Program-made: the position numbers and the translations under genes
In this document: positions 1 to 64,000 of the stretch, one piece after another
Position numbering within the stretch: the first letter of the stretch is position 1
Layout of the letters: the number at the start of each line of letters is the position of its first letter
The notes under the pieces: model-generated
Seen by the model: only the letters and a program-made list of their open reading frames with translations
Databases searched by the model: none
Told to the model about the DNA's origin: nothing
NCBI RefSeq assembly: GCF_003797775.2
Contig: NZ_CP060725.1
Location: 4,612,976-4,676,975, forward strand
Source of the DNA: Sphingopyxis sp. OPL5
GTDB lineage: Bacteria; Pseudomonadota; Alphaproteobacteria; Sphingomonadales; Sphingomonadaceae
DNA length: 64,000 nt
Direction: 5' to 3'

Positions 1-1269
1 GAAGACGCGGCCGGTTTCGCGGAACAGCTCGATCTTTTGCGCGAGGCTGTCGGGGATCGGCATGTCGGCGCACTGGCGCCAGAAGGCGCTGTCGCGTCGT
101 TCGGTCGCCTTGTAATGAAGGATCAGGAAGTCGCGGATCTGCAGATTGTCCTGCATCTGCTGGTCATTGAATTCGGCGACGTCGCGTTCGCTGACCTTGC
201 CGAGCGGCAGCATGCGAATGAAGCGCAGCACCGCGCGCTGGATCAGGTGGATGCTCGTCGATTCGAGCGGTTCCATGAAGCCGCTCGACAGCCCGACCGC
301 GATGCAGTTGCGATACCATTGGCGGCGGCGCACCCCGGTGGTGAAGCGCAGGAAATTGGGCTCGGTCAGCGCCTCGCCCTCGATATTGCCGAGCAGCCGG
401 TCGAGCGCCGCGTCGCGATCGAGGTAGCGGCTGCAATAGACGACGCCGTTGCCGGTGCGGTGCTGGAGCGGGATCCGCCATTGCCAGCCGGCGTCATGCG
501 CCATCGCGCGGGTATAGGGCACGGGCGGGCGCACATTCGGGGTCTGGAGCGCGATCGCACTGTCGCACGGCAGCCAGTGGGTCCAGTCGTCGAAGCCGGC
601 GTGGAGCGCGCCCTCGATCAGCAGCGCGCGGAAACCGGTGCAGTCGAGGAACAGGTCGCCCGCGATCCGCCGGTCGCCGTCGAGCAGCAGCGCCGCGATA
701 TCACCGCTTTCGCTGTCGAGTTCGACGCGCGCGATCTTGCCCTCGACGCGTTTTGTGCCGTCGCCCTCGGCCATCTGGCGCAGGAAGCGGGCGTAAAGGC
801 CGGAATCGAGCTGATAGGCATAGTTGATGCCCTCGTTCGGCAGGTGCGCGAACTTGCCTTCCAGCGCGGCGACGAGTTCCATGCAATAATCGTCGTAGCT
901 CTGCTCGTGCCCGCGCGTCTTGCCGTGGAGCCAAAAATGCTGAAATCCCGCCGACCAGTGGTCCTTGCCGGTCAGCCCGAAGCTGTGGAAATAGCGGTGG
1001 CCGGGTTCCTTCCAGTTGTCGAAGAGGATGCCGAGCTTGAAGGTCGCCTGCGTCGCGCGCATGAAATCGGCCTCGTTGATCCCGAGCAGCCGGTTATAGT
1101 TGACGAGCGGCGGGATCGTGCTTTCGCCGACGCCGATCGTGCCGATCGCCTCGGACTCGACGAGCGTCAGATCGACCGCGTTGCCCATAGTGCGCGCGAT
1201 CGCGGCGGCGGCCATCCAGCCGGCGGTGCCGCCGCCCGCGATGACGATGCGTTGTTTCTTGTCGGTCAT
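1..1269 (-). CDS. Flavin-dependent tryptophan halogenase family protein (halogenase A), 3' end cut by window
   Basis: The protein belongs to the PrnA/RebH-type flavin-dependent halogenases, which use reduced FAD, O2 and halide to halogenate indole-like substrates. The visible 423 residues begin MTDKKQRIVIAGGGTAGW, so the FAD-binding GxGxxG motif lies near residue 10. A second signature, GWQWRIP, contains the family's WxWxIP block. The presumed catalytic lysine lies in TFKLG and the glutamate in FMEPLEST. The C terminus lies beyond base 1. The ATG overlaps the stop of the upstream cupin gene by 4 bases (ATGA), implying translational coupling as the last visible gene of the receptor operon. The substrate cannot be read from sequence. 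Proteins of this type next to TonB receptors are common in sphingomonads, Caulobacter and Xanthomonas; at least one related enzyme brominates indole in vitro. Confidence 0.88.
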   Translation of the reverse strand, partial: MTDKKQRIVIAGGGTAGWMAAAAIARTMGNAVDLTLVESEAIGTIGVGESTIPPLVNYNRLLGINEADFMRATQATFKLGILFDNWKEPGHRYFHSFGLTGKDHWSAGFQHFWLHGKTRGHEQSYDDYCMELVAALEGKFAHLPNEGINYAYQLDSGLYARFLRQMAEGDGTKRVEGKIARVELDSESGDIAALLLDGDRRIAGDLFLDCTGFRALLIEGALHAGFDDWTHWLPCDSAIALQTPNVRPPVPYTRAMAHDAGWQWRIPLQHRTGNGVVYCSRYLDRDAALDRLLGNIEGEALTEPNFLRFTTGVRRRQWYRNCIAVGLSSGFMEPLESTSIHLIQRAVLRFIRMLPLGKVSERDVAEFNDQQMQDNLQIRDFLILHYKATERRDSAFWRQCADMPIPDSLAQKIELFRETGRVF

Positions 1270-2297
1270 CGGCTGAGGCTCCTGAGGAGGAAGGCGCGCA
1301 GGCGCCCGGCGCTTTCGGGGGTGAGCGGCGCGAGGATGCTGCGCGCGGCTTCCGGGATATGGTCGGTGACGTCGGCGCCGTTCTCGAACACATAATGGTC
1401 GAACAAGGCGCGCCAGATCGCCTTGTCGGCCTCGGGCAGGTCGCGGATCGCGAGGATCGCGTGGTTCAGCGCCTCCTGCGGCTGGCCGAGAAAGGCCGGG
1501 GTGCTGCGCCACCAGTAATTTACGAGGATGTTGAAGGGTTCGAGCCCCTCGACATGATGCCACCACATCGACGGGATGAAGAGCGCGTCGCCGGGATCGA
1601 GTTCGACGGTCATCGCGTGCGCCATCGCCTCGACGAAGCGCGGAAAAGCGGCGAGGTCGGGCGCGTCGAAATCGACCATGCTCACCGCCCGGCCCGCCGG
1701 GGTGTTGTCGATCGGCCCGAGATAGAGGTTGGCGAACTGGTCGGGCGGAAACAGCGTGAAGCGACGGCGGCCCGCCGCGCAGCACGCGAGATTGTCGGGG
1801 AAATCATTGTGCGCGGCGATCCGGGTCTTCGTCCCGATCCAGATGCTCTTGAGCGCGTCGCGGTCGCCGAGGTCGATCGGGTTGGCGGCGTCGAGGCCGT
1901 CGAAATGCGCCGGAATGTCGATCGAGGCGAGATAGACGGTGCGCTGCTCGCCGCGCGCCTCGGCGGTGTCGATGCCGGCGAAGATGTCGGGCAGCTTGCC
2001 GGTGCCCGAACGGAAATTCATCGCCATGTCGGCGTCGTAGAACAGCCGTCCGTCGTGCCCCGGCGCGCCAATCGACACCGCGAAGGGCCGGTCGCGCGCA
2101 TGATCGAGCAGATGCTGCCGCGCGGCGCGCGGCGAGCGCTTCGCCGCCTCGACCAACGGCCAGTCGGCGACGAGGCCGCGCAGGACAAAGGGCTCGCGCG
2201 CGCCTTCCAGCAACGCGTCGAGCCCTGCCCCCTTATCCCATAAGCGCTCGGGCACGCGCGCCAGGCGGTCGTATATCGCGCCGTCGCGTTCAGCCAT
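1266..2297 (-). CDS. Cupin-like (JmjC/cupin_8) domain protein
   Basis: A 343-residue protein of the cupin_8/JmjC-like family, which includes Fe(II)/2-oxoglutarate hydroxylases. A possible metal triad is visible: HND in AAHNDFPDN (about residues 159-167) and the histidines of PSMWWHHVEG (about 246-255). No signal peptide is evident, so it is probably cytoplasmic. The start overlaps the upstream SapC gene by 8 bases and the stop overlaps halogenase A by 4 bases, so all three are probably translated together. In other genomes this family recurs beside tryptophan-halogenase-like and SapC genes with TonB receptors, suggesting a shared substrate modification or uptake role. That role is inference. 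The family call is firm, the reaction unknown. Confidence 0.85.
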   Translation of the reverse strand: MAERDGAIYDRLARVPERLWDKGAGLDALLEGAREPFVLRGLVADWPLVEAAKRSPRAARQHLLDHARDRPFAVSIGAPGHDGRLFYDADMAMNFRSGTGKLPDIFAGIDTAEARGEQRTVYLASIDIPAHFDGLDAANPIDLGDRDALKSIWIGTKTRIAAHNDFPDNLACCAAGRRRFTLFPPDQFANLYLGPIDNTPAGRAVSMVDFDAPDLAAFPRFVEAMAHAMTVELDPGDALFIPSMWWHHVEGLEPFNILVNYWWRSTPAFLGQPQEALNHAILAIRDLPEADKAIWRALFDHYVFENGADVTDHIPEAARSILAPLTPESAGRLRAFLLRSLSR

Positions 2298-3009
2298 GGC
2301 CGAGCCTGCGGTTTTTGCGCGCGATCAGCGGCGCGAGCTGGGCGAGCGAGGCGAGCGCCATGAAGATCGGCATCAGATGGCCCGCGGCGTGCAGCTTGCC
2401 AACGGTCTCGGCATCGAGCGCCTGCAACTTCGCCTCGTCGATGATGTGGAAACCGACGAGCGAGTTTACCGCGCCGTCGTCGAGCGTCACCTCGAGCGTG
2501 AAGGGTTCGAGCAGGTCATGGTCGCGCAAGGCCGCGAAAAAATCGCCGCTGGCGCGATACCCCTCGTCGAGCGCGCCGAGCTTTTCGGCGATATCCTCGA
2601 GATAAGGCGTTGGCTGGCCGTCGGCGTCGAACAGCCGCACCCCGTCGCCGCCGTCCGCAAGGCGCGGGTGATCGAGGTCGATATGCACCTGCCCCGGCCC
2701 GTCGCCGTTCGCCGGGCGGCCGACAAGAAAGGGCTGGATCGCGGCCGACAGCGGGCGATAGCGGGCGTCCCAGCAGGTGCCGTCGAGATAGAGATTTTCG
2801 CCCGGCTCGAACCCGAACAGCGCCATCGCGATAAACGCCTCCTGCCCGGTCTCGCGGCGGAACAGGATCGGATAATGCGCCTGCACCTGGCGGAATTCGC
2901 TCGGCACCGTCAGCGTCGCCATCACCGCGTCGCCCAGATCGGCGCCCGCATCGGTGCGGACGCGCAGGTCGCGGTGGCTGTTGGTGTCGAGCGCGGCATG
3001 CCTGGTCAT
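2290..3009 (-). CDS. SapC family protein
   Basis: A 239-residue protein starting MTRHAALDTNSHRDLRV. It matches the SapC family, named after a Campylobacter S-layer-associated gene, through the block HYPILFRRETGQ (about residues 45-56), a central part rich in acidic residues, and FHIIDEAKLQAL near the C-terminal third. In sphingomonads and Caulobacter it typically sits with TonB receptors, cupin-like proteins and halogenase-like proteins, as here. I chose the start at 3009 because the longer frame would run back into the upstream halogenase gene. The gap to that gene's stop is about 10 bases, so they are cotranscribed. The molecular function is not established; no catalytic motif is visible to me. 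Confidence 0.82.
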   Translation of the reverse strand: MTRHAALDTNSHRDLRVRTDAGADLGDAVMATLTVPSEFRQVQAHYPILFRRETGQEAFIAMALFGFEPGENLYLDGTCWDARYRPLSAAIQPFLVGRPANGDGPGQVHIDLDHPRLADGGDGVRLFDADGQPTPYLEDIAEKLGALDEGYRASGDFFAALRDHDLLEPFTLEVTLDDGAVNSLVGFHIIDEAKLQALDAETVGKLHAAGHLMPIFMALASLAQLAPLIARKNRRLGHG

Positions 3010-3019
3010 TCGGGGTCCT

Positions 3020-4537
3020 TCATTCCGCCGCGGTCGCGGTGGCGGTGAGTGCGTCGAGATAGTCGCGATTGGTCGGCAGCGCCGAGGCGAGCGAGCGGGC
3101 GCGCTGGCGTTGCTCGGCGAGCGCCGCGACCGCGCGGTCGCTGGCGACGAGGCCGGGAGGGATCGGATAGCCCATGCCGTAGAGGATATATTGATGGCTT
3201 TCGGCCGAGAAAATCTCGTCGACCTGCGGGAAATCCCAGGCCGATGGCGGCTGCTCCTGCCACAGCGCCAGCATATCGGTGAGGCGTTGCGGGACCGACG
3301 CGGGGTCACGCTGCGCCAGCCAATAGGGCTCGGGGCGCTTGCTCAGCACATAATGGAGTTTGAGGAATTCGACGATGCGATCCCAGCGATAGCGAAAGAG
3401 CGTGTTGAACCGCCCGGCGTGGATCGGCATCGTCGACGCGCTGGCCGGGAAATTGTCGATCAGCGCGTTCAGCGACAATTCGATCAGTACGATCGCCGAG
3501 GCTTCGAGCGGTTCGATGAAGCCCGCCGACAGGCCGATCGCGACGCTATTGCCCTGCCAGAAGCGCGCGCGGTGGCCGGTAGGGAAGTTCAGGCGGCGGA
3601 CCGGTACGTCGGGTGCGCCCGGCAGGACCCTCGCAATATAGGCGCGCAGTTCGGCCTCGGCCGCGTCGTCGCCCAGGAAGCGGCTGGCATAGACGCAGCC
3701 GATGCCGCGGCGTCCCGGCAGGCCAATGTCCCAGATCCATCCCGCGCGGTGCGCGGTCGAGATCGTCTGCGAAGTGATCGTGCTGCCCTCGGCGACAGGC
3801 ACCTGCGCCGCGAGCGCGCGGTCGTTGAACAGCGTGTCGCTACGGTCGATCCATTCGACCCCAAGCTCGCCGCCGATCAGCAGCGCGGCGTGCCCGGTGC
3901 AGTCGATGAACAGGTCGCCCGCGATCTCGCCATGCGCGCGGGTGGCGACCGCCGCGATGGTGTCGCCCTCGCCGCGCGTCACCGCGGTGACATGGTCGGC
4001 AAGGTGCCGGACGCCGAGCCGCCGCGTCGCATGATCGCGGAGCAGCGCCGCGAATTTTCCGGCATCGAGATGATAGGCGTAGTTCGCCGCGCCCTGATAA
4101 TCGGGCATCGCGCGCTGGCGCGGCGCGAGGTCGAGGTCGCAGACCGCCGCCTGCGCGGTCATCGCGGCGCCGAAACTCCCGTCAGCCGCCGTCGCCTGCC
4201 AGGCGGCGAGCAGTTCGCCGGTCGGCAGCGCGGGCGGCGCGGTGAAGGGGTGAAGGTAGCGATCGTCTGCCGCGCCATCGACCCAGAAGTCGAAGCGCGA
4301 ACCCTGCTTGAACGACCCGTCGCACGCCGCGAGGAATTCACCCTCCGGAATCCCGATCGCGGTGAGCGTCGCGCGCATCGTCGGCCAGGTGCCTTCGCCC
4401 ACCCCGATCGTCGGAATGTCGGGTGCTTCGATCAGGGTCACGTCGAGCGTGGGACGCGCCGCGGCGAGCCGCGCGGCCGCCAGCCAGCCAGCGGTGCCGC
4501 CGCCGACAATGACCACCCTCTCGACCGTTTTTGCCAT
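3020..4537 (-). CDS. Flavin-dependent tryptophan halogenase family protein (halogenase B)
   Basis: A complete 505-residue member of the flavin-dependent halogenase family. The FAD motif GGGTAGW is at about residues 12-18, IGVGEGTWP at about 43-51, the probable catalytic lysine in FKQGSRF (about 75), and FIEPLEAS holds the conserved glutamate. The usual WxWxIP signature is altered to GWIWDIGL, so the proline is replaced by glycine. It is the first gene after the TonB receptor, separated by about 100 bases that contain a hairpin. It is clearly diverged from halogenase A, so the cluster carries two different enzymes rather than a recent duplication. Halogenation itself is unproven for this clade; other FAD monooxygenase chemistry is possible. 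Confidence 0.88.
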
Positions 4538-4576
4538 TGGGAACGTTCCTAAGCCACTCGCCGGCCCGCGTCACGC

Positions 4577-4610
4577 AAAAGAGCCGCGCCCCGATTGGAA
4601 GCGCGGCTCT
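4577..4610 (-). terminator. Hairpin with short T-run after the TonB receptor gene
   Basis: A stem of gagccgcg (4581-4588) and cgcggctc (4602-4609), plus one outer A-T pair, is followed on the minus strand by four Ts (4580-4577). It lies between the receptor gene and halogenase B. It could terminate part of the transcripts, giving more receptor than enzyme, or protect the receptor mRNA 3' end. Confidence 0.6.
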
Positions 4611-4641
4611 CTCGCCAGTCGGTCAATGCACCGCGCCCGCC

Positions 4642-7600
4642 CTAGAAGGCGAAGCGAACGCCCGCCGCGTAGCGGGCAAAGCCCGGCGACACGAAAGTCA
4701 CATTGTTGTTGTGCCGCAGATGCCCGCGCCGGCCCTCGCCCGTGATGTTGATCGCCTCGACGAACCCGGTGAGACCCGGCATGAACTCATAGCTCGCGCT
4801 GGCGTCGATCTGCCAATAATCCTCGATATAGGTCGGGTTCGGCCCCGAACTCTGGAGGAATTCTTCGCGCCAGTTCCACGCGACACGCGCCTGCAGTCCG
4901 TTCTTGTCGTAATAGGCGACCGCGTTGGCGCTGTCGCTGAGCCCGGTCAGCGCGAACTGCGGCACCGACGAGGGCTGGGTATTGTCGTAGGTGGCGCTGC
5001 CGTTGACGATCGTATAGTTCAGGATGACGCCGAAACCGGTGTCCCAGAAGCTGTGCTGGAGCGCGAATTCGAAGCCGTTGAGCGACGCGGTCTGGTCGCT
5101 GTTGATCGGCGTCGTAATCTCGAAGTTCAGCGCCGGGTCGCCCGGGATGCTGTTGATCGTGCCGACATAGGTGCCCGGCCCGCCCCCGGTGATCGTCACC
5201 GAATTGGGGAAGTTGGCAAAGATGTACTGGCGGATCTGGGCGACGGTCGCGTTCGCCCCGAGCGAGGCGAGCGCCGCGTTCCAGCGCGGACCACCGACCG
5301 GGGTGGTCAGGCCGAACGCCTCGGTATCGATGCGCGTCGTCGAGATGAAGTTGCTGACGTCCTTGTGGAAATAGCCGACCGAAACATAGCTGCCCGGCGA
5401 GTAATACCATTCGGCCGACAGATCGATATTCTTCGACTTGTAGGGAACGAGGCCCGGATTGCCCTGCGCCCCGCCGCCGCCGCCGACGCGGAACAGCGTG
5501 TCGAGCGTGCGCCCGCCCTGCAGATTGGCATAGTCGGAGCGCGTGATCGTGTGGCTGTACGATGCGCGCAGCTTCACATTATCCATCGGCGAGATGTCGA
5601 AATCGACCGCCGGCAGCCAGTTGTTGTACGACCCCTTGAAGCGGGTGAAATCGCTGTCGCCCGAGAAGATGATGTTGAATTCATTGTCGCCGACCCAGCG
5701 CGTGCCGGTCGGCACCGGCACCAGCGCCGCCGACGACACATCGGTGACCTCGTAGCGGACGCCGGCGACGAAATGCGCCGGATTGTCGAAGAGGTCGAAC
5801 TTGGTCGCGACCTGCAGATAGGGGGCCAGCGTCTTTTCGGTGATGCGCCGGTCGGTGTTGAAGGCCGCGATACAGGTGCCGGGGATCGCCGCCGAACCCG
5901 TCTGCGGTCGGCTGCAGACGCCATATTTGCTTTCGATCAGGTCGACCATGCGCTCATAGTCGAACCGGTAAAAGCTCTGGATCATGCCCGGCTGCGCCAG
6001 GCCCGGGAATTTGTCGGGCAGCGTTTCGAGCGTGAAGATGTCGTCGGGAATGTCGGCCGCCGGACCCGAACCGCCCCAGGTGTCGTTCTGGATCGTGCCG
6101 AAGGCCGAGCGGACCTTGTTCTCGACATAGGAGACGCCGAAATCGATGCTGTCGAGGAAGCCCCCGTCATGGTCGTAATTGCCGCGCAGCTGGACCTGGT
6201 TGATCTCGTCGCGGAAATAAGCGGCGCGGAAGGCGTTGCCGGTGGGCTGGATCAGCGCCGCGTTCAGCGGATCGATACCGGGATGCATATTGTAGGAGAG
6301 GACCGGCAGGTCGTTCTCGAAGTTGACCGTCTGGTTGGCGATGCCGAAGATGGCATTGCCGACCGAGGTGCTCGACCCGAAGCGGTTGACCGGCTTCACC
6401 GTCGCGCTCGACCGATGATAGTCGAGGTCGATCGTCACGCCGCCGGGGCCGTCCCAATGAATATTGCCGCCGAGCGATTTATTCTCGGCGCGGTTTTCGG
6501 TCAGCGAGCCGCTGTACGACAGGTCCTTGCCGCCGTTGAGCGCGGTGGTGCTGGGCGGAGCCGGCGGCTGCGGGAAGGCTTCGGAATAGAAGATCGGGCC
6601 GGCGACCGGGCCGTCGGTCCACGAACTGGTCGTGTTTTCATGGTTGAACCAGATGCCGACATTGCTGTTGCGCGTTTCGACGGTGTTGCGCGAATAGGTA
6701 TAGTCGATCGTCGCGGTCAGGCTGTCGGTCGGGCGGAATTGCAGCACCGCCTGCCCGTTGATACGCTCGCGGTTGACGTCGTTGAGGTCGTAGGACGCGT
6801 TCTGCGGCACCTGATAGACGTCGGTCGGGTCGGGCCGGTTGGTGATGCGCGCCGCGCCCGGCGTGCCCGGCTGGGCCAGCGAACCCCAGTTGTTCTCGGA
6901 CCCCAGATACCCGTCGCGCCAGCCGACATTGGCCGAGTTCGTGCTCGACTTGCGCTTCTGGTACGACCCGGTGACGAGGATGCCGATCGTGTCGTCGGCA
7001 AAGGTGGTGCTGAAGATGCCCGAGATTTCGGGGGTGACCGGATTGCCCTCGTTGCGCGACGAGTCATAGACCGCCTTGGCCGAGATGCTGCCGTGCATGC
7101 CCGGTTTGTCGAGCGGGCGCGGGGTGCGGATGTTGATCGTCGAACCGATGCCGCCCGATTCATTCGTCGCGCGGCCGCTCTTGTACACCTCGACCGCCGA
7201 AACGGCCTCGGACGCAAGATTGGCGAAGTCGAACGAACGCGACGCGGGCGCGCTGCCGCCGTCGCCGATGAAAGCGGTCGGCATCTGGCGGCCGTTGAGC
7301 GTCACCAGGTTGAATTCGGGACCGAAACCGCGGACCGTGACCAGCGAACCCTCGCCGTTCGAGCGGTCGATCGACACGCCGGTGATGCGTTGCAGCGATT
7401 CGGCGAGATTGGTGTCAGGGAATTTGCCGATATCCTCGGCCGAGATCGCATCGACGACGCCCTGCGCATCGCGCTTGATATCGGCGGCGGCGGACAGGCT
7501 GGCCCGGATGCCGGTGACGACGATCTCGTCGCCATCGACGGTGCGGTCTTCGGGGGGGGCGTCCTGCGCCATCGCGACCTGCGCCACGCTCATCAGCGCA

Positions 7601-7656
7601 ACCGCCGACGTGCCGGCCAGAATCTTCGCGAGCCAAAGCTTATGCGGAGCCTGCAT
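4642..7656 (-). CDS. TonB-dependent outer-membrane receptor
   Basis: A 1004-residue TonB-dependent receptor that would import a ligand across the outer membrane using TonB/ExbBD energy. A signal peptide spans about residues 1-31, ending AQVAMA. EIVVTGIRASL (about 44-54) follows as a TonB-box-like segment, then the plug domain (about 60-175) with DAISAEDIGKFPDTNLAESL and VRGFGPEFNLVTLNGR. The rest is a beta barrel closing with FARYAAGVRFAF and a terminal aromatic residue. The length and plug sequence fit the large oligosaccharide-type receptors of Caulobacterales and sphingomonads. It heads the cluster with two halogenase-like proteins, SapC and a cupin-like protein. Regulation is probably by a LacI-type repressor (see the promoter entry). 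The substrate is unknown; a carbohydrate or aromatic glycoside is a guess. Confidence 0.93.
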   Translation of the reverse strand: MQAPHKLWLAKILAGTSAVALMSVAQVAMAQDAPPEDRTVDGDEIVVTGIRASLSAAADIKRDAQGVVDAISAEDIGKFPDTNLAESLQRITGVSIDRSNGEGSLVTVRGFGPEFNLVTLNGRQMPTAFIGDGGSAPASRSFDFANLASEAVSAVEVYKSGRATNESGGIGSTINIRTPRPLDKPGMHGSISAKAVYDSSRNEGNPVTPEISGIFSTTFADDTIGILVTGSYQKRKSSTNSANVGWRDGYLGSENNWGSLAQPGTPGAARITNRPDPTDVYQVPQNASYDLNDVNRERINGQAVLQFRPTDSLTATIDYTYSRNTVETRNSNVGIWFNHENTTSSWTDGPVAGPIFYSEAFPQPPAPPSTTALNGGKDLSYSGSLTENRAENKSLGGNIHWDGPGGVTIDLDYHRSSATVKPVNRFGSSTSVGNAIFGIANQTVNFENDLPVLSYNMHPGIDPLNAALIQPTGNAFRAAYFRDEINQVQLRGNYDHDGGFLDSIDFGVSYVENKVRSAFGTIQNDTWGGSGPAADIPDDIFTLETLPDKFPGLAQPGMIQSFYRFDYERMVDLIESKYGVCSRPQTGSAAIPGTCIAAFNTDRRITEKTLAPYLQVATKFDLFDNPAHFVAGVRYEVTDVSSAALVPVPTGTRWVGDNEFNIIFSGDSDFTRFKGSYNNWLPAVDFDISPMDNVKLRASYSHTITRSDYANLQGGRTLDTLFRVGGGGGAQGNPGLVPYKSKNIDLSAEWYYSPGSYVSVGYFHKDVSNFISTTRIDTEAFGLTTPVGGPRWNAALASLGANATVAQIRQYIFANFPNSVTITGGGPGTYVGTINSIPGDPALNFEITTPINSDQTASLNGFEFALQHSFWDTGFGVILNYTIVNGSATYDNTQPSSVPQFALTGLSDSANAVAYYDKNGLQARVAWNWREEFLQSSGPNPTYIEDYWQIDASASYEFMPGLTGFVEAINITGEGRRGHLRHNNNVTFVSPGFARYAAGVRFAF

Positions 7657-7713
7657 CCCTGTTCCCTCCCGTTTAGCCGCTCATTTTCGGCGGCATTTCG
7701 CTAATGTGAACGT

Positions 7714-7742
7714 TATCTAAATGAGAACGTTCTCATTGTCAA
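7714..7742 (-). promoter_or_regulatory. TonB receptor promoter with LacI-type operator in the spacer
   Basis: On the minus strand TTGACA (7742-7737) and TAGATA (7719-7714) are separated by exactly 17 bases, a sigma70-like promoter about 58 bases upstream of the receptor ATG. The spacer is filled by an 18-base perfect palindrome, aatgagaacgttctcatt (7720-7737), with the central CG typical of LacI-family operators. A second AACGTT core (7709-7714) lies 17 bases further on and touches the -10. A repressor bound here would block RNA polymerase. No LacI-family gene lies in the window. Confidence 0.7.
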
Positions 7743-7889
7743 CGCGGGTCGTCGTTGCATTCCTATGCAATCGGGAAGGGATTTGCATCGCCCGTCAGTG
7801 AGGTCAGGGCGCGCGGGCCAACAATGCGACGGGTTTTCAGGCTCCCCACGCAGCCGTCGGCGCACCGCAAAGGATCGTTTTTTGAAAGC

Positions 7890-8780
7890 TCAGCGGCTCC
7901 AGCGCGCGAAGATCGCGGTGGGGAGCAGCAGTCCCCTCGCCTCTTCACGCACCGCGAGTTCGCCGCATTCGACCTTGCCGGGAAGGTCGGCGAAGAGCTG
8001 GTTCAGCAATTCACCGATCGCCAGCGCCGACATGCGCACCGCATAGACGGTGAGGAACAGCGCGCGGCTGTCGGCGTCGAGCAGTTGGCGGCAGTCAGCG
8101 AGCAATGGCGCGAGCCCTTCCTCGAGCTGCCAGCGTTCGCCGGTCGGGCCGCGCCCGAACTTGGGCGGGTCGAGCAGGATCGCGTCGTAGCGCTTCTCGC
8201 GCCGCACTTCGCGCGCGGTGAACTTGCCGGCGTCATCGACGATCCAGCGGACCGGCTTGTCGGCCATGCCCGCCAGCGCGGCATTTTCGCGCGCCTGCGA
8301 CACCGATTTCTTCGACGCGTCGACATGCGTCACCGACGCGCCCGCGGCGGCGAGCGCCTGGCTGCCGACGCCCGTGTAGCCGAACAGGTTGAGGAAGGCG
8401 GGATCGGGCTTGTCGGCGATCTGCCCGCGCAGCCAGTCCCACACCGGCGCCATGTCGGGGAAGAAACCGAGATGCCGGAACGGGGTGCATTGCGCGGTGA
8501 AGCGCGTTTCGCGCCAGCCGAGCGGCCAGCCCTCCTGCGGAACGGGCTTGTTATAATACCAGCGACCACCGCCGTCGTCGTCCGACGCCGGGATGAACTC
8601 GCCATCGGCGGCGTCCCATTCGCTTTGCGGGAGCGCGGGCGCCCACATCGCCTGCGGTTCGGGACGGATGAAGCGGAAGCGGCCATAGCGCTCGAGCTTG
8701 CGCCCGTTGCCGCTGTCGACCAGCCCATAATCGTCCCACGCCTCGCCGACGAGGGTGACGAGCGGCAGCAGATCAGCCAC
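7890..8780 (-). CDS. Class I SAM-dependent RNA methyltransferase (RlmI/RlmK-like)
   Basis: A 296-residue Rossmann methyltransferase. The SAM motif I is LNLFGYTGVGSQ (about residues 129-140), an acidic residue follows in VTHVDASKK, and DPPKFGRG (about 195-202) is the catalytic-loop motif of the RlmI/RlmK and related large-subunit rRNA methylases. It therefore probably methylates RNA, although the N-terminal PUA domain of RlmI is not evident. The start is GTG at 8780, overlapping the thrC stop by 8 bases, which indicates coupling at the tail of the oxidase/thrC operon. The exact target nucleotide cannot be assigned. Confidence 0.8.
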   Translation of the reverse strand: MADLLPLVTLVGEAWDDYGLVDSGNGRKLERYGRFRFIRPEPQAMWAPALPQSEWDAADGEFIPASDDDGGGRWYYNKPVPQEGWPLGWRETRFTAQCTPFRHLGFFPDMAPVWDWLRGQIADKPDPAFLNLFGYTGVGSQALAAAGASVTHVDASKKSVSQARENAALAGMADKPVRWIVDDAGKFTAREVRREKRYDAILLDPPKFGRGPTGERWQLEEGLAPLLADCRQLLDADSRALFLTVYAVRMSALAIGELLNQLFADLPGKVECGELAVREEARGLLLPTAIFARWSR

Positions 8781-10170
8781 GCGCGGCTTCCGCGAGGACG
8801 AAGGCCTTCACCGCGTCATAGTCGCCGGGCAGCTTGGTGTAGCGTTCCTCGCGATCGAAGAGATTGCCGAGCCGCGCGGGCAGCGCCGGACGCACGCCGG
8901 TCGCACGCTCGACCGCCTCGCGGAACTTCGCGGGATGCGCGGTCGCGAGGGTGACGACGGGAATGTCCGCATCGATGTCGAGTTGGCGTGCAGCCGCGAG
9001 GCCGACGGCGCTGTGCGGGTCGATGACCTGCCCGCCCTTTTCTTGCGCCCAGCGCAGCGCGAGCGACATCGAATCGCCGTCGATACTGGCGCTGGAGAAC
9101 AGCCCGCGCGCGCCGCTGAGCATGTCGGCGGGGATCGTCATCGCGCGGTTGGTGTCGAAGTCGCCCATCATGCCGGTGATCGCAGCGCCGTCGCGGCCCG
9201 ACAGGTCGAAGAGCAGCCGTTCGAAATTGCTGCTGACCTGGATGTCCATGCTCGGCGTCGCGGTCGGCGTCACGGTGCCGGCGCTGTAATCGCCGCTGGT
9301 CAGCGCGCGGTGGAGGATGTCGTTGACGTTGGTCGCGACGACGAGCCGCGCGATGGGGAGGCCCATGCGCGAGGCGACATAGCCCGCGAAGACGTCGCCG
9401 AAATTGCCCGTCGGCACGCTGAACGCCACCGGACGGTCGGGGCCGCCGAGGCGAACGGCGGCGTAGAAATAATAGACGACCTGCGCCATCAGCCGCGCCC
9501 AGTTGATGCTGTTCACCGCCGAGAGCGTGACCTGGCTGCGCGCCTCGGCGTCGCCGAACAGCCTTTTCACCATCGCCTGCGCGTCGTCGAAGCTGCCGTC
9601 GATCGCGATATTGTGGACGTTGGGGGCGAGCACTGTCGTCATCTGGCGGCGCTGGACGTCGCTGACCCGGCCTTCGGGATGGAGCATGAAGATCTGGATA
9701 TGCTCGCGCCCCGCGACCGCCTCGATCGCCGCCGAGCCGGTGTCGCCCGAGGTGGCGCCGACGATCGTGATATTGGTGTCGCCGCCCGCGAGGAATTTCT
9801 CGAACAACTGGCCGAGCAGTTGCAGCGCGACATCCTTGAACGCGAGCGTCGGGCCGTGGAACAGTTCGAGCAGCCAGTGGCGATGGTCGAGCTGGACGAG
9901 CGGGGTCACCGCGTCGTGGCTGAAGCGGCCATAGGCCGCCTTGCACAGCTGACGCAGTTCATCCTCGTCGAGCGCGCCCGCGACGAAAGGGGTCATCACC
10001 CGCACCGCGGTTTCGACATAGTCGAGGCCGGCGAAGGCGCGGATTTCGTCCCGGCTCAGCGTCGGCCATGTCGCCGGCACATAAAGCCCGCCGTCGCTGG
10101 CGAGGCCGGCGAGCGTGGCGGCACGAAAGTCGAGGGTCGGCGCGGAGCCGCGGGTGCTGATATATTCCAT
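8773..10170 (-). CDS. thrC: Threonine synthase
   Basis: A 465-residue threonine synthase, converting O-phosphohomoserine to threonine with pyridoxal phosphate. Recognisable blocks are MEYISTRGSAPTLDF at the start, ELFHGPTLAFKDVALQ with the PLP lysine (about residue 112), VGATSGDTGSAAIEA (phosphate-binding), and FSVPTGNFGDVFAGY. The length matches the long bacterial/fungal form (about 460-500 residues) rather than the short Gram-positive form. It follows SURF1 by 26 bases, downstream of the cytochrome oxidase genes. This arrangement is, to my knowledge, usual in sphingomonads and does not imply a respiratory role. Confidence 0.95.
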   Translation of the reverse strand: MEYISTRGSAPTLDFRAATLAGLASDGGLYVPATWPTLSRDEIRAFAGLDYVETAVRVMTPFVAGALDEDELRQLCKAAYGRFSHDAVTPLVQLDHRHWLLELFHGPTLAFKDVALQLLGQLFEKFLAGGDTNITIVGATSGDTGSAAIEAVAGREHIQIFMLHPEGRVSDVQRRQMTTVLAPNVHNIAIDGSFDDAQAMVKRLFGDAEARSQVTLSAVNSINWARLMAQVVYYFYAAVRLGGPDRPVAFSVPTGNFGDVFAGYVASRMGLPIARLVVATNVNDILHRALTSGDYSAGTVTPTATPSMDIQVSSNFERLLFDLSGRDGAAITGMMGDFDTNRAMTIPADMLSGARGLFSSASIDGDSMSLALRWAQEKGGQVIDPHSAVGLAAARQLDIDADIPVVTLATAHPAKFREAVERATGVRPALPARLGNLFDREERYTKLPGDYDAVKAFVLAEAARG

Positions 10171-10196
10171 GGCGCCCAGCGCCTAGCGGTGTCCGC

Positions 10197-10865
10197 TCAA
10201 GCCCGCAAGCGGCGGCGCACCGCGAGGATGTAGATGATCAGCGCCGCGGCCGCGAACAGGAACCATTGCCCCGCATAAGCGAGATGATTGTTCGGGGTGT
10301 CGGCGGCCGACGGCACCGCGCTGGCGCGCAGCCCGGGCGCCGGCGCGTCGGCGACAAGCATCGCGCGCGCCGGCACGGCCTTGCCCGTCATCCGTTCGAT
10401 CAGCGTCGGTTGTTCGGGACCCGGAACGATGGTGCCCTGCACGATGCCGCCGGTCCATTTCGGCGGCGTGAAGTCGTCGGCGGTGCCGACGTCGACGAGC
10501 ACGCCCGGCCCCTCGGCACCGGTGCGGCAGTCGGCGATCATCCGGATCCCCGTCTTGCCGGCGCGGTCGGTGCCGCTGCGCTGCTCCCAGCGCACCGGTT
10601 CGAGGCAGGCGACGCTGCTCTTGCGATAGAGCATCGTGTCGGGAACCGGCGGCAGTTTGGGATAGGCGACGGTCGCCGACATCGCGCTGTTGCGCTGAAA
10701 GAGCGCGATCAGCGCTTCCTTTTCGCCCTTGCGCTGTAGCTGCCAGACGCCGAGCGCGATCATCGTCGCCACCGCGGCGAGGACGAGGATCGTCGGGATG
10801 ATCGGCCAGCGGCGGGCGGGCGCGGACGTGTCCGGGGTTTCGGGGGTCGCAGGCTGGTCAGTCAT
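10197..10865 (-). CDS. SURF1 family cytochrome oxidase assembly protein
   Basis: A 222-residue SURF1/Shy1 homologue, an inner-membrane protein that helps insert heme a into subunit I of aa3 oxidase. It has the family topology: one N-terminal membrane helix (about residues 19-40, ending GVWQLQRK, the typical GxWQLxR motif), a periplasmic domain, and a C-terminal helix (about 198-215, in AYAGQWFLFAAAALIIYI). NNHLAYAGQWF matches the conserved NxHLxYAxxWF block before the second helix. The start at 10865 overlaps the DUF983 gene by 8 bases. It lies directly behind the structural oxidase genes, consistent with the role. Confidence 0.92.
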   Translation of the reverse strand: MTDQPATPETPDTSAPARRWPIIPTILVLAAVATMIALGVWQLQRKGEKEALIALFQRNSAMSATVAYPKLPPVPDTMLYRKSSVACLEPVRWEQRSGTDRAGKTGIRMIADCRTGAEGPGVLVDVGTADDFTPPKWTGGIVQGTIVPGPEQPTLIERMTGKAVPARAMLVADAPAPGLRASAVPSAADTPNNHLAYAGQWFLFAAAALIIYILAVRRRLRA

Positions 10866-11292
10866 CCGGTTTCTCCACCCGTCCCTCGGCCGCGTCGCGC
10901 TGATGCTCGCTCGCCAGCAGCGCCCCCTTGGCGATGCGGAGGCCATAGATGACCGCGGCGACGGTCAGCGGCACCCACAGGATGACATGCACCCACAAGG
11001 GCGGCGCAACGGCGGCATCGAGCAGGAGCGCGGCGACGATCAGCAGCGCGCCGATAATCAGGGTCAGGAAGGCGGCGGGGCCGTCGCCGACATTGTAGCG
11101 GCCCGAATCGAAGCCGCACGTCGGGCAGCGTTCGCGAAAATTCGCCGCGCCCTCGAACAGTCCCGGCGTCCCGCATTCGGGGCAGAGACCAAAAAGGGCA
11201 GCGCGCCAGAGCGGCGGCTGCCCCTTTTGAAGTTGGTCGGTGTCCGGCAACTCAGTGCGCGGCGACAGGTGCGCCCCAGCCGCCCCAGACAT
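10858..11292 (-). CDS. DUF983 family membrane zinc-ribbon protein
   Basis: A 144-residue DUF983 protein. A zinc ribbon, CPECG (about residues 37-41) and CPTCG (about 56-60), precedes two membrane helices (about 73-93 and 99-119). DUF983 proteins are regularly coded next to cox genes in alphaproteobacteria, and an assembly role is inferred from that context. The ATG at 11292 lies inside the 3' end of ctaE (41-base overlap). A TTG shortly after the ctaE stop, at ELPDTDQ, is an alternative start and would give a shorter N terminus. Conservation starts at WRAALFGLCPECG, so either start preserves the domain. Confidence 0.85.
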   Translation of the reverse strand: MSGAAGAHLSPRTELPDTDQLQKGQPPLWRAALFGLCPECGTPGLFEGAANFRERCPTCGFDSGRYNVGDGPAAFLTLIIGALLIVAALLLDAAVAPPLWVHVILWVPLTVAAVIYGLRIAKGALLASEHQRDAAEGRVEKPDD

Positions 11293-12127
11293 AGACGATG
11301 ATGAAGAGGAACAGCCACACGACGTCGACGAAGTGCCAGTACCAGGCAGCCGCTTCGAAGCCGAAATGCTGGGTCGGGGTGAAGTGGCCCTTATAGGTAC
11401 GCGCGAGGCAGACGATCAGGAAGATCGTGCCGACGAGCACGTGGAAGCCGTGGAAGCCGGTCGCCATATAGAAGGCCGAGCTGTAGTTGCTCTGACCAAA
11501 GCCGAACGGCGCGACGCTATATTCATAAGCCTGGATCGACGAGAAGACGACACCGAGGATGATCGTCGCCCACAGGCCCTTTTTCAGGCCTTCACGGTCG
11601 CCGTGGATCAGCGCATGGTGCGCCCAGGTGATCGTGGTGCCCGAGCAGAGCAGGATCAGCGTGTTGAGCAAGGGCAGCGAGAAGGCGTCCATGACGTGGA
11701 TGCCCTTCGGCGGCCACATGGTGATGGTCGCGGCGCCGTCCTGGCCGAACAGCGAGGTGACCGCGCCGTCGGCATATTCGATCGGCACCGGGAACAGCGA
11801 GAAGTCGAACCAGGCCCAGAACCAGCCGACGAAGAACATGACTTCCGACGCGATGAACAGGATCATGCCATAGCGCAGATGCAGCTGGACGACCGGGGTG
11901 TGATCGCCGGCATGGGCTTCGTTGATGACGTCCGACCACCAGCTGAAGAAGGTGGCGATGACGCCCATGAAGCCGAGGCCGAGCACCCATTTGCCCGCGC
12001 CGCCGAAATAGTCGGCGTGCATGAACATCACGAGGCCGAAGAACATCACCAGCGCGGCAGCCGAGCCGATGAGCGGCCAGACGCTCGGGTTTACGAGGTG
12101 ATAGTCATGATGTTTCGCACCGGACAT
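11252..12127 (-). CDS. ctaE: Cytochrome c oxidase subunit III
   Basis: A 291-residue subunit III of aa3-type cytochrome oxidase with seven predicted membrane helices. It begins MSGAKHHDYHLVNPSVWP, which matches the conserved HPYHLVxPSPWP region of subunit III; the start at 12127 was chosen for this reason. Other family blocks are SEVMFFVGWFWAWF, SGTTITWAHHAL and the C-terminal YWHFVDVVWLFLF. It acts in the inner membrane with CtaC and CtaD. It follows ctaG by 82 bases and overlaps the DUF983 gene. Confidence 0.96.
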   Translation of the reverse strand: MSGAKHHDYHLVNPSVWPLIGSAAALVMFFGLVMFMHADYFGGAGKWVLGLGFMGVIATFFSWWSDVINEAHAGDHTPVVQLHLRYGMILFIASEVMFFVGWFWAWFDFSLFPVPIEYADGAVTSLFGQDGAATITMWPPKGIHVMDAFSLPLLNTLILLCSGTTITWAHHALIHGDREGLKKGLWATIILGVVFSSIQAYEYSVAPFGFGQSNYSSAFYMATGFHGFHVLVGTIFLIVCLARTYKGHFTPTQHFGFEAAAWYWHFVDVVWLFLFIIVYVWGGWGAPVAAH

Positions 12128-12209
12128 GGCGTTTTTCCCGTTTTTAGCAGCCCCAGCATCACGATTCCCCATCGTCCGCCGGCCTTGGTAAGACTCTTTG
12201 ATCGCGGCC

Positions 12210-12779
12210 TTAGCTCGCCTTTTTGCCCCCGTCTACTGGCTCCACAGGGTGGAAGGTGTAGCTGAGGGTGATTTCCTGGATGTCGCGCGCGTCGGGATCG
12301 TCCATGATCTTGGGATCGACGAAAAACAGCACCGGCATGCGCACTTGCTGCCCCGCCTCAAGCCGTTGTTCGGTGAAGCAGAAGCACTGGATCTTGGTGA
12401 AATATTTGCCTGCGGCGTCGGGGGTGACGTTGAAGCTCGCGGTCCCCGTCACGGCATGCGACGAATTATTCTCGGCGATGAAGATCGCCATGTCGCGCGC
12501 GCCGATGCTAACCGTGTCGGTCGGGTGCTCGGGATAGAATTTCCACGGCAGCTTGGGCGACACATTGGCGTCGAAGCGGACCGAGATCGTCTGGCTCAGC
12601 ACCTGCGGCGTTTCCGCCGCGGCGACCGGGTCGTAGCGCTGGGTCGTGCCACCGAAGCCGGTGACGCGGCAGAAAAGATTATAGAGCGGCACCGCCGCGA
12701 ACCCCAGGCCGACCATTGAAATCGCGAGCAACGCAGCGAGGCTCGCGGTTTTCGCGTTGGGCGACATCCGCGCGATCAT
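12210..12779 (-). CDS. ctaG: Cytochrome c oxidase assembly protein CtaG/Cox11
   Basis: A 189-residue Cox11/CtaG protein, the copper chaperone that delivers Cu to the CuB site of subunit I. One membrane helix (about residues 13-33) precedes the periplasmic domain. The copper ligands are visible as CFCF in KIQCFCFTEQ (about 136-145), and PVLFFVDP is the following conserved block. YNLFCRVTGFGGTTQ after the helix is also typical. The start at 12779 overlaps the upstream small gene by 4 bases (ATGA). The position between ctaB and ctaE is the usual alphaproteobacterial order. Confidence 0.95.
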   Translation of the reverse strand: MIARMSPNAKTASLAALLAISMVGLGFAAVPLYNLFCRVTGFGGTTQRYDPVAAAETPQVLSQTISVRFDANVSPKLPWKFYPEHPTDTVSIGARDMAIFIAENNSSHAVTGTASFNVTPDAAGKYFTKIQCFCFTEQRLEAGQQVRMPVLFFVDPKIMDDPDARDIQEITLSYTFHPVEPVDGGKKAS

Positions 12780-12931
12780 TTCAGCACCGTCATCTTGGCG
12801 ATCGTGATGAAGAAAAAGAGTATCGCAAGCCCGCCGAGCAGCAGCGCCATCAGATTCGCGCGGCTGCGTTGACGGCGGCGATATTCGACCTCGTCGAAGG
12901 GTTCGGGGGCGTCGTTCACGGGTTCGGTCAT
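12776..12931 (-). CDS. Small membrane protein of the cox operon (CoxF-like)
   Basis: A 51-residue protein starting [20 protein letters not shown]. An acidic and then basic cytoplasmic N terminus precedes one membrane helix (about residues 26-46) ending TIAKMTVLK. It shares 4-base overlaps with both ctaB upstream and ctaG downstream, which strongly supports its being a real gene. A small protein in this slot is known from alphaproteobacterial cox operons and sometimes annotated CoxF. Its job is presumably assembly or stabilisation of the oxidase, inferred only from position. Confidence 0.8.
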
Positions 12932-13839
12932 AGCGGCCACCAATGGTCGGCGACAACCGCGCCGAACAATATGAAAAGATAGGCGATCGAATAGGCGAAG
13001 AGGCGCTTTTCGGGCTGCATCGGGTCGCCCTCTCGCGCCATGCGCGTGCCGACCTGCGCCGACAATATCACGAACAGCGCCGAGAGCACCACCGCGATCC
13101 AGCCATAGATCGCGCCGGTGTAGCCGAGCGGCCAAGGCGCGATCGCGGCGGCGGCCATGATCAGCGCATAGAAAAGAATCTGGCGCCGCGTCGATTTCTC
13201 GCCCGCGACGACGGGCATCATCGGGATGCCCGCAGCAGCATAGTCCGAGCGCACGAACAGCGCGAGCGCCCAGAAATGCGGCGGCGTCCACAGGAAGATG
13301 AGCAGGAACAGCAGCACCGGCAACGGTGCGACAGTGCCGGTCGCGGCGACCCAGCCGATCAGCGGCGGAAAGGCGCCGGCGGCGCCGCCGATGACGATAT
13401 TCTGCGGCGTCCGCGGCTTGAGCCACATCGTGTAGACGAAGACGTAGAACAGAATCGAAACCAGCAGCAGCAGCGCCGCCTGCCAGTTCGACGCGAACAG
13501 CATCAAAAAGACCGAGAAGGCGGCGAGTCCGACCCCGAACTGCAATGCGGTCTGCGGGTCGAGGCGTCCGGCGGGCAGCGGGCGCCCGGCGGTGCGCTTC
13601 ATCTTGGCATCGAGACCCGCTTCATACCATTGGTTGAGCGCCCCCGAGGCCCCTGCCCCCAGCGCGATCGCGAGGATCGACGAGAAGGCGAGAACCGGAT
13701 GGACGGTCCCCGGCGCGGCGAGCAGGCCGCACAGCGCCGTGAACACGACGAGCGACATCACGCGCGGCTTGGTCAGCGCGAACAGGTCGCGCCAGTCGGC
13801 CGGAAGGGCCAGGTCGCCATGGGTCAGGCTCTGCGCCAT
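12928..13839 (-). CDS. ctaB: Protoheme IX farnesyltransferase (heme o synthase)
   Basis: A 303-residue UbiA-family prenyltransferase that farnesylates heme b to heme o, the precursor of heme a. It has multiple membrane helices and the two aspartate-containing loops of the family: [20 protein letters not shown] (about residues 69-88, the NxxxDxxxD type motif) and [13 protein letters not shown] (about 197-209). [17 protein letters not shown] near the N terminus is also diagnostic. It is followed with 4-base overlaps by the small membrane gene and ctaG. No ctaA (heme a synthase) lies nearby, so that step must be coded elsewhere. Confidence 0.95.
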
Positions 13840-13863
13840 GATAACTCCAGGCCGGAAAGCTAT

Positions 13864-13895
13864 CGCCCCCTGCCAAGGCTATTTGGCAGGGGGCG
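13864..13895 (-). terminator. Strong hairpin between ctaD and ctaB
   Basis: A 13-bp perfect stem (13864-13876 with 13883-13895, arms rich in C and G) closes on a 6-base loop. On the minus strand it lies after the ctaD stop and is not followed by a T-run. It is more likely an mRNA stability or processing element that sets ctaC/ctaD levels above the assembly genes than a full terminator. Confidence 0.55.
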
Positions 13896-13902
13896 AGTGC
13901 AA

Positions 13903-15576
13903 TCAGGCGATACGCGGCAGTTCGTTGAACTGGTGGAACGGCGGCGGGCTCGACAGCGTCCATTCGAGCGTCGTCGCGCCTTCGCCCCACGGATTGTCGG
14001 CGGCCTTCTTGCCGGCGAACAGCGAGTAGAGGATGTTCACGAAGAAGAAGATCATGCCGACCGCCATGATGACATAGCCGAGCGACGAGATGTGGTGCCA
14101 GTAAGCATAGGCTTCCGCATAGTCGGGGTAACGGCGCGGCATGCCCTGCTGACCCAGGAAGTGCTGGGGGAAGAACATGACGTTCACGCCGATGAAGAAG
14201 ATCCAGAAGTGCAGCTGGCCGAGGACTTCGCTGTACATCCGGCCCGACATCTTCGGGAACCAGTAATAGAAGCCGGCGAAGAGCGAGAAGACCGCGCCCA
14301 GCGACAGCACATAGTGGAAGTGCGCGACGACATAATAGGTGTCGTGCAGGTTGGTGTCGACGCCGCCGTTGGCGAGCACGACGCCGGTGACGCCGCCGAC
14401 GGTGAACATGAAGATGAAGCCGAGCGCCCAGACCATCGGGGTCTTGTAGCTCATCGAGCCGCCCCACATGGTGGCGATCCAGCTGAAGATCTTGATGCCG
14501 GTCGGTACCGCGATGACCATCGTCGCGGCGGTGAAATACATCTTCAGGTTCACGCTCATGCCGACGGTGAACATGTGGTGCGCCCACACGATGAAACCGA
14601 CGACGCCGATCGCGACCATGGCATAGGCCATGCCGAGATAACCGAACACCGGCTTCTTGCTGAAGGTCGAGATGATCTGGCTGACGATGCCGAAGCCCGG
14701 CAGGATCATGATATACACTTCGGGGTGGCCGAAGAACCAGAAGAGATGCTGGTAGAGCACCGGATCGCCGCCGCCCGTCGCATCATAGAAGGTCGTGCCG
14801 AAGTTGCGGTCGGTCAGCAGCATGGTGATCGCAGCGGCGAGAACCGGCAGCGCGAGCAGCAGCAGGAAGGCGGTGACGAGCACCGACCACACGAACAGCG
14901 GCATCTTGTGCAGGGTCATGCCCGGCGCGCGCATGTTGAAGATGGTGGTGATGAAGTTGATCGCACCAAGGATCGACGCCGCACCCGCGAGGTGGAGCGA
15001 GAAGATCGCCATGTCGACCGCCGGCCCGGGCGACCCGCTGGTCGACAGCGGGGCATAGACCGTCCAGCCGGTCCCGGCGCCAAGCCCGTTGCCCCCCGTG
15101 ACGAACATCGATCCCGTCAGCATGACGAAGGCGACGAAGGTCAGCCAGAAGGACACGTTGTTCATGCGCGGGAAGGCCATGTCGGGCGCGCCGATCATCA
15201 GCGGCACGAACCAGTTGCCGAAACCGCCGATCATCGCGGGCATGACCATGAAGAACACCATGATCAGGCCGTGCGCGGTGATCAGCACGTTCCACATATG
15301 CTTGGCCTGCGTTTCGCCGGCCGCGGAGTCGAACATGCGCGCCCAGTCACCCAGATACTGGATGCCGGGTTCGGCGAGTTCGAGGCGCATCATGCCCGAA
15401 ATCACGCCGCCGACGATACCGGCGACGATCGCGAAGATCAGGTAGAGGGTGCCGATGTCCTTGTGGTTCGTCGACATGAACCAGCGGACGAAGAATCCGG
15501 GCGTGTCATGGTCATGGTCGTCATGCGCGTGATCGGCATGGCCATGGGCGGGTGCAGTTGCAGCAATATCGGTCAT
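13903..15576 (-). CDS. ctaD: Cytochrome c oxidase subunit I (aa3 type)
   Basis: The 557-residue catalytic subunit of an A1-type heme-copper oxidase with twelve predicted helices. [16 protein letters not shown] carries the CuB histidine, the cross-linked tyrosine and the D-channel glutamate. [13 protein letters not shown] has the D-channel entry aspartate, and [16 protein letters not shown] the K-channel lysine. [15 protein letters not shown] holds the heme a3 and heme a histidines. The N terminus has an unusual His/Asp run ([14 protein letters not shown], about residues 11-24) that could bind metal. It follows ctaC by 15 bases. All proton-channel residues I looked for are present. Confidence 0.98.
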
Positions 15577-15591
15577 CTGTCGGACCCCTTG

Positions 15592-16698
15592 TTATTTCTT
15601 GGCGGCCGGGGCGGCGGCGGGCGCCGCTGCAGCCGGTGCGGCTTCGGTCGTGGCGGCGGGCGCGGTTGCCGGAGCGGTGGCAGCGGCGGGCGCCGGAGCG
15701 GCGGCGGGTGCCGCGGCCACCGGGCCGGCCGGATTGCCGCCCCGCGAGCGCACCCAGGCTTCCCATTTGTCGACCGGCAGCACTTCGACCGCGATCGGCA
15801 TATAGCCATGGTCGACGCCGCAAAGCTCCGAACACTGGCCGTAATAGACGCCGACCTTGGTGGCGGTGAAGGTGGTCTCGTTGGCGCGGCCGGGGACCGC
15901 GTCCATCTTGGTCCAGAAGGCCGGGACCGCGAAGCTGTGGATCACGTCGGCGCCGGTGATGATCAGTTTCACCTGGCGGCCGACGGGGACGACCATGCGG
16001 TTATCGACCGCGAGGTGATAAGGCTCGCCGGCGGCCTTGGCCTGCTCTTCGGTCAGGATCTTCGAGACATATTCACCGATGCCCTGGTCGGGATAGGCAT
16101 AACCCCAATACCATTGATAGCCCGTGACCTTGATCGTCAGCGCTTCCTTCTTCGGCGGTTCATATTGCGCCGCGAGCAGGCGGATCGACGGGACGGCGAT
16201 GACCGCGAGGATCAGCACCGGGATCGCGGTCCAGATGATTTCGATGAAGGTGTTGTGCGTCGTCTTCGACGGCACCGGGTTCGCGGCGGCGCGGTAGCGG
16301 ACCACCGCCCAGAGCAGCAGACCGAGAACGAAGAGCGAGATCACCACGATCACCGGCAGCAGGATATAGTGGTTGAACTCATAGGCCTGGACGCCGATCG
16401 GCGTGACCTGCGGCTGGAAGTTGATCCCCGCGTCGACCGGCTGACCCACGCCCGGGGTCGGCTTCATCGGCACATAAGTCGCGTCGCCGGCGGGAACCGC
16501 CGCCGCCTTCGTCGCATCGGCCGCAGCCGGAGCGGCGGTCGTCGCAGCCGCCGCATCGGCGGGGGCCGGAGCCGGATTCGCCGCGGTGTTCGCTGCGGGG
16601 GCCGCGACAGGTGCCGCCGCCGGTGCCGCCGCCTGACCGACGCTGACCGCGCCCAGCGACAAAACCGCCGCGATTACAAGGGTTTTCAAGCTCTTCAT
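15592..16698 (-). CDS. ctaC: Cytochrome c oxidase subunit II with Ala/Pro-rich extensions
   Basis: A 368-residue subunit II. After a signal peptide (about residues 1-23) comes an Ala/Pro-rich linker to about residue 72, then two membrane helices (about 110-135 and 150-172). The cupredoxin domain has the CuA ligands in GQCSELCGVDHGYMP (about 287-301) plus the upstream His of DVIHSF. The aromatic electron-entry motif YQWYWGY is at about 192-198. The C terminus carries a further 40-odd residues of Ala/Pro/Thr low complexity. These extensions make it longer than the roughly 280-300 residues typical of the family. It is the first gene of the oxidase operon, divergent from pyrE across a 232-base gap. 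Confidence 0.97.
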   Translation of the reverse strand: MKSLKTLVIAAVLSLGAVSVGQAAAPAAAPVAAPAANTAANPAPAPADAAAATTAAPAAADATKAAAVPAGDATYVPMKPTPGVGQPVDAGINFQPQVTPIGVQAYEFNHYILLPVIVVISLFVLGLLLWAVVRYRAAANPVPSKTTHNTFIEIIWTAIPVLILAVIAVPSIRLLAAQYEPPKKEALTIKVTGYQWYWGYAYPDQGIGEYVSKILTEEQAKAAGEPYHLAVDNRMVVPVGRQVKLIITGADVIHSFAVPAFWTKMDAVPGRANETTFTATKVGVYYGQCSELCGVDHGYMPIAVEVLPVDKWEAWVRSRGGNPAGPVAAAPAAAPAPAAATAPATAPAATTEAAPAAAAPAAAPAAKK

Positions 16699-16930
16699 AA
16701 GGATAGTGCCGCCCGTTGCCTGTTGTTCTTATCGATGCTTCATTCCCGCCGCGCGGATACCGGACATGCGTCGCGGCAGCCGGGCGGCTGGCTGAATCTC
16801 GCGGGCGCTATAGACCCGCTTGCCGCTTGCCTCAAGCATCTCTAACACTATTTTGCGGCTGGCAAATCTGCCCCGTCGAAACCCCGTCGTTCCCGATGGA
16901 CGACGTCCTGAACAAAAGACCCATTCTCCC

Positions 16931-17512
16931 ATGACCGACGACGACATCCTGGCCGAATTCCGCGCCGCCGACGCCCTGCTGCAGGGGCATTTCCTGCTCT
17001 CCTCCGGGCGGCACAGCGAATATTATCTCCAGTGCGCACGCGTGCTGATGGACACCGAGCGGGCCGGACGGCTCGCGATCGCGCTCGCCGCCAAGCTGCC
17101 GCGCGACCTCAAACAGGCGATCGACATCGTCGTCTCGCCCGCGATGGGCGGCGTCATCATCGGCCATGAAATGGGCCGCGCGCTCGGCAAGCCCGCGATC
17201 TTCGTCGAACGCCCGACCGGCACCTTCGAACTGCGCCGCGGCTTCACCATCGCACCGGGTGCCAAGGTGCTGATGGTCGAGGATGTCGTCACAACCGGCC
17301 TGTCGTCACGCGAAGCGATGGCGTGCGTCGCCGACGCTGGCGGCGAAGTGATCGCCGAAGCGGCGCTCGTCGACCGCTCGGCGGGCAGCGTCGACCTTGG
17401 CGTTCCCTTCTATCCGCTCGTCGCGATCAACTTCCCGACCTATGCCGAAGACGAACTGCCACCCGAACTCGCAAAGACCAAGGCGGTGAAGCCGGGGAGC
17501 CGCGCGAATTGA
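16931..17512 (+). CDS. pyrE: Orotate phosphoribosyltransferase
   Basis: A 193-residue OPRTase converting orotate and PRPP to OMP in pyrimidine synthesis. [16 protein letters not shown] is the substrate-binding N-terminal block, and [15 protein letters not shown] (about residues 116-130) the PRPP-binding loop. I chose the ATG at 16931 ([10 protein letters not shown]) over the longer frame because family members begin at this point. The stop overlaps the TTG start of pdxJ. It opens the pyrE-pdxJ-acpS-lepB run. Confidence 0.96.
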
Positions 17513-18255
17513 ATCTTGAACGATCTGGTGGGCGCCTCCGCCTCGGGGTCAACATCGACCATGTCGCGACGATCCGGAATGCGCGCGGCGGCGAGCATCC
17601 CGATCCGGTCCGCGCGGCCGAGATCGTCGCGGCGGTCGGCGGCGACGGCATCACCGCGCACCTGCGCGAAGACCGGCGTCATATCCGCGACGACGATCTC
17701 GCGCGCATCCAGGCCGCGACCGACCTGCCGCTGAACCTCGAAATGGCGGCGACCGAGGAAATGCTGGAAATCGCGCTGCGCCATATGCCGCACGCCGCGT
17801 GCATCGTCCCCGAAAAGCGCGAGGAACGCACGACCGAGGGCGGGCTCGACGCCGCCGGACAGCACAACCATCTCGCGCCGATCGTCGCGCGGCTGAACGA
17901 CGCGGGCATTCGCGTCAGCCTGTTCATCGAACCCGACCCGCGTCAGATCGAGGCCGCGATGCGGCTGCGCGCGCCGGTGGTCGAATTCCACACCGGCCGT
18001 TACGCGCATGTCGAGGGCGAGGAACGCGCCGCCGAATTGCGCCGGATCGCCGACGCCGCCGCGCTCGCGTGGAAAAACGGCATCGAACCGCATGCCGGGC
18101 ATGGCCTGACCTATGACAATGTCATCCCGATCGCCGCGATCCCGCAACTCGCCGAGCTCAACATCGGCCATTATCTGATCGGCGAGGCGATCTTTACCGG
18201 GCTGGAGGATGCGGTGCGCCGCATGCGCGACCTGATGGACGAGGCGCGAGGATGA
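17509..18255 (+). CDS. pdxJ: Pyridoxine 5'-phosphate synthase
   Basis: A 248-residue PdxJ, which joins 1-deoxyxylulose 5-phosphate and 3-amino-2-oxopropyl phosphate to pyridoxine phosphate. Signatures are [17 protein letters not shown] (about residues 14-30), the [10 protein letters not shown] loop, and [11 protein letters not shown]. No suitable ATG exists near the conserved N terminus. A TTG at 17509 overlaps the pyrE stop (TTGA) and has GGGGAG 9 bases upstream, so I take it as the start. The stop overlaps acpS by 4 bases. Confidence 0.95.
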
Positions 18256-18653
18256 TCATCGGACTCGGCTCCGACCTCTGTAATATAGAGCGAATCCAGA
18301 ATTCGCTCGACCGTTTCGGCGAGCGGTTCGAGAATCGCGTGTTCACCGACGTCGAACGCGCCAAGGCGGCGCGGCGGCCGTTCACCCGTGCGGGCACCTA
18401 TGCCAAGCGCTTTGCCGCCAAGGAGGCCTTCTCCAAGGCGGTCGGCACCGGCTTCAAGCGTGGCGTGTTCATGAAGGACATCGGCGTCGTCAACGCCCCC
18501 TCGGGCGCGCCGACGCTCGCACTGACCGGCGGCGCGGCCGAACGGCTCGCGGCGATGATCCCTGCGGGACACAAGGCCCATATCCATCTGACACTGACCG
18601 ACGATCATCCCTGGGCCCAGGCGTTCGTCATCATCGAAGCACTGAAGGACTAG
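18252..18653 (+). CDS. acpS: Holo-[acyl-carrier-protein] synthase
   Basis: A 133-residue 4'-phosphopantetheinyl transferase that activates acyl carrier protein. [15 protein letters not shown] contains the metal-binding aspartate, and [16 protein letters not shown] (about residues 52-67) is the second signature with the catalytic glutamate. The ATG overlaps the pdxJ stop. Placement before lepB is the usual alphaproteobacterial order. Confidence 0.96.
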
Positions 18654-18665
18654 GCAAGGACCGAC

Positions 18666-19508
18666 ATGGCAAAGAACAAGAGCGGCGGCGCCAAGGGCGA
18701 GGAAAGCTGGGGCAAGCTGATCCGCGATATCGCGGTGATCCTGCTGCTGGTGCTCGGCATCCACAGCCTGCTCGCCAAGCCCTTTTATATTCCGTCCGAT
18801 TCGATGATGCCCGGGTTGCTCAGCGGCGACCGCCTGATCGTCAGCAAATATCCCTATGGCTGGTCCTATGCCTCGGCGAGCTTTCACCTGCTCCCCAGGA
18901 TGGAAGGCCGCATCTTCGCGAAACTGCCCGAGCGCGGCGACATCGTGGTGCTCGAGCATCCGGTCGACCGCACCGACTATATCAAGCGCGTCATCGGCCT
19001 GCCCGGCGACACGATCGAATTGAAGGGCGGCGCGCTGTTCATCAACGGCAAGCCGGTGAAGCGCGAACAGCAGCCCGACCTGCGCATCCCCGTCGACGCC
19101 AACACGCCGTCAGGCGGCGGCGGCAGCGCGCTCGACCGGTTCAGGCAGGTCGACGGATCGGGCCGCGAAACGCTGGTGCTGCCGATCATCCGCGAAACGC
19201 TGCCGAACGGCGCGTCCTATGACACCATCGACATGGGCGAACGGCCGAGCGTCGACGAATATGGCCCCTACAAAGTCCCGGCGGACCATTTGTTCCTGAT
19301 GGGCGACAACCGCGACGGCAGCGCCGACAGCCGGGTTCCCGTCAGCGAACTTGGCCTCGGCGGCGCGGTGCCGTTCGATGTCATCGCGGGCCGTGCCGAG
19401 ATCATCACCTTCTCGACCGACGGCACCGCCAAATGGTACAACCCGATCAGCTGGTTCCAGGCGCTGCGCTCGGGCCGTGCGGGAACCGACCTGACCCCCC
19501 GAACGTAA
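18666..19508 (+). CDS. lepB: Signal peptidase I
   Basis: A 280-residue type I signal peptidase that removes Sec and Tat signal peptides at the periplasmic face. One membrane helix (about residues 19-38) precedes YIPSDSMMPGL with the nucleophilic serine (about 44). DYIKRVIGLPGD holds the general-base lysine (about 104), and GDNRDGSADSR is box E. It follows acpS by 12 bases. Confidence 0.97.
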   Translation: MAKNKSGGAKGEESWGKLIRDIAVILLLVLGIHSLLAKPFYIPSDSMMPGLLSGDRLIVSKYPYGWSYASASFHLLPRMEGRIFAKLPERGDIVVLEHPVDRTDYIKRVIGLPGDTIELKGGALFINGKPVKREQQPDLRIPVDANTPSGGGGSALDRFRQVDGSGRETLVLPIIRETLPNGASYDTIDMGERPSVDEYGPYKVPADHLFLMGDNRDGSADSRVPVSELGLGGAVPFDVIAGRAEIITFSTDGTAKWYNPISWFQALRSGRAGTDLTPRT

Positions 19509-19537
19509 GGGCAGTTAGGCACAGGGGAGCACAGCGC

Positions 19538-20629
19538 ATGGCCGAGACCGACGCACGGGCGAAAGCCAAGGCCAGCGTCGAGGCGCCCGGCCCCACCGAA
19601 ATCCGAAGCGACGCGGTCCGCGGCGAATTGCTCAAGGCCGGGGTATGGCTCGGCCTCGCGCTGTTGATCGGCGTCTGCATCATCCTGATCCAGCCGATCC
19701 TGCTGATCTTCGCCGGCATCGTCATGGCGGCGATGCTCGACGGCGGCACCCGCCTGCTCGGTCGAGTGCTACCCATCGGCCGCGGCTGGCGGCTGCTGAT
19801 CGTCTGTCTCTCGCTCGTCGCCTTCCTCGTCTGGACCATTCTGTTCGCGGGTTCGCAGATCGCCGATCAGGCGGCGACGCTGCAGACCGTGGTGATGGGA
19901 CAGGTCGAGCGCATCGCCGCCTGGGCCAGCGCGCATGGCATGGGTAATCTGCAGATCGACACCAAGACGATCACCGAAAATCTGGCCGGCACCGTCGGAC
20001 GCGTCACCGCCGCGGTCGGGACCGTGCTCGGTGCGCTGACCAGCCTGGTCATGGTGCTGGTGCTCGGCGTCTTCCTCGCGATCGAGCCGCGCCTCTATGA
20101 ACGCGGAGTGGCGTGGATGCTGCCGATGAAGAGCCGCGAGAATTTCTACATCGTCACCGCGCGCATGGGCTTCACCCTGCGCCGGTTGATGGCGGGGCGC
20201 CTGCTCGGCATGCTGGTCGAGGGGATCGGCACCTGGCTCGCCTGCCTCGCCGTCGGCATCCCGATGGCGGCACTGATGGGACTGCTCACCGGACTGCTCG
20301 CCTTCATCCCCAATATCGGCGCGATCGTGTCGGGCGTGCTGCTGGTGCTCGTCGGCTTTTCGGCCGGGACCGACACCGGGCTCGCCGCGATCGCCATCTA
20401 TTTCATCGTCCAGACGGTCGACGGCTATCTGATCGTGCCGATGGTCGCGAAGCAAACCGTCGACCTCGCCCCCGCCCTCGTCCTCGGCGCGCAGATATTG
20501 TTCGGCACTTTGCTCGGCATCATGGGCCTGTTCCTCGCCGACCCGATCGTCGCGATGATCAAGGTCGCGCTGGAGCGCGAGGCCGAGCGCAATGCGGGGA
20601 CGCAGGGGAAACGAAAGGCGGCGGGGTAA
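19538..20629 (+). CDS. AI-2E family transporter (TqsA/YdiK-like)
   Basis: A 363-residue membrane protein of the AI-2E/UPF0118 family with about eight helices, two or three near the N terminus (about residues 32-105) and the rest after residue 155. GLLAFIPNIGAIVSG and FIVQTVDGYLIVPMV are the family's conserved blocks. Despite the name, members include ion/proton antiporters and exporters of small molecules; the substrate here is unknown. The ATG at 19538 has ACAGGGGAG upstream. It follows lepB by 29 bases and ends the plus-strand run. Confidence 0.87.
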   Translation: MAETDARAKAKASVEAPGPTEIRSDAVRGELLKAGVWLGLALLIGVCIILIQPILLIFAGIVMAAMLDGGTRLLGRVLPIGRGWRLLIVCLSLVAFLVWTILFAGSQIADQAATLQTVVMGQVERIAAWASAHGMGNLQIDTKTITENLAGTVGRVTAAVGTVLGALTSLVMVLVLGVFLAIEPRLYERGVAWMLPMKSRENFYIVTARMGFTLRRLMAGRLLGMLVEGIGTWLACLAVGIPMAALMGLLTGLLAFIPNIGAIVSGVLLVLVGFSAGTDTGLAAIAIYFIVQTVDGYLIVPMVAKQTVDLAPALVLGAQILFGTLLGIMGLFLADPIVAMIKVALEREAERNAGTQGKRKAAG

Positions 20630-20744
20630 AAAAGGCTTGCGGCGGGTCGCTCTTTGATCGGTTCGCACGGTTGCGGGCAAAAGCGATCGTCCCCCGGAAC
20701 GGGGAGGATCGGTAACCCCGCTCTCCATCCGAGAACCGCTCCAA

Positions 20745-20777
20745 ACAAAAACGGCGGCAGGATCAACCCGCCGCCGT
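20745..20777 (-). terminator. Intrinsic terminator after the FKBP gene
   Basis: A stem of acggcggc (20751-20758) and gccgccgt (20770-20777) is followed on the minus strand by a T-rich run (20751-20745). It lies just past the end of the FKBP gene. The AI-2E gene converges from the other side. Confidence 0.75.
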
Positions 20778-20806
20778 CTTGAATGCCCGAAAGTCCCTGC
20801 TCCAGG

Positions 20807-21328
20807 TCAGGGCTGCGGTGCGCCCTGTGGCGGGGCGCCCTGCATCTGCTGTTGCTGCATCTGCTGCTGCATCATCTGCATCTGCTGCTGCATCGCGCGA
20901 ACTTCGGCCTCGGTCTTGAATTCGAGCAGTTCGACGTCGAAATGCAGCGTGCTGCCACCCGGGATCGGGCCATTGTCCTTGTCGCCATAACCGAGCGCGG
21001 GCGGGATAGTGACCTTGTACTTGCCGCCCTTTTTCATGCGGGTCAGCGCCTCGGCAAAGCCCGGCGCGGTCTGCGCGACCTGGAACGGCGCCTGTTCATT
21101 GGCGTCGAAAACCTTGCCGTCGTCGAGCTTGCCTTCATATTTGACGAGAACAACATCGGACATGGTCGGGCTGTTGCCCGTGCCTTCCTTGACGACTTCA
21201 AAGCCGATCCGGGGGGTCGACATCACCGCGAAAGCGATCGCCGCAGCAATCAGCCCCGCAACGCCGAACCACATCAGCCACAGGCCGCCCTTGCTCACCG
21301 GGCGCAATGGAACCGTCGTTACACTCAT
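20807..21328 (-). CDS. FKBP-type peptidyl-prolyl isomerase, membrane-anchored
   Basis: A 173-residue FKBP isomerase. A membrane anchor (about residues 16-36) precedes an FKBP domain (about 45-140) with VLVKYEGKLDDGKVFDAN, MKKGGKYKVTIPPALGYGD and STLHFDVELLEF. It should act on periplasmic proteins. The C terminus is an odd Gln/Met tail (about 145-173, many QQQM units ending in GAPPQ), predicted disordered. I chose the ATG at 21328; the longer frame extends into untranslated-looking sequence before the membrane helix. Confidence 0.92.
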   Translation of the reverse strand: MSVTTVPLRPVSKGGLWLMWFGVAGLIAAAIAFAVMSTPRIGFEVVKEGTGNSPTMSDVVLVKYEGKLDDGKVFDANEQAPFQVAQTAPGFAEALTRMKKGGKYKVTIPPALGYGDKDNGPIPGGSTLHFDVELLEFKTEAEVRAMQQQMQMMQQQMQQQQMQGAPPQGAPQP

Positions 21329-21446
21329 CGTCGCTGATCCTTCCCCTGCACCCGCACCAGATTTCGGCGGAGCAAAAACATCGGCTCGCCTATAGGCGGA
21401 GCGGCGCGGAGCGGTCCAGCGACAATTGCACACACGCCGCACAACG

Positions 21447-21478
21447 AAAAAGGCGCCGCGTTGCCGCAGCGCCTTTTT
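21447..21478 (-). terminator. Bidirectional terminator after rpsU
   Basis: Arms aaaaaggcgc (21447-21456) and gcgccttttt (21469-21478) form a 10-bp stem with T-runs in both directions. It ends rpsU on the minus strand. Confidence 0.85.
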
Positions 21479-21510
21479 CAAATCCGGATCCCGAACGGGA
21501 AGGACGGGTC

Positions 21511-21717
21511 TTACTTGATCCCGTCGCGCTCCATCCGCTTGCGCTCCATCTTGCGGGCGCGGCGGACGGCGGCGGCATGTTCGCGCGCACGCTTTTCGCT
21601 GGGCTTTTCGTAATGACGGCGCAGCTTCATTTCGCGATACACGCCCTCACGCTGCAGCTTCTTCTTGAGCGCGCGAAGGGCCTGGTCGACATTATTGTCG
21701 CGAACGATGATCTGCAT
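21511..21717 (-). CDS. rpsU: 30S ribosomal protein S21
   Basis: A 68-residue bS21 starting [19 protein letters not shown], with the basic C-terminal half ([16 protein letters not shown] onward) that contacts 16S rRNA near the anti-Shine-Dalgarno end. Length and sequence fit alphaproteobacterial S21. It stands alone with its own terminator. About 180 bases upstream separate it from the next gene and should hold its promoter. Confidence 0.97.
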
Positions 21718-21868
21718 GTGCCGTGTCGTCTCCGGTTCGTCCAACGATGAACGGCAACCGGATAGCCGGTCCGCCATAAATCGCCGATATATGGGCAATA
21801 AAAGAAGCGCCGCGAACCCGCGACGTTCCGTTGGGAGCGCCACTAGCCAGATTCGCGGCCAAATGCAA

Positions 21869-21890
21869 GCCCCTGCGCGGCGGCAGGGGC
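21869..21890 (-). terminator. Hairpin after the secreted hypothetical gene
   Basis: An 8-bp stem, gcccctgc (21869-21876) with gcaggggc (21883-21890), lies 12 bases past the stop of the upstream minus-strand gene. The following bases (ttgcattt) are moderately T-rich, so it is a probable but weak terminator. Confidence 0.5.
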
Positions 21891-21901
21891 GTGAAACGTG
21901 G

Positions 21902-22465
21902 CTATTGCCCTCCCCTGCGGCGTGCGTCGGGAACTTCGGGTCCGCCGCCCGGCTGCTGGGTCGCGAGCGGCATCGGTGAAATCGCCACCCCGAACAGGCG
22001 CCACTTGCCATTATACCACTGAAATTCGAAGTCGAAGGCGACCGCGGTCGGGCGCAGTCCAAAACTGCCACGCACGCGCAGGATGTTCCCCGCCCCGACC
22101 TGCGGCGCGCCATTATAGACCGGCGCCAGCAACAGGCTGTTCGACAGGTCGACGCGATTGTCGCGCAGCGAGGCGAAAATCTGCGCCAGTCGCGACGGAT
22201 CATTGGCGAGCTGGAACGACGGCGACGATATATCGCGCAGCACCGAATAATTGCCCGACTGATTGGCATGGTCGATCGCGGTCAGCGTCGACCAGATCAG
22301 CTTGGCGAGTTCGAGGTCGCCGGGCACCGGCATCGCGGCGACGGGCGGCGGCGCGGCAGCCCCCGTCTGCGCCTGTGCCGGAGCGGCAAGCGCGACCAGC
22401 AGCGCCGCGGGCAAAGAAAAGGCGGCCGAAGACCAGCCGCGCGGGAAGGAAGATGGCTTTTTCAT
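21902..22465 (-). CDS. Hypothetical secreted protein
   Basis: A 187-residue protein of unknown function. It starts [11 protein letters not shown]; a signal peptide (about residues 1-33, ending PAQAQ) and a short Pro/Ala linker precede a compact domain. [20 protein letters not shown] and the final [17 protein letters not shown] resemble NTF2/SnoaL-like folds, but I cannot confirm that. The C-terminal tail is disordered ([18 protein letters not shown]). I used the ATG at 22465 because longer starts fall inside the terminator hairpin of the upstream adhesin gene. It may be cotranscribed with that gene by readthrough. Confidence 0.65.
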
Positions 22466-22481
22466 AGGTCCCAACATGAAA

Positions 22482-22513
22482 GGGCGATGCTCCCTTGGCA
22501 AGGAGCATCGCCC
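22482..22513 (-). terminator. Terminator hairpin after the YadA-like gene
   Basis: A 12-bp perfect stem, gggcgatgctcc (22482-22493) with ggagcatcgccc (22502-22513), lies 16 bases past the adhesin stop. On the minus strand it is followed by cttt only, so termination may be incomplete. Confidence 0.65.
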
Positions 22514-22528
22514 GTTTTCATTTACAGC

Positions 22529-24451
22529 TTACCAGACGACCTGGAAGCCGCCGCGCGCGCCGATCTCACCCGAGTCGAAGCCCGCGCCGACACCAGCCGA
22601 GAAGGTGGCCTTCTCGCTGATCCGCGCGGTCATCGCGATCGAGCCGGCGGTGCGGTCGTTGTAGTAACCGATGCCGCCCGACATGCCGAACTTGGCATCG
22701 GCCGGCAGCGCCGGGGTTTCCATCGACAGCGCCAGCGCGACGCCTTCGTTGGCGAGGCGCGCCTGACGACGGTTCTCGTCCGACTGCGCGAACAGCGTGT
22801 TGATCTGACCGGTATGGGTCGTGGTCAACGTCTGCAGTGCCGCGATGTTGGCATTCTGCGTCGCGTTGACGCCCTGAATGGCCGTGATGGCGGCGCTGTT
22901 CGCGGCAACGCCCGCCGTATTCGCCGCGATCGCGGTGCGTACGGTCGGGTCGCGGCCGACGACGCCATTGGCATCGACCGTCATCACATCGGTCGCCCCC
23001 GTCTGCGCCGCGGTGCTCGCCGCGATATCGCCGACGCGAACCGCGCTGCCCGCGCCGCCAAGCGCGACCTGGTTCGCCGCCGTGGCGGTGGCACCGAAAC
23101 CGAGCGCGGTCGAATTGTCGAACGCCGCATTGGCATTCTTGCCGACCGCGCTGGCATTGATGCCCGCCGCATTGGCCTGGTGACCGACCGCCAGGCTGAG
23201 ATTGCCCGTGGCCATGGCCTGCCAGCCGAATGCCTGCGCACCGCGACCCGAAGCGACCGATTCGCCGCCGACGGCGGTCGAATGGAAGCCCGAGGCCACG
23301 GCATTGTCGCCGACCGCGACGGCATCCTCGTCCGACGCCGCGGCGAAGTTGCCGATGGCGGTCGAAGTCGTCCCCGAGGCGGACGCGCTCTTGCCGAAGG
23401 CCGAGCTGTTGGCCCCCGAGGCGCTGGCCTGATGGCCCGACGCGACGCTGAGGTTGCCCGTCGCCGACGCCTGCCAGCCGAAGGCCTGCGCCCCGCGCCC
23501 CGAGGCCACCGATTCGGCGCCGACCGACGTCGAGTGGAAGCCCGAGGCATTGGCGCCCTGCCCAAAGGCGGTGGCGTCCTCGTCGGTCGCCTGCGCGCCG
23601 GTGCCGACCGCCGTCGATTGCAGCCCAGTGGCATTCGCCAGCACACCGACCGCCGTCGATTCGTCGCCCGACGCGTTCGAATTCGAACCGAGCGCGCTCG
23701 ACAGGTCGCCCGAGGCGTTGGCGAGTTCGCCGACCGCGCTCGAGAAGGTGCCCGACGCGGTCGCGAACGACCCGTTGGCGGTCGAGGCGAGGCCGGTGGC
23801 CTGCGCGCTCGCGCCGGTCGCGACGCTGAACGTGCCCGAAGCGACCGCAGCGCGGCCGGTCGCGGTGTCGTTGTCGCCCGTCGCCTGGGCATTGTCGCCG
23901 ACTGCGGTCGAATTCAGGCCGGTCGCCTGCGCCTGACGGCCGGTCGCGACGCTGAAGTTGCCGGTCGCCGCCGATTGCCAGCCGAAGGCCTGAGCCCCGC
24001 GACCCGAGGCGAGTGATTCGGCGCCGACCGAAGTCGAGTGGAAGCCGGTGGCCTGCGCCTGTTCGCCGATCGCGACGGCATCCTCATCGGTCGCCGATGC
24101 CAGGTTGCCGATCGCGACGCTGGTCTGGCCGGTCGCGGTGCTCGAGCGGCCGATCGCGGTGCTGCGGTCGTTCGCGGTCGCATTCTGGCCGACCGCGGTC
24201 GAACCGGTGTTGGTGGCGGTTGCCCCCGAACCCACCGCCGTCGAACCATTGCCGGTCGTACGCGCGTTCGGACCGCAGGCAAGCTGCGTGTTGTTGCCCG
24301 AGATGGCACCGCCATCGGTGTCGCCAGCCGACACGACGCCGTCGTTATCGCTGTCGAGCAGGCAGGTTTCGGCCTGCGCGGGCGCCGCCGAGAAAGCGGC
24401 ATAGGCCGCCAGCGCCATCGCAGACGCGGACAGTTTCACCGTATAACGCAT
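22529..24451 (-). CDS. YadA-like trimeric autotransporter (Hep/Hag repeat adhesin)
   Basis: A 640-residue protein resembling trimeric autotransporter adhesins. A signal peptide (about residues 1-27, ending PAQAE) is followed by a Cys-flanked DSDNDGVVSAGDTDGG segment (about 32-47) that looks like a calcium-binding loop. From about residue 60 to 460 come degenerate 14-residue left-handed beta-roll repeats of the type STAVGxxAxATG. A short coil region follows, with ITAIQGVNATQNANIAALQ. The C-terminal anchor (about 565-640) contains QARLANEGVALAL and ends EIGARGGFQVVW, typical of the YadA membrane anchor. It should be displayed at the cell surface as a trimer and mediate adhesion. A possible promoter region lies in the 304-base gap upstream. 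Confidence 0.88.
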   Translation of the reverse strand: MRYTVKLSASAMALAAYAAFSAAPAQAETCLLDSDNDGVVSAGDTDGGAISGNNTQLACGPNARTTGNGSTAVGSGATATNTGSTAVGQNATANDRSTAIGRSSTATGQTSVAIGNLASATDEDAVAIGEQAQATGFHSTSVGAESLASGRGAQAFGWQSAATGNFSVATGRQAQATGLNSTAVGDNAQATGDNDTATGRAAVASGTFSVATGASAQATGLASTANGSFATASGTFSSAVGELANASGDLSSALGSNSNASGDESTAVGVLANATGLQSTAVGTGAQATDEDATAFGQGANASGFHSTSVGAESVASGRGAQAFGWQASATGNLSVASGHQASASGANSSAFGKSASASGTTSTAIGNFAAASDEDAVAVGDNAVASGFHSTAVGGESVASGRGAQAFGWQAMATGNLSLAVGHQANAAGINASAVGKNANAAFDNSTALGFGATATAANQVALGGAGSAVRVGDIAASTAAQTGATDVMTVDANGVVGRDPTVRTAIAANTAGVAANSAAITAIQGVNATQNANIAALQTLTTTHTGQINTLFAQSDENRRQARLANEGVALALSMETPALPADAKFGMSGGIGYYNDRTAGSIAMTARISEKATFSAGVGAGFDSGEIGARGGFQVVW

Positions 24452-24755
24452 TGTTCCTCACTCCCCATTGCGCGGGCAGCAGGAGGCCGCACCGCGAAAA
24501 GATGCACTGCAACCGACATGAAGAGGATGGTCGGGTCGACCAAGCGCAGACACGCCGGCGGACCACATTGTCTCTTTTGGACAAATGGAAGCCCCGCAGC
24601 TCGACCCTGATTCGAAGACTGACGACTAACCGCCGTAAGGTCAACGTTTTATCGCTTTTGTTAACCAGTTCGCCGCGCGGCTTCGCGGGATTGTGCGAAC
24701 CGGCGCGGCTGTGGCATAGGTGGCACAACGAAACCGACTGCGAGAGGATCAGGCC
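24452..24755. other. 304-base divergent intergenic region
   Basis: This gap separates the minus-strand adhesin from the plus-strand aldolase. It must hold both promoters. It is more AT-rich toward the aldolase (ttttatcgcttttgttaacc near 24645), and GAGAGGA just before 24756 is the aldolase ribosome binding site. I see no RNA gene, repeat or convincing operator. Confidence 0.5.
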
Positions 24756-25520
24756 ATGGCGACCCAGCTGAAGCGCAACAGCAAATATAGCGAAGCCGAG
24801 TGGACGGCGCGGCAGGAACTCGCCGCCTGTTACCGCATCTTTGCGATGATGGGCTGGGACGAGATGATCTTCAACCACATCACGGTGAAGCTGGAGGACC
24901 AGGAAGGCGCCTTCCTGATCAACCCCTATGGCATGCATTTCAGCGAGGTCACCGCCTCCAGCCTGATCAAGATCGACATCGACGGCAACAAGCTGGACGA
25001 GGACAATCCCTGGCACGTCAACAAGGCGGGCTTTGTCCAGCACAGCCTGTTCCACCGCGTGCTGCCCGACGCGCATGCGATCATCCACACCCACACCACC
25101 GCGACGATGGCGGTGTGCGGACTCGAGGGCGGGCTGCAGCCGACGAACTTCTATGCCTGCAACTTCATGGGCCAGCTCGCCTATCACGACTTCGAGGGCG
25201 TGACGGTGCGCGAGGAAGAAGGCACACGGCTGGTCGAGCATCTGGGCAACAAGCGCATCCTGATGCTGCGCAACCATGGCCCGGTGGTGATGGGCAAGTC
25301 GCTCTCCGACGCCTTCATCAAATATTGGGCGCTGCAGCGCGCGTGCGAGATCCAGCTCGCGACGATGAGCATGGGCAAGCCGATCCTGGTCGATGAAGAG
25401 GTGATCAAGGTCCACCAGCGCGACCTCTATATGGCGGCGATCCCCGGCCAGTCGGGCAAGGCCGAATTCGACGCGATGGTGCGCAAGGTCGACAAGATCG
25501 ACACGAGCTGGCGTGACTAA
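24756..25520 (+). CDS. Class II aldolase/adducin family protein
   Basis: A 254-residue class II aldolase-fold protein. The zinc site is visible as HTHTTATMAV (about residues 111-120) plus the distal histidine in LMLRNHGPVVMG (about 168-179). EMIFNHITVKL in the N-terminal part is the usual conserved block. Members cleave sugar phosphates (fuculose or ribulose phosphate type) or belong to uncharacterised adducin-like enzymes. This one has the class II aldolase/adducin pattern common in proteobacterial unknowns, so the substrate is open. The ATG at 24756 is preceded by GAGAGGA. Confidence 0.88.
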   Translation: MATQLKRNSKYSEAEWTARQELAACYRIFAMMGWDEMIFNHITVKLEDQEGAFLINPYGMHFSEVTASSLIKIDIDGNKLDEDNPWHVNKAGFVQHSLFHRVLPDAHAIIHTHTTATMAVCGLEGGLQPTNFYACNFMGQLAYHDFEGVTVREEEGTRLVEHLGNKRILMLRNHGPVVMGKSLSDAFIKYWALQRACEIQLATMSMGKPILVDEEVIKVHQRDLYMAAIPGQSGKAEFDAMVRKVDKIDTSWRD

Positions 25521-25547
25521 TCCGGCCGCGGCGCTAACAGGGGCGGC

Positions 25548-26093
25548 ATGACGCGATTCTCGGTCAACGACCGCCCCATCGAATATCGGATGGATCCCGA
25601 AACGCCCCTGCTGTGGGCGCTGCGCGACGCGTCGAACCTGACGGGCACCAAATATGGCTGCGGCACCGGCGAATGCGGCGCGTGCACCGTCGATATCGAT
25701 GGCGAGGCGATCCGCAGCTGCCTGGTCACGATCGCCGAATGCGAAGGACGTTTCGTCACCACGATCGAGGGACTGACCCGCGACCGGAGTCATCCGGTGC
25801 AGCAAGCGTGGGTCGCAGAGCAAGTTCCGCAATGTGGTTTCTGCCAGTCGGGCATGATCATGGCCGCCGCCGCCTTGCTGCGCACCAACAGCAACCCCAG
25901 CGATGCCGAGATCGACGCGGCGATGACCAACATCTGCCGCTGCGGCACCTATCCACGCATCCGCGGCGCGATCAGGCGCGCCGGGCGCGTGCTGCGCGGC
26001 GAGGAACGCATCGCCGCCGCGCCGCCGCCCGGCATACGGCCGCAGGACGCCGCCGGCGCCGTCCCCGCGATGCGCGCGCCGCCGGAACATTAA
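25548..26093 (+). CDS. (2Fe-2S)-binding protein, xanthine-oxidase family small subunit (IorA-like)
   Basis: A 181-residue iron-sulfur subunit of the molybdenum hydroxylase family. The plant-type 2Fe-2S motif is in KYGCGTGECGACTVDIDG with a further Cys in IRSCLV. The helical second cluster domain has CGFCQSGMI and ICRCGTYPRIR. This resembles the small subunit of isoquinoline 1-oxidoreductase. Such proteins need a large molybdopterin subunit, normally coded next door, but the next gene is an unrelated RcnB-like protein. It either pairs with a distant partner or has another role. The C-terminal tail (about residues 150-181) is Pro/Ala-rich. Confidence 0.9.
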   Translation: MTRFSVNDRPIEYRMDPETPLLWALRDASNLTGTKYGCGTGECGACTVDIDGEAIRSCLVTIAECEGRFVTTIEGLTRDRSHPVQQAWVAEQVPQCGFCQSGMIMAAAALLRTNSNPSDAEIDAAMTNICRCGTYPRIRGAIRRAGRVLRGEERIAAAPPPGIRPQDAAGAVPAMRAPPEH

Positions 26094-26116
26094 ACGCTGT
26101 CGCACCGTTCATCTAG

Positions 26117-26146
26117 CTGAACCGCAGGCAACATCATGGTTCAGCC
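26117..26146. repeat. Inverted repeat upstream of the RcnB-like gene
   Basis: Arms gctgaacc (26117-26124) and ggttcagc (26139-26146) are perfect, with a 14-base loop. The site lies just after the 2Fe-2S gene and about 85 bases before the RcnB-like ATG. It could be a weak terminator without a T-run or an operator for the next gene. Confidence 0.4.
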
Positions 26147-26230
26147 ATGACTCATATTGCCGACGGTAAATATCGGTTCATCTTCCCGGTCGGCTATCCG
26201 TCGCCCATGGGAAACCGAGGAGTATGGCAG

Positions 26231-27178
26231 ATGAAGAAGTTTATCGGAGGATTGCTGATCGCCGCGACGATGCTGACCCCGATCGCCCCGGTGTTCGCAC
26301 AGGGCCGCGACGGCCAGCAACAGGCGCAGCGCGGCGACCGCGGGGATCGCGGCAACCGTGCCCAGCGCGGCGGTGGCGGCGACCAGCGCGGTCAGCGCCA
26401 GCAGGCACCGCGCCCGCAGGTGCAGCCGCAGGTGCAACGCCAGCAGGTACAGCGTCAGCAAGGCCAGCGCCCGCAGGGACAGCAGCCGCAACGCCGCGAC
26501 TGGTCGGGCAACCGCGATCGCGGCGGTCAGGTCCAGGGTCAGCGTCCGCAGGTCCAGCGTCAACAGGCTCCGCGCCAGCAGTGGCAAGGCCAGGATCAGC
26601 GCCCGCGTCAGGACCGCAACCGCGGCACCTATGACCGCAATCGCGACGGCCGCACCGACCGCCAGTGGGATCGCAACCGCGACGGTCAGGTCGACCGCCA
26701 GTGGGACCGTAACCGCAATGGCCAGGTCGACCGGCGTTACGACCGCAATCGCAACGGCGACCTCGATCGCCGCTGGGATCGCAACGACAACAACCGCGTC
26801 GACCGCCGCTACGACCGGAACCGCGACGGCTATGCCGATCGCCGCTATCGCGACGGACGCCGCGACAACAACTGGAACCGTGGCTGGCGCAACGACAACC
26901 GCTACAACTGGCGCGACTATCGTCAGCGCTACGGCAACAACTATCGCCTGCCGCGCTATTACAACCCCTATCGCGGCCGCAATTACACGCGGTTCAGCGT
27001 CGGCTTCACGCTCGGCTCGCTCTTCTATGGCCAGCGCTACTGGATCAACGATCCGGGCTATTACCGCCTGCCGCCGGCCTATGGCGGGTATCGCTGGGTC
27101 CGCTATTATGACGATGCGCTGCTCGTCGACACCTACAGCGGCGAAGTGGTCGACGTGATCTACGATTTCTTCTGGTAA
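26231..27178 (+). CDS. RcnB family protein with Arg/Gln-rich linker and acidic DxNxDG repeats
   Basis: A 315-residue secreted protein. A signal peptide (about residues 1-23, ending PVFAQ) precedes a Gln/Arg-rich disordered region (about 24-134). Six tandem 12-residue repeats follow (about 135-206) of the form DRNRDGxxDRxW/Y. The C terminus ends in an RcnB-like domain: YYRLPPAYGGYRWVRYYDDA, then LLVDTYSGEVVDVIYDFFW. RcnB proteins are periplasmic and were first linked to nickel/cobalt homeostasis in E. coli. The DxNxDG pattern resembles EF-hand or thrombospondin-3 calcium loops but with extra arginines. The ATG at 26231 has GAGGAG upstream. It ends in a strong terminator and stands alone. Confidence 0.82.
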   Translation: MKKFIGGLLIAATMLTPIAPVFAQGRDGQQQAQRGDRGDRGNRAQRGGGGDQRGQRQQAPRPQVQPQVQRQQVQRQQGQRPQGQQPQRRDWSGNRDRGGQVQGQRPQVQRQQAPRQQWQGQDQRPRQDRNRGTYDRNRDGRTDRQWDRNRDGQVDRQWDRNRNGQVDRRYDRNRNGDLDRRWDRNDNNRVDRRYDRNRDGYADRRYRDGRRDNNWNRGWRNDNRYNWRDYRQRYGNNYRLPRYYNPYRGRNYTRFSVGFTLGSLFYGQRYWINDPGYYRLPPAYGGYRWVRYYDDALLVDTYSGEVVDVIYDFFW

Positions 27179-27207
27179 TATTCCTTTCGGTTATCAGATG
27201 GCAAACT

Positions 27208-27236
27208 GAGGGGCCGGTCAACCGGCCCCTCTTTTT
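27208..27236 (+). terminator. Strong intrinsic terminator after the RcnB-like gene
   Basis: A 10-bp perfect stem, gaggggccgg (27208-27217) with ccggcccctc (27222-27231), closes on TCAA and is followed by five Ts. Confidence 0.92.
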
Positions 27237-27297
27237 ATGCGCTTGCCCTCCCCCGCCCGGCGCGCCACGATGAAGGGACAAAGCAGGGGAAAATCGG

Positions 27298-28569
27298 ATG
27301 CGTAAACTCGGACTCGTCGCCGCGGCGACGCTCGCGCTCATGGGCAGCGCGGCTTTTGCGAAAACCACCGTCATCTACGCCGGCCATGTCATCACCGACG
27401 CCGACAAGCCCGCGCTCGGCGCCTCGACCGTCATCATCACCGACGACCGCATCACCTCGATCAGCGCGGGCCGCACCGCCGCCCCCGCCGATGCCGAAAT
27501 CGTCGACCTGGGCGACAAGACGCTGCTTCCCGGCCTGATCGACCTCCACGTCCACCTCACCGGCGACCCGGGCGGCGATTATCGCAGCGAAGCGGTCGAT
27601 CCCGACGAATGGGGCGTCGTCGTCGGGGTCAAGAACGCCGGCATCACGCTGCGCGCCGGCTTCACCACGGTGCGCGAGGCGGGCTCGGCACAGTACACCG
27701 CCTTTTCGCTGCGCCGCGGCACCGCCGCCGGTTTCATCACCGGTCCGCGCATCATCGCCGCCGGCCCGGCACTGTCGATCGTCGGCGGTCACGGCGACGT
27801 CACCGGTTTTCGCGAGGACGTCCATGGCGTGCTCGATCAGGGTTATACCTGCACCGGCGCGGTCGAATGCGCCGAAAAGCTCCGCAAGGCGTCGCGTGCC
27901 GGCGCCGACATCATCAAGATCACCGCGACCGGCGGCGTCCTGTCGCAGCAGGGCCGCGGGCTTGAGGGACATTTCAGCCGCGCCGAACTCGACAGCATCG
28001 CGACCACCGCGCACTCGCTGGGGCTGAAGGTGATGGCGCATGCGCATGGCGCGCGCGGCATCGAGGATGCCGCGGCGGCGGGCATCGACACGATCGACCA
28101 TGGCACCTTCGCCGACGACGCGGCGCTGAGGGTGATGAAGGCCAAGGGCACCTATCTGGTCCCGACGCTGATGGCCTTCGAGGGGATCAAGGAGCGGCTG
28201 GGCAAGGGCATCTATACGCCGACCGTCGAGGAAAAAGTCCGCATGACGATGGGCAGCGTCGGCAAGGCGGTGACCCGCGCCAAGGCGCTCGGCGTCCCCG
28301 TCGCCTTCGGCACCGATGCCGGGGTGTTCGACCATGGCCGCAACGCCGGCGAATTCGCGCTGCTGGTGGCGAACGGCCTGACCCCGCGCGAAGCGGTCGC
28401 GGCGGCCACGACCGTCGCGGCGAAGGCGCTGTCGATGGAAAATGAAATCGGCCGCATCGCGCCGGGCATGTCGGCCGACCTGATCGCGGTGTCGGGCGAT
28501 CCGCTGACCGATGTGCGCACGCTGGAAAAGGTCGACTGGGTGATGGTGCGCGGGCGGATCGCGGACTAG
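27298..28569 (+). CDS. Secreted metal-dependent amidohydrolase
   Basis: A 423-residue amidohydrolase-superfamily enzyme with a signal peptide (about residues 1-21, ending SAAFA). The binuclear metal site residues are present: DLHVH (about 81-85), the likely carboxylated lysine in IIKITATGG (about 203-211), histidines in MAHAHG (about 244-249) and IDHG (about 265-268), and the aspartate in FGTDAG (about 336-341). This pattern matches the group containing Xaa-Pro/Xaa-Arg dipeptidases and imidazolonepropionase-like hydrolases. It is therefore probably a periplasmic peptidase or hydrolase; the exact substrate is not readable. Confidence 0.9.
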   Translation: MRKLGLVAAATLALMGSAAFAKTTVIYAGHVITDADKPALGASTVIITDDRITSISAGRTAAPADAEIVDLGDKTLLPGLIDLHVHLTGDPGGDYRSEAVDPDEWGVVVGVKNAGITLRAGFTTVREAGSAQYTAFSLRRGTAAGFITGPRIIAAGPALSIVGGHGDVTGFREDVHGVLDQGYTCTGAVECAEKLRKASRAGADIIKITATGGVLSQQGRGLEGHFSRAELDSIATTAHSLGLKVMAHAHGARGIEDAAAAGIDTIDHGTFADDAALRVMKAKGTYLVPTLMAFEGIKERLGKGIYTPTVEEKVRMTMGSVGKAVTRAKALGVPVAFGTDAGVFDHGRNAGEFALLVANGLTPREAVAAATTVAAKALSMENEIGRIAPGMSADLIAVSGDPLTDVRTLEKVDWVMVRGRIAD

Positions 28570-28676
28570 TTTTCAGCGGCTTCGGGCGTAAATCGCCATT
28601 CTTTAACGGGGTTAGCCGCTCCCCACCCCGAAGCCGTCTCCACCACCCACCCACGCAGCAGCGCGGGCGCAGGCCA

Positions 28677-31421
28677 TCACGCCGCGCGTTCGATCCGCGC
28701 GCGTACCGACTGCCCCGCCACGCTGCCGCCGATCAGCGCCGTGATCTCAACCGCCTGCGCGAATTGCACCCCGACGCGGTTTTGATCGGACCAGCGCGCC
28801 TCGGCATCGAGCACAAGGTCGGGGCCGAATTCGAGGCGAAATCCGGTGCCCGCGGGCACGTTCCACAGCCCCTCGATCAGCGCGCCGCGCGTCGACAGGT
28901 TGCGGACGATCGCCTCATAGCGATGCCCGCCGCTCTCGACCTGAATCGTGCGGAAGGTGCGGCTGCGCATCTCGCGCGCGCTCTTATACCCCTGCGCGAC
29001 GACCCGGCCACCATCGGCACGCAGCAGCGCGACCGCTTCGTCGAGGCTCATCGGACGCCCATAGATATAGCCCTGGACGTGGCTGCATCCGAGTCCGCGG
29101 ATTAGGTCGAGGTCGTCGTGCGTCTCGACCCCCTCGGCGGTGGTTTCCATCTTGAGCGCGGCGGCGAGTCCGACGATCGACGAGATGATCGCGGCGTTCA
29201 TGCTGCTCTTGTCGGCGGCGCCGCGCACAAAGCTCTGGTCGATCTTGATCTTGTCGAACGGCGCCTTCTTCAGATAGCCGAGCGCCGAATAGCCGGTGCC
29301 GAAATCGTCGAGCGCCAACCGCACCCCGGTGCGTTTCAGCCGCTGGAACATCTCCAGATTCTCGGGGCTTTCGTCGAGGAACACCCCCTCGGTGATTTCG
29401 AGTTCGAGTTGTTCGGGGCGGATACCCGCCGCCGATACCGCGCTCATGATCGTCGCCGGCAATTTGTCGTTGGCGAACTGGCGCGGCGAGACATTGACCG
29501 CGATGCGATGATCGGGACCAAGCCGGGCGATCGACGCGCAGGCCGAGCGGATGATCCACTCGCCGATCGGCACGATCAGGTTCGATTCCTCGGCGATCGG
29601 AATGAATTTCGACGGGCTGATCATCGCCTCGTCGCCGCGCTGCCAGCGGATCAGCGCTTCGAATCCCGAGATGCGCTCGCTCGCGACATCGACGATCGGC
29701 TGGTAGACAAGCTTGAGTTCGTCCTTCGCCAAGGCGTCGCGCAGTGCGTCCTCGATCGCCTTGCGCTCGCTGGCCTGGTTGTGCATCGCGTCGGCATAGA
29801 AGCGATAGACGCCGCGCCCGGCATCCTTGGCGGCATAGAGCGCGAGGTCGGCGTTGCGCACCAGCGCCGCCGACGACACCCCCGCCCCTTCGGACACCGC
29901 GATGCCGATCGACGAGCCGACCCGCACCTGTTCGCCCTCGATCGCAAACGGCTTGGCGAGGCTGAGGATGACCGCATTGGCGATGTTGGCGAGCTTGTCG
30001 GCGTGGGTGATCTGCGGCAGCACGATCTGGAATTCGTCGCCGCCGAGCCGCCCGACCTGGCCGCGGTCGCCGACGATCTGCGCGAGCCGCGCCGCGACCT
30101 GCTGGAGCAACTGGTCGCCGACCGGATGGCCGAGCGTGTCGTTCACCGCCTTGAAGCGGTCGAGGTCCATCAGCAGCAGCGCGCACGGCTGCGGCTGGCC
30201 GATATGGTTCTTCAGCGCGCGTTCGAGCAGGTCGGTGATATGCAGCCGGTTGGCGAGCCCGGTCAGCACGTCGTAGCGCGCGAGCTGGTTGATCTCGCGC
30301 TCGGACTTCTTCTTTTCGGTGAGGTCGGTACCGCTGCCGCGAAACCCCTGGAAATTGCCGAGCTCGTTGCTGATCGGGTGGCCCGAGATCGACCACCAGC
30401 GCTCCTCGCCCGGCACCGCCGCCTGCACCGTCAGTTCCTTGAACGGGGTGCGCGACGACAGGCTGAAGCCGAGGGTGCGTTCCTCGCTTTCGTCATTGCC
30501 GATGCGTTTGCGGATGATGTCGGTGAACGGCTTGCCGCGCAGGTCGCTCGGCGCACGGCCGAGCTTGGCCGCCACCGTCGGCGAGATATAGACGAGCTGG
30601 CCGTGGCGGTCGGTTTCCCAGAACCAGCCGCGCCCGGCGCGTTCGAAGTCGCGCACCAGGTTGAGCGCGCGTTGCTGATCGCTGATCGTCCTCCGGTTCG
30701 CGCGCTCGGTACGCCGCTGGTGCCGCGCATCCTCGCGGACCATGACGATCAGCAGGAAGAGGAAGATCATCGCGGCGAAGGCGAAGGGCATCGACGCCTT
30801 GCCGATCGCCCCGCCGAGCGCGGTCGCGCCGGCAAAGGCGAAAAAGGCCGGGCGCGCGATCGCGACCGCCGCCGCCGCGACGAGCACGGCGCCGATCCGG
30901 ATCGCGGCAAAGGCGTCGGCATAAGGGGTGGCATCGACCGACGGCGACGAGACGAACATCGCGATACTAGTCAGCAAGGTGCCGAGCGCGATCAGCGTCA
31001 TGCACGACGTGCCCCACACGATGGTGCGCCGCGCCAGCGCATTGCCCGGCGCACGCGACAGCTGCCCGATCACCGTCAGCACCAGATCGCAGCCGATGCC
31101 GAGCGCCAGAACCAGCCATTGCGACGGACGATCGAAAAAGCCGGGAAGGCCGGGGAAAAAGGCGCAGGCGAAATAGACGAGCGCGCGGCTGACCAGCACA
31201 TAGTGCCACAACTGCGCGACGCGCGTCAGGCGTGTCACGAATTCCGGCGATTCGAACAACGATCCGTCGAACGACGGCTCGCTATTCTCCGGTCGCACGA
31301 TGGCCCGCTTCAACCCCAATCCCGCCGTTCCTGCTTTAGTCGGTCCTTGCGCCATTCCGTGCCAGAAAGGGGTTTCCAAAACCTTATCCCTCCGATCCGT
31401 AAATCCCCGGAATTGCTCCAT
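28677..31421 (-). CDS. Membrane PAS-GGDEF-EAL protein with C-terminal PilZ-like domain
   Basis: A 914-residue c-di-GMP signalling protein. Several membrane helices occupy about residues 70-230, followed by a PAS domain (about 255-375). The GGDEF domain has an intact RLGGDEFQIV, and the EAL domain an intact GFEALIRW plus NVSPRQF, ELEITEGVF, LDDFGTGYS, KIDQSF and TAEGVET. Both cyclase and phosphodiesterase residues therefore look competent, and no RxxD inhibitory site stands before GGDEF. The last 100 residues (SRTFRTIQV, NLSTRGALIEGL, RVGVQF) resemble a PilZ domain, giving product sensing in the same chain. The ATG at 31421 is used; 31355 is an alternative. Confidence 0.92.
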   Translation of the reverse strand: MEQFRGFTDRRDKVLETPFWHGMAQGPTKAGTAGLGLKRAIVRPENSEPSFDGSLFESPEFVTRLTRVAQLWHYVLVSRALVYFACAFFPGLPGFFDRPSQWLVLALGIGCDLVLTVIGQLSRAPGNALARRTIVWGTSCMTLIALGTLLTSIAMFVSSPSVDATPYADAFAAIRIGAVLVAAAAVAIARPAFFAFAGATALGGAIGKASMPFAFAAMIFLFLLIVMVREDARHQRRTERANRRTISDQQRALNLVRDFERAGRGWFWETDRHGQLVYISPTVAAKLGRAPSDLRGKPFTDIIRKRIGNDESEERTLGFSLSSRTPFKELTVQAAVPGEERWWSISGHPISNELGNFQGFRGSGTDLTEKKKSEREINQLARYDVLTGLANRLHITDLLERALKNHIGQPQPCALLLMDLDRFKAVNDTLGHPVGDQLLQQVAARLAQIVGDRGQVGRLGGDEFQIVLPQITHADKLANIANAVILSLAKPFAIEGEQVRVGSSIGIAVSEGAGVSSAALVRNADLALYAAKDAGRGVYRFYADAMHNQASERKAIEDALRDALAKDELKLVYQPIVDVASERISGFEALIRWQRGDEAMISPSKFIPIAEESNLIVPIGEWIIRSACASIARLGPDHRIAVNVSPRQFANDKLPATIMSAVSAAGIRPEQLELEITEGVFLDESPENLEMFQRLKRTGVRLALDDFGTGYSALGYLKKAPFDKIKIDQSFVRGAADKSSMNAAIISSIVGLAAALKMETTAEGVETHDDLDLIRGLGCSHVQGYIYGRPMSLDEAVALLRADGGRVVAQGYKSAREMRSRTFRTIQVESGGHRYEAIVRNLSTRGALIEGLWNVPAGTGFRLEFGPDLVLDAEARWSDQNRVGVQFAQAVEITALIGGSVAGQSVRARIERAA

Positions 31422-31467
31422 AATGGGAGGGATTGGGTTTTCGTGTGAAACCGATTATAGTCGCACC

Positions 31468-32502
31468 ATGCCTGCCGTTCGCCTCTTGCCGCCCGACCGA
31501 TTCTTCGACCGCGCCGAATGGGCCGCGATCACCCGCGCCTCGGCGTGGCGCGGCATCTGGCTCGTCGCGCACGGGTGGATCGTCAGCATCGCGGTGATCG
31601 GCCTCGCGGCCTGGCTGGCGAACCCGCTGGGCTGGCTCGCGGCGATCATCCTCGTCGGAGGGCGGCAACTCGGCTTCGCGATCCTGATGCACGACGCCGC
31701 GCACGGCGCGCTGCATCCGAACCGAAAACTCAACAATTTCCTCGGTGACTGGCTGACCGGCGCCGCGGTGGGATCGGACCTGATCGCGTATCGCACCTAT
31801 CATCTGCAGCATCACAAATTCACCCAGCAGCCCGAGGATCCCGACCTGTCGCTGTCGAAGCCCTTCCCCACCACCCGCGCCAGCCTGGGACGCAAAGTGG
31901 CGCGCGACCTGACCGGCCAGACATTTTTCAAGCAGCGCGTCGCGCAGTTCGGCTTCGCGCTTGTCGGGCTGAAGGCGATGCTGCGCGGCGAGAAGCCCGA
32001 AAAGAAGGGCGCAAGCACCAAGGCGGGCACGCCGTTCAACAAGCAGTCCGACGACGGCATGACGTCACCGACGGTCGACGTCGCGGGTGCGATGGCGGTG
32101 ACGCGCGCGGTCGGACGTTTCCTGCTCGTCCAGGCGGTGCTGCTGATGCTGTCGCTCGCGCTCTATGGCTGGACGCCGTATCTGCTCTGGCTCGCGGGGC
32201 TGGCGACGACGTTCCAGCTTTACCTGCGCATCCGCAACATCGCCGAACATGCCTGCACGACCACCGGCAGCGACGATCCCTTCACCCATGCCCGCACGAC
32301 GCACGCCGGCTGGCTGGCGCGCGCAACAGTCGCGCCTTATTGGGTGAATTATCATGCCGAGCATCACCTGTTCATGGGCGTGCCCTGTTACCGGTTGCCA
32401 CAGGTCCATGCCGCGCTCGGCCGCGCCGGGCGGCACGAGGCGATGACGATCGCGCCGGGCTATCTCAGCGTATTGCGGCAGGTGACGGCGGTTCGCGCCT
32501 AA
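31468..32502 (+). CDS. Membrane fatty acid desaturase family protein
   Basis: A 344-residue integral-membrane di-iron desaturase. The three histidine boxes are HDAAH (about residues 75-79), HLQHH (about 112-116), and HAEHH (about 296-300), all intact. Hydrophobic helices flank them. A hydrophilic 35-residue stretch (about 175-210, rich in Lys/Ser/Thr) interrupts the middle of the protein. I chose the ATG at 31468 (MPAVRLLPPDRFF) because the longer frame overlaps the divergent GGDEF gene start. The substrate could be an acyl lipid or a carotenoid/sphingolipid-like molecule; sequence alone does not decide. It converges on bufC with a 4-base overlap. Confidence 0.88.
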   Translation: MPAVRLLPPDRFFDRAEWAAITRASAWRGIWLVAHGWIVSIAVIGLAAWLANPLGWLAAIILVGGRQLGFAILMHDAAHGALHPNRKLNNFLGDWLTGAAVGSDLIAYRTYHLQHHKFTQQPEDPDLSLSKPFPTTRASLGRKVARDLTGQTFFKQRVAQFGFALVGLKAMLRGEKPEKKGASTKAGTPFNKQSDDGMTSPTVDVAGAMAVTRAVGRFLLVQAVLLMLSLALYGWTPYLLWLAGLATTFQLYLRIRNIAEHACTTTGSDDPFTHARTTHAGWLARATVAPYWVNYHAEHHLFMGVPCYRLPQVHAALGRAGRHEAMTIAPGYLSVLRQVTAVRA

Positions 32503-33269
32503 TCCGCGAGCACCAGCACGCCGTCGGCAAGCCATTGCGCGAGCCACCCGGCCAGCGCCTGCATCGCCGCATCCTCACCCATTCCCGCAATCGCCGCGGC
32601 GCTGAGATCGGTGAAGCTGGCGCCCGCTTCGAACAGCGCCAAGGCATCCGCCTCCCCCTCCGACAGCGTGCGGAACTGCGACTGGACGCCGCGGCGCCAT
32701 ATCAGCAGCCGCACCGGCACCGCGAGCAACACCGCGTCGGGCGGCGCCTCGCCCTCGTCGAGCGCGCTCCAGATCGCGCGGCTGTTGTGGCACTGGCGCA
32801 GCACCTGCGCCGCCGGATGAAGCGTCAGCCGCCGGTCGATCCAGCCATCGCCGAGCGCCCCGACCGCTGCGGCATCGAGCGGCGCCGCATCGGCGGCGTC
32901 GAACGCACTCCGCAGCGCCCAGTCGAGTGCGGCCAGTTCCGCCAGTTCGCCGTCGGCGGGATAATGATCCGCCAGAAACGCCGGAAATTCGCCGCCATAA
33001 TAACGTAAATTGCGCGTGAGCGACGGATGCGCGGTGACATAGGCGTCGGCCAGATTGTCGAACTGATCGTCGCCGAGCCAGGCGTGGACGCGCTCGAAAT
33101 GGTCGGCGAGCACGTCGCGCAGGCTGGCGCGGTAATTGTTGCGATAAATGTCGAGCCGCCGCGCCGCGCCGACGCGGTTGTCGTCGACAATCAGCGCCTC
33201 GGCCTCCGCATCGCCGGACATCACCCCGGCGAGGAATCGCGCCTGCACATCGCGCAACGCCTCAACCAT
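32499..33269 (-). CDS. bufC: DUF2063 family protein, BufC-like
   Basis: A 256-residue DUF2063 protein. The N-terminal domain includes [16 protein letters not shown] (about residues 39-54), which matches the family block YRNNxxxxLxxxL, then [21 protein letters not shown]-terminal domain has [11 protein letters not shown]. These proteins accompany DUF692 enzymes in RiPP operons and are thought to present the precursor peptide to the enzyme. The start at 33269 overlaps bufB by 8 bases. It is the last gene of the bufferin-type operon. Confidence 0.88.
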
Positions 33270-34107
33270 GCACCGGCTCCAACACCCGCGCGGCGAGCGC
33301 CCGCGCGCGGTCGAGTTCGGCGATGACGTCGGCAAGCGGCGGAATGTCGTCGTCGCGCTCGATCATCGTCGCGACGGGGCCGAACATGCTGCACGCTTGC
33401 GCATAGAGGTCCCACACCGCGTCGCAGACGTCGCTGTCGTGAGTGTCGATGACATAGTCGCCCATGTCGCTATGCCCCGCGAGGTGGATCTGCTGGATGC
33501 GGTCGCCGGGCAGTCCGGCGAGATAATCGAGCGGGTCGAAGCCATGGTTGCGCGCGCTGACGTAGATATTGTTGACGTCGAGCAGCAACAGGCAATCGGA
33601 GCGCACCGCCATGTCGGTGAGGAAATCCCATTCGCTGCGGTCCGAGGAGCGGAAGGTGACATAGCTCGACGGATTTTCGATCAGGATGCGCCGGCCGAGA
33701 TAGTCCTGCACGCGGGCGATATTGTCGACGACGCAGGTCAGCGCGGGCGCGTCATAGGGCAGCGGCAGCAGGTCGTGGCTGTTGTGCGCGTTGATCCCGG
33801 TCCAGCACAGATGGTCCGAAATCCACAAAGGCTCGACCCGCGCCGCAAGCGCCTTCAGGTCGGCCAGATAAGTCCTGTCGATCGGCTCGTCCGACCCGAT
33901 CGACAGCGACACGCCGTGCATCACCATCGGATAATCGGCGCGGATCGTATCGAGCATCGCCATCGGCTTGCCGCCGGGCACCATGTAATTTTCGGAGATG
34001 ATCTCGAGCCAGTCGACCGCTTGCGGTCCGGCCAGGAACTCGGGGTAATGATCGGGGCGCAGGCCGAGCCCGAAGCCCGGCGACGGCGCCGTTTTGCGGT
34101 CGTCCAT
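33262..34107 (-). CDS. bufB: DUF692/MNIO family multinuclear non-heme iron oxidase, BufB-like
   Basis: A 281-residue member of the DUF692 (MNIO) family, related to MbnB of methanobactin synthesis. It has the expected TIM-barrel metal residues in [46 protein letters not shown] and THDSDV. By homology with bufferin enzymes it should oxidise cysteines of the BufA precursors to sulfur heterocycles. The ATG at 34107 has GAAGGG at good spacing, so I prefer it over the ATG at 34128. It lies 60 bases after the second bufA gene and overlaps bufC. Confidence 0.92.
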
Positions 34108-34166
34108 GGGCGTCCCTTCAAATTCCAATCAGCAGGCCCGGCGGCGCCGGACCTGCCGAGCGGAAA

Positions 34167-34475
34167 TCAGGCGCCGATCGTGCCGCCGTCGGCAAGGCAC
34201 TTGCTGGCCGCGACCTTCTTGTACCCCTTGCCCTTGCAGGCATTGGCGCCCTTGCAGCTGTTGCCCGCGGTGCTGCAGCCCGACGCGCTCTTGCACGAAC
34301 TCGCTTCGGTCTTGCAATCCGACGTGCCCTTGCAGCTGTTGACGCCATAGCATTTGACCTCGTCATTCGCGCCGACCTTCTTGGCGGCGGCCGGCGGATC
34401 GGCGGCCAGAGCGGCGCCCGACAGCGCCAGCGCGGTGGCCGAAGCCGCGATCAGCCCGGCAAGTTTGTTGGTCAT
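34167..34475 (-). CDS. bufA1: Bufferin precursor (DUF2282/BufA1), second copy with expanded Cys repeat
   Basis: A 102-residue secreted peptide of the DUF2282 family. A signal peptide (about residues 1-25, ALAAD) precedes a core with eight cysteines at residues 42, 48, 54, 61, 67, 74, 80 and 93. EVKCYGVNSCKG and the ending KCLADGGTIGA are the family's hallmarks. Spacing alternates 6 and 7, with one extra 13-residue unit relative to the first copy. In characterised bufferins some cysteines are modified to thiooxazoles and the peptide binds copper. It lies between the first bufA copy and bufB, with GGAAGGA upstream of its ATG. Confidence 0.88.
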   Translation of the reverse strand: MTNKLAGLIAASATALALSGAALAADPPAAAKKVGANDEVKCYGVNSCKGTSDCKTEASSCKSASGCSTAGNSCKGANACKGKGYKKVAASKCLADGGTIGA

Positions 34476-34635
34476 GAGATCGTCCTTCCCTTGATTGTCA
34501 GAATAAAGGTGGGGCGAATCATTGCCCCTTGGCCTTTGTCACACGACCCGGAAGGATATTGGCATGATCTCGATCACAGGCGAAAGAAAAACTGCCCCGC
34601 GCGGCGCTCCGCGGCCGCGCGGGACAAGGACGCGA

Positions 34636-34920
34636 TCAGCCGATGTCGCCGATGACACCACCGTCGCTCAGGCATTTTGCGGCGGCCACCGCCTTGAAGC
34701 CATGGCCCTTGCAGGCGTTCTGGCCCTTGCACGCGTTCGCGGTCGTCTTGCAGTCGGCGGTGCCCTTGCAGCTGTTGACGCCATAGCAATGGACCATGTC
34801 CTTGGCGCCGACGGCGCTGCCCGAACTGCCCGAAGGCGCGTCGGCGGCAAAGGCGGCGCCGCCGAGCGCAAGCGCGGTGGCCGATGCGGCGATCAGGCCG
34901 GCAAGCTTGCTGTTGATCAT
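34636..34920 (-). CDS. bufA1: Bufferin precursor (DUF2282/BufA1), first copy
   Basis: A 94-residue secreted peptide of the DUF2282 family. A signal peptide (about residues 1-26, ending AAFAAD) precedes a core with six cysteines at residues 45, 51, 57, 64, 70 and 83. CYGVNSCKGTADCK and CKGQNACKGHGFK are typical BufA1 segments. It is the first gene of the operon; GGAAGGA lies before its ATG at 34920. The two precursor genes are separated by 160 bases, longer than other gaps in the operon. No BufD (DoxX-like) gene is present next to the cluster. Confidence 0.88.
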   Translation of the reverse strand: MINSKLAGLIAASATALALGGAAFAADAPSGSSGSAVGAKDMVHCYGVNSCKGTADCKTTANACKGQNACKGHGFKAVAAAKCLSDGGVIGDIG

Positions 34921-34974
34921 AGGGTGATCCTTCCAAAATAAGTCCGGCGGAAGAGCCCATTGCCCTCCCACATC

Positions 34975-35006
34975 TTCCTATTCCGGCCGGAACGACAGGA
35001 AGTTAC
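34975..35006 (-). promoter_or_regulatory. Possible ECF-type promoter and palindrome upstream of the buf operon
   Basis: On the minus strand GTAACT (35006-35001) is followed after 15 bases by CGGAA, which resembles the GTAAC/CGAA promoters of the metal-responsive ECF sigma factor SigF of Caulobacter as I recall them. The same stretch holds the 12-base palindrome ttccggccggaa (34981-34992) within outer arms cttcct/aggaag. It lies about 60-85 bases before the first bufA ATG. No sigma factor gene is nearby. Confidence 0.4.
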
Positions 35007-35034
35007 AGGGGCGCTCGGCCCCTCGCCGAATATT

Positions 35035-35520
35035 CTAATCCGCCGCGGCGACGAAGCGCGCGCCCGCGCGGTCCTTTTCGGTCGTCGCGGGGTCGAAGAT
35101 CATCCCGTTCATCGCGATATAGACCCCGGGCGGCAGCGTCTGCGCGGCGGCGAGCGCGAAGCCGACGTTGAACTCGGCATCGCTCGCGCGCACCGACGCG
35201 GGCTGCATCGAACCGGTCATCACGATCGTCTTGCCCGCGATTCCCGCGAGCACCCGGCCGGTGACCACCATCGTGTCGGTGCCATGGGTGACGAGGATAT
35301 GCGACGCGGCGCTTTCTTCGACCGCCGCGCGGATCGCGGCGCGGTCGGCGTCGTCGAGCTCGAGGCTGTCCTTGCGCATCAACTGGGTGACGCGGTGCGG
35401 GACATGGACATTATTCTCGCGCAGCATGTCGGGGATCGCCGCCGGGCCGATCTGGAACTCGGACAGCGCGTCGAAATAGACCTTGTCGATCGTCCCGCCG
35501 GTGGTGAAGATTTCGATCAA
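35035..35520 (-). CDS. Short asparaginase-domain protein
   Basis: A 161-residue protein matching only the N-terminal catalytic domain of type I/II asparaginases. It has FTTGGTIDKVYFD with the nucleophilic Thr, VTHGTDTMVVTG with the second catalytic Thr/Asp pair, and TGSMQPASVR. Full asparaginases have about 330 residues with a second domain that completes the active site. Half-length versions occur as intact genes in many proteobacteria, and no remnant of the second half follows, so I do not call it a pseudogene. The start is TTG at 35520 (MIEIFTTGG), since no ATG precedes the conserved motif closely. Confidence 0.85.
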   Translation of the reverse strand: MIEIFTTGGTIDKVYFDALSEFQIGPAAIPDMLRENNVHVPHRVTQLMRKDSLELDDADRAAIRAAVEESAASHILVTHGTDTMVVTGRVLAGIAGKTIVMTGSMQPASVRASDAEFNVGFALAAAQTLPPGVYIAMNGMIFDPATTEKDRAGARFVAAAD

Positions 35521-35538
35521 CGCGCTGTCTCCTGCACT

Positions 35539-35612
35539 CCGTTCGTGTCGAGCGAAGTCGAGACACGTTGGCGCCGCGCCTTGCGTCCCTCGACTTCGCT
35601 CGGGACGAACGG
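35539..35612. repeat. Sphingomonad-type palindromic intergenic repeat
   Basis: An imperfect inverted repeat with arms at 35539-35563 and 35588-35612 centred on the words tcgagcgaagtcgaga and ctcgacttcgctcg. It fills most of the gap between lysS and the asparaginase gene, whose transcripts run the same way. Elements containing gtcgagcgaagtcgagac are familiar as dispersed repeats in sphingomonad genomes. Confidence 0.7.
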
Positions 35613-35626
35613 ATAGGGAAGGCTTC

Positions 35627-37231
35627 TCATGCTCCCAAAGCCTCGGCGATCAGCCGCCGCGTGTTGTCGATGCCGAACAGCGCGATGAAGCTGCCCATGC
35701 GCGGCCCGGCGCTCGATCCGAGCAAAGTCTCGTACAGCGCCTTGAACCAGTCGCGCAGGTTTTCAAAACCATAGGCTTCGTTCTTGCCGATCTCGTACAC
35801 GATATTCTGGATATCGTCGGCCGAGGCGTCCGCCGGCAGCGCCGCCAGCTTCGCGTCGAGGTCGGCGAGCGCCGCACCCTCGCCGCCCACCGGCTTGCGG
35901 CGGCTCAACGTCGGCGCGACATAGTCGCGGTTATACGCCATCGCATTGTCGATCAGCCGATCGAGTTCGGGATAGGTCGCCGCATTGGCACCGTCGACAT
36001 ATTGGCCGAGGTAGCGCCAGATCTGTTCCTTCGACGCATCGGCGCCCATCACCCCGACGAGGTTGAGCAGCAGCCCGAAGGTCACCGGCAATTGGTCCGC
36101 CGGCACCGCCTCGCTGCGCGCGACATGGACATGATGCACGGGGTTGCCGAGCTTCTTGTCGCCTTCCTGCGCGGGATAATTGCCACGCATCTGCAGATAT
36201 TCGTCGACCGCCTTGGGGATCACACCGATGTGCAGCTGCTTCGCGGCCTTGGGCTCGCGATAGGCGAAGAAGGCGAGGCTCTCCTCGCTGCCATAGCTCA
36301 GCCATTGCTCGAGGCTCAGGCCATTGCCCTTCGACTTCGAAATCTTCTCGCCCTTTTCGTCGAGGAACATTTCGTAGATCAGCCCTTCGGGCTTTTGCCC
36401 GCCGATCGCGCGCGCGATTTTGCCCGACTGCACGCCGCTGTCGGTCAGGTCCTTGCCGTACATTTCGTAATCGACGCCCAAGGCGACCCAGCGCATCGCC
36501 CAGTCGACCTTCCACTGCAGCTTGGCGCCGCCGCCGAGGACCGAATGGGTGATCGTCTGACCCTCATCCTCGAACGACACGAGGCCCTTGTCGGCATCGA
36601 CGACGGTCACCGGCACCTGCAGCACGATGCCCGAGGTCGGGCTGACCGGCAGGATCGGCGAATAGGTCGCGGCGCGCTCGGCGCGCAGCGTCGGCAGCAT
36701 GATGTCGAGAATATCCTGATTGTGGCGCAGGATCGTCTTCAGCGCCTCGTCGAATGCCCCGGACTTGTAGCGCTCGGTCGAGCTGACAAATTCATAATCG
36801 AAGCCGAACCGGTCGAGAAACTCGCGCAGCATCGCATTGTTATGATGCGCAAAACTCTCATACTTGCCGAACGGGTCGGGAATGTCGGTGAGCGGCTTGC
36901 CCAGATAGGCGGTCAGCATTTCCTTTTGCGGGACATTGTCGGGCACCTTGCGCAGCCCGTCCATGTCGTCGCTGAACGCGACGAGGCGCGTCGGTGCACC
37001 GCCGGTCAGCGCCTCATAGGCGCGGCGGACCATCGTCGTGCGCAGCACTTCGTTGAAGGTGCCGATATGCGGCAGGCCCGAGGGACCATAGCCGGTCTCG
37101 AACAGCACGGGATCGCCACCAGGCTTGCCCTGCGGATAGCGTTTGACCAGCTTGCGCGCTTCCTCGAACGGCCAGGCCTTGGACGTCAACGCGGGTTCGC
37201 GCAGGGCGGGATCGAGATGCAGGTCGGTCAT
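35627..37231 (-). CDS. lysS: Lysyl-tRNA synthetase, class I
   Basis: A 534-residue class I LysRS, the archaeal-type enzyme that alphaproteobacteria use instead of the class II form. The HIGH-like motif is SGLPHIGTFNEV (about residues 50-61), the KMSKS-like motif KISKSKGNGLS (about 293-303). The length fits the class. It charges tRNA-Lys in the cytoplasm. A palindromic repeat follows it before the asparaginase gene. Confidence 0.96.
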   Translation of the reverse strand: MTDLHLDPALREPALTSKAWPFEEARKLVKRYPQGKPGGDPVLFETGYGPSGLPHIGTFNEVLRTTMVRRAYEALTGGAPTRLVAFSDDMDGLRKVPDNVPQKEMLTAYLGKPLTDIPDPFGKYESFAHHNNAMLREFLDRFGFDYEFVSSTERYKSGAFDEALKTILRHNQDILDIMLPTLRAERAATYSPILPVSPTSGIVLQVPVTVVDADKGLVSFEDEGQTITHSVLGGGAKLQWKVDWAMRWVALGVDYEMYGKDLTDSGVQSGKIARAIGGQKPEGLIYEMFLDEKGEKISKSKGNGLSLEQWLSYGSEESLAFFAYREPKAAKQLHIGVIPKAVDEYLQMRGNYPAQEGDKKLGNPVHHVHVARSEAVPADQLPVTFGLLLNLVGVMGADASKEQIWRYLGQYVDGANAATYPELDRLIDNAMAYNRDYVAPTLSRRKPVGGEGAALADLDAKLAALPADASADDIQNIVYEIGKNEAYGFENLRDWFKALYETLLGSSAGPRMGSFIALFGIDNTRRLIAEALGA

Positions 37232-37287
37232 GGGCCGCCCATAGCGGGAAGCGGCGGCCGCGCGAAAGGCAAAAATGCGCCGAACCG

Positions 37288-37312
37288 CTCCCCTCTCCCC
37301 AAGGGAGGGGAG
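37288..37312. terminator. Short G/C hairpin between lysS and the DUF4199 gene
   Basis: A perfect 8-bp stem, ctcccctc (37288-37295) with gaggggag (37305-37312), lies just past the DUF4199 stop. No T-run follows, so it may be a weak terminator or a fragment of the dispersed ctcccc-type repeat seen elsewhere in this window. Confidence 0.45.
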
Positions 37313-37317
37313 GTCGA

Positions 37318-37854
37318 TCAGTCGCGCGGCTGGGTCGCGGGCAGGAAGCTGCTCCGGCGCAGCAGCGCCGCCGACACGAGCGACACCAGCAGCGCGACGG
37401 GCAATATCTCGGTCAGGGTCAGCGCCATGCGGAACAACGGATTCTTATACTGCTCCGCCATCGCTCCCATTTCGGCAGAGAATTTCGTGATCTCGGCCGC
37501 CGACTTGCCCGCCGCGCGCATGTCCGCGATGCTCGTGGCGATATAATCGGTCATGAAGGTCCCGCCGGTCCGCCACATATAGAGTTCCCAGCCGAGGATG
37601 TAGAAGAGCGATGCGACCAGCCCGATGCCCAGTCCGATCCCGAACGCCTTCCAGAAGCCGATCACCCCGCCCAGGTTGACGTCGCGATAGCGCTTCACGC
37701 CGACGAAGACGAACAGCAACGCGACCAGCATCGACAGATAGCCCGCGACCATGCCCATCGTGCCGTGGTCGGCGACGACGGTGATGCTGATAAACATGCC
37801 GAAAATGACGATGACGCCCGCGATGGCGCCGTAAACCGCGATGATCCTGCCCAT
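37318..37854 (-). CDS. DUF4199 family membrane protein
   Basis: A 178-residue DUF4199 protein with four likely membrane helices: about residues 4-24, 34-52, 69-90 and 142-163. YRDVNLGGVIGFWKAFGIGLGI is the conserved central region, where a loop leads into the third helix. The function of the family is not known. It lies about 100 bases after a gene for a membrane-bound LuxR-type regulator on the same strand, and the two recur together, suggesting a joint sensing role (inference). Confidence 0.82.
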   Translation of the reverse strand: MGRIIAVYGAIAGVIVIFGMFISITVVADHGTMGMVAGYLSMLVALLFVFVGVKRYRDVNLGGVIGFWKAFGIGLGIGLVASLFYILGWELYMWRTGGTFMTDYIATSIADMRAAGKSAAEITKFSAEMGAMAEQYKNPLFRMALTLTEILPVALLVSLVSAALLRRSSFLPATQPRD

Positions 37855-37951
37855 GACCTGTCTCCCCAAAGGATGAATGCCATGCGGGATGGACCCGAAC
37901 AACGGCCGAAATCCATCGCCCAAACGGGTGATTGGGGGGCATCGTCCGAAT

Positions 37952-38362
37952 TTACGGCAGGATGTCGAGCGTCCGCGCCTTCTGCACCGCCTGGGTCCGG
38001 CTGGCGACCTCCAGCTTTTCATAAAGCCGGGCGATATGGGTCTTCACCGTGTTCGGCGAAATATCGAGGTGCCGCGCGATGACCTTGTTGGCGTGGCCCG
38101 CCGCGAGCATGGCCAGCACTTCGCATTCGCGCGCGCTGATCCCCAGCGCCGCGATCGCGGCGTCGTTGCGCACAAAGGGCTGGCGCGGCCGCGCGGTGAG
38201 CCGGTTGCCGACCCATATACCAAGCGCCACGCACAGGACGGCGATGCACAGGATATAGAATTCGCTCGACCAGCGATGGACGACATGTTTGTAGTTCAGC
38301 CACTCGAGCAGGAAAGCCGCCGCCGCGAGCGCGATGCCATAGAGGATGATCGGGCGGACCAT
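37952..38362 (-). CDS. LuxR-type HTH regulator with two membrane helices
   Basis: A 136-residue protein. Two membrane helices (about residues 3-20 and 33-52) precede a LuxR/NarL DNA-binding domain (about 70-132). ISARECEVLAMLAAGHANKV leads into the helix-turn-helix, and ISPNTVKTHIARLYEKLEV carries the recognition helix. It lacks a receiver or PAS domain, so signal input must come through the membrane part or a partner. The neighbouring DUF4199 membrane protein is the obvious candidate. A membrane-tethered regulator of this small size is unusual. The ATG at 38362 was chosen because it precedes the first helix directly. Confidence 0.87.
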   Translation of the reverse strand: MVRPIILYGIALAAAAFLLEWLNYKHVVHRWSSEFYILCIAVLCVALGIWVGNRLTARPRQPFVRNDAAIAALGISARECEVLAMLAAGHANKVIARHLDISPNTVKTHIARLYEKLEVASRTQAVQKARTLDILP

Positions 38363-38470
38363 GGCGCATGGTAAACCATTCTCGCCCCCTGCTTGCAACA
38401 TGGCCGGAACGTCCCGGGGCGACACAAGATCGTTACCGGAAAATTTACCATCTTTGCCTAGCCTCGCGGC

Positions 38471-38842
38471 ATGACCAGCATCACCCCCCGCAATCCGCGC
38501 CAGCATGCGCGCACCGCCGTATCGCTCGACGTCGTCGTCAACGGCGTGCTCAACATGGTCGAGGGCCGGATCACCGACCTGTCCGAGGGCGGCGCGCGGA
38601 TCGAGGGCGGCGTGATCCTGCCGGTGCGCTCGCGCTGCGAAATCCATTATGGCGGCCAGACGGTCTATGCGATCGTGATGTGGACCGAAGTCGACCGCAT
38701 GGGGCTGCGCTTTCCCTACGAACTCGTCGACGGCCCGCTCTACAACGCCCTCGACCGCGCGCGGGGCACCTGGCCGAGCGAGCCGGCGCAGGTGTTTCGC
38801 AGCATGCGCCCGACGACCTTTGGGCGGCGCGGATTGAACTGA
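38471..38842 (+). CDS. PilZ domain protein
   Basis: A 123-residue single-domain PilZ protein, a c-di-GMP receptor class. RQHARTAVSLDVVVNG (about residues 10-25) has the RxxxR motif and ITDLSEGGARIEGG (about 34-47) the D/NxSxxG motif, so ligand binding looks intact. It stands alone between the LuxR gene and the helicase. The target is unknown; motility or envelope regulation is the usual role. Confidence 0.9.
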   Translation: MTSITPRNPRQHARTAVSLDVVVNGVLNMVEGRITDLSEGGARIEGGVILPVRSRCEIHYGGQTVYAIVMWTEVDRMGLRFPYELVDGPLYNALDRARGTWPSEPAQVFRSMRPTTFGRRGLN

Positions 38843-38895
38843 ACGGACCGAAGGGCCGGTATCTGGCGTTAGCTGTCGTTCGAACCTCTCACTTC

Positions 38896-38965
38896 GTCAT
38901 CCCCGCGAAAGCGGGGACCCAGCGAGCCGGCGTTGCTACTGGGTCCCCGCTTTCGCGGGGATGAC
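38896..38965. repeat. Large perfect palindromic repeat
   Basis: Two perfect 27-base arms (38896-38922 and 38939-38965) face each other across a 16-base loop. The arms contain ccccgcgaaagcgggg, a well-known alphaproteobacterial REP-like word. It follows the PilZ gene and may also terminate its transcript. Confidence 0.85.
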
Positions 38966-39047
38966 AATTATGAGACCTTCCCTCCCCACCCCAAAATCAC
39001 CACCACCGCGCCTTGCCGCGTTCCTCTTTTGTCCTTAGCTTGGGGCG

Positions 39048-41762
39048 ATGACCGCTCCCCTTCCCCTGCCCGCGATTTATGCGAGCCATGTCGGCATCTG
39101 GCTGGCCGATGCGCAAGGCCATGCGCGCCGCGTCGATCGGGGCGAGGCGATCGCGGCGGTTGCAGGCACGCCGCATATCCTGCTCGGCGCGCCGCTGACC
39201 GGCGACCGGCTCGGCTATCCCGACCTATCGGGGCTCGACCTGCTCGAACTCTTCGCTTTCCTTTATCCGGCGCGCTTCGCGGTGCCGACGCCTGCGGGGA
39301 TCGCCGCTGCGCTGGACCTCGACGCGCCCAAGGTCGAGGCCGATGTCGCGGCGTTCCTGCCGCACGCCGCCGCCGCGATGCTCGCGAGCCTCGACGACCC
39401 CGACTGGCCCGAGCGCGAAGGCGCCTGGCACGGGCTGCAGGCGCTGGCGCGCCAGCGCTGGCCCTGGGCGTCGTTGATCCAACGCCAGGCCGCGCCCGAA
39501 CGCGACGAACGCTGGCTGTTCGCGCGGCTGCCCGAATGGGAGGAACAGCCGCCGCGCGGGCAACCGCGGCAGGTGACGATCAACGCCGACGACGTGACCA
39601 CGCGGCTCGACCGGCTGACCGGCGACGGCGCCGAACGCCGCACCGGCCAGCAGGATTATGCCCGCTCCGTCGCGAGCATTTTCGCCCCGCGCGAACGCAA
39701 GGATGCGCCGCAGATGCTTGTCGCCGAGGCGGGCACCGGGATCGGCAAGACTTTGGGCTATCTCGCGCCCGCGAAACAATGGATCGACCAGTCGGCGGGT
39801 GCGGTGTGCATCTCGACCTTCACCAAGGCGCTGCAACGCCAGCTGGCGCGCGAGACCGAGCGGCTCTACCCCGACCCCGCGACCCACCGCGAAAAGGTTG
39901 TGGTGCGCAAGGGTCGCGAAAATTACCTCTGCCTGCTCAACCTCGAAGATGCGTTGCAAGGCGGCTTTTCGGGCCGGGCCGCGATCCTTGCGCAGCTCGT
40001 CGCGCGCTGGGCGGCGTACAGCCGCGACGGCGACATGGTCGGCGGCGACCTGCCCGGCTGGCTGCCCGCGCTGTTCCGCCGCAACGGCACCACGGCGCTG
40101 ACCGACCGGCGCGGCGAATGCATCTATGCGGGCTGCCCGCATTTCCGCAAATGCTTCATCGAACGCTCGGCGCGCGCAGCGGGCCAGGCCGATATCATCA
40201 TCGCCAACCATGCGCTGACGATGGTGCAGGCGGCGCGCCCGCGCGACGGCGGGGCGCCGGCAACGCGGCTGATCTTCGACGAGGGCCATCATCTGTGGGA
40301 CGCCGCCGACAGCATGTTCGCCGCTGCGCTGACCGGGCAGGAAGCGATCGAGATCCATCGCTGGATCCTCGGCCCCGAAGGCAAATCGCGCGGGCGGCGG
40401 CGCGGGCTGGCGGCGCGGCTCGCCGATGTCGCGAGCTATGACGAGGCGGGCGACAAGGCGATCCAGGCGGCGATCCACGCCGCGGGCGAGCTACCCGGCG
40501 ACGGCTGGCTCGCCCGCCTCGCCGAAAACGCCCCCTGGGGGGCGATAGAGCGGCTGCTCGCGGCGGTGCGCGGGCAGGTCTATGCACGCGGCGTCGATGC
40601 CAAGGGCGACAGCGGCTACGGCCTCGAAACCGAACTCGCCGACCCCGACGCCGAACTGGTCGCCGCCGCCGCGAGCGCGGGCGACGCGATCGAGGCCTTG
40701 CTTCGCCCGCTGATGGCGCTCGGCAAAAGGCTCGACGCGCTGGTCGACGATCCGCCCGACTGGCTCGACGGCCAGGCGCGCGCGCGCGTCGATGGCGCGC
40801 GGCACAGCCTCGGTAACCGGATCGATACGCTGGGGGCCTGGCTGTCCTTGCTCGGGCGCGTCGGCGGTCCCGCCGATCCCGATTTCGTCGACTGGCTCGC
40901 GGTGAACCGCATCGACGGACGCGAGGTCGATGCCGGCTTGCACCGTCACTGGCTCGACCCCGCCAAGCCGATCGCCGACATCGTCTATCGCCCCGCGCAG
41001 GGCGTCCTCGTCACTTCGGCGACGCTGCGCGGCGCGAACGACTGGCACGACGCCGACATCCGCACCGGCGCGCGGCACATGGACGGCGGGGTGCAGCATT
41101 TCGCGGTGCCGAGCCCGTTCGATTATGCGCGCCAGTCGGAGGTGCTGATCGTCACCGACATCGCGCGCGGCGACCTGCCCGCGCTCGCCGGCGCGTACAG
41201 CCGGTTGATCGAGGCATCGGGCGGCGGCGCGCTCGGGCTGTTCAGCGCGATCAGGCGGCTGCGCATCGTCCATGCGCGCATCGCCGACCGGCTCGCGCGA
41301 GCGGGGCTGCCGCTCTACGCGCAGCATGTCGATCCGCTCGACACCGGTACGCTCGTCGATATCTTCCGCGCCGACCCGCATGCGTCGCTGCTCGGCACCG
41401 ACGCCTTGAGGGATGGCGTCGACGTGCCCGGCGATTCGCTGCGGCTGGTGGTGATGGAGGGGGTGCCCTGGCCGCGCCCGACGATATTGCACGCGGCACG
41501 CCGCGCCGCGCAGGGCGGCGCGCGCTACGACGACATGGTGATCCGCGGCCGCATCGCGCAGGCGTTCGGGCGGCTGATCCGGCGCAGCGACGATTTCGGC
41601 CAGTTCGTCATGCTGTCGCCCAGCTTCCCCTCGCGCCTGCTTTCGGCCTTCCCGCCGGGCACCCCGATCCGCCGCCTGCCGCTCGACGAAGCGGTCAACC
41701 ATGTCGCGGCGGCGAATGTCGAGCGCAGAAAAAGCGCATATCCCGCCTTTTCACCGTCATAA
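39048..41762 (+). CDS. DinG/XPD-like ATP-dependent DNA helicase
   Basis: A 904-residue superfamily 2 helicase. Walker A is EAGTGIGKTLGYLAPA (about residues 227-242). Iron-sulfur cluster cysteines occur in GECIYAGCPHFRKCF with another Cys in ENYLCLL. The DEAH-type motif is FDEGHHLWDAA. Late motifs include LLGTDALRDGVDVPG and GRLIRRSDDFG. The approximately 220-residue N-terminal extension resembles the N-terminal region of the alphaproteobacterial DinG-like helicases. It should unwind D-loops, R-loops or damaged forks. It is followed by sixA after about 60 bases. Confidence 0.9.
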   Translation: MTAPLPLPAIYASHVGIWLADAQGHARRVDRGEAIAAVAGTPHILLGAPLTGDRLGYPDLSGLDLLELFAFLYPARFAVPTPAGIAAALDLDAPKVEADVAAFLPHAAAAMLASLDDPDWPEREGAWHGLQALARQRWPWASLIQRQAAPERDERWLFARLPEWEEQPPRGQPRQVTINADDVTTRLDRLTGDGAERRTGQQDYARSVASIFAPRERKDAPQMLVAEAGTGIGKTLGYLAPAKQWIDQSAGAVCISTFTKALQRQLARETERLYPDPATHREKVVVRKGRENYLCLLNLEDALQGGFSGRAAILAQLVARWAAYSRDGDMVGGDLPGWLPALFRRNGTTALTDRRGECIYAGCPHFRKCFIERSARAAGQADIIIANHALTMVQAARPRDGGAPATRLIFDEGHHLWDAADSMFAAALTGQEAIEIHRWILGPEGKSRGRRRGLAARLADVASYDEAGDKAIQAAIHAAGELPGDGWLARLAENAPWGAIERLLAAVRGQVYARGVDAKGDSGYGLETELADPDAELVAAAASAGDAIEALLRPLMALGKRLDALVDDPPDWLDGQARARVDGARHSLGNRIDTLGAWLSLLGRVGGPADPDFVDWLAVNRIDGREVDAGLHRHWLDPAKPIADIVYRPAQGVLVTSATLRGANDWHDADIRTGARHMDGGVQHFAVPSPFDYARQSEVLIVTDIARGDLPALAGAYSRLIEASGGGALGLFSAIRRLRIVHARIADRLARAGLPLYAQHVDPLDTGTLVDIFRADPHASLLGTDALRDGVDVPGDSLRLVVMEGVPWPRPTILHAARRAAQGGARYDDMVIRGRIAQAFGRLIRRSDDFGQFVMLSPSFPSRLLSAFPPGTPIRRLPLDEAVNHVAAANVERRKSAYPAFSPS

Positions 41763-41821
41763 GATTGCGGCACAAGGCCAGCGAACACGGGGAAGAAGCG
41801 CGGGGCGCGCGGGGAGAAATT

Positions 41822-42367
41822 TTGAAGACGTTGACGATCCTGCGCCATGCCAAATCGGGTTGGGACGTACAGGTCGAGCGCGATTTCGACCGCCCGATCA
41901 ACGCCCGCGGCCGGCGCGGCGCCGAACTGATCGGTCAGTGGCTGAAGCGCCAGAGCCTGCCGATCGACCGCATCATCGCCTCGCCCGCCGTGCGGGTCAC
42001 CGAAACGCTCGACCTGTTCCAGCCCGCCGCGGGTCTTGACGCGATCGAGCCGCATTGGGACCGCCGCATCTATCTCGCCTCGGCGGCGACGCTGATCGAC
42101 ACCATCCGCGACACCGGGCGCGATGCCGACCATCTGCTGATCGCGGGGCATAATCCGGGGCTGGAAGACCTGATCCTCGAACTGGTGCCCGAAAGCGACG
42201 ACGACGCGCTGCGCGCCAAGGTCGAAGAAAAATTGCCGACCTCGGCGATGGCGCGGCTGGAAATCGATATCGCCGACTGGCGCGACCTCGACGTCCGGCA
42301 GGCGCGCTTCGTCCAGTTCATCCGCCCGCGCGACCTCGACCCCACGCTGGGTCCGGCAATCGATTAG
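41822..42367 (+). CDS. SixA-like histidine phosphatase
   Basis: A 181-residue phosphohistidine phosphatase-like protein. TILRHAKSGW (about residues 5-14) has the catalytic RHA box, and IAGHNPGLEDL (about 112-122) holds the second catalytic histidine. E. coli SixA acts on phospho-histidine proteins such as NPr; the target here is unknown. There is no ATG near the conserved start. The TTG at 41822 follows GGGGAGA at good spacing and was chosen. It converges on the MerR gene with a 4-base overlap. Confidence 0.9.
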   Translation: MKTLTILRHAKSGWDVQVERDFDRPINARGRRGAELIGQWLKRQSLPIDRIIASPAVRVTETLDLFQPAAGLDAIEPHWDRRIYLASAATLIDTIRDTGRDADHLLIAGHNPGLEDLILELVPESDDDALRAKVEEKLPTSAMARLEIDIADWRDLDVRQARFVQFIRPRDLDPTLGPAID

Positions 42368-42735
42368 ATCAAGACCTCGATCGCGGTCGCCAACCGCTGG
42401 CGCAGCGCGATCAGGTCGGCCACCGGAACGCCGGCCTTCCCGGCCGCGGCGGGCGTCGGCGATGGCTTGGCAGGTGCGACGTCGCCGCTGTCGGACAACG
42501 CCTTGCGCGCGCCTTCGACCGTATAGCCCTTCACATGCAGCAAATCGTGGATCTTGCCCGCGAGCGCGACATCCTCGGCGCGGTAATAACGGCGGCGGCC
42601 GGAACGCTGCAGCGGCCTCAATTCGGGGAAACGCGTTTCCCAATAACGCAGCACATGCGTGGGCACGCCGATCCGGTCCGCCAGCTCGCCGATCGCGAGC
42701 ATGGCGCCGGCGGCCTTGCCGTCATCCTGCGCCAT
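42364..42735 (-). CDS. MerR family transcriptional regulator
   Basis: A 123-residue MerR-type regulator. LAIGELADRIGVPTHVLRYW (about residues 13-32) is the helix-turn-helix, and RRRYYRAEDVALAGKIHDL the wing and second helix. The C terminus lacks cysteines typical of metal-sensing MerR proteins. A MerR gene right behind ihfA is standard in alphaproteobacteria. It lies 2 bases after the ihfA stop, so it is cotranscribed. The effector is unknown. Confidence 0.9.
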   Translation of the reverse strand: MAQDDGKAAGAMLAIGELADRIGVPTHVLRYWETRFPELRPLQRSGRRRYYRAEDVALAGKIHDLLHVKGYTVEGARKALSDSGDVAPAKPSPTPAAAGKAGVPVADLIALRQRLATAIEVLI

Positions 42736-42737
42736 GA

Positions 42738-43031
42738 TTACCCGCCCGCGACGCGGCCACGCATCGACTGGCTGGCGCGAAAGGTCATGACCCGGCGCGG
42801 GAGAATCGGCACTTCGACGCCGGTCTTGGGATTGCGGCCGATGCGCTGCGCCTTGTCGCGCAGGACGAAGGTGCCGAAGCCCGAAATCTTCACATTCTGG
42901 CCCTCGGCCAGCGCGTCGGACATGTGGTCGAGGATCGATTCGACGATCGTCGCCGCCTCGTTGCGCGACAGTCCGACCAGATGATTGATCCGTGCCGCAA
43001 TGTCTGCGCGAGTAAGAGTCCCTGCCGCCAT
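42738..43031 (-). CDS. ihfA: Integration host factor subunit alpha
   Basis: A 97-residue HU/IHF-family protein starting [38 protein letters not shown] (about residues 48-67) is the DNA-binding arm base, and [19 protein letters not shown] the beta arm with the intercalating Pro. It bends DNA at specific sites. Position between fabH and merR matches other alphaproteobacteria. Confidence 0.95.
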
Positions 43032-43177
43032 GATTGTCCCTCCCGTGACGAAGCAATGCCTAAACGGGTCCCGCCGGTCCCCCACCGTCACGAGTCCCGG
43101 ACGCCTATGTAACAAAAGCGAATTAATCCGCCAAACTGAAACGGATGGAGCGAGAAGTTAATGCGTCGGACGCAGGA

Positions 43178-44143
43178 TCAGACGCGCAGGACCGCGGCGC
43201 CCCAGGTAAAGCCGCCGCCCATCGCCTCGAGCACCACCAGATCGCCGCGCTTGATGCGTCCGTCGCGGACCGCGAGGTCGAGCGCCAGCGGCACCGACGC
43301 CGCCGATGTATTGGCGTGCTGGTCGACGGTCAGGACGACGCGTTCGGGCGGCAGGCCCAGCTTTTTGGCGGTGGCGTCGATGATCCGCTTGTTCGCCTGG
43401 TGCGGCACGACCCAGTCGATCTGGTCCGCCGACAGGCCGACATCGGCCATCACTTCGCCGAGCACCGACGCGAGGTTGGTCACCGCGTGGCGGAACACTT
43501 CGCGGCCCTGCATACGCACATGGCCGACGGTGCCGGTGGTCGAGGGGCCGCCATCGACATAGAGCATGTCGCAATATTTGCCCTCGGCATGGAGCCGCGT
43601 CGCGAGGATGCCGCGGTCGTCGTCGACATCCTTCGCCGACAGCACTACCGCGCCCGCCCCGTCGCCGAAGAGGACGCAGGTGGTGCGATCTTCCCAGTCG
43701 AGGATACGGCTGAAGGTTTCGCTGCCGATCACCAGCGCATGCTTGGCGGCGCCGGTGCGCAGCATCGAGTCGGCGACCGACACGGCATAAAGGAAGCCCG
43801 AACAGACCGCCGCGACGTCGAAGGCAATGCAGTCGGGCGCACCGAGGATCGCCTGGACCTTGGTCGCGCTGGCCGGAAAGGTGTTGTCGGGGGTCGCGGT
43901 CGCGACGATGATCAGGCCGATGTCGGCGGGCTCGAGGCCGGCGGCCTTCAACGCTTCCTGCGCCGCCAGCGCCCCCAGCGTCGCGGTCGTCTCGTCGGGT
44001 TCGGCAATATGACGAAAGCGGATGCCGGTGCGCTCGACGATCCATTCGTCGCTGGTATCGACCCGCTCCGCCAGTTCGGCGTTCGATACGCGGGTGCGCG
44101 GCAGCGCCGAGCCGGTCCCGGCCAGAATCGCGCGAAGAGTCAT
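43178..44143 (-). CDS. fabH: 3-oxoacyl-[acyl-carrier-protein] synthase III
   Basis: A 321-residue KAS III that starts fatty acid synthesis from acetyl-CoA and malonyl-ACP. The catalytic triad is visible: Cys in [10 protein letters not shown] (about residue 112), His in VPHQANKRI (about 248), and Asn in HANTSAAS (about 278). The start at 44143 ([15 protein letters not shown]) overlaps the plsX stop by 4 bases. Confidence 0.97.
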
Positions 44144-45174
44144 GCCGGTGCGCGGCCGCTGAAATTGGCGAGATCTTCGGTCACCTGACGCGTAATGTCC
44201 TTTTCGACGAGTTCGGCGCACAGATGCACGGCGTTGGCGACGCCCTTGGCATCGGCGCTGCCGTGGCTCTTGAGCACGACGCCGTTGAGGCCGAGGAACA
44301 CGGCGCCATTATGGTTGTTCGGGTCGAGATGATGCTTGAGCAATTCGGTCGCCGGGCGCGAGATCAGAAAACCGATCTTCGAGCGCGTCGACGAGGTGAA
44401 GGCGCGGCGCAACAGGTCGGTGACGAAACGCGCCGTCCCCTCGATCGTCTTGAGCGCGATATTGCCCGAAAAACCGTCATGAACGATGACATCGACGTCG
44501 CCGCGCGACAATTTGTCGCCTTCGATGAAACCGACGAATTCCATCGGCAGCCCCTTCGCCGCGCGCAGCAGCGCCGCCGCGTCGCGAATCTGGTCGGTGC
44601 CCTTGAGTTCCTCGGTACCGATGTTGAGCAACGCGACGCGCGGGCGTTCGAGCCCCATCGCGGTACGCGCATAGGCCGCCCCCATCACCGCGAACTGGGT
44701 GAGGTTGGTGGCGTCGCATTCGGTGTTGGCGCCGAGGTCGAGCATGACGACGTCATTGGCGCCCAGCGTCGGCAACAGCGCCGCGAGCGCCGGCCGGTCG
44801 ATCCCGGGCATCGTGCGAAGCGCGAGCTTCGCCATCGCCATCAGCGCGCCGGTATTGCCCGCCGACAGCGCGCCGCCGGCATCGCCGCGTTTCACCGCGT
44901 CGATCGCCAACCCCATCGAGGTCGTCTTGGCCTTGCGCAGCGCCTGGCTCGGCTTGTCCTCGCCCGACACCACGCCATCGGTGTGGATGATATCCGACGC
45001 CGCGCGCAGGTTCGGGTGATTGTCGAGCGCGGCCTTGATCCGCACCTCGTCGCCGACGAGCAGGAAGCGCAGGCCGTCGTGCTGGTGGCGCGCCATCGCG
45101 GCGCCGGCGCACATGACGCGCACGCCGACGTCACCGCCCATCGCATCGATCGCGATTCGCGGTGTCAGACCCAT
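44140..45174 (-). CDS. plsX: Phosphate acyltransferase PlsX
   Basis: A 344-residue PlsX making acyl phosphate from acyl-ACP for phospholipid synthesis. It begins [20 protein letters not shown], with the typical IAxDAMGGD block. [21 protein letters not shown] and [18 protein letters not shown] are further signatures. It follows rpmF by 22 bases and overlaps fabH. Confidence 0.96.
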
Positions 45175-45196
45175 GATAGCGCTCTCCGGCTAATGC

Positions 45197-45376
45197 TTAG
45201 GCGCCGACCGACACCACTTCGCGGCCATTATAATGGCCACAGGCATTGCAGAGGTTGTGCGGGCGCTTGAGCTCACCGCAATTCGGGCATTCCTGATAGG
45301 CTTCGACCTTCAGGCTGTCGTGGCTGCGACGCATACCGCGCTTCGAGGGCGAGGTTTTTCGCTTGGGAACGGCCAT
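45197..45376 (-). CDS. rpmF: 50S ribosomal protein L32
   Basis: A 59-residue bL32 starting [20 protein letters not shown]. It has the zinc-finger form with CPNC and CNAC pairs (about residues 30-33 and 43-46). It leads the rpmF-plsX-fabH-ihfA-merR string, a widespread bacterial linkage. Confidence 0.97.
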
Positions 45377-45688
45377 GATATATCCTGCATATTTAAACGT
45401 TTATACGAATCGGCGTACCCGGATTTGTCGCCCCCGTCGCCGGGAATGACTGGCCCGCCCGCCGTGCCGAAGCGCTATCCTGCCTGAAATGACAAGAAAA
45501 TCTTCCGCCGAAGGGTGCCTCAACGCCAGAAGGTGTCGGGTGCCGGATCGGGCGGGGCTATAGCGTTTTTGCCCGCAAAGGCAAGCCCCGAGCGCCCACG
45601 TCGACGGCGCTTGCCCCAAGGCGGCGGGAATGCCACATCTCGCGCACCGCCGGGCAAGCACCCGGCCAACGATATAGGGGGAAGCGAT
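45377..45688. other. 312-base divergent intergenic region
   Basis: The gap separates rpmF (minus) from the MAPEG gene (plus). It should carry both promoters; GGGGGAAG just before 45689 is the MAPEG ribosome binding site. I see no RNA gene, strong hairpin or repeat here. Confidence 0.45.
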
Positions 45689-46129
45689 ATGATAATCTTG
45701 CCGATCAGCCTGACGATCGCCGCGGGGGCGGCGATTCTTAATATCTGGCTCATGATGCGCGTCGGGCGCGTGCGCGGGCAGGAAAAGGTGTCGATCGGTG
45801 ACGGCGGCAACGAACGCGTCATCCGTCGGATGCGCGCGCACAGCAATTTTGTCGAAAACACCGCCTTTGTGCTGGTCCTGCTCGCGCTGATCGAGTTGGC
45901 CACCGGCCCCTCGACCTGGCTGTGGGCCGTCGGCTCGCTCTATCTGATCGGGCGCATCCTGCACGCGATCGGCATGGACGGCATGATGTGGGGCCGCATG
46001 GCGGGCACGATCATCACGATGCTGACCCAGGTCGGGCTCGCGGGTTTCGCCGTCTTCACCGTCTATGCGACTCCGGTCGAAACCAAGGCGGTGGTGCTGG
46101 GCGACACGACCACCGTACCGGCGGAATGA
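45689..46129 (+). CDS. MAPEG family membrane protein
   Basis: A 146-residue MAPEG-family protein with four membrane helices (about residues 4-24, 58-77, 80-98 and 105-128). RRMRAHSNFVENTAFVLVL (about 47-65) contains the RxxxNxxE motif that binds glutathione in eukaryotic members. Bacterial members may be membrane glutathione transferases or peroxidases. The ATG at 45689 was chosen over an upstream frame lacking family similarity. Confidence 0.88.
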   Translation: MIILPISLTIAAGAAILNIWLMMRVGRVRGQEKVSIGDGGNERVIRRMRAHSNFVENTAFVLVLLALIELATGPSTWLWAVGSLYLIGRILHAIGMDGMMWGRMAGTIITMLTQVGLAGFAVFTVYATPVETKAVVLGDTTTVPAE

Positions 46130-46160
46130 CCCCTGCCCTCCCGCCCGCGGGCGGGAGCGG

Positions 46161-46829
46161 TCAGGCGGTGCCCATCGCCATGTCGCTGACATAGGGATTC
46201 GTCCGCCGCTCGGCGGCGAAACTGCTGTGCGCGCCGTGCCCGGGCAGGAAGGTCGTGTCGCCGCCGAGCGGCCACAGTTTCTGCGTGATCGAATCGAGCA
46301 GCTGCTGGTGATTGCCGCGCGGGAAATCGGTGCGACCGATCGAACCCTGGAACAACACGTCGCCGACGATCGCGAGCTTCGAGGGGCCGTGGTAAAAAAC
46401 GACATGCCCGGGCGTGTGCCCCGGGCAATGGATGACGTCGATCGTCAGATTGCCGACGCTAACGGTGTCGCCATCGACCAGCCAGCGGTCGGGTTCGAAC
46501 ACTTCGCCCTCCATACCGAAACGCTCGCCGGCGGTGGCGAGTCCCTCGATCCAGAAACGGTCGTCCTCATGCGGCCCCTCGATCGGCACGCCGAGTTCTT
46601 TCGCCAGCACGCCCGCCTGCCCGCAATGGTCCATATGGCCGTGGGTGACGAGGATCTTCTCGACCTCGACCCCGGTCTGGCGCACCGCCTCGCGCAACTT
46701 GTCGAGATCGCCGCCGGGATCGACAAAGGCGCCCTTGTTGGTCTCGGTACACCACAGCAGGGTGCAATTCTGCTGAAAGGCGGTGACGGGGACGATGGCG
46801 GCGCGCAGCGGCGGATTGGGAGCGTTCAT
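46161..46829 (-). CDS. Metallo-beta-lactamase fold hydrolase (YcbL/glyoxalase II-like)
   Basis: A 222-residue metallo-beta-lactamase fold protein. THGHMDHCGQ has the HxHxDH zinc motif (about residues 64-69). Further ligands are in CPGHTPGHVVFY, VGDVLFQGSIGR and LPGHGAHSSF. Length and motifs fit the short YcbL-type glyoxalase II group. The start at 46829 (MNAPNPPLRAA) agrees with the family. It lies 47 bases after nuoA on the same strand, where nuoB would be expected. Confidence 0.9.
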   Translation of the reverse strand: MNAPNPPLRAAIVPVTAFQQNCTLLWCTETNKGAFVDPGGDLDKLREAVRQTGVEVEKILVTHGHMDHCGQAGVLAKELGVPIEGPHEDDRFWIEGLATAGERFGMEGEVFEPDRWLVDGDTVSVGNLTIDVIHCPGHTPGHVVFYHGPSKLAIVGDVLFQGSIGRTDFPRGNHQQLLDSITQKLWPLGGDTTFLPGHGAHSSFAAERRTNPYVSDMAMGTA

Positions 46830-46876
46830 GCTGTGCGATGTGGGCAAAGTGCGCCGATTTGGCAAGTCCGCGGCCC

Positions 46877-47290
46877 TCAATCCCAGTCGAGAGCGCCCTT
46901 TTTCCATTCATAGACGAAGCCGATCGTCAGGATCGACAGGAAGACCATCATCGCGATCCACGCCTCCCAGCCGAGATCGAGCACGACGGCCGCCCACGGC
47001 CACAGAAAGGCCGCTTCGAGATCGAAAATGATGAAGAGGATGGCGACGAGATAGAAGCGCACGTCGAACGGTTTCCGAGGCGACTCGAACGCGGGAAAAC
47101 CGCACTCATATTCGCTGAGCTTCGCGGCATCGGGTTCATGCGTTCCGGTCAGGCGCGACACCGCCATCGGCAGGAAGACGAAGAGCAGCGAGAGGGTGAG
47201 CGCCACACCCAGAAAGATCAGGATGGGCAGATATTCGGCAAGATCGAGGCCGACCGAAAGCGGCGCGCCAGGGGCGGGACGTGAGGGCAT
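46877..47290 (-). CDS. nuoA: NADH-quinone oxidoreductase subunit A, isolated from other nuo genes
   Basis: A 137-residue NuoA of complex I. Three membrane helices (about residues 19-45, 77-98 and 104-126) are present, with [20 protein letters not shown] (about 58-77) the conserved loop. The membrane block [12 protein letters not shown] follows. In most genomes nuoA is directly followed by nuoB, but here the next gene is a YcbL-like hydrolase. A three-hairpin element lies just upstream, ending about 20 bases before the ATG, with AGGAAC as the ribosome binding site. Confidence 0.95.
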
Positions 47291-47310
47291 GATGTTCCTG
47301 CATGTTCGCG

Positions 47311-47362
47311 CCGGGCCGTCCCGGACCTGACACTGCGGAAGGCAGCGGAGGACGTGGCCTCG
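47311..47362 (-). ncRNA. Three-hairpin element upstream of nuoA (copy A)
   Basis: Read 5' to 3' on the minus strand: stem-loop gaggccacgtcctc (47361-47348), stem-loop ctgc/gcag (47345-47333), and stem-loop ccgggacggcccgg (47324-47311). The first and third match copy B upstream of gdx base for base. The middle hairpin has different sequence but is again a stem. The third hairpin has an ACGG loop. Its place in the nuoA leader suggests control of translation, or it could end the gdx transcript. Confidence 0.6.
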
Positions 47363-47399
47363 CTCGACGGGGCCGGGATCGCGCCCGGCGCGCGCGCCA

Positions 47400-47720
47400 T
47401 CAGGCCGGCGACGAAATCTTCATCAGGACAAGGCCGCTGACGATCAGCACCGCGGCGACCATGCGCATCGCACTCGCCTGCTCGCCGAGGACGAGTATGC
47501 CGACCGCAAAGGCCCCGACCGCGCCGATGCCGGTCCAGATCGTATAGGCTGTGCCGAGCGGGAGCGATTTCATCGACAGCGAAAGCAGCGCGAAGCTCGC
47601 GATCATCGTCACGATCGTGACGATCGACGGGACGAGCTTCGTAAAGCCCGCCGACTGCTTCATTGAAAACGCCCAGACGATTTCGAGCGCGCCAGCGATG
47701 ATGAGGTAAATCCAGGCCAT
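47400..47720 (-). CDS. gdx: Guanidinium exporter Gdx/SugE (SMR family)
   Basis: A 106-residue small multidrug resistance protein with four helices. [20 protein letters not shown] holds the essential glutamate (about residue 13) and the WAxxxK segment typical of the Gdx (SugE) subgroup. [12 protein letters not shown] and [18 protein letters not shown] are also Gdx-like. Gdx exports guanidinium in exchange for protons and is often under guanidine riboswitch control. A structured element lies in its leader. It is a single gene, apparently not paired with a second SMR subunit. Confidence 0.92.
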
Positions 47721-47741
47721 GACAGTCTCCCAAAGGAACTG

Positions 47742-47792
47742 CCGGGCCGTCCCGGACTATACCCGCCAGTGGCGGTCGAGGACGTGGCCTCG
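47742..47792 (-). ncRNA. Three-hairpin leader element upstream of gdx (copy B), possible guanidine-II-like riboswitch
   Basis: On the minus strand: stem-loop cgaggccacgtcctcg (47792-47777), stem-loop ccgcc/ggcgg (47775-47763), and stem-loop ccgggacggcccgg (47755-47742), about 20 bases before the gdx ATG. Guanidine-II (mini-ykkC) riboswitches consist of two hairpins with ACGR loops and often precede gdx. The third hairpin fits this (ACGG loop), but the first has ACGU inside a 6-base loop, so the match is partial. The element is duplicated near nuoA. Confidence 0.6.
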
Positions 47793-47838
47793 CGCTGCCC
47801 TTTAGTCACTGCATTCGAAGGAATCAACCGGCGCCCGA

Positions 47839-48405
47839 TCAGCGCAGGGTCATCGTGTCGCCTTCGACATTGACCGCGTCGAGCTTCGACAGATAGCTTT
47901 GGCCGAGCAGCGAGATGCCCATGTCGGCGTCGATCACCGCGGCCTCGACGCGGCGCACCTCGATGCCATCGACGTCGACGCTGTCGAGGATCAGGCGGCG
48001 CATCGGCACCTCGCCGCCGGCGGTGTGCGCCGTCCCCGCGATCGGCAAGTCGTCGACGTTGATCCCGATCGCTTCGGCATCGCGGCGCGTAAGCGCGACG
48101 ACCGAGGCACCGCTGTCGACCATCATGCGGATGTTGGTGCCATCGATATTGGCATCGGCGTAGAAATGCGAATCCTCGGCACGGCCGAGTCTGACCTCGC
48201 CCCCCGGCGCCGAAGCCGAAGGTGCCGACGACCAGCCGCCCTTGCCCTTTTGGGTCGTCCAGTTCGGATTGTCGTCGCCGCCGCGATCGGCGGAAGCCAC
48301 GGTATCGGCGGAGGTCGCCGACCGGCCTGCGACGCCAGCCACCCCGACCGAAACCGCCGCGATCACCGCGGCCAATCCAAGAAAACGCCCCAACATGGCG
48401 CGCAT
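47839..48405 (-). CDS. Retropepsin-like aspartic protease, secreted or membrane-anchored
   Basis: A 188-residue protein of the retroviral-type aspartic protease family found in proteobacteria. An N-terminal hydrophobic segment (about residues 5-25) anchors or exports it. MMVDSGASVVALT (about 95-107) is the catalytic DSG motif, and ADMGISLLGQSYLSKL (about 158-173) the conserved C-terminal flap/body region. Only one catalytic Asp per chain is present, as expected for a homodimer. The start at 48405 is the first ATG; one at 48396 is also possible. Confidence 0.85.
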   Translation of the reverse strand: MRAMLGRFLGLAAVIAAVSVGVAGVAGRSATSADTVASADRGGDDNPNWTTQKGKGGWSSAPSASAPGGEVRLGRAEDSHFYADANIDGTNIRMMVDSGASVVALTRRDAEAIGINVDDLPIAGTAHTAGGEVPMRRLILDSVDVDGIEVRRVEAAVIDADMGISLLGQSYLSKLDAVNVEGDTMTLR

Positions 48406-48442
48406 GGTCGCAGATGATGGTTGGCGAAAGGTTAAGCGGCGA

Positions 48443-49486
48443 TCAGCGCTTCGGCTCGGGAAGCCCCGACCCCGGTTCCTCGACATAGGCGCGCCAGCTC
48501 GGTTTCCCATTGCCCATCGAATAGGTGATCCGCACGCAGGCATAAGGCCGCCCCGGTGCATTGTCGGCATCGAAGGCCGCGATCGGCCACAACCGCGCCG
48601 CGTCGGCGCGATCCGACCAGCAGACCAGCGCCTCGGCATTTTCCTGCGCCTCGCTGGCAAGGCGGTCGGCCGCCGAGGGCGGGCCATAGAAATGCCAGCC
48701 GAAAATCGCGCGGCTCGGCCGTTCTGATCGCAGGACGGCGCGGAACGGCGCCCTTTTGTCGTTCAGTAGCGCTGCGATGCGCTGATGGTCGGCGCTGGCC
48801 AGCCATGGCCCGCCGAACAGCGGTTTCCAGCGCTCGGGTCTGCCCGAGGCGAGCGCGGCGAACACCGCGTCGGCGGCCGCCGCGAAGCGCGGGGTCCACA
48901 CCGATTCGGGTGCGAGCGGCGACAGGCCGATCAGATCGGGTCTCGCGTCGGCGGGGGTCAGGCGGGTGACGGGAAAGGCCGCGACTTCGGTCGCCACCCC
49001 GACCAGCGACATCCCGCCGCCCGACGAACTGCAGCCCGAAAACGAACGATAGCCGATGAGCTGGTCGGACTCGCCGCCGCGCATTGCGCCGCCGCGGCAA
49101 CGCCCCGCCTTGCCGGTGACGGTGACGCGGCGCGGCACCGCCTCGAATCCCGTCCATTGTTCGGACTGGAGCGTGAATTCGCCAACCGTCGTGTCGGGCG
49201 AGACTTCGATCGGCGCTTTCGGGTCGGGCCGGCGAGTGCTGAGCGCGATGCGCTTCACCGGCACCCCCCGCCGCTCGGCATAGATGGCCGCGACGTCGGG
49301 ATAGAGGCTACGCCGCCATGCGATGCCGCCGACCGTCACGCACTGGCCGTCGACGCGTTGGGCGATGATATCGTCGGGCGTCACGGCGCGCGCGATCTCG
49401 GGGGTGCATTCGGGCTCCGCCGCGGTTGCGGGGGACGCGAGCGCCGCGGCGCCCATGATCATCGCTGCCGACAAAAGATTTCGCAT
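48443..49486 (-). CDS. Hypothetical secreted protein with several cysteines
   Basis: A 347-residue protein of unknown function. A signal peptide (about residues 1-22, ending PATA) leads into a Cys-containing N-terminal domain (ECTPEIARAVTPDDIIAQRV, then GQCVTVGGIAWRRSLYPDV). A long C-terminal part follows with FGGPWLASADHQRIAALLN and GWHFYGPPSAADRLA. Paired cysteines suggest disulfides in the periplasm. I do not recognise a family. It lies between the aspartic protease and ygfZ on the same strand. Confidence 0.7.
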   Translation of the reverse strand: MRNLLSAAMIMGAAALASPATAAEPECTPEIARAVTPDDIIAQRVDGQCVTVGGIAWRRSLYPDVAAIYAERRGVPVKRIALSTRRPDPKAPIEVSPDTTVGEFTLQSEQWTGFEAVPRRVTVTGKAGRCRGGAMRGGESDQLIGYRSFSGCSSSGGGMSLVGVATEVAAFPVTRLTPADARPDLIGLSPLAPESVWTPRFAAAADAVFAALASGRPERWKPLFGGPWLASADHQRIAALLNDKRAPFRAVLRSERPSRAIFGWHFYGPPSAADRLASEAQENAEALVCWSDRADAARLWPIAAFDADNAPGRPYACVRITYSMGNGKPSWRAYVEEPGSGLPEPKR

Positions 49487-49518
49487 TACCCTCTCCTGCG
49501 CCCCTCTGGCTGCACCGG

Positions 49519-50244
49519 TCATGAACCGGCGGTCAGGCCCTCGCGCATCCACCCCGGCGCACCGGCGGGATCGATGCTCTCGACCCGCCGATGCTCGACC
49601 GACAGGCCCAGGTCGGGATAGGCGATGACCTGCCGCTTTTCGTCGGCTGCGGCGATCGGGACCACGACGAGCCGTCGGTTGACCTTTTGCCGCCAGTTCA
49701 TCCGCGCGGTATTTTCCTGCCCGACATAACAGCCCTTGGTGAAGCTGACGCCATATAGTTCGGCCGCATTGCATTCGAGCCACAGCGTCGTGCCGTCGCC
49801 GAGTTCGGCGCGGCCCTCGGTGACCCCGAGCGCCAGCCGGTGCGCGCGCCATGCGGCGTCGGCCCCCTCACCCTCATCGGCGGGGGCGAGCCAGCGCTGG
49901 CCGAGGTCGGACAGGCGCGGATCGACGACGCCGAGATCGCCCATGGGCGCCCAATGCACGGACAACCCCGGTTCCGGGGCGATGGTGATCGCCCGGCGCA
50001 GGCGGTACAGCGTCAGGCGTTTCGCCAGATCGGGCGCCGCGTCGCGTTCGCAGTCGATCAGGACATCGTCCTCGTCGCCCCAGATCAGGAAATCGAACAA
50101 GGCCTTGCCCTGTGCGGTGAGCAGCGCCGCCCACACCGGCAGGTTTCCCGCCGTGTCGTTGGTAACGAGGCCCTGCAAAAAACCCCGCACATCCTCCCCC
50201 GAAAGACGGATCAGGGCGCGGTCGTGAAGGGTGGTATTGGCCAT
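49519..50244 (-). CDS. ygfZ: YgfZ/GcvT-like folate-binding protein
   Basis: A 241-residue folate-binding protein of the YgfZ/IBA57 group, which supports iron-sulfur protein maturation. The signature KGCYVGQENTARM (about residues 167-179) is intact, including the conserved Cys. IRLSGEDVRGFLQGLVTND near the N terminus is also typical. It is divergent from pyrC. Confidence 0.92.
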   Translation of the reverse strand: MANTTLHDRALIRLSGEDVRGFLQGLVTNDTAGNLPVWAALLTAQGKALFDFLIWGDEDDVLIDCERDAAPDLAKRLTLYRLRRAITIAPEPGLSVHWAPMGDLGVVDPRLSDLGQRWLAPADEGEGADAAWRAHRLALGVTEGRAELGDGTTLWLECNAAELYGVSFTKGCYVGQENTARMNWRQKVNRRLVVVPIAAADEKRQVIAYPDLGLSVEHRRVESIDPAGAPGWMREGLTAGS

Positions 50245-50306
50245 GGGCTTAATCTAGGGACACTCGCGCATAAACCAAGCGCCCAAATGCCGCCGGAGCC
50301 TTTCGC

Positions 50307-51329
50307 ATGACCGATCGCCTGACCATCCGCCGCCCCGACGACTGGCACGTCCACCTGCGCGACGGCGCGATGCTGGATCATGTGGCGAAATATACCGCGG
50401 CGCAATTCGCGCGCGCGATCATCATGCCGAACCTGTCACCGCCGGTGACCACCGCCGAGGAAGGCGCCGCCTATCGCGACCGCATCCGCGCCGCGGTTCC
50501 GGCGGGTCTCGATTTCACCCCGCTGATCGTCGCCTATCTGACCGATGCGAGCGACGCCGACCAGATGGCGCGCGGCCATGCCGAAGGGGTATTCACCGCC
50601 GCCAAGCTCTATCCCGCCAATGCGACCACCGGCAGCGCGCACGGGGTGACAGATATCGGCAAGATCATGCCGGTGCTCGAACGCATGGCCGAAATCGGCA
50701 TGCCGCTGCTCATCCATGGCGAGGTCACCGACCACGACGTCGATATCTTCGACCGCGAAGCGGTGTTCATCGACCGCATATTGAAGGGCCTCGTCCGCGA
50801 CCTGCCGTCGCTGAAGATCGTCTTCGAACATATCACCACGTCGGAAGCCGTCGATTTTGTGCAGGCCGCCCCCGCCAATGTCGCGGCGACGATCACGCCG
50901 CAGCATCTGCACATCAATCGCAACGCGATGCTCGTCGGCGGCATCCGTCCGCACGCTTACTGCCTGCCCGTCGCCAAGCGCGAAGCGCACCGCCTCGCGG
51001 TCCGCGCCGCCGCCGTGTCGGGCTCGCCCAAATTCTTCCTCGGCACCGACAGCGCACCGCACGCCGTGCATACGAAGGAAGCGGCCTGCGGCTGCGCGGG
51101 CATCTTCAACGCGCCCTTCGCGCTCGAATCCTATATCACGGCGTTCGACGAGGAAGGCGCACTCGACAGGTTCGAGGGTTTCGCCAGCGAACATGGCCCG
51201 AATTTCTATGGCCTGCCGCTCAACGGCGGCACGATCACGCTCGAACGCGGCGAGACGGTGGTGCCCGATCGCTGCGGCGAGGTGGTGCCGTTCCATGCCG
51301 GCGAGACGCTGGGGTGGAAGCTGGTCTGA
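50307..51329 (+). CDS. pyrC: Dihydroorotase (PyrC type)
   Basis: A 340-residue class II dihydroorotase of pyrimidine synthesis. Zinc ligands are in [10 protein letters not shown] (about residues 11-20), the carboxylated lysine in [13 protein letters not shown] (about 95-107), with HGEV, EHITT and GTDSAPHA completing the site. The length matches the E. coli PyrC type. pyrE lies elsewhere in the same window, not adjacent. Confidence 0.97.
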
Positions 51330-51333
51330 TTGA

Positions 51334-51467
51334 TCCTCCCTGTCGCGAAGCGATGGGGAGGTGGCAGCGCGAAGCGCTGACGGAGGGGCGTTGGCGCCGA
51401 CGTTGCCGCCCCTCCACCACCCGCTTCGCGGGCGGTCCCCCTCCCCATGGCTGCGCCACAGGGAGGA
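51334..51467. repeat. Long inverted repeat between pyrC and rarD
   Basis: Imperfect outer arms at 51334-51361 and 51440-51467, both of the form cctccctg...ggggagg, enclose further G/C-rich internal stems (cggaggggcg with cgcccctcc). It separates the convergent genes pyrC and rarD and could act as a bidirectional terminator. The left half recurs at the right end of this window, so it is a dispersed element. Confidence 0.75.
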
Positions 51468-51476
51468 CTTTTCCTT

Positions 51477-52394
51477 CTAGGCGGCGGGCACCATCCGCTC
51501 GGCGCGCATCTTGCGCCACATGTCGAAGCTGAACACCGCGATGCTCGTCCAGATCAGCACGAAGCAGGCGAGTTGCGCGGGCTTGAGCGGTTCATCGAAG
51601 ACAAACAGACTGAGCAGGAAAGTCAGGCTGGGCGCCAGATATTGGACGAAGCCGAGCGCCGCATAGCTCATCTTCCGCGCCGCGGTCGCAAAGAGCAGCA
51701 GCGGCACCGCGGTCACCACGCCGCCCGCCGCGAGCAACCAGCTGATGTGGAAGTCCGCACCAAAGCCGCGCCCGTCGCCGATCCAGACATAATAGGCCGC
51801 GGCGGCCAGCGAGATCGGCAGCAGCAAGGTCGTCTCGATCGCGAGCCCCGGCAGCGATCCGACCGGTGCAGTCTTGCGGATAAGGCCGTAGGTGCCAAAG
51901 CTCAGCGCCAGCGTCAGGCTGATCCACAGGGTGTCGAGCGCGCCCGCGAGCAGGATCGCAACGCCGATCCCCGCGATCGTCACCGCGAGCGCCTGCAACC
52001 GGCTCAATCGTTCGCCAAGGAAGACCATCCCCAGTACGACGTTGACCAGCGGGTTGAGATAATAGCCGAGGCTTGCGGCCAGCACATGATCGGTGAACAC
52101 CGCGAAGATATAGACGAGCCAGTTCACCGCGATCAGCAGCGAACTGGCGAGCAGCATGCGCAGCGTGCGCCAGTCCTTCAGCCCCGCCAGATAGTCGCCG
52201 ATCTGGCGGCGGAACGCCATGATGACAAAGCACAAGGGCAGCGACCAGACGATCCGCTGCGCCAGCACCTCGACCGGCGGCACGCTGGTCAGCAGCTTGA
52301 AGAACAGCGGGACGAAGCCCCAGATCGCATAGGCGCCAAGCGCATAGGGCAAGCCGCCCTGCTCGCTCCCCGCGGGGGCCGCTGGCTGGTTCAT
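51477..52394 (-). CDS. rarD: RarD protein, EamA family transporter
   Basis: A 305-residue membrane protein with about ten helices of the EamA/DMT superfamily. LGAYAIWGFVPLFFKLL and EVLAQRIVWSLPL near the N terminus are typical of RarD. NWLVYIFAVFTDHVLAASLGYYLNPLVNV in the centre is the best family signature (given here in part as YFxNPLxxV style). RarD-type proteins are poorly characterised permeases. It converges on pyrC. Confidence 0.92.
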   Translation of the reverse strand: MNQPAAPAGSEQGGLPYALGAYAIWGFVPLFFKLLTSVPPVEVLAQRIVWSLPLCFVIMAFRRQIGDYLAGLKDWRTLRMLLASSLLIAVNWLVYIFAVFTDHVLAASLGYYLNPLVNVVLGMVFLGERLSRLQALAVTIAGIGVAILLAGALDTLWISLTLALSFGTYGLIRKTAPVGSLPGLAIETTLLLPISLAAAAYYVWIGDGRGFGADFHISWLLAAGGVVTAVPLLLFATAARKMSYAALGFVQYLAPSLTFLLSLFVFDEPLKPAQLACFVLIWTSIAVFSFDMWRKMRAERMVPAA

Positions 52395-52419
52395 GATCTC
52401 ACGCGTTCCGGCGGGTCGA

Positions 52420-52650
52420 TCAGATGATGCCGCCGCCGAGCATCAGGCGCAGCGCGCCGACGACGATGACGACGATGTTCAGGTTCCGCCCGCTCGTCCG
52501 GTCCGACATCGCGCCGAGCGCGAGGCCGACGACGGCGAAGGGAATGATCACCCAATTCGCCCAGCCGAGGAACGGAATGAAGGCGAAAACCGCGAGAACG
52601 AGCGCGATGACGCCGATGATGAGCGAACCGATATTGAGCATGAAACCCAT
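52420..52650 (-). CDS. Small membrane protein
   Basis: A 76-residue hydrophobic protein starting MGFMLNIGSLIIGVIAL, with three likely helices: about residues 5-27, 30-48 and 56-75. It ends LRLMLGGGII. No motif is recognised. It sits upstream of rarD on the same strand with a 25-base gap. An ATG at codon 4 is an alternative start. Confidence 0.65.
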   Translation of the reverse strand: MGFMLNIGSLIIGVIALVLAVFAFIPFLGWANWVIIPFAVVGLALGAMSDRTSGRNLNIVVIVVGALRLMLGGGII

Positions 52651-52820
52651 GTCGCATGCCGCACGGCGCCCCGCAAGGCCCTTTCGGTTCGTCGCTCCCA
52701 GCACTCGGTTCGTCTTGTTGCTTTGAGTTAATGCAACGCAGATCGGCTTCGGGCCGTTCTCCTTTTCGTAGCGACCGGCTCCTCGCGGGACCGGGACGCC
52801 AAACCAGGAAAGGACTTACC

Positions 52821-53225
52821 ATGCGCAATTTCACCAAGGGCCTGCTCGGCGCCTTCGCCGCGGCCAGCGTTGCCGCCGCCGCGCCCGCCTATGCGGGCAT
52901 CTCGACCGCCGCACCGGCGCAGGGCCACGGCCTGTACAAGGCCGATCAGGACCCCGGCTTCTACAAGAAAAAGAAGCGGGGCCGCTATTATGCGCGCGAC
53001 CAGCGCGTCAATTCGAACACCCGCATCTGGCGCGACAATGACGGTCGTTATCGCTGCAAGAAGGACAATGGCACGACCGGCCTGCTGATCGGCGGCGCCG
53101 TCGGCGGTCTCGCCGGCCATGAAATCGCCGGCAACGGCGACAAGCTGCTCGGCACCGTGCTCGGCGCCGCCGGTGGCGCGCTGCTCGGACGCGAGATCGA
53201 CCGCGACAAATATCGCTGCCGCTAA
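52821..53225 (+). CDS. Glycine zipper 2TM domain protein
   Basis: A 134-residue secreted protein. A signal peptide (about residues 1-25, ending PAYA) precedes a basic middle part (KKKKRGRYYARDQRV) and a glycine-zipper segment (about 85-125: LLIGGAVGGLAGHEIAG, then LLGTVLGAAGGALLGREID). Such domains occur in outer-membrane lipoproteins of the SlyB/OmpA-associated type. Here no lipobox is present. CKKDNG and the final RCR give two cysteines. Good ribosome binding site (AGGAAAGGA). A terminator follows. Confidence 0.85.
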   Translation: MRNFTKGLLGAFAAASVAAAAPAYAGISTAAPAQGHGLYKADQDPGFYKKKKRGRYYARDQRVNSNTRIWRDNDGRYRCKKDNGTTGLLIGGAVGGLAGHEIAGNGDKLLGTVLGAAGGALLGREIDRDKYRCR

Positions 53226-53285
53226 GCGATAGACTAACCGTTACGGGTGCGGGTCCGAGACCCCTCCGCCTGCATACGTGATGGA

Positions 53286-53322
53286 GAGGGCGTCGGTCGA
53301 AAGACCGGCGCCCTCGACTTTT
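53286..53322 (+). terminator. Intrinsic terminator after the glycine-zipper gene
   Basis: A 13-bp stem with one G-T pair (53286-53298 with 53303-53315) closes on GAAA and is followed by a short T-run (53319-53322). Confidence 0.8.
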
Positions 53323-53406
53323 GGGGATGGCGGGTTTCGACCGTTCTCGGACGTTCATAAGGTAGATGTGCTTGCCCGAAAGCAGCCGTTCGTCCACTCT
53401 TCGCGA

Positions 53407-53880
53407 ATGCCCACCGATGCCGATCGTGACGAACTTGAACTCCGCGTCAGCGACGTCGCATACGAAGTCGCAAATTTTGCTTGGGCTGATTTGGCGGAAC
53501 GTATCCCCTTAGGGAGAACCTACACAAGACCCGCGAGCGACGGCTCGTACATGGCGGTTACATGGGATGCGGATTGGAAAGGTCGGGTTGGAGGCCCCAT
53601 AATTATCAGGGTTCAAGGTTTCCTCGACCCTGACCATCAAATGCCGACTTGGTGGACCGGCGAGATCATTCGCAAGCGTGGCCTGCTGGACATGCTTTTA
53701 CGTAGACCCGAACGAGATGCCATCAAAACGCTCAGGAGCGGAGCTACAGGCGATTGCGACCACTGCGGACATGCAATCGGTTATCATCATGCTGGCACCG
53801 AGGCGGAAATGCTTTGCACTGTCGAGGGCTGCGATTGTCCCGGGTATGTCGAGAGGGCGGTGCCGCTGAACTGGCAGTAG
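53407..53880 (+). CDS. Hypothetical Cys/His-rich protein, possibly acquired
   Basis: A 157-residue protein starting MPTDADRDELELRVSDVAYE. No family is recognised. The N-terminal two-thirds contain acidic and aromatic residues (SDGSYMAVTWDADWKG). The C terminus has a likely zinc site: CDHCGHAIGYHHAG (about residues 125-138) followed by CTVEGCDCPGY (about 143-153). Codon use is visibly less GC-biased than in the neighbours, with codons such as tta, aat and att. This suggests recent acquisition. It has no clear operon partner; the next gene starts 163 bases later. I chose the start at 53407, since longer frames include the terminator. Confidence 0.6.
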   Translation: MPTDADRDELELRVSDVAYEVANFAWADLAERIPLGRTYTRPASDGSYMAVTWDADWKGRVGGPIIIRVQGFLDPDHQMPTWWTGEIIRKRGLLDMLLRRPERDAIKTLRSGATGDCDHCGHAIGYHHAGTEAEMLCTVEGCDCPGYVERAVPLNWQ

Positions 53881-54043
53881 GGCGGTGCCTATCCATTCGG
53901 ATCGTCGAGAAACCCGCCGGTCCGCAATCCACCCCAAAGCCGACACCCGCATAGGCCCTCGCGACCTCCCCATCCTCCCTTTCCCTTGCCCTCCCCGCCG
54001 CCATGCCGCAGAAGCACCGTCTGATTTCAAGGGGAGGACCATC

Positions 54044-54595
54044 ATGCTCAACGGCCCATTGCTCGTCACCGAGCGGCTGATCCTGCGCCCGCCCGCCGCC
54101 GAGGATTTCGACGCCTTCGCCGAAATGTGCGCCGATGCCGAGACGATGCAGTTCATCGGCGGCGCCTGTCCGCCGGCGCAGGCCTGGCGCCTGTGGTGCA
54201 CCCTCGCGGGCGCCTGGCACATCCGCGGCTTTTCGATGTTCTCGGTGATCGAGCGCGCGAGCGGCGAATGGGTCGGGCGGATCGGGCCGTGGGAGCCCGC
54301 CGAATGGCCGGCGCCCGAGATCGCCTATGGCGTCCGCGCCAAATTCGCCGGCACCGGCTTTGCCTTCGAGGCCGCCGTCGCGGCGTGCGATTTCGCGGTC
54401 GAGTTTCTGAAGTGGGACGAGTTGATGCATTGCATCGACCCCGCCAACATCCGGTCGCAGGCGCTCGCCAAACGGCTCGGCGCGGTCAACCGCGGTCCGA
54501 CCCGCCTGCCCGCACCCTTCCAGGACGCACCGGTCGACGCGTGGAAACAGAGCGCCGACAACTGGCGTGCGAACCGCAAGGCGCTGGGCGCATGA
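54044..54595 (+). CDS. GNAT family N-acetyltransferase (RimJ/RimL type)
   Basis: A 183-residue GNAT acetyltransferase. LLVTERLILRPPAAEDFDAF near the N terminus is the RimJ/RimL-type start. WVGRIGPWEPAEWPAPEIAY and CIDPANIRSQALAKRLGAV (with the NxxSxxLAxKLG pattern) follow. It would transfer acetyl from acetyl-CoA to a protein or small-molecule amine. The ATG at 54044 is preceded by AGGGGAGG. The stop overlaps the DUF1330 gene by 4 bases. Confidence 0.9.
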   Translation: MLNGPLLVTERLILRPPAAEDFDAFAEMCADAETMQFIGGACPPAQAWRLWCTLAGAWHIRGFSMFSVIERASGEWVGRIGPWEPAEWPAPEIAYGVRAKFAGTGFAFEAAVAACDFAVEFLKWDELMHCIDPANIRSQALAKRLGAVNRGPTRLPAPFQDAPVDAWKQSADNWRANRKALGA

Positions 54596-55032
54596 GCGAC
54601 CGCCATATCGACCCCGAACGCGCGCAGTTCGACGCCTTCAAGGCGCTGCCACGCGATACCGTCATCCACATGCTCAACCTCGTCCGCTTCAAGGATGTCG
54701 CGACCTATGTCGAGGGCCATCCGCTGGCGGGGCAGCCACTCACCGGCGCCGAGGCCTATCGCAACTATGGCGCCTACAGCGGGCCGGTGTTCCAGCGCGT
54801 CGGGGGCCGCATCGTCTGGCGCGCCGCGATGGAGACGATGCTGATCGGCCCCGAGGGCGAGCACTGGGATGCGATCTTCGTCGCCGAATATCCGAACAGC
54901 GGCGCCTTCCTCGAAATGGTCACCGACCCCGTCTATCGCGAGGCGGTGAAACATCGCCAGGCGGCGGTCGAAACCTCGCGTCTGATCCGCTGCACCGCGA
55001 ATCCGTCTCAGGGCGAGACAGTTTTCGGCTAA
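54592..55032 (+). CDS. DUF1330 family protein
   Basis: A 146-residue protein of the DUF1330 family (dimeric alpha-beta barrel fold). VIHMLNLVRFKDVATY and WDAIFVAEYPNSGAFLEMV, with YREAVKHRQAAVE near the end, are the family blocks. The function is unknown. The start overlaps the acetyltransferase stop (ATGA), so the two are cotranslated. Confidence 0.85.
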   Translation: MSDRHIDPERAQFDAFKALPRDTVIHMLNLVRFKDVATYVEGHPLAGQPLTGAEAYRNYGAYSGPVFQRVGGRIVWRAAMETMLIGPEGEHWDAIFVAEYPNSGAFLEMVTDPVYREAVKHRQAAVETSRLIRCTANPSQGETVFG

Positions 55033-55118
55033 CAAAGCGTTACCCGTTAACACTCTTTATTCGCGCCTTCTTAACCAACATCGGGCATTCCCTGACGGAT
55101 ATTAAGGGAGTGTTAGCG

Positions 55119-55862
55119 ATGATCTTGCGCGGAAAATGGCTGGTCGCCGGCCTGCTGATGGCAGCGGCCCCGCTCGCCGGGTGCCGGGACAATCCCGATG
55201 CCAAGGCCGAACTGTCGCCGCTCGACGACGGGCTGACCAACGCCGATCCGGCGATCAAGGGCTCGCTCGAAGACAAGATCATGGTCGACCCCAAGCTGAC
55301 CGGTCAGGCGAACCAGAATGCGGTGACGCCAGGCAACAAGCCGGTCGACGGCGGCGTGCCCGCGGTTGCCGGCGCCAAGGCCGCGACGGTTGCCGAAGCC
55401 GCCGCGGCGCTGAAGGCGGGCAAGCTGCTCGCCGCGCCCAAAGCGCTGCCGATGGAAGCCTGCGACGGTTGCGACACGAAGCGCCCGGTCACCATCGGCG
55501 CGATGGCGCGCGACCAGGCCAAGGGCAGCTGCGACGCCAAGCTGACCTATAACAACCAGTGGGCCGACCGCCTGCCGGCGGCGTTCAAGGTCTATCCGCG
55601 CGCGACGCTGCGCGAGGCCGCGGGCATCGCCGGCGGCAAGTGCAACATCCGCGTCGTCAATTTCCAGACCGCGGCGTCGCTGCAGGCGGTGCTCGACTAT
55701 TATCACACGATGGCGGTCAACGCCGGCTACACCAGCGACCACCGCGTCAACGGCAGCGAACATATGCTCGGCGGCACCAAGGGCGAGCTCGCCTATGTCG
55801 TGATGGCACGCACCGACGGCGGCATGACCGACGTCGACCTGGTGGCGTCGGGCGGGCGCTGA
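55119..55862 (+). CDS. Putative lipoprotein
   Basis: A 247-residue protein with a lipoprotein signal: LMAAAPLAGC has a lipobox ending at Cys 22. The mature part includes an Ala-rich linker (about residues 85-105) and a C-terminal domain from about 130, with FKVYPRATLREAAGIAGGKC and VLDYYHTMAVNAGYTSDHRV. Two further Cys pairs (ACDGCD, SCDAK) could bind metal or form disulfides. No known family is certain to me. GGGAG lies upstream of the ATG, and a terminator follows. Confidence 0.75.
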   Translation: MILRGKWLVAGLLMAAAPLAGCRDNPDAKAELSPLDDGLTNADPAIKGSLEDKIMVDPKLTGQANQNAVTPGNKPVDGGVPAVAGAKAATVAEAAAALKAGKLLAAPKALPMEACDGCDTKRPVTIGAMARDQAKGSCDAKLTYNNQWADRLPAAFKVYPRATLREAAGIAGGKCNIRVVNFQTAASLQAVLDYYHTMAVNAGYTSDHRVNGSEHMLGGTKGELAYVVMARTDGGMTDVDLVASGGR

Positions 55863-55885
55863 GCCAAATCCGGCGCGGACAATGA

Positions 55886-55917
55886 AAAAGGCCCCGGATC
55901 GCTCCGGGGCCTTTTCC
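55886..55917 (+). terminator. Intrinsic terminator after the lipoprotein gene
   Basis: A 12-bp perfect stem, aaaaggccccgg (55886-55897) with ccggggcctttt (55904-55915), has a 6-base loop. A T-run is built into the stem end. It also faces the CsbD gene, which ends at 55943 on the other strand. Confidence 0.85.
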
Positions 55918-55942
55918 TTGCGTGACGCAACCAGGTTTTGCG

Positions 55943-56125
55943 TCAGACCTTGTCGCCGAGCGCGCCCTTGACCGCGCCCTTGAGGTTCTGGGCCTCGCCC
56001 TTGCGTTCCTGCGCTACGCCTTCGGCGCGCAGTCGCTCGTTGTCGGTCGCCTTGCCGACGGCCTGCTTGACGTTGCCGGCGGCCTCGTTAGCGATGCCTT
56101 TTGCTTTGTCTGTCAGTTCGCCCAT
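55943..56125 (-). CDS. CsbD family stress protein
   Basis: A 60-residue CsbD-like protein starting MGELTDKAKGIANEAAGNVK. The hydrophilic helical repeats (KGEAQNLKGAVKGALG at the end) are typical. These small proteins are induced by general stress; the molecular role is not known. AGGAG precedes the ATG. Confidence 0.92.
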   Translation of the reverse strand: MGELTDKAKGIANEAAGNVKQAVGKATDNERLRAEGVAQERKGEAQNLKGAVKGALGDKV

Positions 56126-56263
56126 GAGGAGTCTCCTTTGACTGGGTTCGGGAGGCGATCGGCCTCTCGAAACATCAACCCACAGGCGCGCCTGTATGTT
56201 CCGAAAAACGGGTTAAACCGTTCATCGCAACGTCATTTTTAACATGGGTTAAGTTGGGTGCCC

Positions 56264-56980
56264 TCAGGGACGCGCTGCGATCGTATCGAGCGCGGCGGGG
56301 TCGCAAATCGTGATGCGGTTGTAATCGACGACGATCAGTCCTGCCGCCTCGAACCCGCGCAGCAGCTTGTTGACGCTCTGCCGCGTCACCCCGAGCATCG
56401 CGCCGAGTTGTTCCTGCGGCAACCGCAGGCCCAGATCGATACCATTCGCCCCCGATATGCCGTGAATGCGCGCGAGGTCGGCGAGCGTCGCCGCCATCCG
56501 CTGGTCGAGCGAGCCGAGGTTCTGCGCGTCGAGCAGGCGCAGGCTGTCGCCGTGCCGCGCGCACATCAGCAGCGCGACATCGCGCCACAAAATCGGTTCG
56601 GCGTCGAGGATCGCCGCCAGCGGGTCGACGGGCAGGTGCAGCAGCACGCTGTCCGCATAGGCGCGATAATCATAATGGATCGGCGGCGCCGCGAGCAGCC
56701 GGACGATCGCCAAAATCTCCGGCGGACCGTTGATGCCGAGGACGAATTTCTTGCCCGCCGCCGAACCGCGGCTGATCTCGACCTCGCCCGACGCGATGAC
56801 GAAGGCTTCGCGCTTTTCGGGGTCCTGCGCATAGATTTCGGTGCCGCGCGGATAATATTCGGCGCGCGCGATCGCCGCGAGCTCGGCGAGCCGCGCTTCG
56901 GGCCAGGGCGCGAACAGCGGACAACGCCGCAGCACCGCGATGCGCTCGGCTTGCGACCATGAATACGGCTTCGCTGCCAT
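56264..56980 (-). CDS. Crp/Fnr family transcriptional regulator
   Basis: A 238-residue regulator. A cyclic-nucleotide-binding-like domain covers about residues 20-135 (YYPRGTEIYAQDPEKREAFV, with a GEVEIS strand). A C-terminal HTH follows (about 185-215, in LPQEQLGAMLGVTRQSVNKL). The FNR iron-sulfur cysteine cluster is absent, and residues for cAMP are not evident, so the signal is unknown. The start at 56980 was preferred over 57013. It is divergent from the DUF1254 gene, a possible target. Confidence 0.9.
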   Translation of the reverse strand: MAAKPYSWSQAERIAVLRRCPLFAPWPEARLAELAAIARAEYYPRGTEIYAQDPEKREAFVIASGEVEISRGSAAGKKFVLGINGPPEILAIVRLLAAPPIHYDYRAYADSVLLHLPVDPLAAILDAEPILWRDVALLMCARHGDSLRLLDAQNLGSLDQRMAATLADLARIHGISGANGIDLGLRLPQEQLGAMLGVTRQSVNKLLRGFEAAGLIVVDYNRITICDPAALDTIAARP

Positions 56981-57105
56981 CGGCCCCTCCCCGCAAAGCT
57001 TAGGCGCGCGCACTCAAATTCCCAAGAGATTGTCGGCGCGTTGACAGACGCGGTGCGGGCGCGGCGCTAAGGGCGCGGGAAATATCGGTTCGGGAGATGC
57101 CTGTG

Positions 57106-58494
57106 ATGAAGAGACTGCTTGCCCTGCTGGCGATGATCGCCGCCTTCCTGTCCGGCCCCGCCGCCGCGCAACCGGTCAGCGAAGAGGAGGCTTATGCGAT
57201 TGGCATCGAGGCCTATAGCTATGCCTATCCGCTCGTGCTGATGGAAACGACGCGCCGCGTGTCGACGAACGCCGGATCGCCCGGCCGCCTTCGCGCACCG
57301 GTCAACCATTTCGCGAACATGAAAACCTATCCCGATGCGAGTTTCAAGGATGTCGTGCGTCCCAACGCTGACACGCTCTATTCGTCGATGTGGTTCGACG
57401 TCGGGAAAGAGCCGCTCGTCCTGACGCTGCCCAACACGCAAGGCCGCTATCATGTCATCCCGCTGATGGACATGTGGACCGACGTCTTCGCGACGCTCGG
57501 CACGCGCACGACGGGCAACGACGGCGGCACCGCGGCGATCGTTGGCCCGCATTGGCAGGGGGTGCTGCCCAAGGGCATGCGCCTGATCCGCAGCCCCACC
57601 GATATGGGCTGGATCATCGGCCGCATCCAGACCAATGGCGCGGCCGATTACGAGCATGTCCATGGCCTGCAGGCCGGGCTCAAGGCGACCCCGCTGTCGC
57701 GCTGGGGCAAGCCTGAAACCGCCGCCGCCACGCCCGCCGCCGACGCCTCGATCGACATGCGGACGCCGTCGGTACAGCAGGTCGCGGCGCTGGCGCCGCA
57801 GGCCTTCTTCGCCACCTTCGCCGAACTGATGAAACGCAACCCGCCGCACGCCAGCGACTATTCGGTGGTGCTCCGCATGGAGCGCCTCGGCATCGTTCCC
57901 GGCCAGGGTTTCGACCTGTCAAAGGCCGATCCCGCCGTCCAGCGCGGCCTGACCCGCGCCGCGGCCGATGCCTGGCAGCGCATCGTCACCCGCCGCAAGG
58001 CGCTGCCGGTCCGCGGCAGCTGGGGCGCGATCGGCAGCACCGTCGGCGTCTATGGCAATGATTATCTCGCGCGTGCCTTCGTCGGCTTCGCGGGACTCGG
58101 CGCGCTGCCGCCCGAGGAAGCCGTCTATCCGATGGCGGTGCTCGGCGACGACGGCAAGCCGCTCACCGGCGCGTCCAACTATGTGCTGCATTTCGAAAAG
58201 GACCAGATCCCGCCCGCCGACGCCTTCTGGTCGCTGACCATGTATGGCGAGGACCAGTTCTTCGTCGCCAACCCGATCGAACGTTTCGCGATCGGCGACC
58301 GCGACAAGCTGGCCTTCAACGCCGATGGCTCGCTCGACCTCTATATCCAGAACGCCTCGCCCGGCGCCGACAGGGAAGCCAACTGGCTGCCCGCCCCGAC
58401 GGGCGCCTTCACGATGAACCTGCGCCTCTATCTGCCGCAGCGCCGCGCGACCGACGGAAGCTGGGCGCCGCCGCCGGTCAGGCGGGTGCCCTAG
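57106..58494 (+). CDS. DUF1254/DUF1214 domain secreted protein
   Basis: A 462-residue protein with a signal peptide (about residues 1-22, ending PAAAQ). The N-terminal DUF1254 domain contains EAYSYAYPLVLMETTRRV and VRPNADTLYSSMWFDVGKEP. The C-terminal DUF1214 domain contains FWSLTMYGEDQFFVANPIER and ends with a LYLPQR-type strand. The ATG at 57106 (MKRLLALLAMI) has GGGAG at proper spacing, whereas 57097 is too close to it. The function is unknown. Its 3' end overlaps the nucleotidyltransferase gene by 17 bases (convergent). Confidence 0.88.
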   Translation: MKRLLALLAMIAAFLSGPAAAQPVSEEEAYAIGIEAYSYAYPLVLMETTRRVSTNAGSPGRLRAPVNHFANMKTYPDASFKDVVRPNADTLYSSMWFDVGKEPLVLTLPNTQGRYHVIPLMDMWTDVFATLGTRTTGNDGGTAAIVGPHWQGVLPKGMRLIRSPTDMGWIIGRIQTNGAADYEHVHGLQAGLKATPLSRWGKPETAAATPAADASIDMRTPSVQQVAALAPQAFFATFAELMKRNPPHASDYSVVLRMERLGIVPGQGFDLSKADPAVQRGLTRAAADAWQRIVTRRKALPVRGSWGAIGSTVGVYGNDYLARAFVGFAGLGALPPEEAVYPMAVLGDDGKPLTGASNYVLHFEKDQIPPADAFWSLTMYGEDQFFVANPIERFAIGDRDKLAFNADGSLDLYIQNASPGADREANWLPAPTGAFTMNLRLYLPQRRATDGSWAPPPVRRVP

Positions 58495-59074
58495 CTTCGG
58501 CCCAGGGGAGGATTTCGAGGTCGGGCCAGAAGCGGCGCCACCGCGCCGCCTTCTTCTCGAAATAGGCCTCGGTGATCTGCACGGCATTGGCGCGAACGCG
58601 CGGATGGAGCAGGTCGGCAAGGCCGAAGGGCGCGATGATGTCGCGGCCATCGCCGCCGCGCAGTCCGACCGCCGAAGACGTGGTCGGAAAAGTGGCGATG
58701 GCACCCGCGATCGAGCGATAGGGCCCGATCGCATAGCCGAACTTGGCCTGATACCAGAGGTGGACCCGGGCCTGGTTCTTCACGTCGACGCGAACCGGCA
58801 GATCGGCGAACTGCGCGGCGATCCGGCGTTCGGCGGCCAGCTCGCTTTCGTGCGACAGGTCGCCGGCATCGAAATAGACGATGTCGAGATCGTCGATCCC
58901 GTGATGGGGGCCGAACCCGAACACTTCGTTCCAGTGCGCTTGTGCGATCAGGCTTCCCGACAATCGGGCGTCGGGCAGGTCGATCGCGTGCCAGCGATCC
59001 AGCAGGCTGCCGATCGTCGGATGCCGTTCGGCGAGACCCCACAGGCGCCGGATCAGTGGAAGGGGATCGGACAT
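58478..59074 (-). CDS. Nucleotidyltransferase family protein (DUF925)
   Basis: A 198-residue protein of the nucleotidyltransferase-like family formerly DUF925. HGIDDLDIVYFDAGDLSHE (about residues 58-76) has the spaced aspartates of the active site, and NQARVHLWYQAKFG (about 100-113) is the diagnostic block. The substrate is unknown. It converges on the DUF1254 gene. Confidence 0.87.
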   Translation of the reverse strand: MSDPLPLIRRLWGLAERHPTIGSLLDRWHAIDLPDARLSGSLIAQAHWNEVFGFGPHHGIDDLDIVYFDAGDLSHESELAAERRIAAQFADLPVRVDVKNQARVHLWYQAKFGYAIGPYRSIAGAIATFPTTSSAVGLRGGDGRDIIAPFGLADLLHPRVRANAVQITEAYFEKKAARWRRFWPDLEILPWAEARAPA

Positions 59075-59114
59075 GCCGCAACCATAGCGGCGCGCCCGGT
59101 CGACGACAGCCCCG

Positions 59115-59888
59115 TCAGATCAACCCCGCCAGCGGGCTCGACGGATCGGCATATTTGCGCAACCCCATGCGCCCCGCCAGATAGGCATCGCGCCCTGCCT
59201 CGACCGCGAGCTTCATCCCGCGCGCCATGCGAATCGGGTCCTTCGCCTCGGCGATCGCGGTGTTCATCAGCACGCCGTCGCAGCCGAGTTCCATCGCCAC
59301 GGCGGCATCGCTCGCGGTGCCGACCCCGGCGTCGACGAGCACGGGCACCGAGGCCCCCTCGACGATCAGGCGGATTGTGACGCGGTTCTGGATGCCCAGC
59401 CCCGACCCGATCGGCGCGCCGAGCGGCATGATCGCGACCGCGCCGGCATCCTCGAGCTGCTTCGCGGCGATCGGATCGTCGACGCAATAGACCATCGGCA
59501 AAAAGCCTTCCTTGGCCAGCACCTCGGTCGCCTCGAGCGTCTCGCGCATATTGGGATAGAGCGTCTTCGCCTCACCCAGCACCTCGAGCTTGACGAGGTC
59601 CCAGCCGCCCGCCTCGCGCGCCAAACGCAGGGTACGGATCGCGTCGTCGGCGTTGAAACAGCCCGCGGTGTTGGGCAGGTAGGTGATCTTCTTGGGATCG
59701 ATATAATCGGTCAGCATCGGCGCGGTCGGATCCGACACATTGACGCGGCGCACCGCGACGGTGACGATCTCCGCCCCCGACGCCGCGACCGCCGCCGCAT
59801 TCTGCTCGAAATCCTTATATTTGCCGGTCCCGACAATCAGCCGCGAGGTGAAAGTCCGTCCGGCGACACTCCACTGATCTGCTGACAA
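59115..59888 (-). CDS. thiG: Thiazole synthase
   Basis: A 257-residue ThiG that builds the thiazole phosphate of thiamine from deoxyxylulose phosphate, dehydroglycine and ThiS-thiocarboxylate. [18 protein letters not shown] at the start, [15 protein letters not shown] with the Schiff-base lysine, and [20 protein letters not shown] are all characteristic. The start is TTG at 59888, with AGGAGG 8 bases upstream within the thiS 3' end. One base separates it from the thiS stop. Confidence 0.96.
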
Positions 59889-59889
59889 C

Positions 59890-60090
59890 TCAACCGCCTC
59901 CTACGAAATGAACGATTTCCAGCGCGTCGCCCTCGGCGAGCGCGACGTCGGCAAGCGTCGAGCGCGGGACGATCTCGCGGTTGCGCTCGACCGCGACCTT
60001 CTTCACGTCGAGCCCCAGCGACGCGACGAGATCGGCGATGCTGCCCTCGCGCACCTGCCGCGGATCGCCGTTGAGAATGATCGAAATCAA
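59890..60090 (-). CDS. thiS: Sulfur carrier protein ThiS
   Basis: A 66-residue ubiquitin-like sulfur carrier. It reads (TTG start at 60090) as [18 protein letters not shown] and ends [11 protein letters not shown], keeping the C-terminal Gly-Gly needed for thiocarboxylation, with one extra Gly. It is followed by thiG after one base. No ATG is available at the conserved start. The other thiamine genes (thiO, thiE) are not in the window. Confidence 0.92.
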
Positions 60091-60171
60091 GGGAGTTTCC
60101 GCCTCGCTTTGCCTTTTGCCGAGCAGCCCATATAGGGGGAGCGCATTTCGCCGCAACCGAAAGACCGTGCA

Positions 60172-60612
60172 TTGACCGACAAGCCCACCGTCTATGTCCT
60201 CAGCGGCCCCAATCTCAACCTGCTCGGCACGCGCGAGCCCGAAATCTATGGCCATGATACGCTGAACGACATCCATGCGCGGCTGGAGGCGCAGGCCGAC
60301 GGCCTCGGCATCCGCCTCGAATGCCGGCAGACGAACCACGAGGGCACGCTGATCGACTGGCTGCATGAGGCCTATGTCGCGGGCGCAAAGGCGGTGCTGC
60401 TCAACGCGGGCGGCTATACCCACACCTCGATCGCGATCCACGACGCGATCAAGTCGATCAAGGTGCCGGTGATCGAGGTTCATTTGTCGGACCCGATGAA
60501 ACGCGAATCCTTTCGCCATATCAGCTATGTAGGCATGGCGGCGGCGCTGCATTTTGCCGGGCACGGCGCGGCCAGCTATACGCTGGCGCTGGACGCCGCC
60601 GCGTCTCTCTGA
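60172..60612 (+). CDS. aroQ: 3-dehydroquinate dehydratase, type II
   Basis: A 146-residue type II dehydroquinase of the shikimate pathway. [19 protein letters not shown] (about residues 8-26) holds the catalytic arginine and tyrosine. [15 protein letters not shown] and VIEVHLSDP are further signatures. The start is TTG at 60172 (MTDKPTVYV); no ATG is closer. It is 76 bases ahead of accB, a linkage usual in proteobacteria. Confidence 0.95.
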
Positions 60613-60688
60613 CAAGAGGCGGCATCGAAAACAGGGGTCCGCGCGTCTTCACGTCATGAAAGGCGCCGCAACAAGCAGGAAAATCATC

Positions 60689-61168
60689 ATGGGTGACCAT
60701 AAAGACAATGGCATCAACATCGATCCGGCCTTCGTCCGCGCGCTCGCGGAACTGCTCGACGATACCGGTCTGTCCGAAATCGAGGTCGAGGACGGCGAAC
60801 GCAAGATCCGCGTCGCGCGCACGCTGACCGCCGCCGCGCCGGTCGCCTATGCGCCCGCGCCGGTCGCCGCGCCCGCCGCCGCTTCGGCCCCCGCGGCCAT
60901 CGCCGCGCCGGCCGCACCCGCCGTCGACAGCTTCGCCGACGCAGTGAAGTCGCCGATGGTCGGCACCGTCTATCTCGCCCCCGAACCGAGCGCGCCGAAC
61001 TTCGCGGCCATCGGCTCGGCAGTAAAGGCCGGCGATACCATTTTGATCATCGAGGCGATGAAGGTCATGAATCCGATCGTCGCGCCCGCGTCGGGCACGC
61101 TGAAGGCCGTGCATGTCGAGAACAGCCAGCCGGTCGAGTTCGACCAGCCGCTGTTCACCATCGGCTGA
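60689..61168 (+). CDS. accB: Biotin carboxyl carrier protein of acetyl-CoA carboxylase
   Basis: A 159-residue BCCP. An N-terminal dimerisation part (about residues 1-45), an Ala/Pro linker (about 48-85) and the biotinyl domain follow in order. The biotin lysine is in [11 protein letters not shown] (about 120-130). It ends [11 protein letters not shown]. It precedes accC by 8 bases. Confidence 0.96.
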
Positions 61169-61176
61169 GCAATCGC

Positions 61177-62538
61177 ATGACGATCGAAAAGCTGCTGATC
61201 GCCAACCGCGGCGAAATCGCGCTGCGCATCCACCGCGCGTGCCACGAGATGGGCATCAAGACCGTCGCGGTCCATTCGACCGCCGATGCCGACGCGATGC
61301 ACGTCCGCCTTGCCGACCAGGCCGTGTGCATCGGCCCGCCGGCCGCGAAGGACAGCTATCTCAACATCCCCGCGATCATCTCGGCCGCCGAGGTTACGGG
61401 CGCCGACGCGATCCATCCCGGCTACGGCTTTCTTTCGGAAAATGCGCGCTTCGCCGAGATCATCGAGGCGCATAACATGGTCTTCGTCGGACCGAAGCCC
61501 GAACATATCCGCACGATGGGCGACAAGGTCGAAGCCAAGCGCACCGCGGTCGCGCTCGGCCTGCCCGTCGTCCCCGGCTCGCCCGGCGCGGTAACCCCCG
61601 GCGAGGAAACGCGGAAGCTGGCGGCTGCGATCGGTTATCCCGTCCTCATCAAGGCCGCCTCGGGCGGCGGCGGGCGCGGCATGAAAGTCGTGCCCGACGA
61701 GGACAGCCTCGAAAGCCTGATGGGACAGGCCTCGTCCGAAGCCGCGGCGGCGTTCGGCGACCCGACCGTCTATATGGAAAAATATCTCGGCAACCCGCGC
61801 CACATCGAATTCCAGGTGTTCGGCGACGGCAACGGGAATGCCATCCACCTCGGCGAACGCGACTGCTCGCTGCAGCGCCGCCACCAGAAGGTGCTCGAAG
61901 AAGCCCCCTCGCCCGTCATCTCGGCCGAGGAACGCGCGCGCATGGGCAAGGTGTGCGCCGACGCGATGGCCAAGATGCATTATCGCGGCGCCGGCACGAT
62001 CGAATTCCTCTGGGAAAATGGCGAGTTCTTCTTCATCGAGATGAACACCCGCATCCAGGTCGAGCATCCGGTGACCGAGATGATCACCGGCTTCGACCTC
62101 GTCCGCGAACAGATCCGCATCGCCGACGGCCGCGGCCTGTCGGTGCGGCAGGAGGACCTCGAGTTCCGCGGCCATGCCATGGAATGCCGCATAAACGCCG
62201 AGGATCCGCGCACCTTCATGCCCTCGCCGGGCAAGGTCACCCAGTACCACCCCGCCGGCGGCATGCATGTCCGCGTCGATAGCGGGCTTTACGCCGGCTA
62301 TTCGATCCCGCCCTATTACGACAGCATGATCGGCAAGCTGATCGTTTATGGCCGCACCCGCGAAAGCTGCATGATGCGCATGCGCCGCGCGCTCGAGGAA
62401 ATGGTTGTCAGCGGGGTCAAGACCAACATCCCGCTGCACCAGGCGCTGCTTTCGGCCCCCGACGTGATCCACGGCGACTATACGATCAAGTGGCTGGAGG
62501 AATGGCTGGCGAAGCAGGACGAAGAGGCGTCGGCCTGA
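61177..62538 (+). CDS. accC: Biotin carboxylase subunit of acetyl-CoA carboxylase
   Basis: A 453-residue biotin carboxylase. [19 protein letters not shown] starts it; ATP-grasp glycine loop [14 protein letters not shown] (about residues 159-172), [18 protein letters not shown] (about 285-302) and [13 protein letters not shown] are signatures. It carboxylates BCCP in the first step of fatty acid synthesis. It forms an operon with aroQ and accB. Confidence 0.97.
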
Positions 62539-62636
62539 CCGCTCGACACCCCTTCCCTTCGGCGAGGGGCTAATCGCGGCGAGCTGTGGCCCAGCTCACT
62601 TTCACTGGGGGCGCTTTTTGGCTATGGGCCTTGACC

Positions 62637-63962
62637 ATGGTCAAAATCTCCCCCCTCGCCGCCCCGCTTCTTGTCTCGCTGACACTCCTTGCCACCCCGG
62701 CCTCTGCGCAGGGGGTCAAGGAAGATTCGGTCGTCGTCCAGCCGGACAAGGTCACCGACGACGCGCCGAAGGTCGAAAGCGCCGCCGAAGCCAATCTGCC
62801 GAGTTGGTCGAAGGCCAATGCCGAAGCCCTGCTGCGCAGCATCGAGGGCATCGGGGCCGAGGGGCTGTTCGCCAAGGATTACAACCCCGAAGGCCTTGCC
62901 GCCGCGATCGTCAGCGACGATCAGGCGCGGCTCGACCGCACCGCGACCGACAGCTTCCTGCTGCTCGCCACCCACCTGCGCGACGGGCGCACCCCCAATG
63001 CCGCGCGCAAGCAGTGGTTCATGGTCGACGACGACGCCGACCATATGCCGCTGGTGTCGATGCTGACCTCGGCGTTGCTCGCCGGGTCGATCCCCGAGAC
63101 GCTTGCCGGTCTCGACCCCGTCCATCCCGATTTCGCGGCGCTCAAGGCGTCGCTCGCGACGGCCAAGCCCGCCGACGCCAATGCGATCCGCGTCAATATG
63201 GAGCGCTGGCGCTGGATGCCGCGCGACCTCGGCCAGCGCTACATCGTCAGCAACGTCCCCGAATATCTGACCCGCGTCATCCATGACGGCACGATCATCG
63301 CGACGCACAAGGCCGTTGTCGGCAAGGCCAGCACCGCGACGCCCCAGCTCAACCCGATGGCGACCGGGATCATCGTCAACCCGACCTGGACGCTGCCGCG
63401 CAGCATCATCAACGAAGGCATCGGCGCGACGATCGCCAACAATCCCGCCTCGGCGCGCGCGCAGGGCTATACCTGGACGGGCAGCGGCAAGACGCTGTCG
63501 GTGGTGCAAAAGGCCGGTCCCGGCAATGCGCTCGGCGTGATGAAGCTCGAAATGCTCAATCCGCACGCCATCTATCTGCACGACACGCCGTCGAAGGGCG
63601 CCTTCGCCTCGGCGACCCGCGCCTTCAGCCATGGCTGCATCCGCACCGAGCGTGCGCTGCATTTCTCGGGGCTGATGACGGTGATGTTCGCGGGCAAAAG
63701 CCCCGAGGAATTCGGCGCCGCCATCGCCAGCGGCGAAACGACACGCTTCGCCTTCGACCAGCCCTTCCCGGTCTATGTCGCCTATTGGACGGTGATTCCG
63801 GGCGACAAGGGCGGCGTGAAGAAACTCGCCGACATCTATGGCCGCGACGCGCCGGTGGTGGCGAGCTTCGCCCAGCCTGGCCGCCCCGCCGCGATCATGA
63901 TCGCGCCGACGGTGGTGCCGACGGTGGCGTCTGCACCGGCGAAGGTCAGCGGCGGGAATTGA
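62637..63962 (+). CDS. L,D-transpeptidase (YkuD/YcbB-like)
   Basis: A 441-residue secreted L,D-transpeptidase with a signal peptide (about residues 1-25, ending ASAQ). The YkuD catalytic motif is SHGCIRTERALHF (about 335-347) with Cys in HGCxR. IIVNPTWTLPRSIINEG and YLHDTPSKGAF are typical of the YcbB/LdtD subgroup, which makes 3-3 peptidoglycan crosslinks. The N-terminal scaffold domain is present, but no LysM or PG_binding_1 motif is clear to me. The ATG at 62637 is preferred over an upstream frame that would spoil the signal peptide. Confidence 0.9.
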   Translation: MVKISPLAAPLLVSLTLLATPASAQGVKEDSVVVQPDKVTDDAPKVESAAEANLPSWSKANAEALLRSIEGIGAEGLFAKDYNPEGLAAAIVSDDQARLDRTATDSFLLLATHLRDGRTPNAARKQWFMVDDDADHMPLVSMLTSALLAGSIPETLAGLDPVHPDFAALKASLATAKPADANAIRVNMERWRWMPRDLGQRYIVSNVPEYLTRVIHDGTIIATHKAVVGKASTATPQLNPMATGIIVNPTWTLPRSIINEGIGATIANNPASARAQGYTWTGSGKTLSVVQKAGPGNALGVMKLEMLNPHAIYLHDTPSKGAFASATRAFSHGCIRTERALHFSGLMTVMFAGKSPEEFGAAIASGETTRFAFDQPFPVYVAYWTVIPGDKGGVKKLADIYGRDAPVVASFAQPGRPAAIMIAPTVVPTVASAPAKVSGGN

Positions 63963-63968
63963 TTTCGA

Positions 63969-64000
63969 TCCTCCCTGCGCCGAAGGCGTGGGGAGGTGGC
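63969..64000. repeat. Left end of a dispersed repeat, cut by the window
   Basis: The bases resemble the left arm of the repeat at 51334-51361, sharing tcctccctg at the start and ggggaggtggc at the end. It begins 7 bases after the transpeptidase stop. The remainder lies outside the window. Confidence 0.65.

Follow-up and report, generated by a model that had tools for sequence, protein, structure and literature searches.

Why does one and the same type of RNA leader stand before two neighbouring genes of Sphingopyxis, one for a putative guanidinium exporter (gdx) and the other for a subunit of respiratory complex I (nuoA)? The two genes lie in a 64-kb stretch of DNA that was analysed as a whole and is referred to below as the window. 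The leader element is a conserved cis-regulatory RNA, a conclusion that we hold with very high confidence. Its comparison with known families suggests that it is a variant of the guanidine-II riboswitch, altered in the loop of its first hairpin, P1, and switching translation on; we put the probability of this reading at roughly 0.78.

The gdx gene and the two leaders

The gdx gene (47400..47720, minus strand) encodes an exporter of the SMR family, Gdx/SugE type, of 106 amino acids (PF00893, 104.7 bits). Among curated models the protein scores highest with SugE (120.7 bits, which is under the curated NCBIfam cut-off of 126 bits; the next model reaches 71.1 bits). Among solved chains it scores highest with 8vxu (107.7 bits) and with 6wk5 (105.1 bits), which we take to be a Gdx structure, while the best EmrE chain yields 50.6 bits. 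The product carries the SMR domain and is closer to Gdx than to EmrE/Qac, the Gdx/SugE guanidinium exporters being its best match among models and chains alike. The next gene on the minus strand, nuoA2 (46877..47290), encodes a solitary second NuoA of 137 amino acids (PF00507, 123.9 bits versus a cut-off of 23.3 bits). NuoA is the bacterial ND3, and the Pfam name of the PF00507 domain is 'chain 3'.

A sequence-only reading of this DNA had described two copies of a three-hairpin element, and all six hairpins are found where it put them, on the minus strand. From 5' to 3', both leaders consist of P1, a second hairpin (HP2), a third hairpin (P2), and then bases with the ribosome binding site up to the start codon. 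In the gdx leader, P1 (47777..47792) reads C-GAGG-CCACGU-CCUC-G, HP2 (47763..47775) CCGCC-ACU-GGCGG and P2 (47742..47755) CCGGG-ACGG-CCCGG. In the nuoA2 leader, P1 (47348..47361) reads GAGG-CCACGU-CCUC, HP2 (47333..47345) CUGC-CUUCC-GCAG and P2 (47311..47324) CCGGG-ACGG-CCCGG. The first and third hairpins are indeed identical between the copies, and the middle one differs yet remains paired. The latter is real; it belongs to the linker, however, and not to the guanidine-II core. The linker from P1 to P2 measures 22 bases in the gdx leader and 23 in that of nuoA2.

The three hairpins do not exhaust the element, since the earlier description missed a fourth one in the gdx copy, predicted by folding and supported by covariation, that covers the Shine-Dalgarno (SD) sequence (47721..47743, minus strand; GGCAGUUCC..GGGAGACUGUC). 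Its first GG is common to P2. The corresponding stretch of the nuoA2 leader, from P2 to the start codon (47291..47310, minus strand), contains AGGA and has no SD hairpin in the window strain. The start codon follows P2 at a distance of 21 bases (gdx) or 20 bases (nuoA2), with the ribosome binding site within.

A third copy, with the P1 loop UCACGU, lies before another gdx of the same genome (G000:C1:3618100-3618177). That gdx sits at tRNA-Trp, and the gdx-nuoA2 cassette lies elsewhere, with no tRNA in L115. At L116-L123 (eight of the ten cassette loci) and also at L064:915-990, the gdx element is preceded on its own strand by a tRNA-Trp gene, 10-14 bases away.

Distribution of the element

An exact pattern, GGCCACGTCC-N10-40-GGGACGGCCC, was searched in 60 genomes together with a backwards pattern as control. 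It occurs in 26 of them, that is in 26 of the 36 belonging to the window's genus and in none of the 24 from other genera; the control gave no match in the same 60 genomes. Recounted by tblastn, 26 of its 30 places precede gdx and four precede nuoA2. A covariance model built from these 30 places, R1, recognises the element in 43 of 396 genomes and 13 of 84 genera of the window's order, and gdx is behind the element in all 43 genomes. Thirty-two of these lie outside the genus, two are further genus genomes and nine were already in the exact-pattern set. The P1 loop is YCACGY in 41 of them; the two exceptions are G390, with ACGA, and G381, with the unusual AGACGGC. Across the class, where stricter filters lost weak matches, R1 was found in 6 of 385 genomes. 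A search with the Rfam guanidine-II family, RF01068, matched 3 of the 396 order genomes and 19 of 210 class genomes, 15 of the latter over the cut-off. Since R1 finds 43 order genomes (41 with the YCACGY loop) versus three for RF01068, the P1-loop variant is commoner than the canonical form in the window's order, and the canonical form occurs across the class.

Named genomes scanned with a pattern gave, among the matches listed, 80 loci with 82 places. Sixty-seven of the places listed are directly before gdx, in records titled Sphingopyxis, Sphingomonas, Sphingobium, Novosphingobium, Brevundimonas, Caulobacter, Methylobacterium, Siccirubricoccus, Belnapia, Reyranella and Paracoccus. Two are before nuoA2 (records titled Sphingopyxis sp. 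LC81 and Sphingopyxis witflariensis), and 13 of those listed, three alphaproteobacterial and 10 actinobacterial, are without gdx. Taken together, the exact-pattern, R1 and named-genome distributions rule out a chance or repeat element. A looser pattern, CCACGTYC-N15-45-GGGACGRCCC, was discarded: it matched 3 of 210 class genomes versus 14 for its backwards control, so that its single class-level matches mean little, and the one in G459 is probably due to chance.

A second NuoA travels with gdx

The position of the second copy before a nuoA gene had been noted correctly, but this nuoA is a solitary second paralog that travels with gdx. The accompanying idea of a duplicated element flanking the exporter gene has to be abandoned, the second copy being a separately evolving leader in ten genomes of the genus and not a flanking repeat. 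A role of nuoA2 as head of a nuo operon is ruled out, since the single NuoB of the genome adjoins the other nuoA (G000:C1:3778805-3779173, whose product is 71% identical to that of nuoA2) and the next gene is unrelated. The latter (window positions 46164-46829) encodes a metallo-beta-lactamase-fold hydrolase and is absent from the other nine cassette loci, as judged by tblastn.

NuoA is present in all 60 genus genomes searched, with two matches in 11. In one of these, G817, a single gene accounts for both matches as two adjoining pieces, so that a second NuoA is present in 10 of the 60. The other nine NuoA2 are 80-88% identical to that of the window and the housekeeping copies 67-73%; exactly one NuoB match occurs in each of the ten genomes, one of them cut by a contig end. 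Both leaders are recognised by R1 in every one of the ten, with 70-98 bits for the element ahead of gdx and 59-66 bits for that of nuoA2; its training set included four of these nuoA2 leaders and some gdx leaders, but not the other six nuoA2 leaders. The window's nuoA2 leader (47288-47362, 61.3 bits) is one of the training sequences. R1 has no match in the housekeeping nuo locus of the window genome or in eight housekeeping nuoA loci of other genomes. In a scan of the family, 8 of 199 genomes have at least two NuoA matches. Two of them, one each from two further genera (G822 and G846), carry the same gdx-nuoA2 pair; G902 and G910 show no gdx at the one NuoA locus examined in each, and G821, G853 and G884 are further genomes with more than one match.

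The 12 NuoA2 make up one side of a branch (support 98/86, 52 rows) in a tree of 123 columns whose bootstrap has not settled and in which G822 and G846 have long branches. The median pairwise dN/dS (NG86) is 0.088 for the ten genus NuoA2 (45 pairs), which indicates that they are kept by purifying selection; for 19 NuoA1 it is 0.055 (171 pairs). The whole family domain is present in NuoA2. What sets NuoA2 apart from the housekeeping NuoA sampled, besides its solitary gene behind a guanidine-type leader and its separate clade, is the lower acidity of the loop that follows the conserved cysteine. The 12 distinct NuoA2 sequences carry a net charge between -1 and +1 from the cysteine motif to VRF, 10 of them having 0, compared with -3 to -1 for 50 other NuoA, 43 of which have -2, so that the ranges touch at -1; the count leaves aside three more distinct sequences that the search expression did not match. 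Because NuoA2 is one clade, the change of charge may represent one evolutionary event. The ECGF loop is kept in 11 of the 12, and G846 has serine in place of the cysteine.

Does the element still act on nuoA2? The copy could be a relic that arrived as gdx and nuoA2 came to lie side by side and that has ceased to regulate nuoA2. The loss of the SD hairpin in the window strain agrees with this, and so does the nuoA2 leader of G822 (L306:2808-2900; R1 20.2 bits), which by its sequence is decayed: its stems are kept, but both loops are gone, that of P2 being GAAA and that of P1 CUUCGU. Nevertheless, 10 of the 12 nuoA2 leaders, all but these two, keep P1, P2 and the SD hairpin, and their middle hairpin is unlike that of the gdx copy. 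Intact and distinct leaders fit separate maintenance, which makes the relic explanation doubtful. It is more likely than not that the element controls nuoA2 in most carriers. Without an SD hairpin in its leader, the nuoA2 of the window strain may be expressed constitutively or be under weak control. The P1 loop of the nuoA2 leader at L304 is CAACGU.

Relation to guanidine-II riboswitches

In the canonical P1 hairpin of guanidine-II, as described in the accessible part of PMC5486947, the loop A-C-G-R directly follows the G of the closing pair, which forms the floor of the ligand pocket, and the R is extrahelical. In both copies described here the loop is CCACGU instead of ACGR, a deviation already pointed out in the sequence-only reading. 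P2, on the other hand, is canonical in both, with the ACGG tetraloop of guanidine-II (an ACGR loop) on a G+C-rich stem, again as first described. The two linkers fall within the 7-40 bases given for the class in an excerpt of PMC7544219, and the genes behind the element are guanidine-related, gdx following 67 of the 82 listed places. A binding-site structure exclusive with the aptamer is predicted for the window's gdx copy and not for its nuoA2 copy.

The Rfam scan of the 64-kb window returned no family at or over its cut-off. When 1.1 kb was searched permissively, no family but guanidine-II matched both copies (47742-47795 and 47311-47365, P2 being the 3' hairpin of each match). The scores, 18.2 and 17.9 bits, are below the gathering cut-off of 32, and the E-values of 0.51 and 0.63 in 1.1 kb are not significant alone; an implausible snoRNA match on the other strand scores higher (22.9 bits). 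At five variant-bearing loci the RF01068 match is absent up to E 5, or weak. Because it lacks both the ACGR loop in P1 and the curated score, the element is classed here as a variant working like guanidine-II and not as a member of RF01068 as now defined.

How far the loop varies can be read from an alignment of 95 rows, A3. It goes back to 90 sources, namely 70 of the 80 listed named-genome loci and 20 chosen from other loci, of which 89 matched (L063 fell short of E 0.01); 10 actinobacterial places, all without gdx behind, were left out. The P1 loop is CCACGU in 87 rows and CCACGC in three, while UCACGU, CAACGA, UAACGU, CUACGAU and ACGA occur once each; 94 of the 95 loops are longer than four bases. 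The variant P1 has two bases, mostly CC, between the closing G and ACG, and its fourth base is mostly U.

The earlier suggestion of a divergent guanidine-II is borne out by the canonical P2, the altered P1 loop and the presence of gdx behind the element almost everywhere. Moreover, the relatives G390 and G083, which pass the Rfam cut-off, have a canonical P1 loop in the same architecture, position and gene context, and two others with a canonical loop before gdx are just below it (G522, 30.0 bits; G846, 27.9 bits). G846 combines both forms, ACGG in its gdx leader and CAACGU in its nuoA2 leader. In a short and poorly resolved Gdx tree of 63 rows, the canonical/variant label requires seven changes, compared with 16 on average after shuffling. 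Thirteen of the canonical rows cluster with a support of 97, together with one variant row, L049, on a very long branch; the canonical L063, L078, L270 and L304 are found among variant rows, as is L269 on a very long branch. The simplest reading of these sequences is that the loop forms were exchanged on one gdx lineage with one ligand.

The likeness to guanidine-II thus comprises two G+C-rich hairpins with CG in their loops, the P2 loop ACGG, a ribosome-binding-site hairpin overlapping P2 and gdx behind. The differences are the 6-base P1 loop, YNACGN, the covarying linker hairpin and the second copy before nuoA2. The P2 loops of the canonical form in the class are ACGG in 10 and ACGA in 11 of the 21 read among 22 loci, and one variant (L048) has ACGC. 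Since these canonical loops vary, a pairing between a fixed G at P2 position 10 and the inserted C of P1 is not claimed. We are fairly confident that the element would work like guanidine-II on gdx.

Could the insertion have changed the ligand instead? It sits at the tight turn whose phosphates, with the closing G, form the canonical pocket (PMC5486947, same excerpt), and in 10 of the 95 rows an A-U closing pair removes the G floor; a pocket altered in this way might accommodate a larger guanidino compound, or the RNA might hold only one guanidinium, where guanidine-II binds two guanidines cooperatively. A variant of guanidine-IV, another class of RNA, with maybe changed specificity provides a precedent (excerpt of PMC9788692). 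However, the gene behind the element is almost always gdx, and the two loop forms coexist on the same gdx lineage, as far as the low-resolution tree goes, and at one locus (G846). A change of ligand is therefore an unlikely explanation, and a guanidine-II variant for guanidinium is the reading followed below.

The public Rfam covariance model misses the variant at its cut-off. An updated consensus figure of guanidine-II was built from 1977 representatives (PMC12335538, in the part available). To judge from the variant, the P1 loop has room for two additional bases, and the way in which it holds its ligand needs a new look. In our searches of one open-access library, we found no account of guanidine-II variant riboswitches in alphaproteobacteria, nothing linking a guanidine riboswitch to nuoA and nothing joining one with NADH or respiratory complex I.

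Covariation and the conserved fold

The sequence-only reading took the compensatory change in the middle hairpin as a sign of conserved RNA structure and named further covarying instances in related genomes, beforehand, as the test of its proposal. Such instances exist. Changes on both sides that keep pairing affect four of the six HP2 pairs in the genus set, A1; in A3 they affect all six HP2 pairs, three of the four P1 pairs and all five pairs of the SD hairpin, so P1, HP2 and the SD hairpin are supported by covariation. The A3 rows were fitted to R1 and are biased towards its structure; in them, 93.0% of cells pair, and P1 pairs in 96.6%. None of 500 shuffles reached the observed values, and sliding the partners lowers pairing to 30-61%.

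P2 shows no variation in the 95 rows of A3, and hence no covariation support there, partly because 70 of the 90 sources came from a pattern that fixes P2. In another alignment, A2, most rows of which were not chosen by the exact pattern, P2 is exactly CCGGG-ACGG-CCCGG in 38 of 42. The closing pair of P1 is G-C in 85 rows of A3 and A-U in 10; by eye, the outer stem of several A-U rows continues beyond a one-base bulge with compensating changes.

That the conserved fold is a long rod, with the P1 arm paired to the P2 arm and HP2 as its tip, for instance in a protein-binding leader and not in a kissing-loop riboswitch, is very improbable: RNAalifold and many single-sequence folds do prefer the rod and 97.7% of A3 cells fit it, but no rod pair changes on both sides, the 10 A-U rows break one rod pair while keeping P1, and the canonical-loop relatives, as read from their sequences, cannot form the same full rod. 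With the rod set aside as the conserved fold, P1 and P2 are taken as the conserved aptamer, and the rod is possibly its off state. The near-frozen P2 may reflect a double duty in rod and aptamer.

Expression platform and proposed mechanism

Of the 95 A3 tails, 86 are predicted to fold with the SD core and also the closing GG of P2 paired, so that P2 and the SD hairpin would compete for two bases; nine tails are without a hairpin sharing the GG. The mean energy of the tails is -11.8 kcal/mol versus -5.4 for base-shuffled ones (50 shuffles each, composition kept), and 88 of the 95 are below their own shuffled mean. For the guanidine-II RNA of Gloeobacter violaceus, the part of PMC5486947 available proposes a potential stem loop that covers the ribosome binding site together with P2 and that could not coexist with the folded riboswitch, and a 2025 review presents guanidine-II as a translational switch promoting initiation (PMC12186494, excerpt). 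As far as these excerpts go, that proposal shares its logic with the present element, SD structure versus folded aptamer.

From this likeness we infer both the ligand and the direction of switching. The aptamer would consist of P1 (loop mostly CCACGU) and P2 (loop ACGG) in loop-loop contact, spaced by HP2. Without ligand, the hairpin that starts with the two Gs of the 3' strand of P2 would sequester the SD sequence. Guanidinium would stabilise the contact between P1 and P2; P2 would then retain its Gs, the SD hairpin open and translation proceed. One such switch would control gdx and a second stands before nuoA2, which travels with gdx, so that guanidinium stress should raise both proteins at once in most carriers.

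A possible role of NuoA2

The linkage with nuoA2 names a complex I subunit as a candidate cellular target of guanidinium. As a tentative proposal, which we consider improbable as it stands, guanidinium might act on its own riboswitch and so induce an exchangeable NuoA, with which complex I would tolerate guanidino compounds. If so, a single inducible cassette would combine export with target replacement, and guanidinium would have a natural target in bacterial complex I. According to excerpts of PMC7614227, the inhibition of mammalian complex I by a model biguanide takes place chiefly in the quinone channel, with a preference for states with disordered loops of NDUFS2, ND3 and ND1. The mammalian ND3 loop beside that channel, the site of biguanide action, is the counterpart of the NuoA loop after the cysteine. 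By analogy, a NuoA that guanidinium induces and whose loop is less acidic would be in line with target replacement. NuoA2 could also help to sustain the proton gradient used by Gdx, which takes two protons per guanidinium (PMC12186494, excerpt), or have no present role.

Elements in other settings

Three variant elements without gdx stand before other genes: L157:2268-2344 before one for an 84-aa membrane protein (Brevundimonas), L187:4229-4295 before a 75-aa ORF (Mesorhizobium MAG) and L197:5269-5347 before a 267-aa ORF (Rhodovastum MAG). The genes behind them are possible further targets of the switch. A weak R1 match (L124:2106-2211, 19.8 bits, E 0.023) lies away from gdx and nuoA2. At L313:3435-3509, an element with the P1 loop UAACGU precedes an apparent gdx remnant, followed by a transporter-like ORF. 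Finally, a Rhodospirillales MAG has two gdx genes (L177:5018 and L177:7280), one behind a CCACGU loop and one behind CUACGAU.
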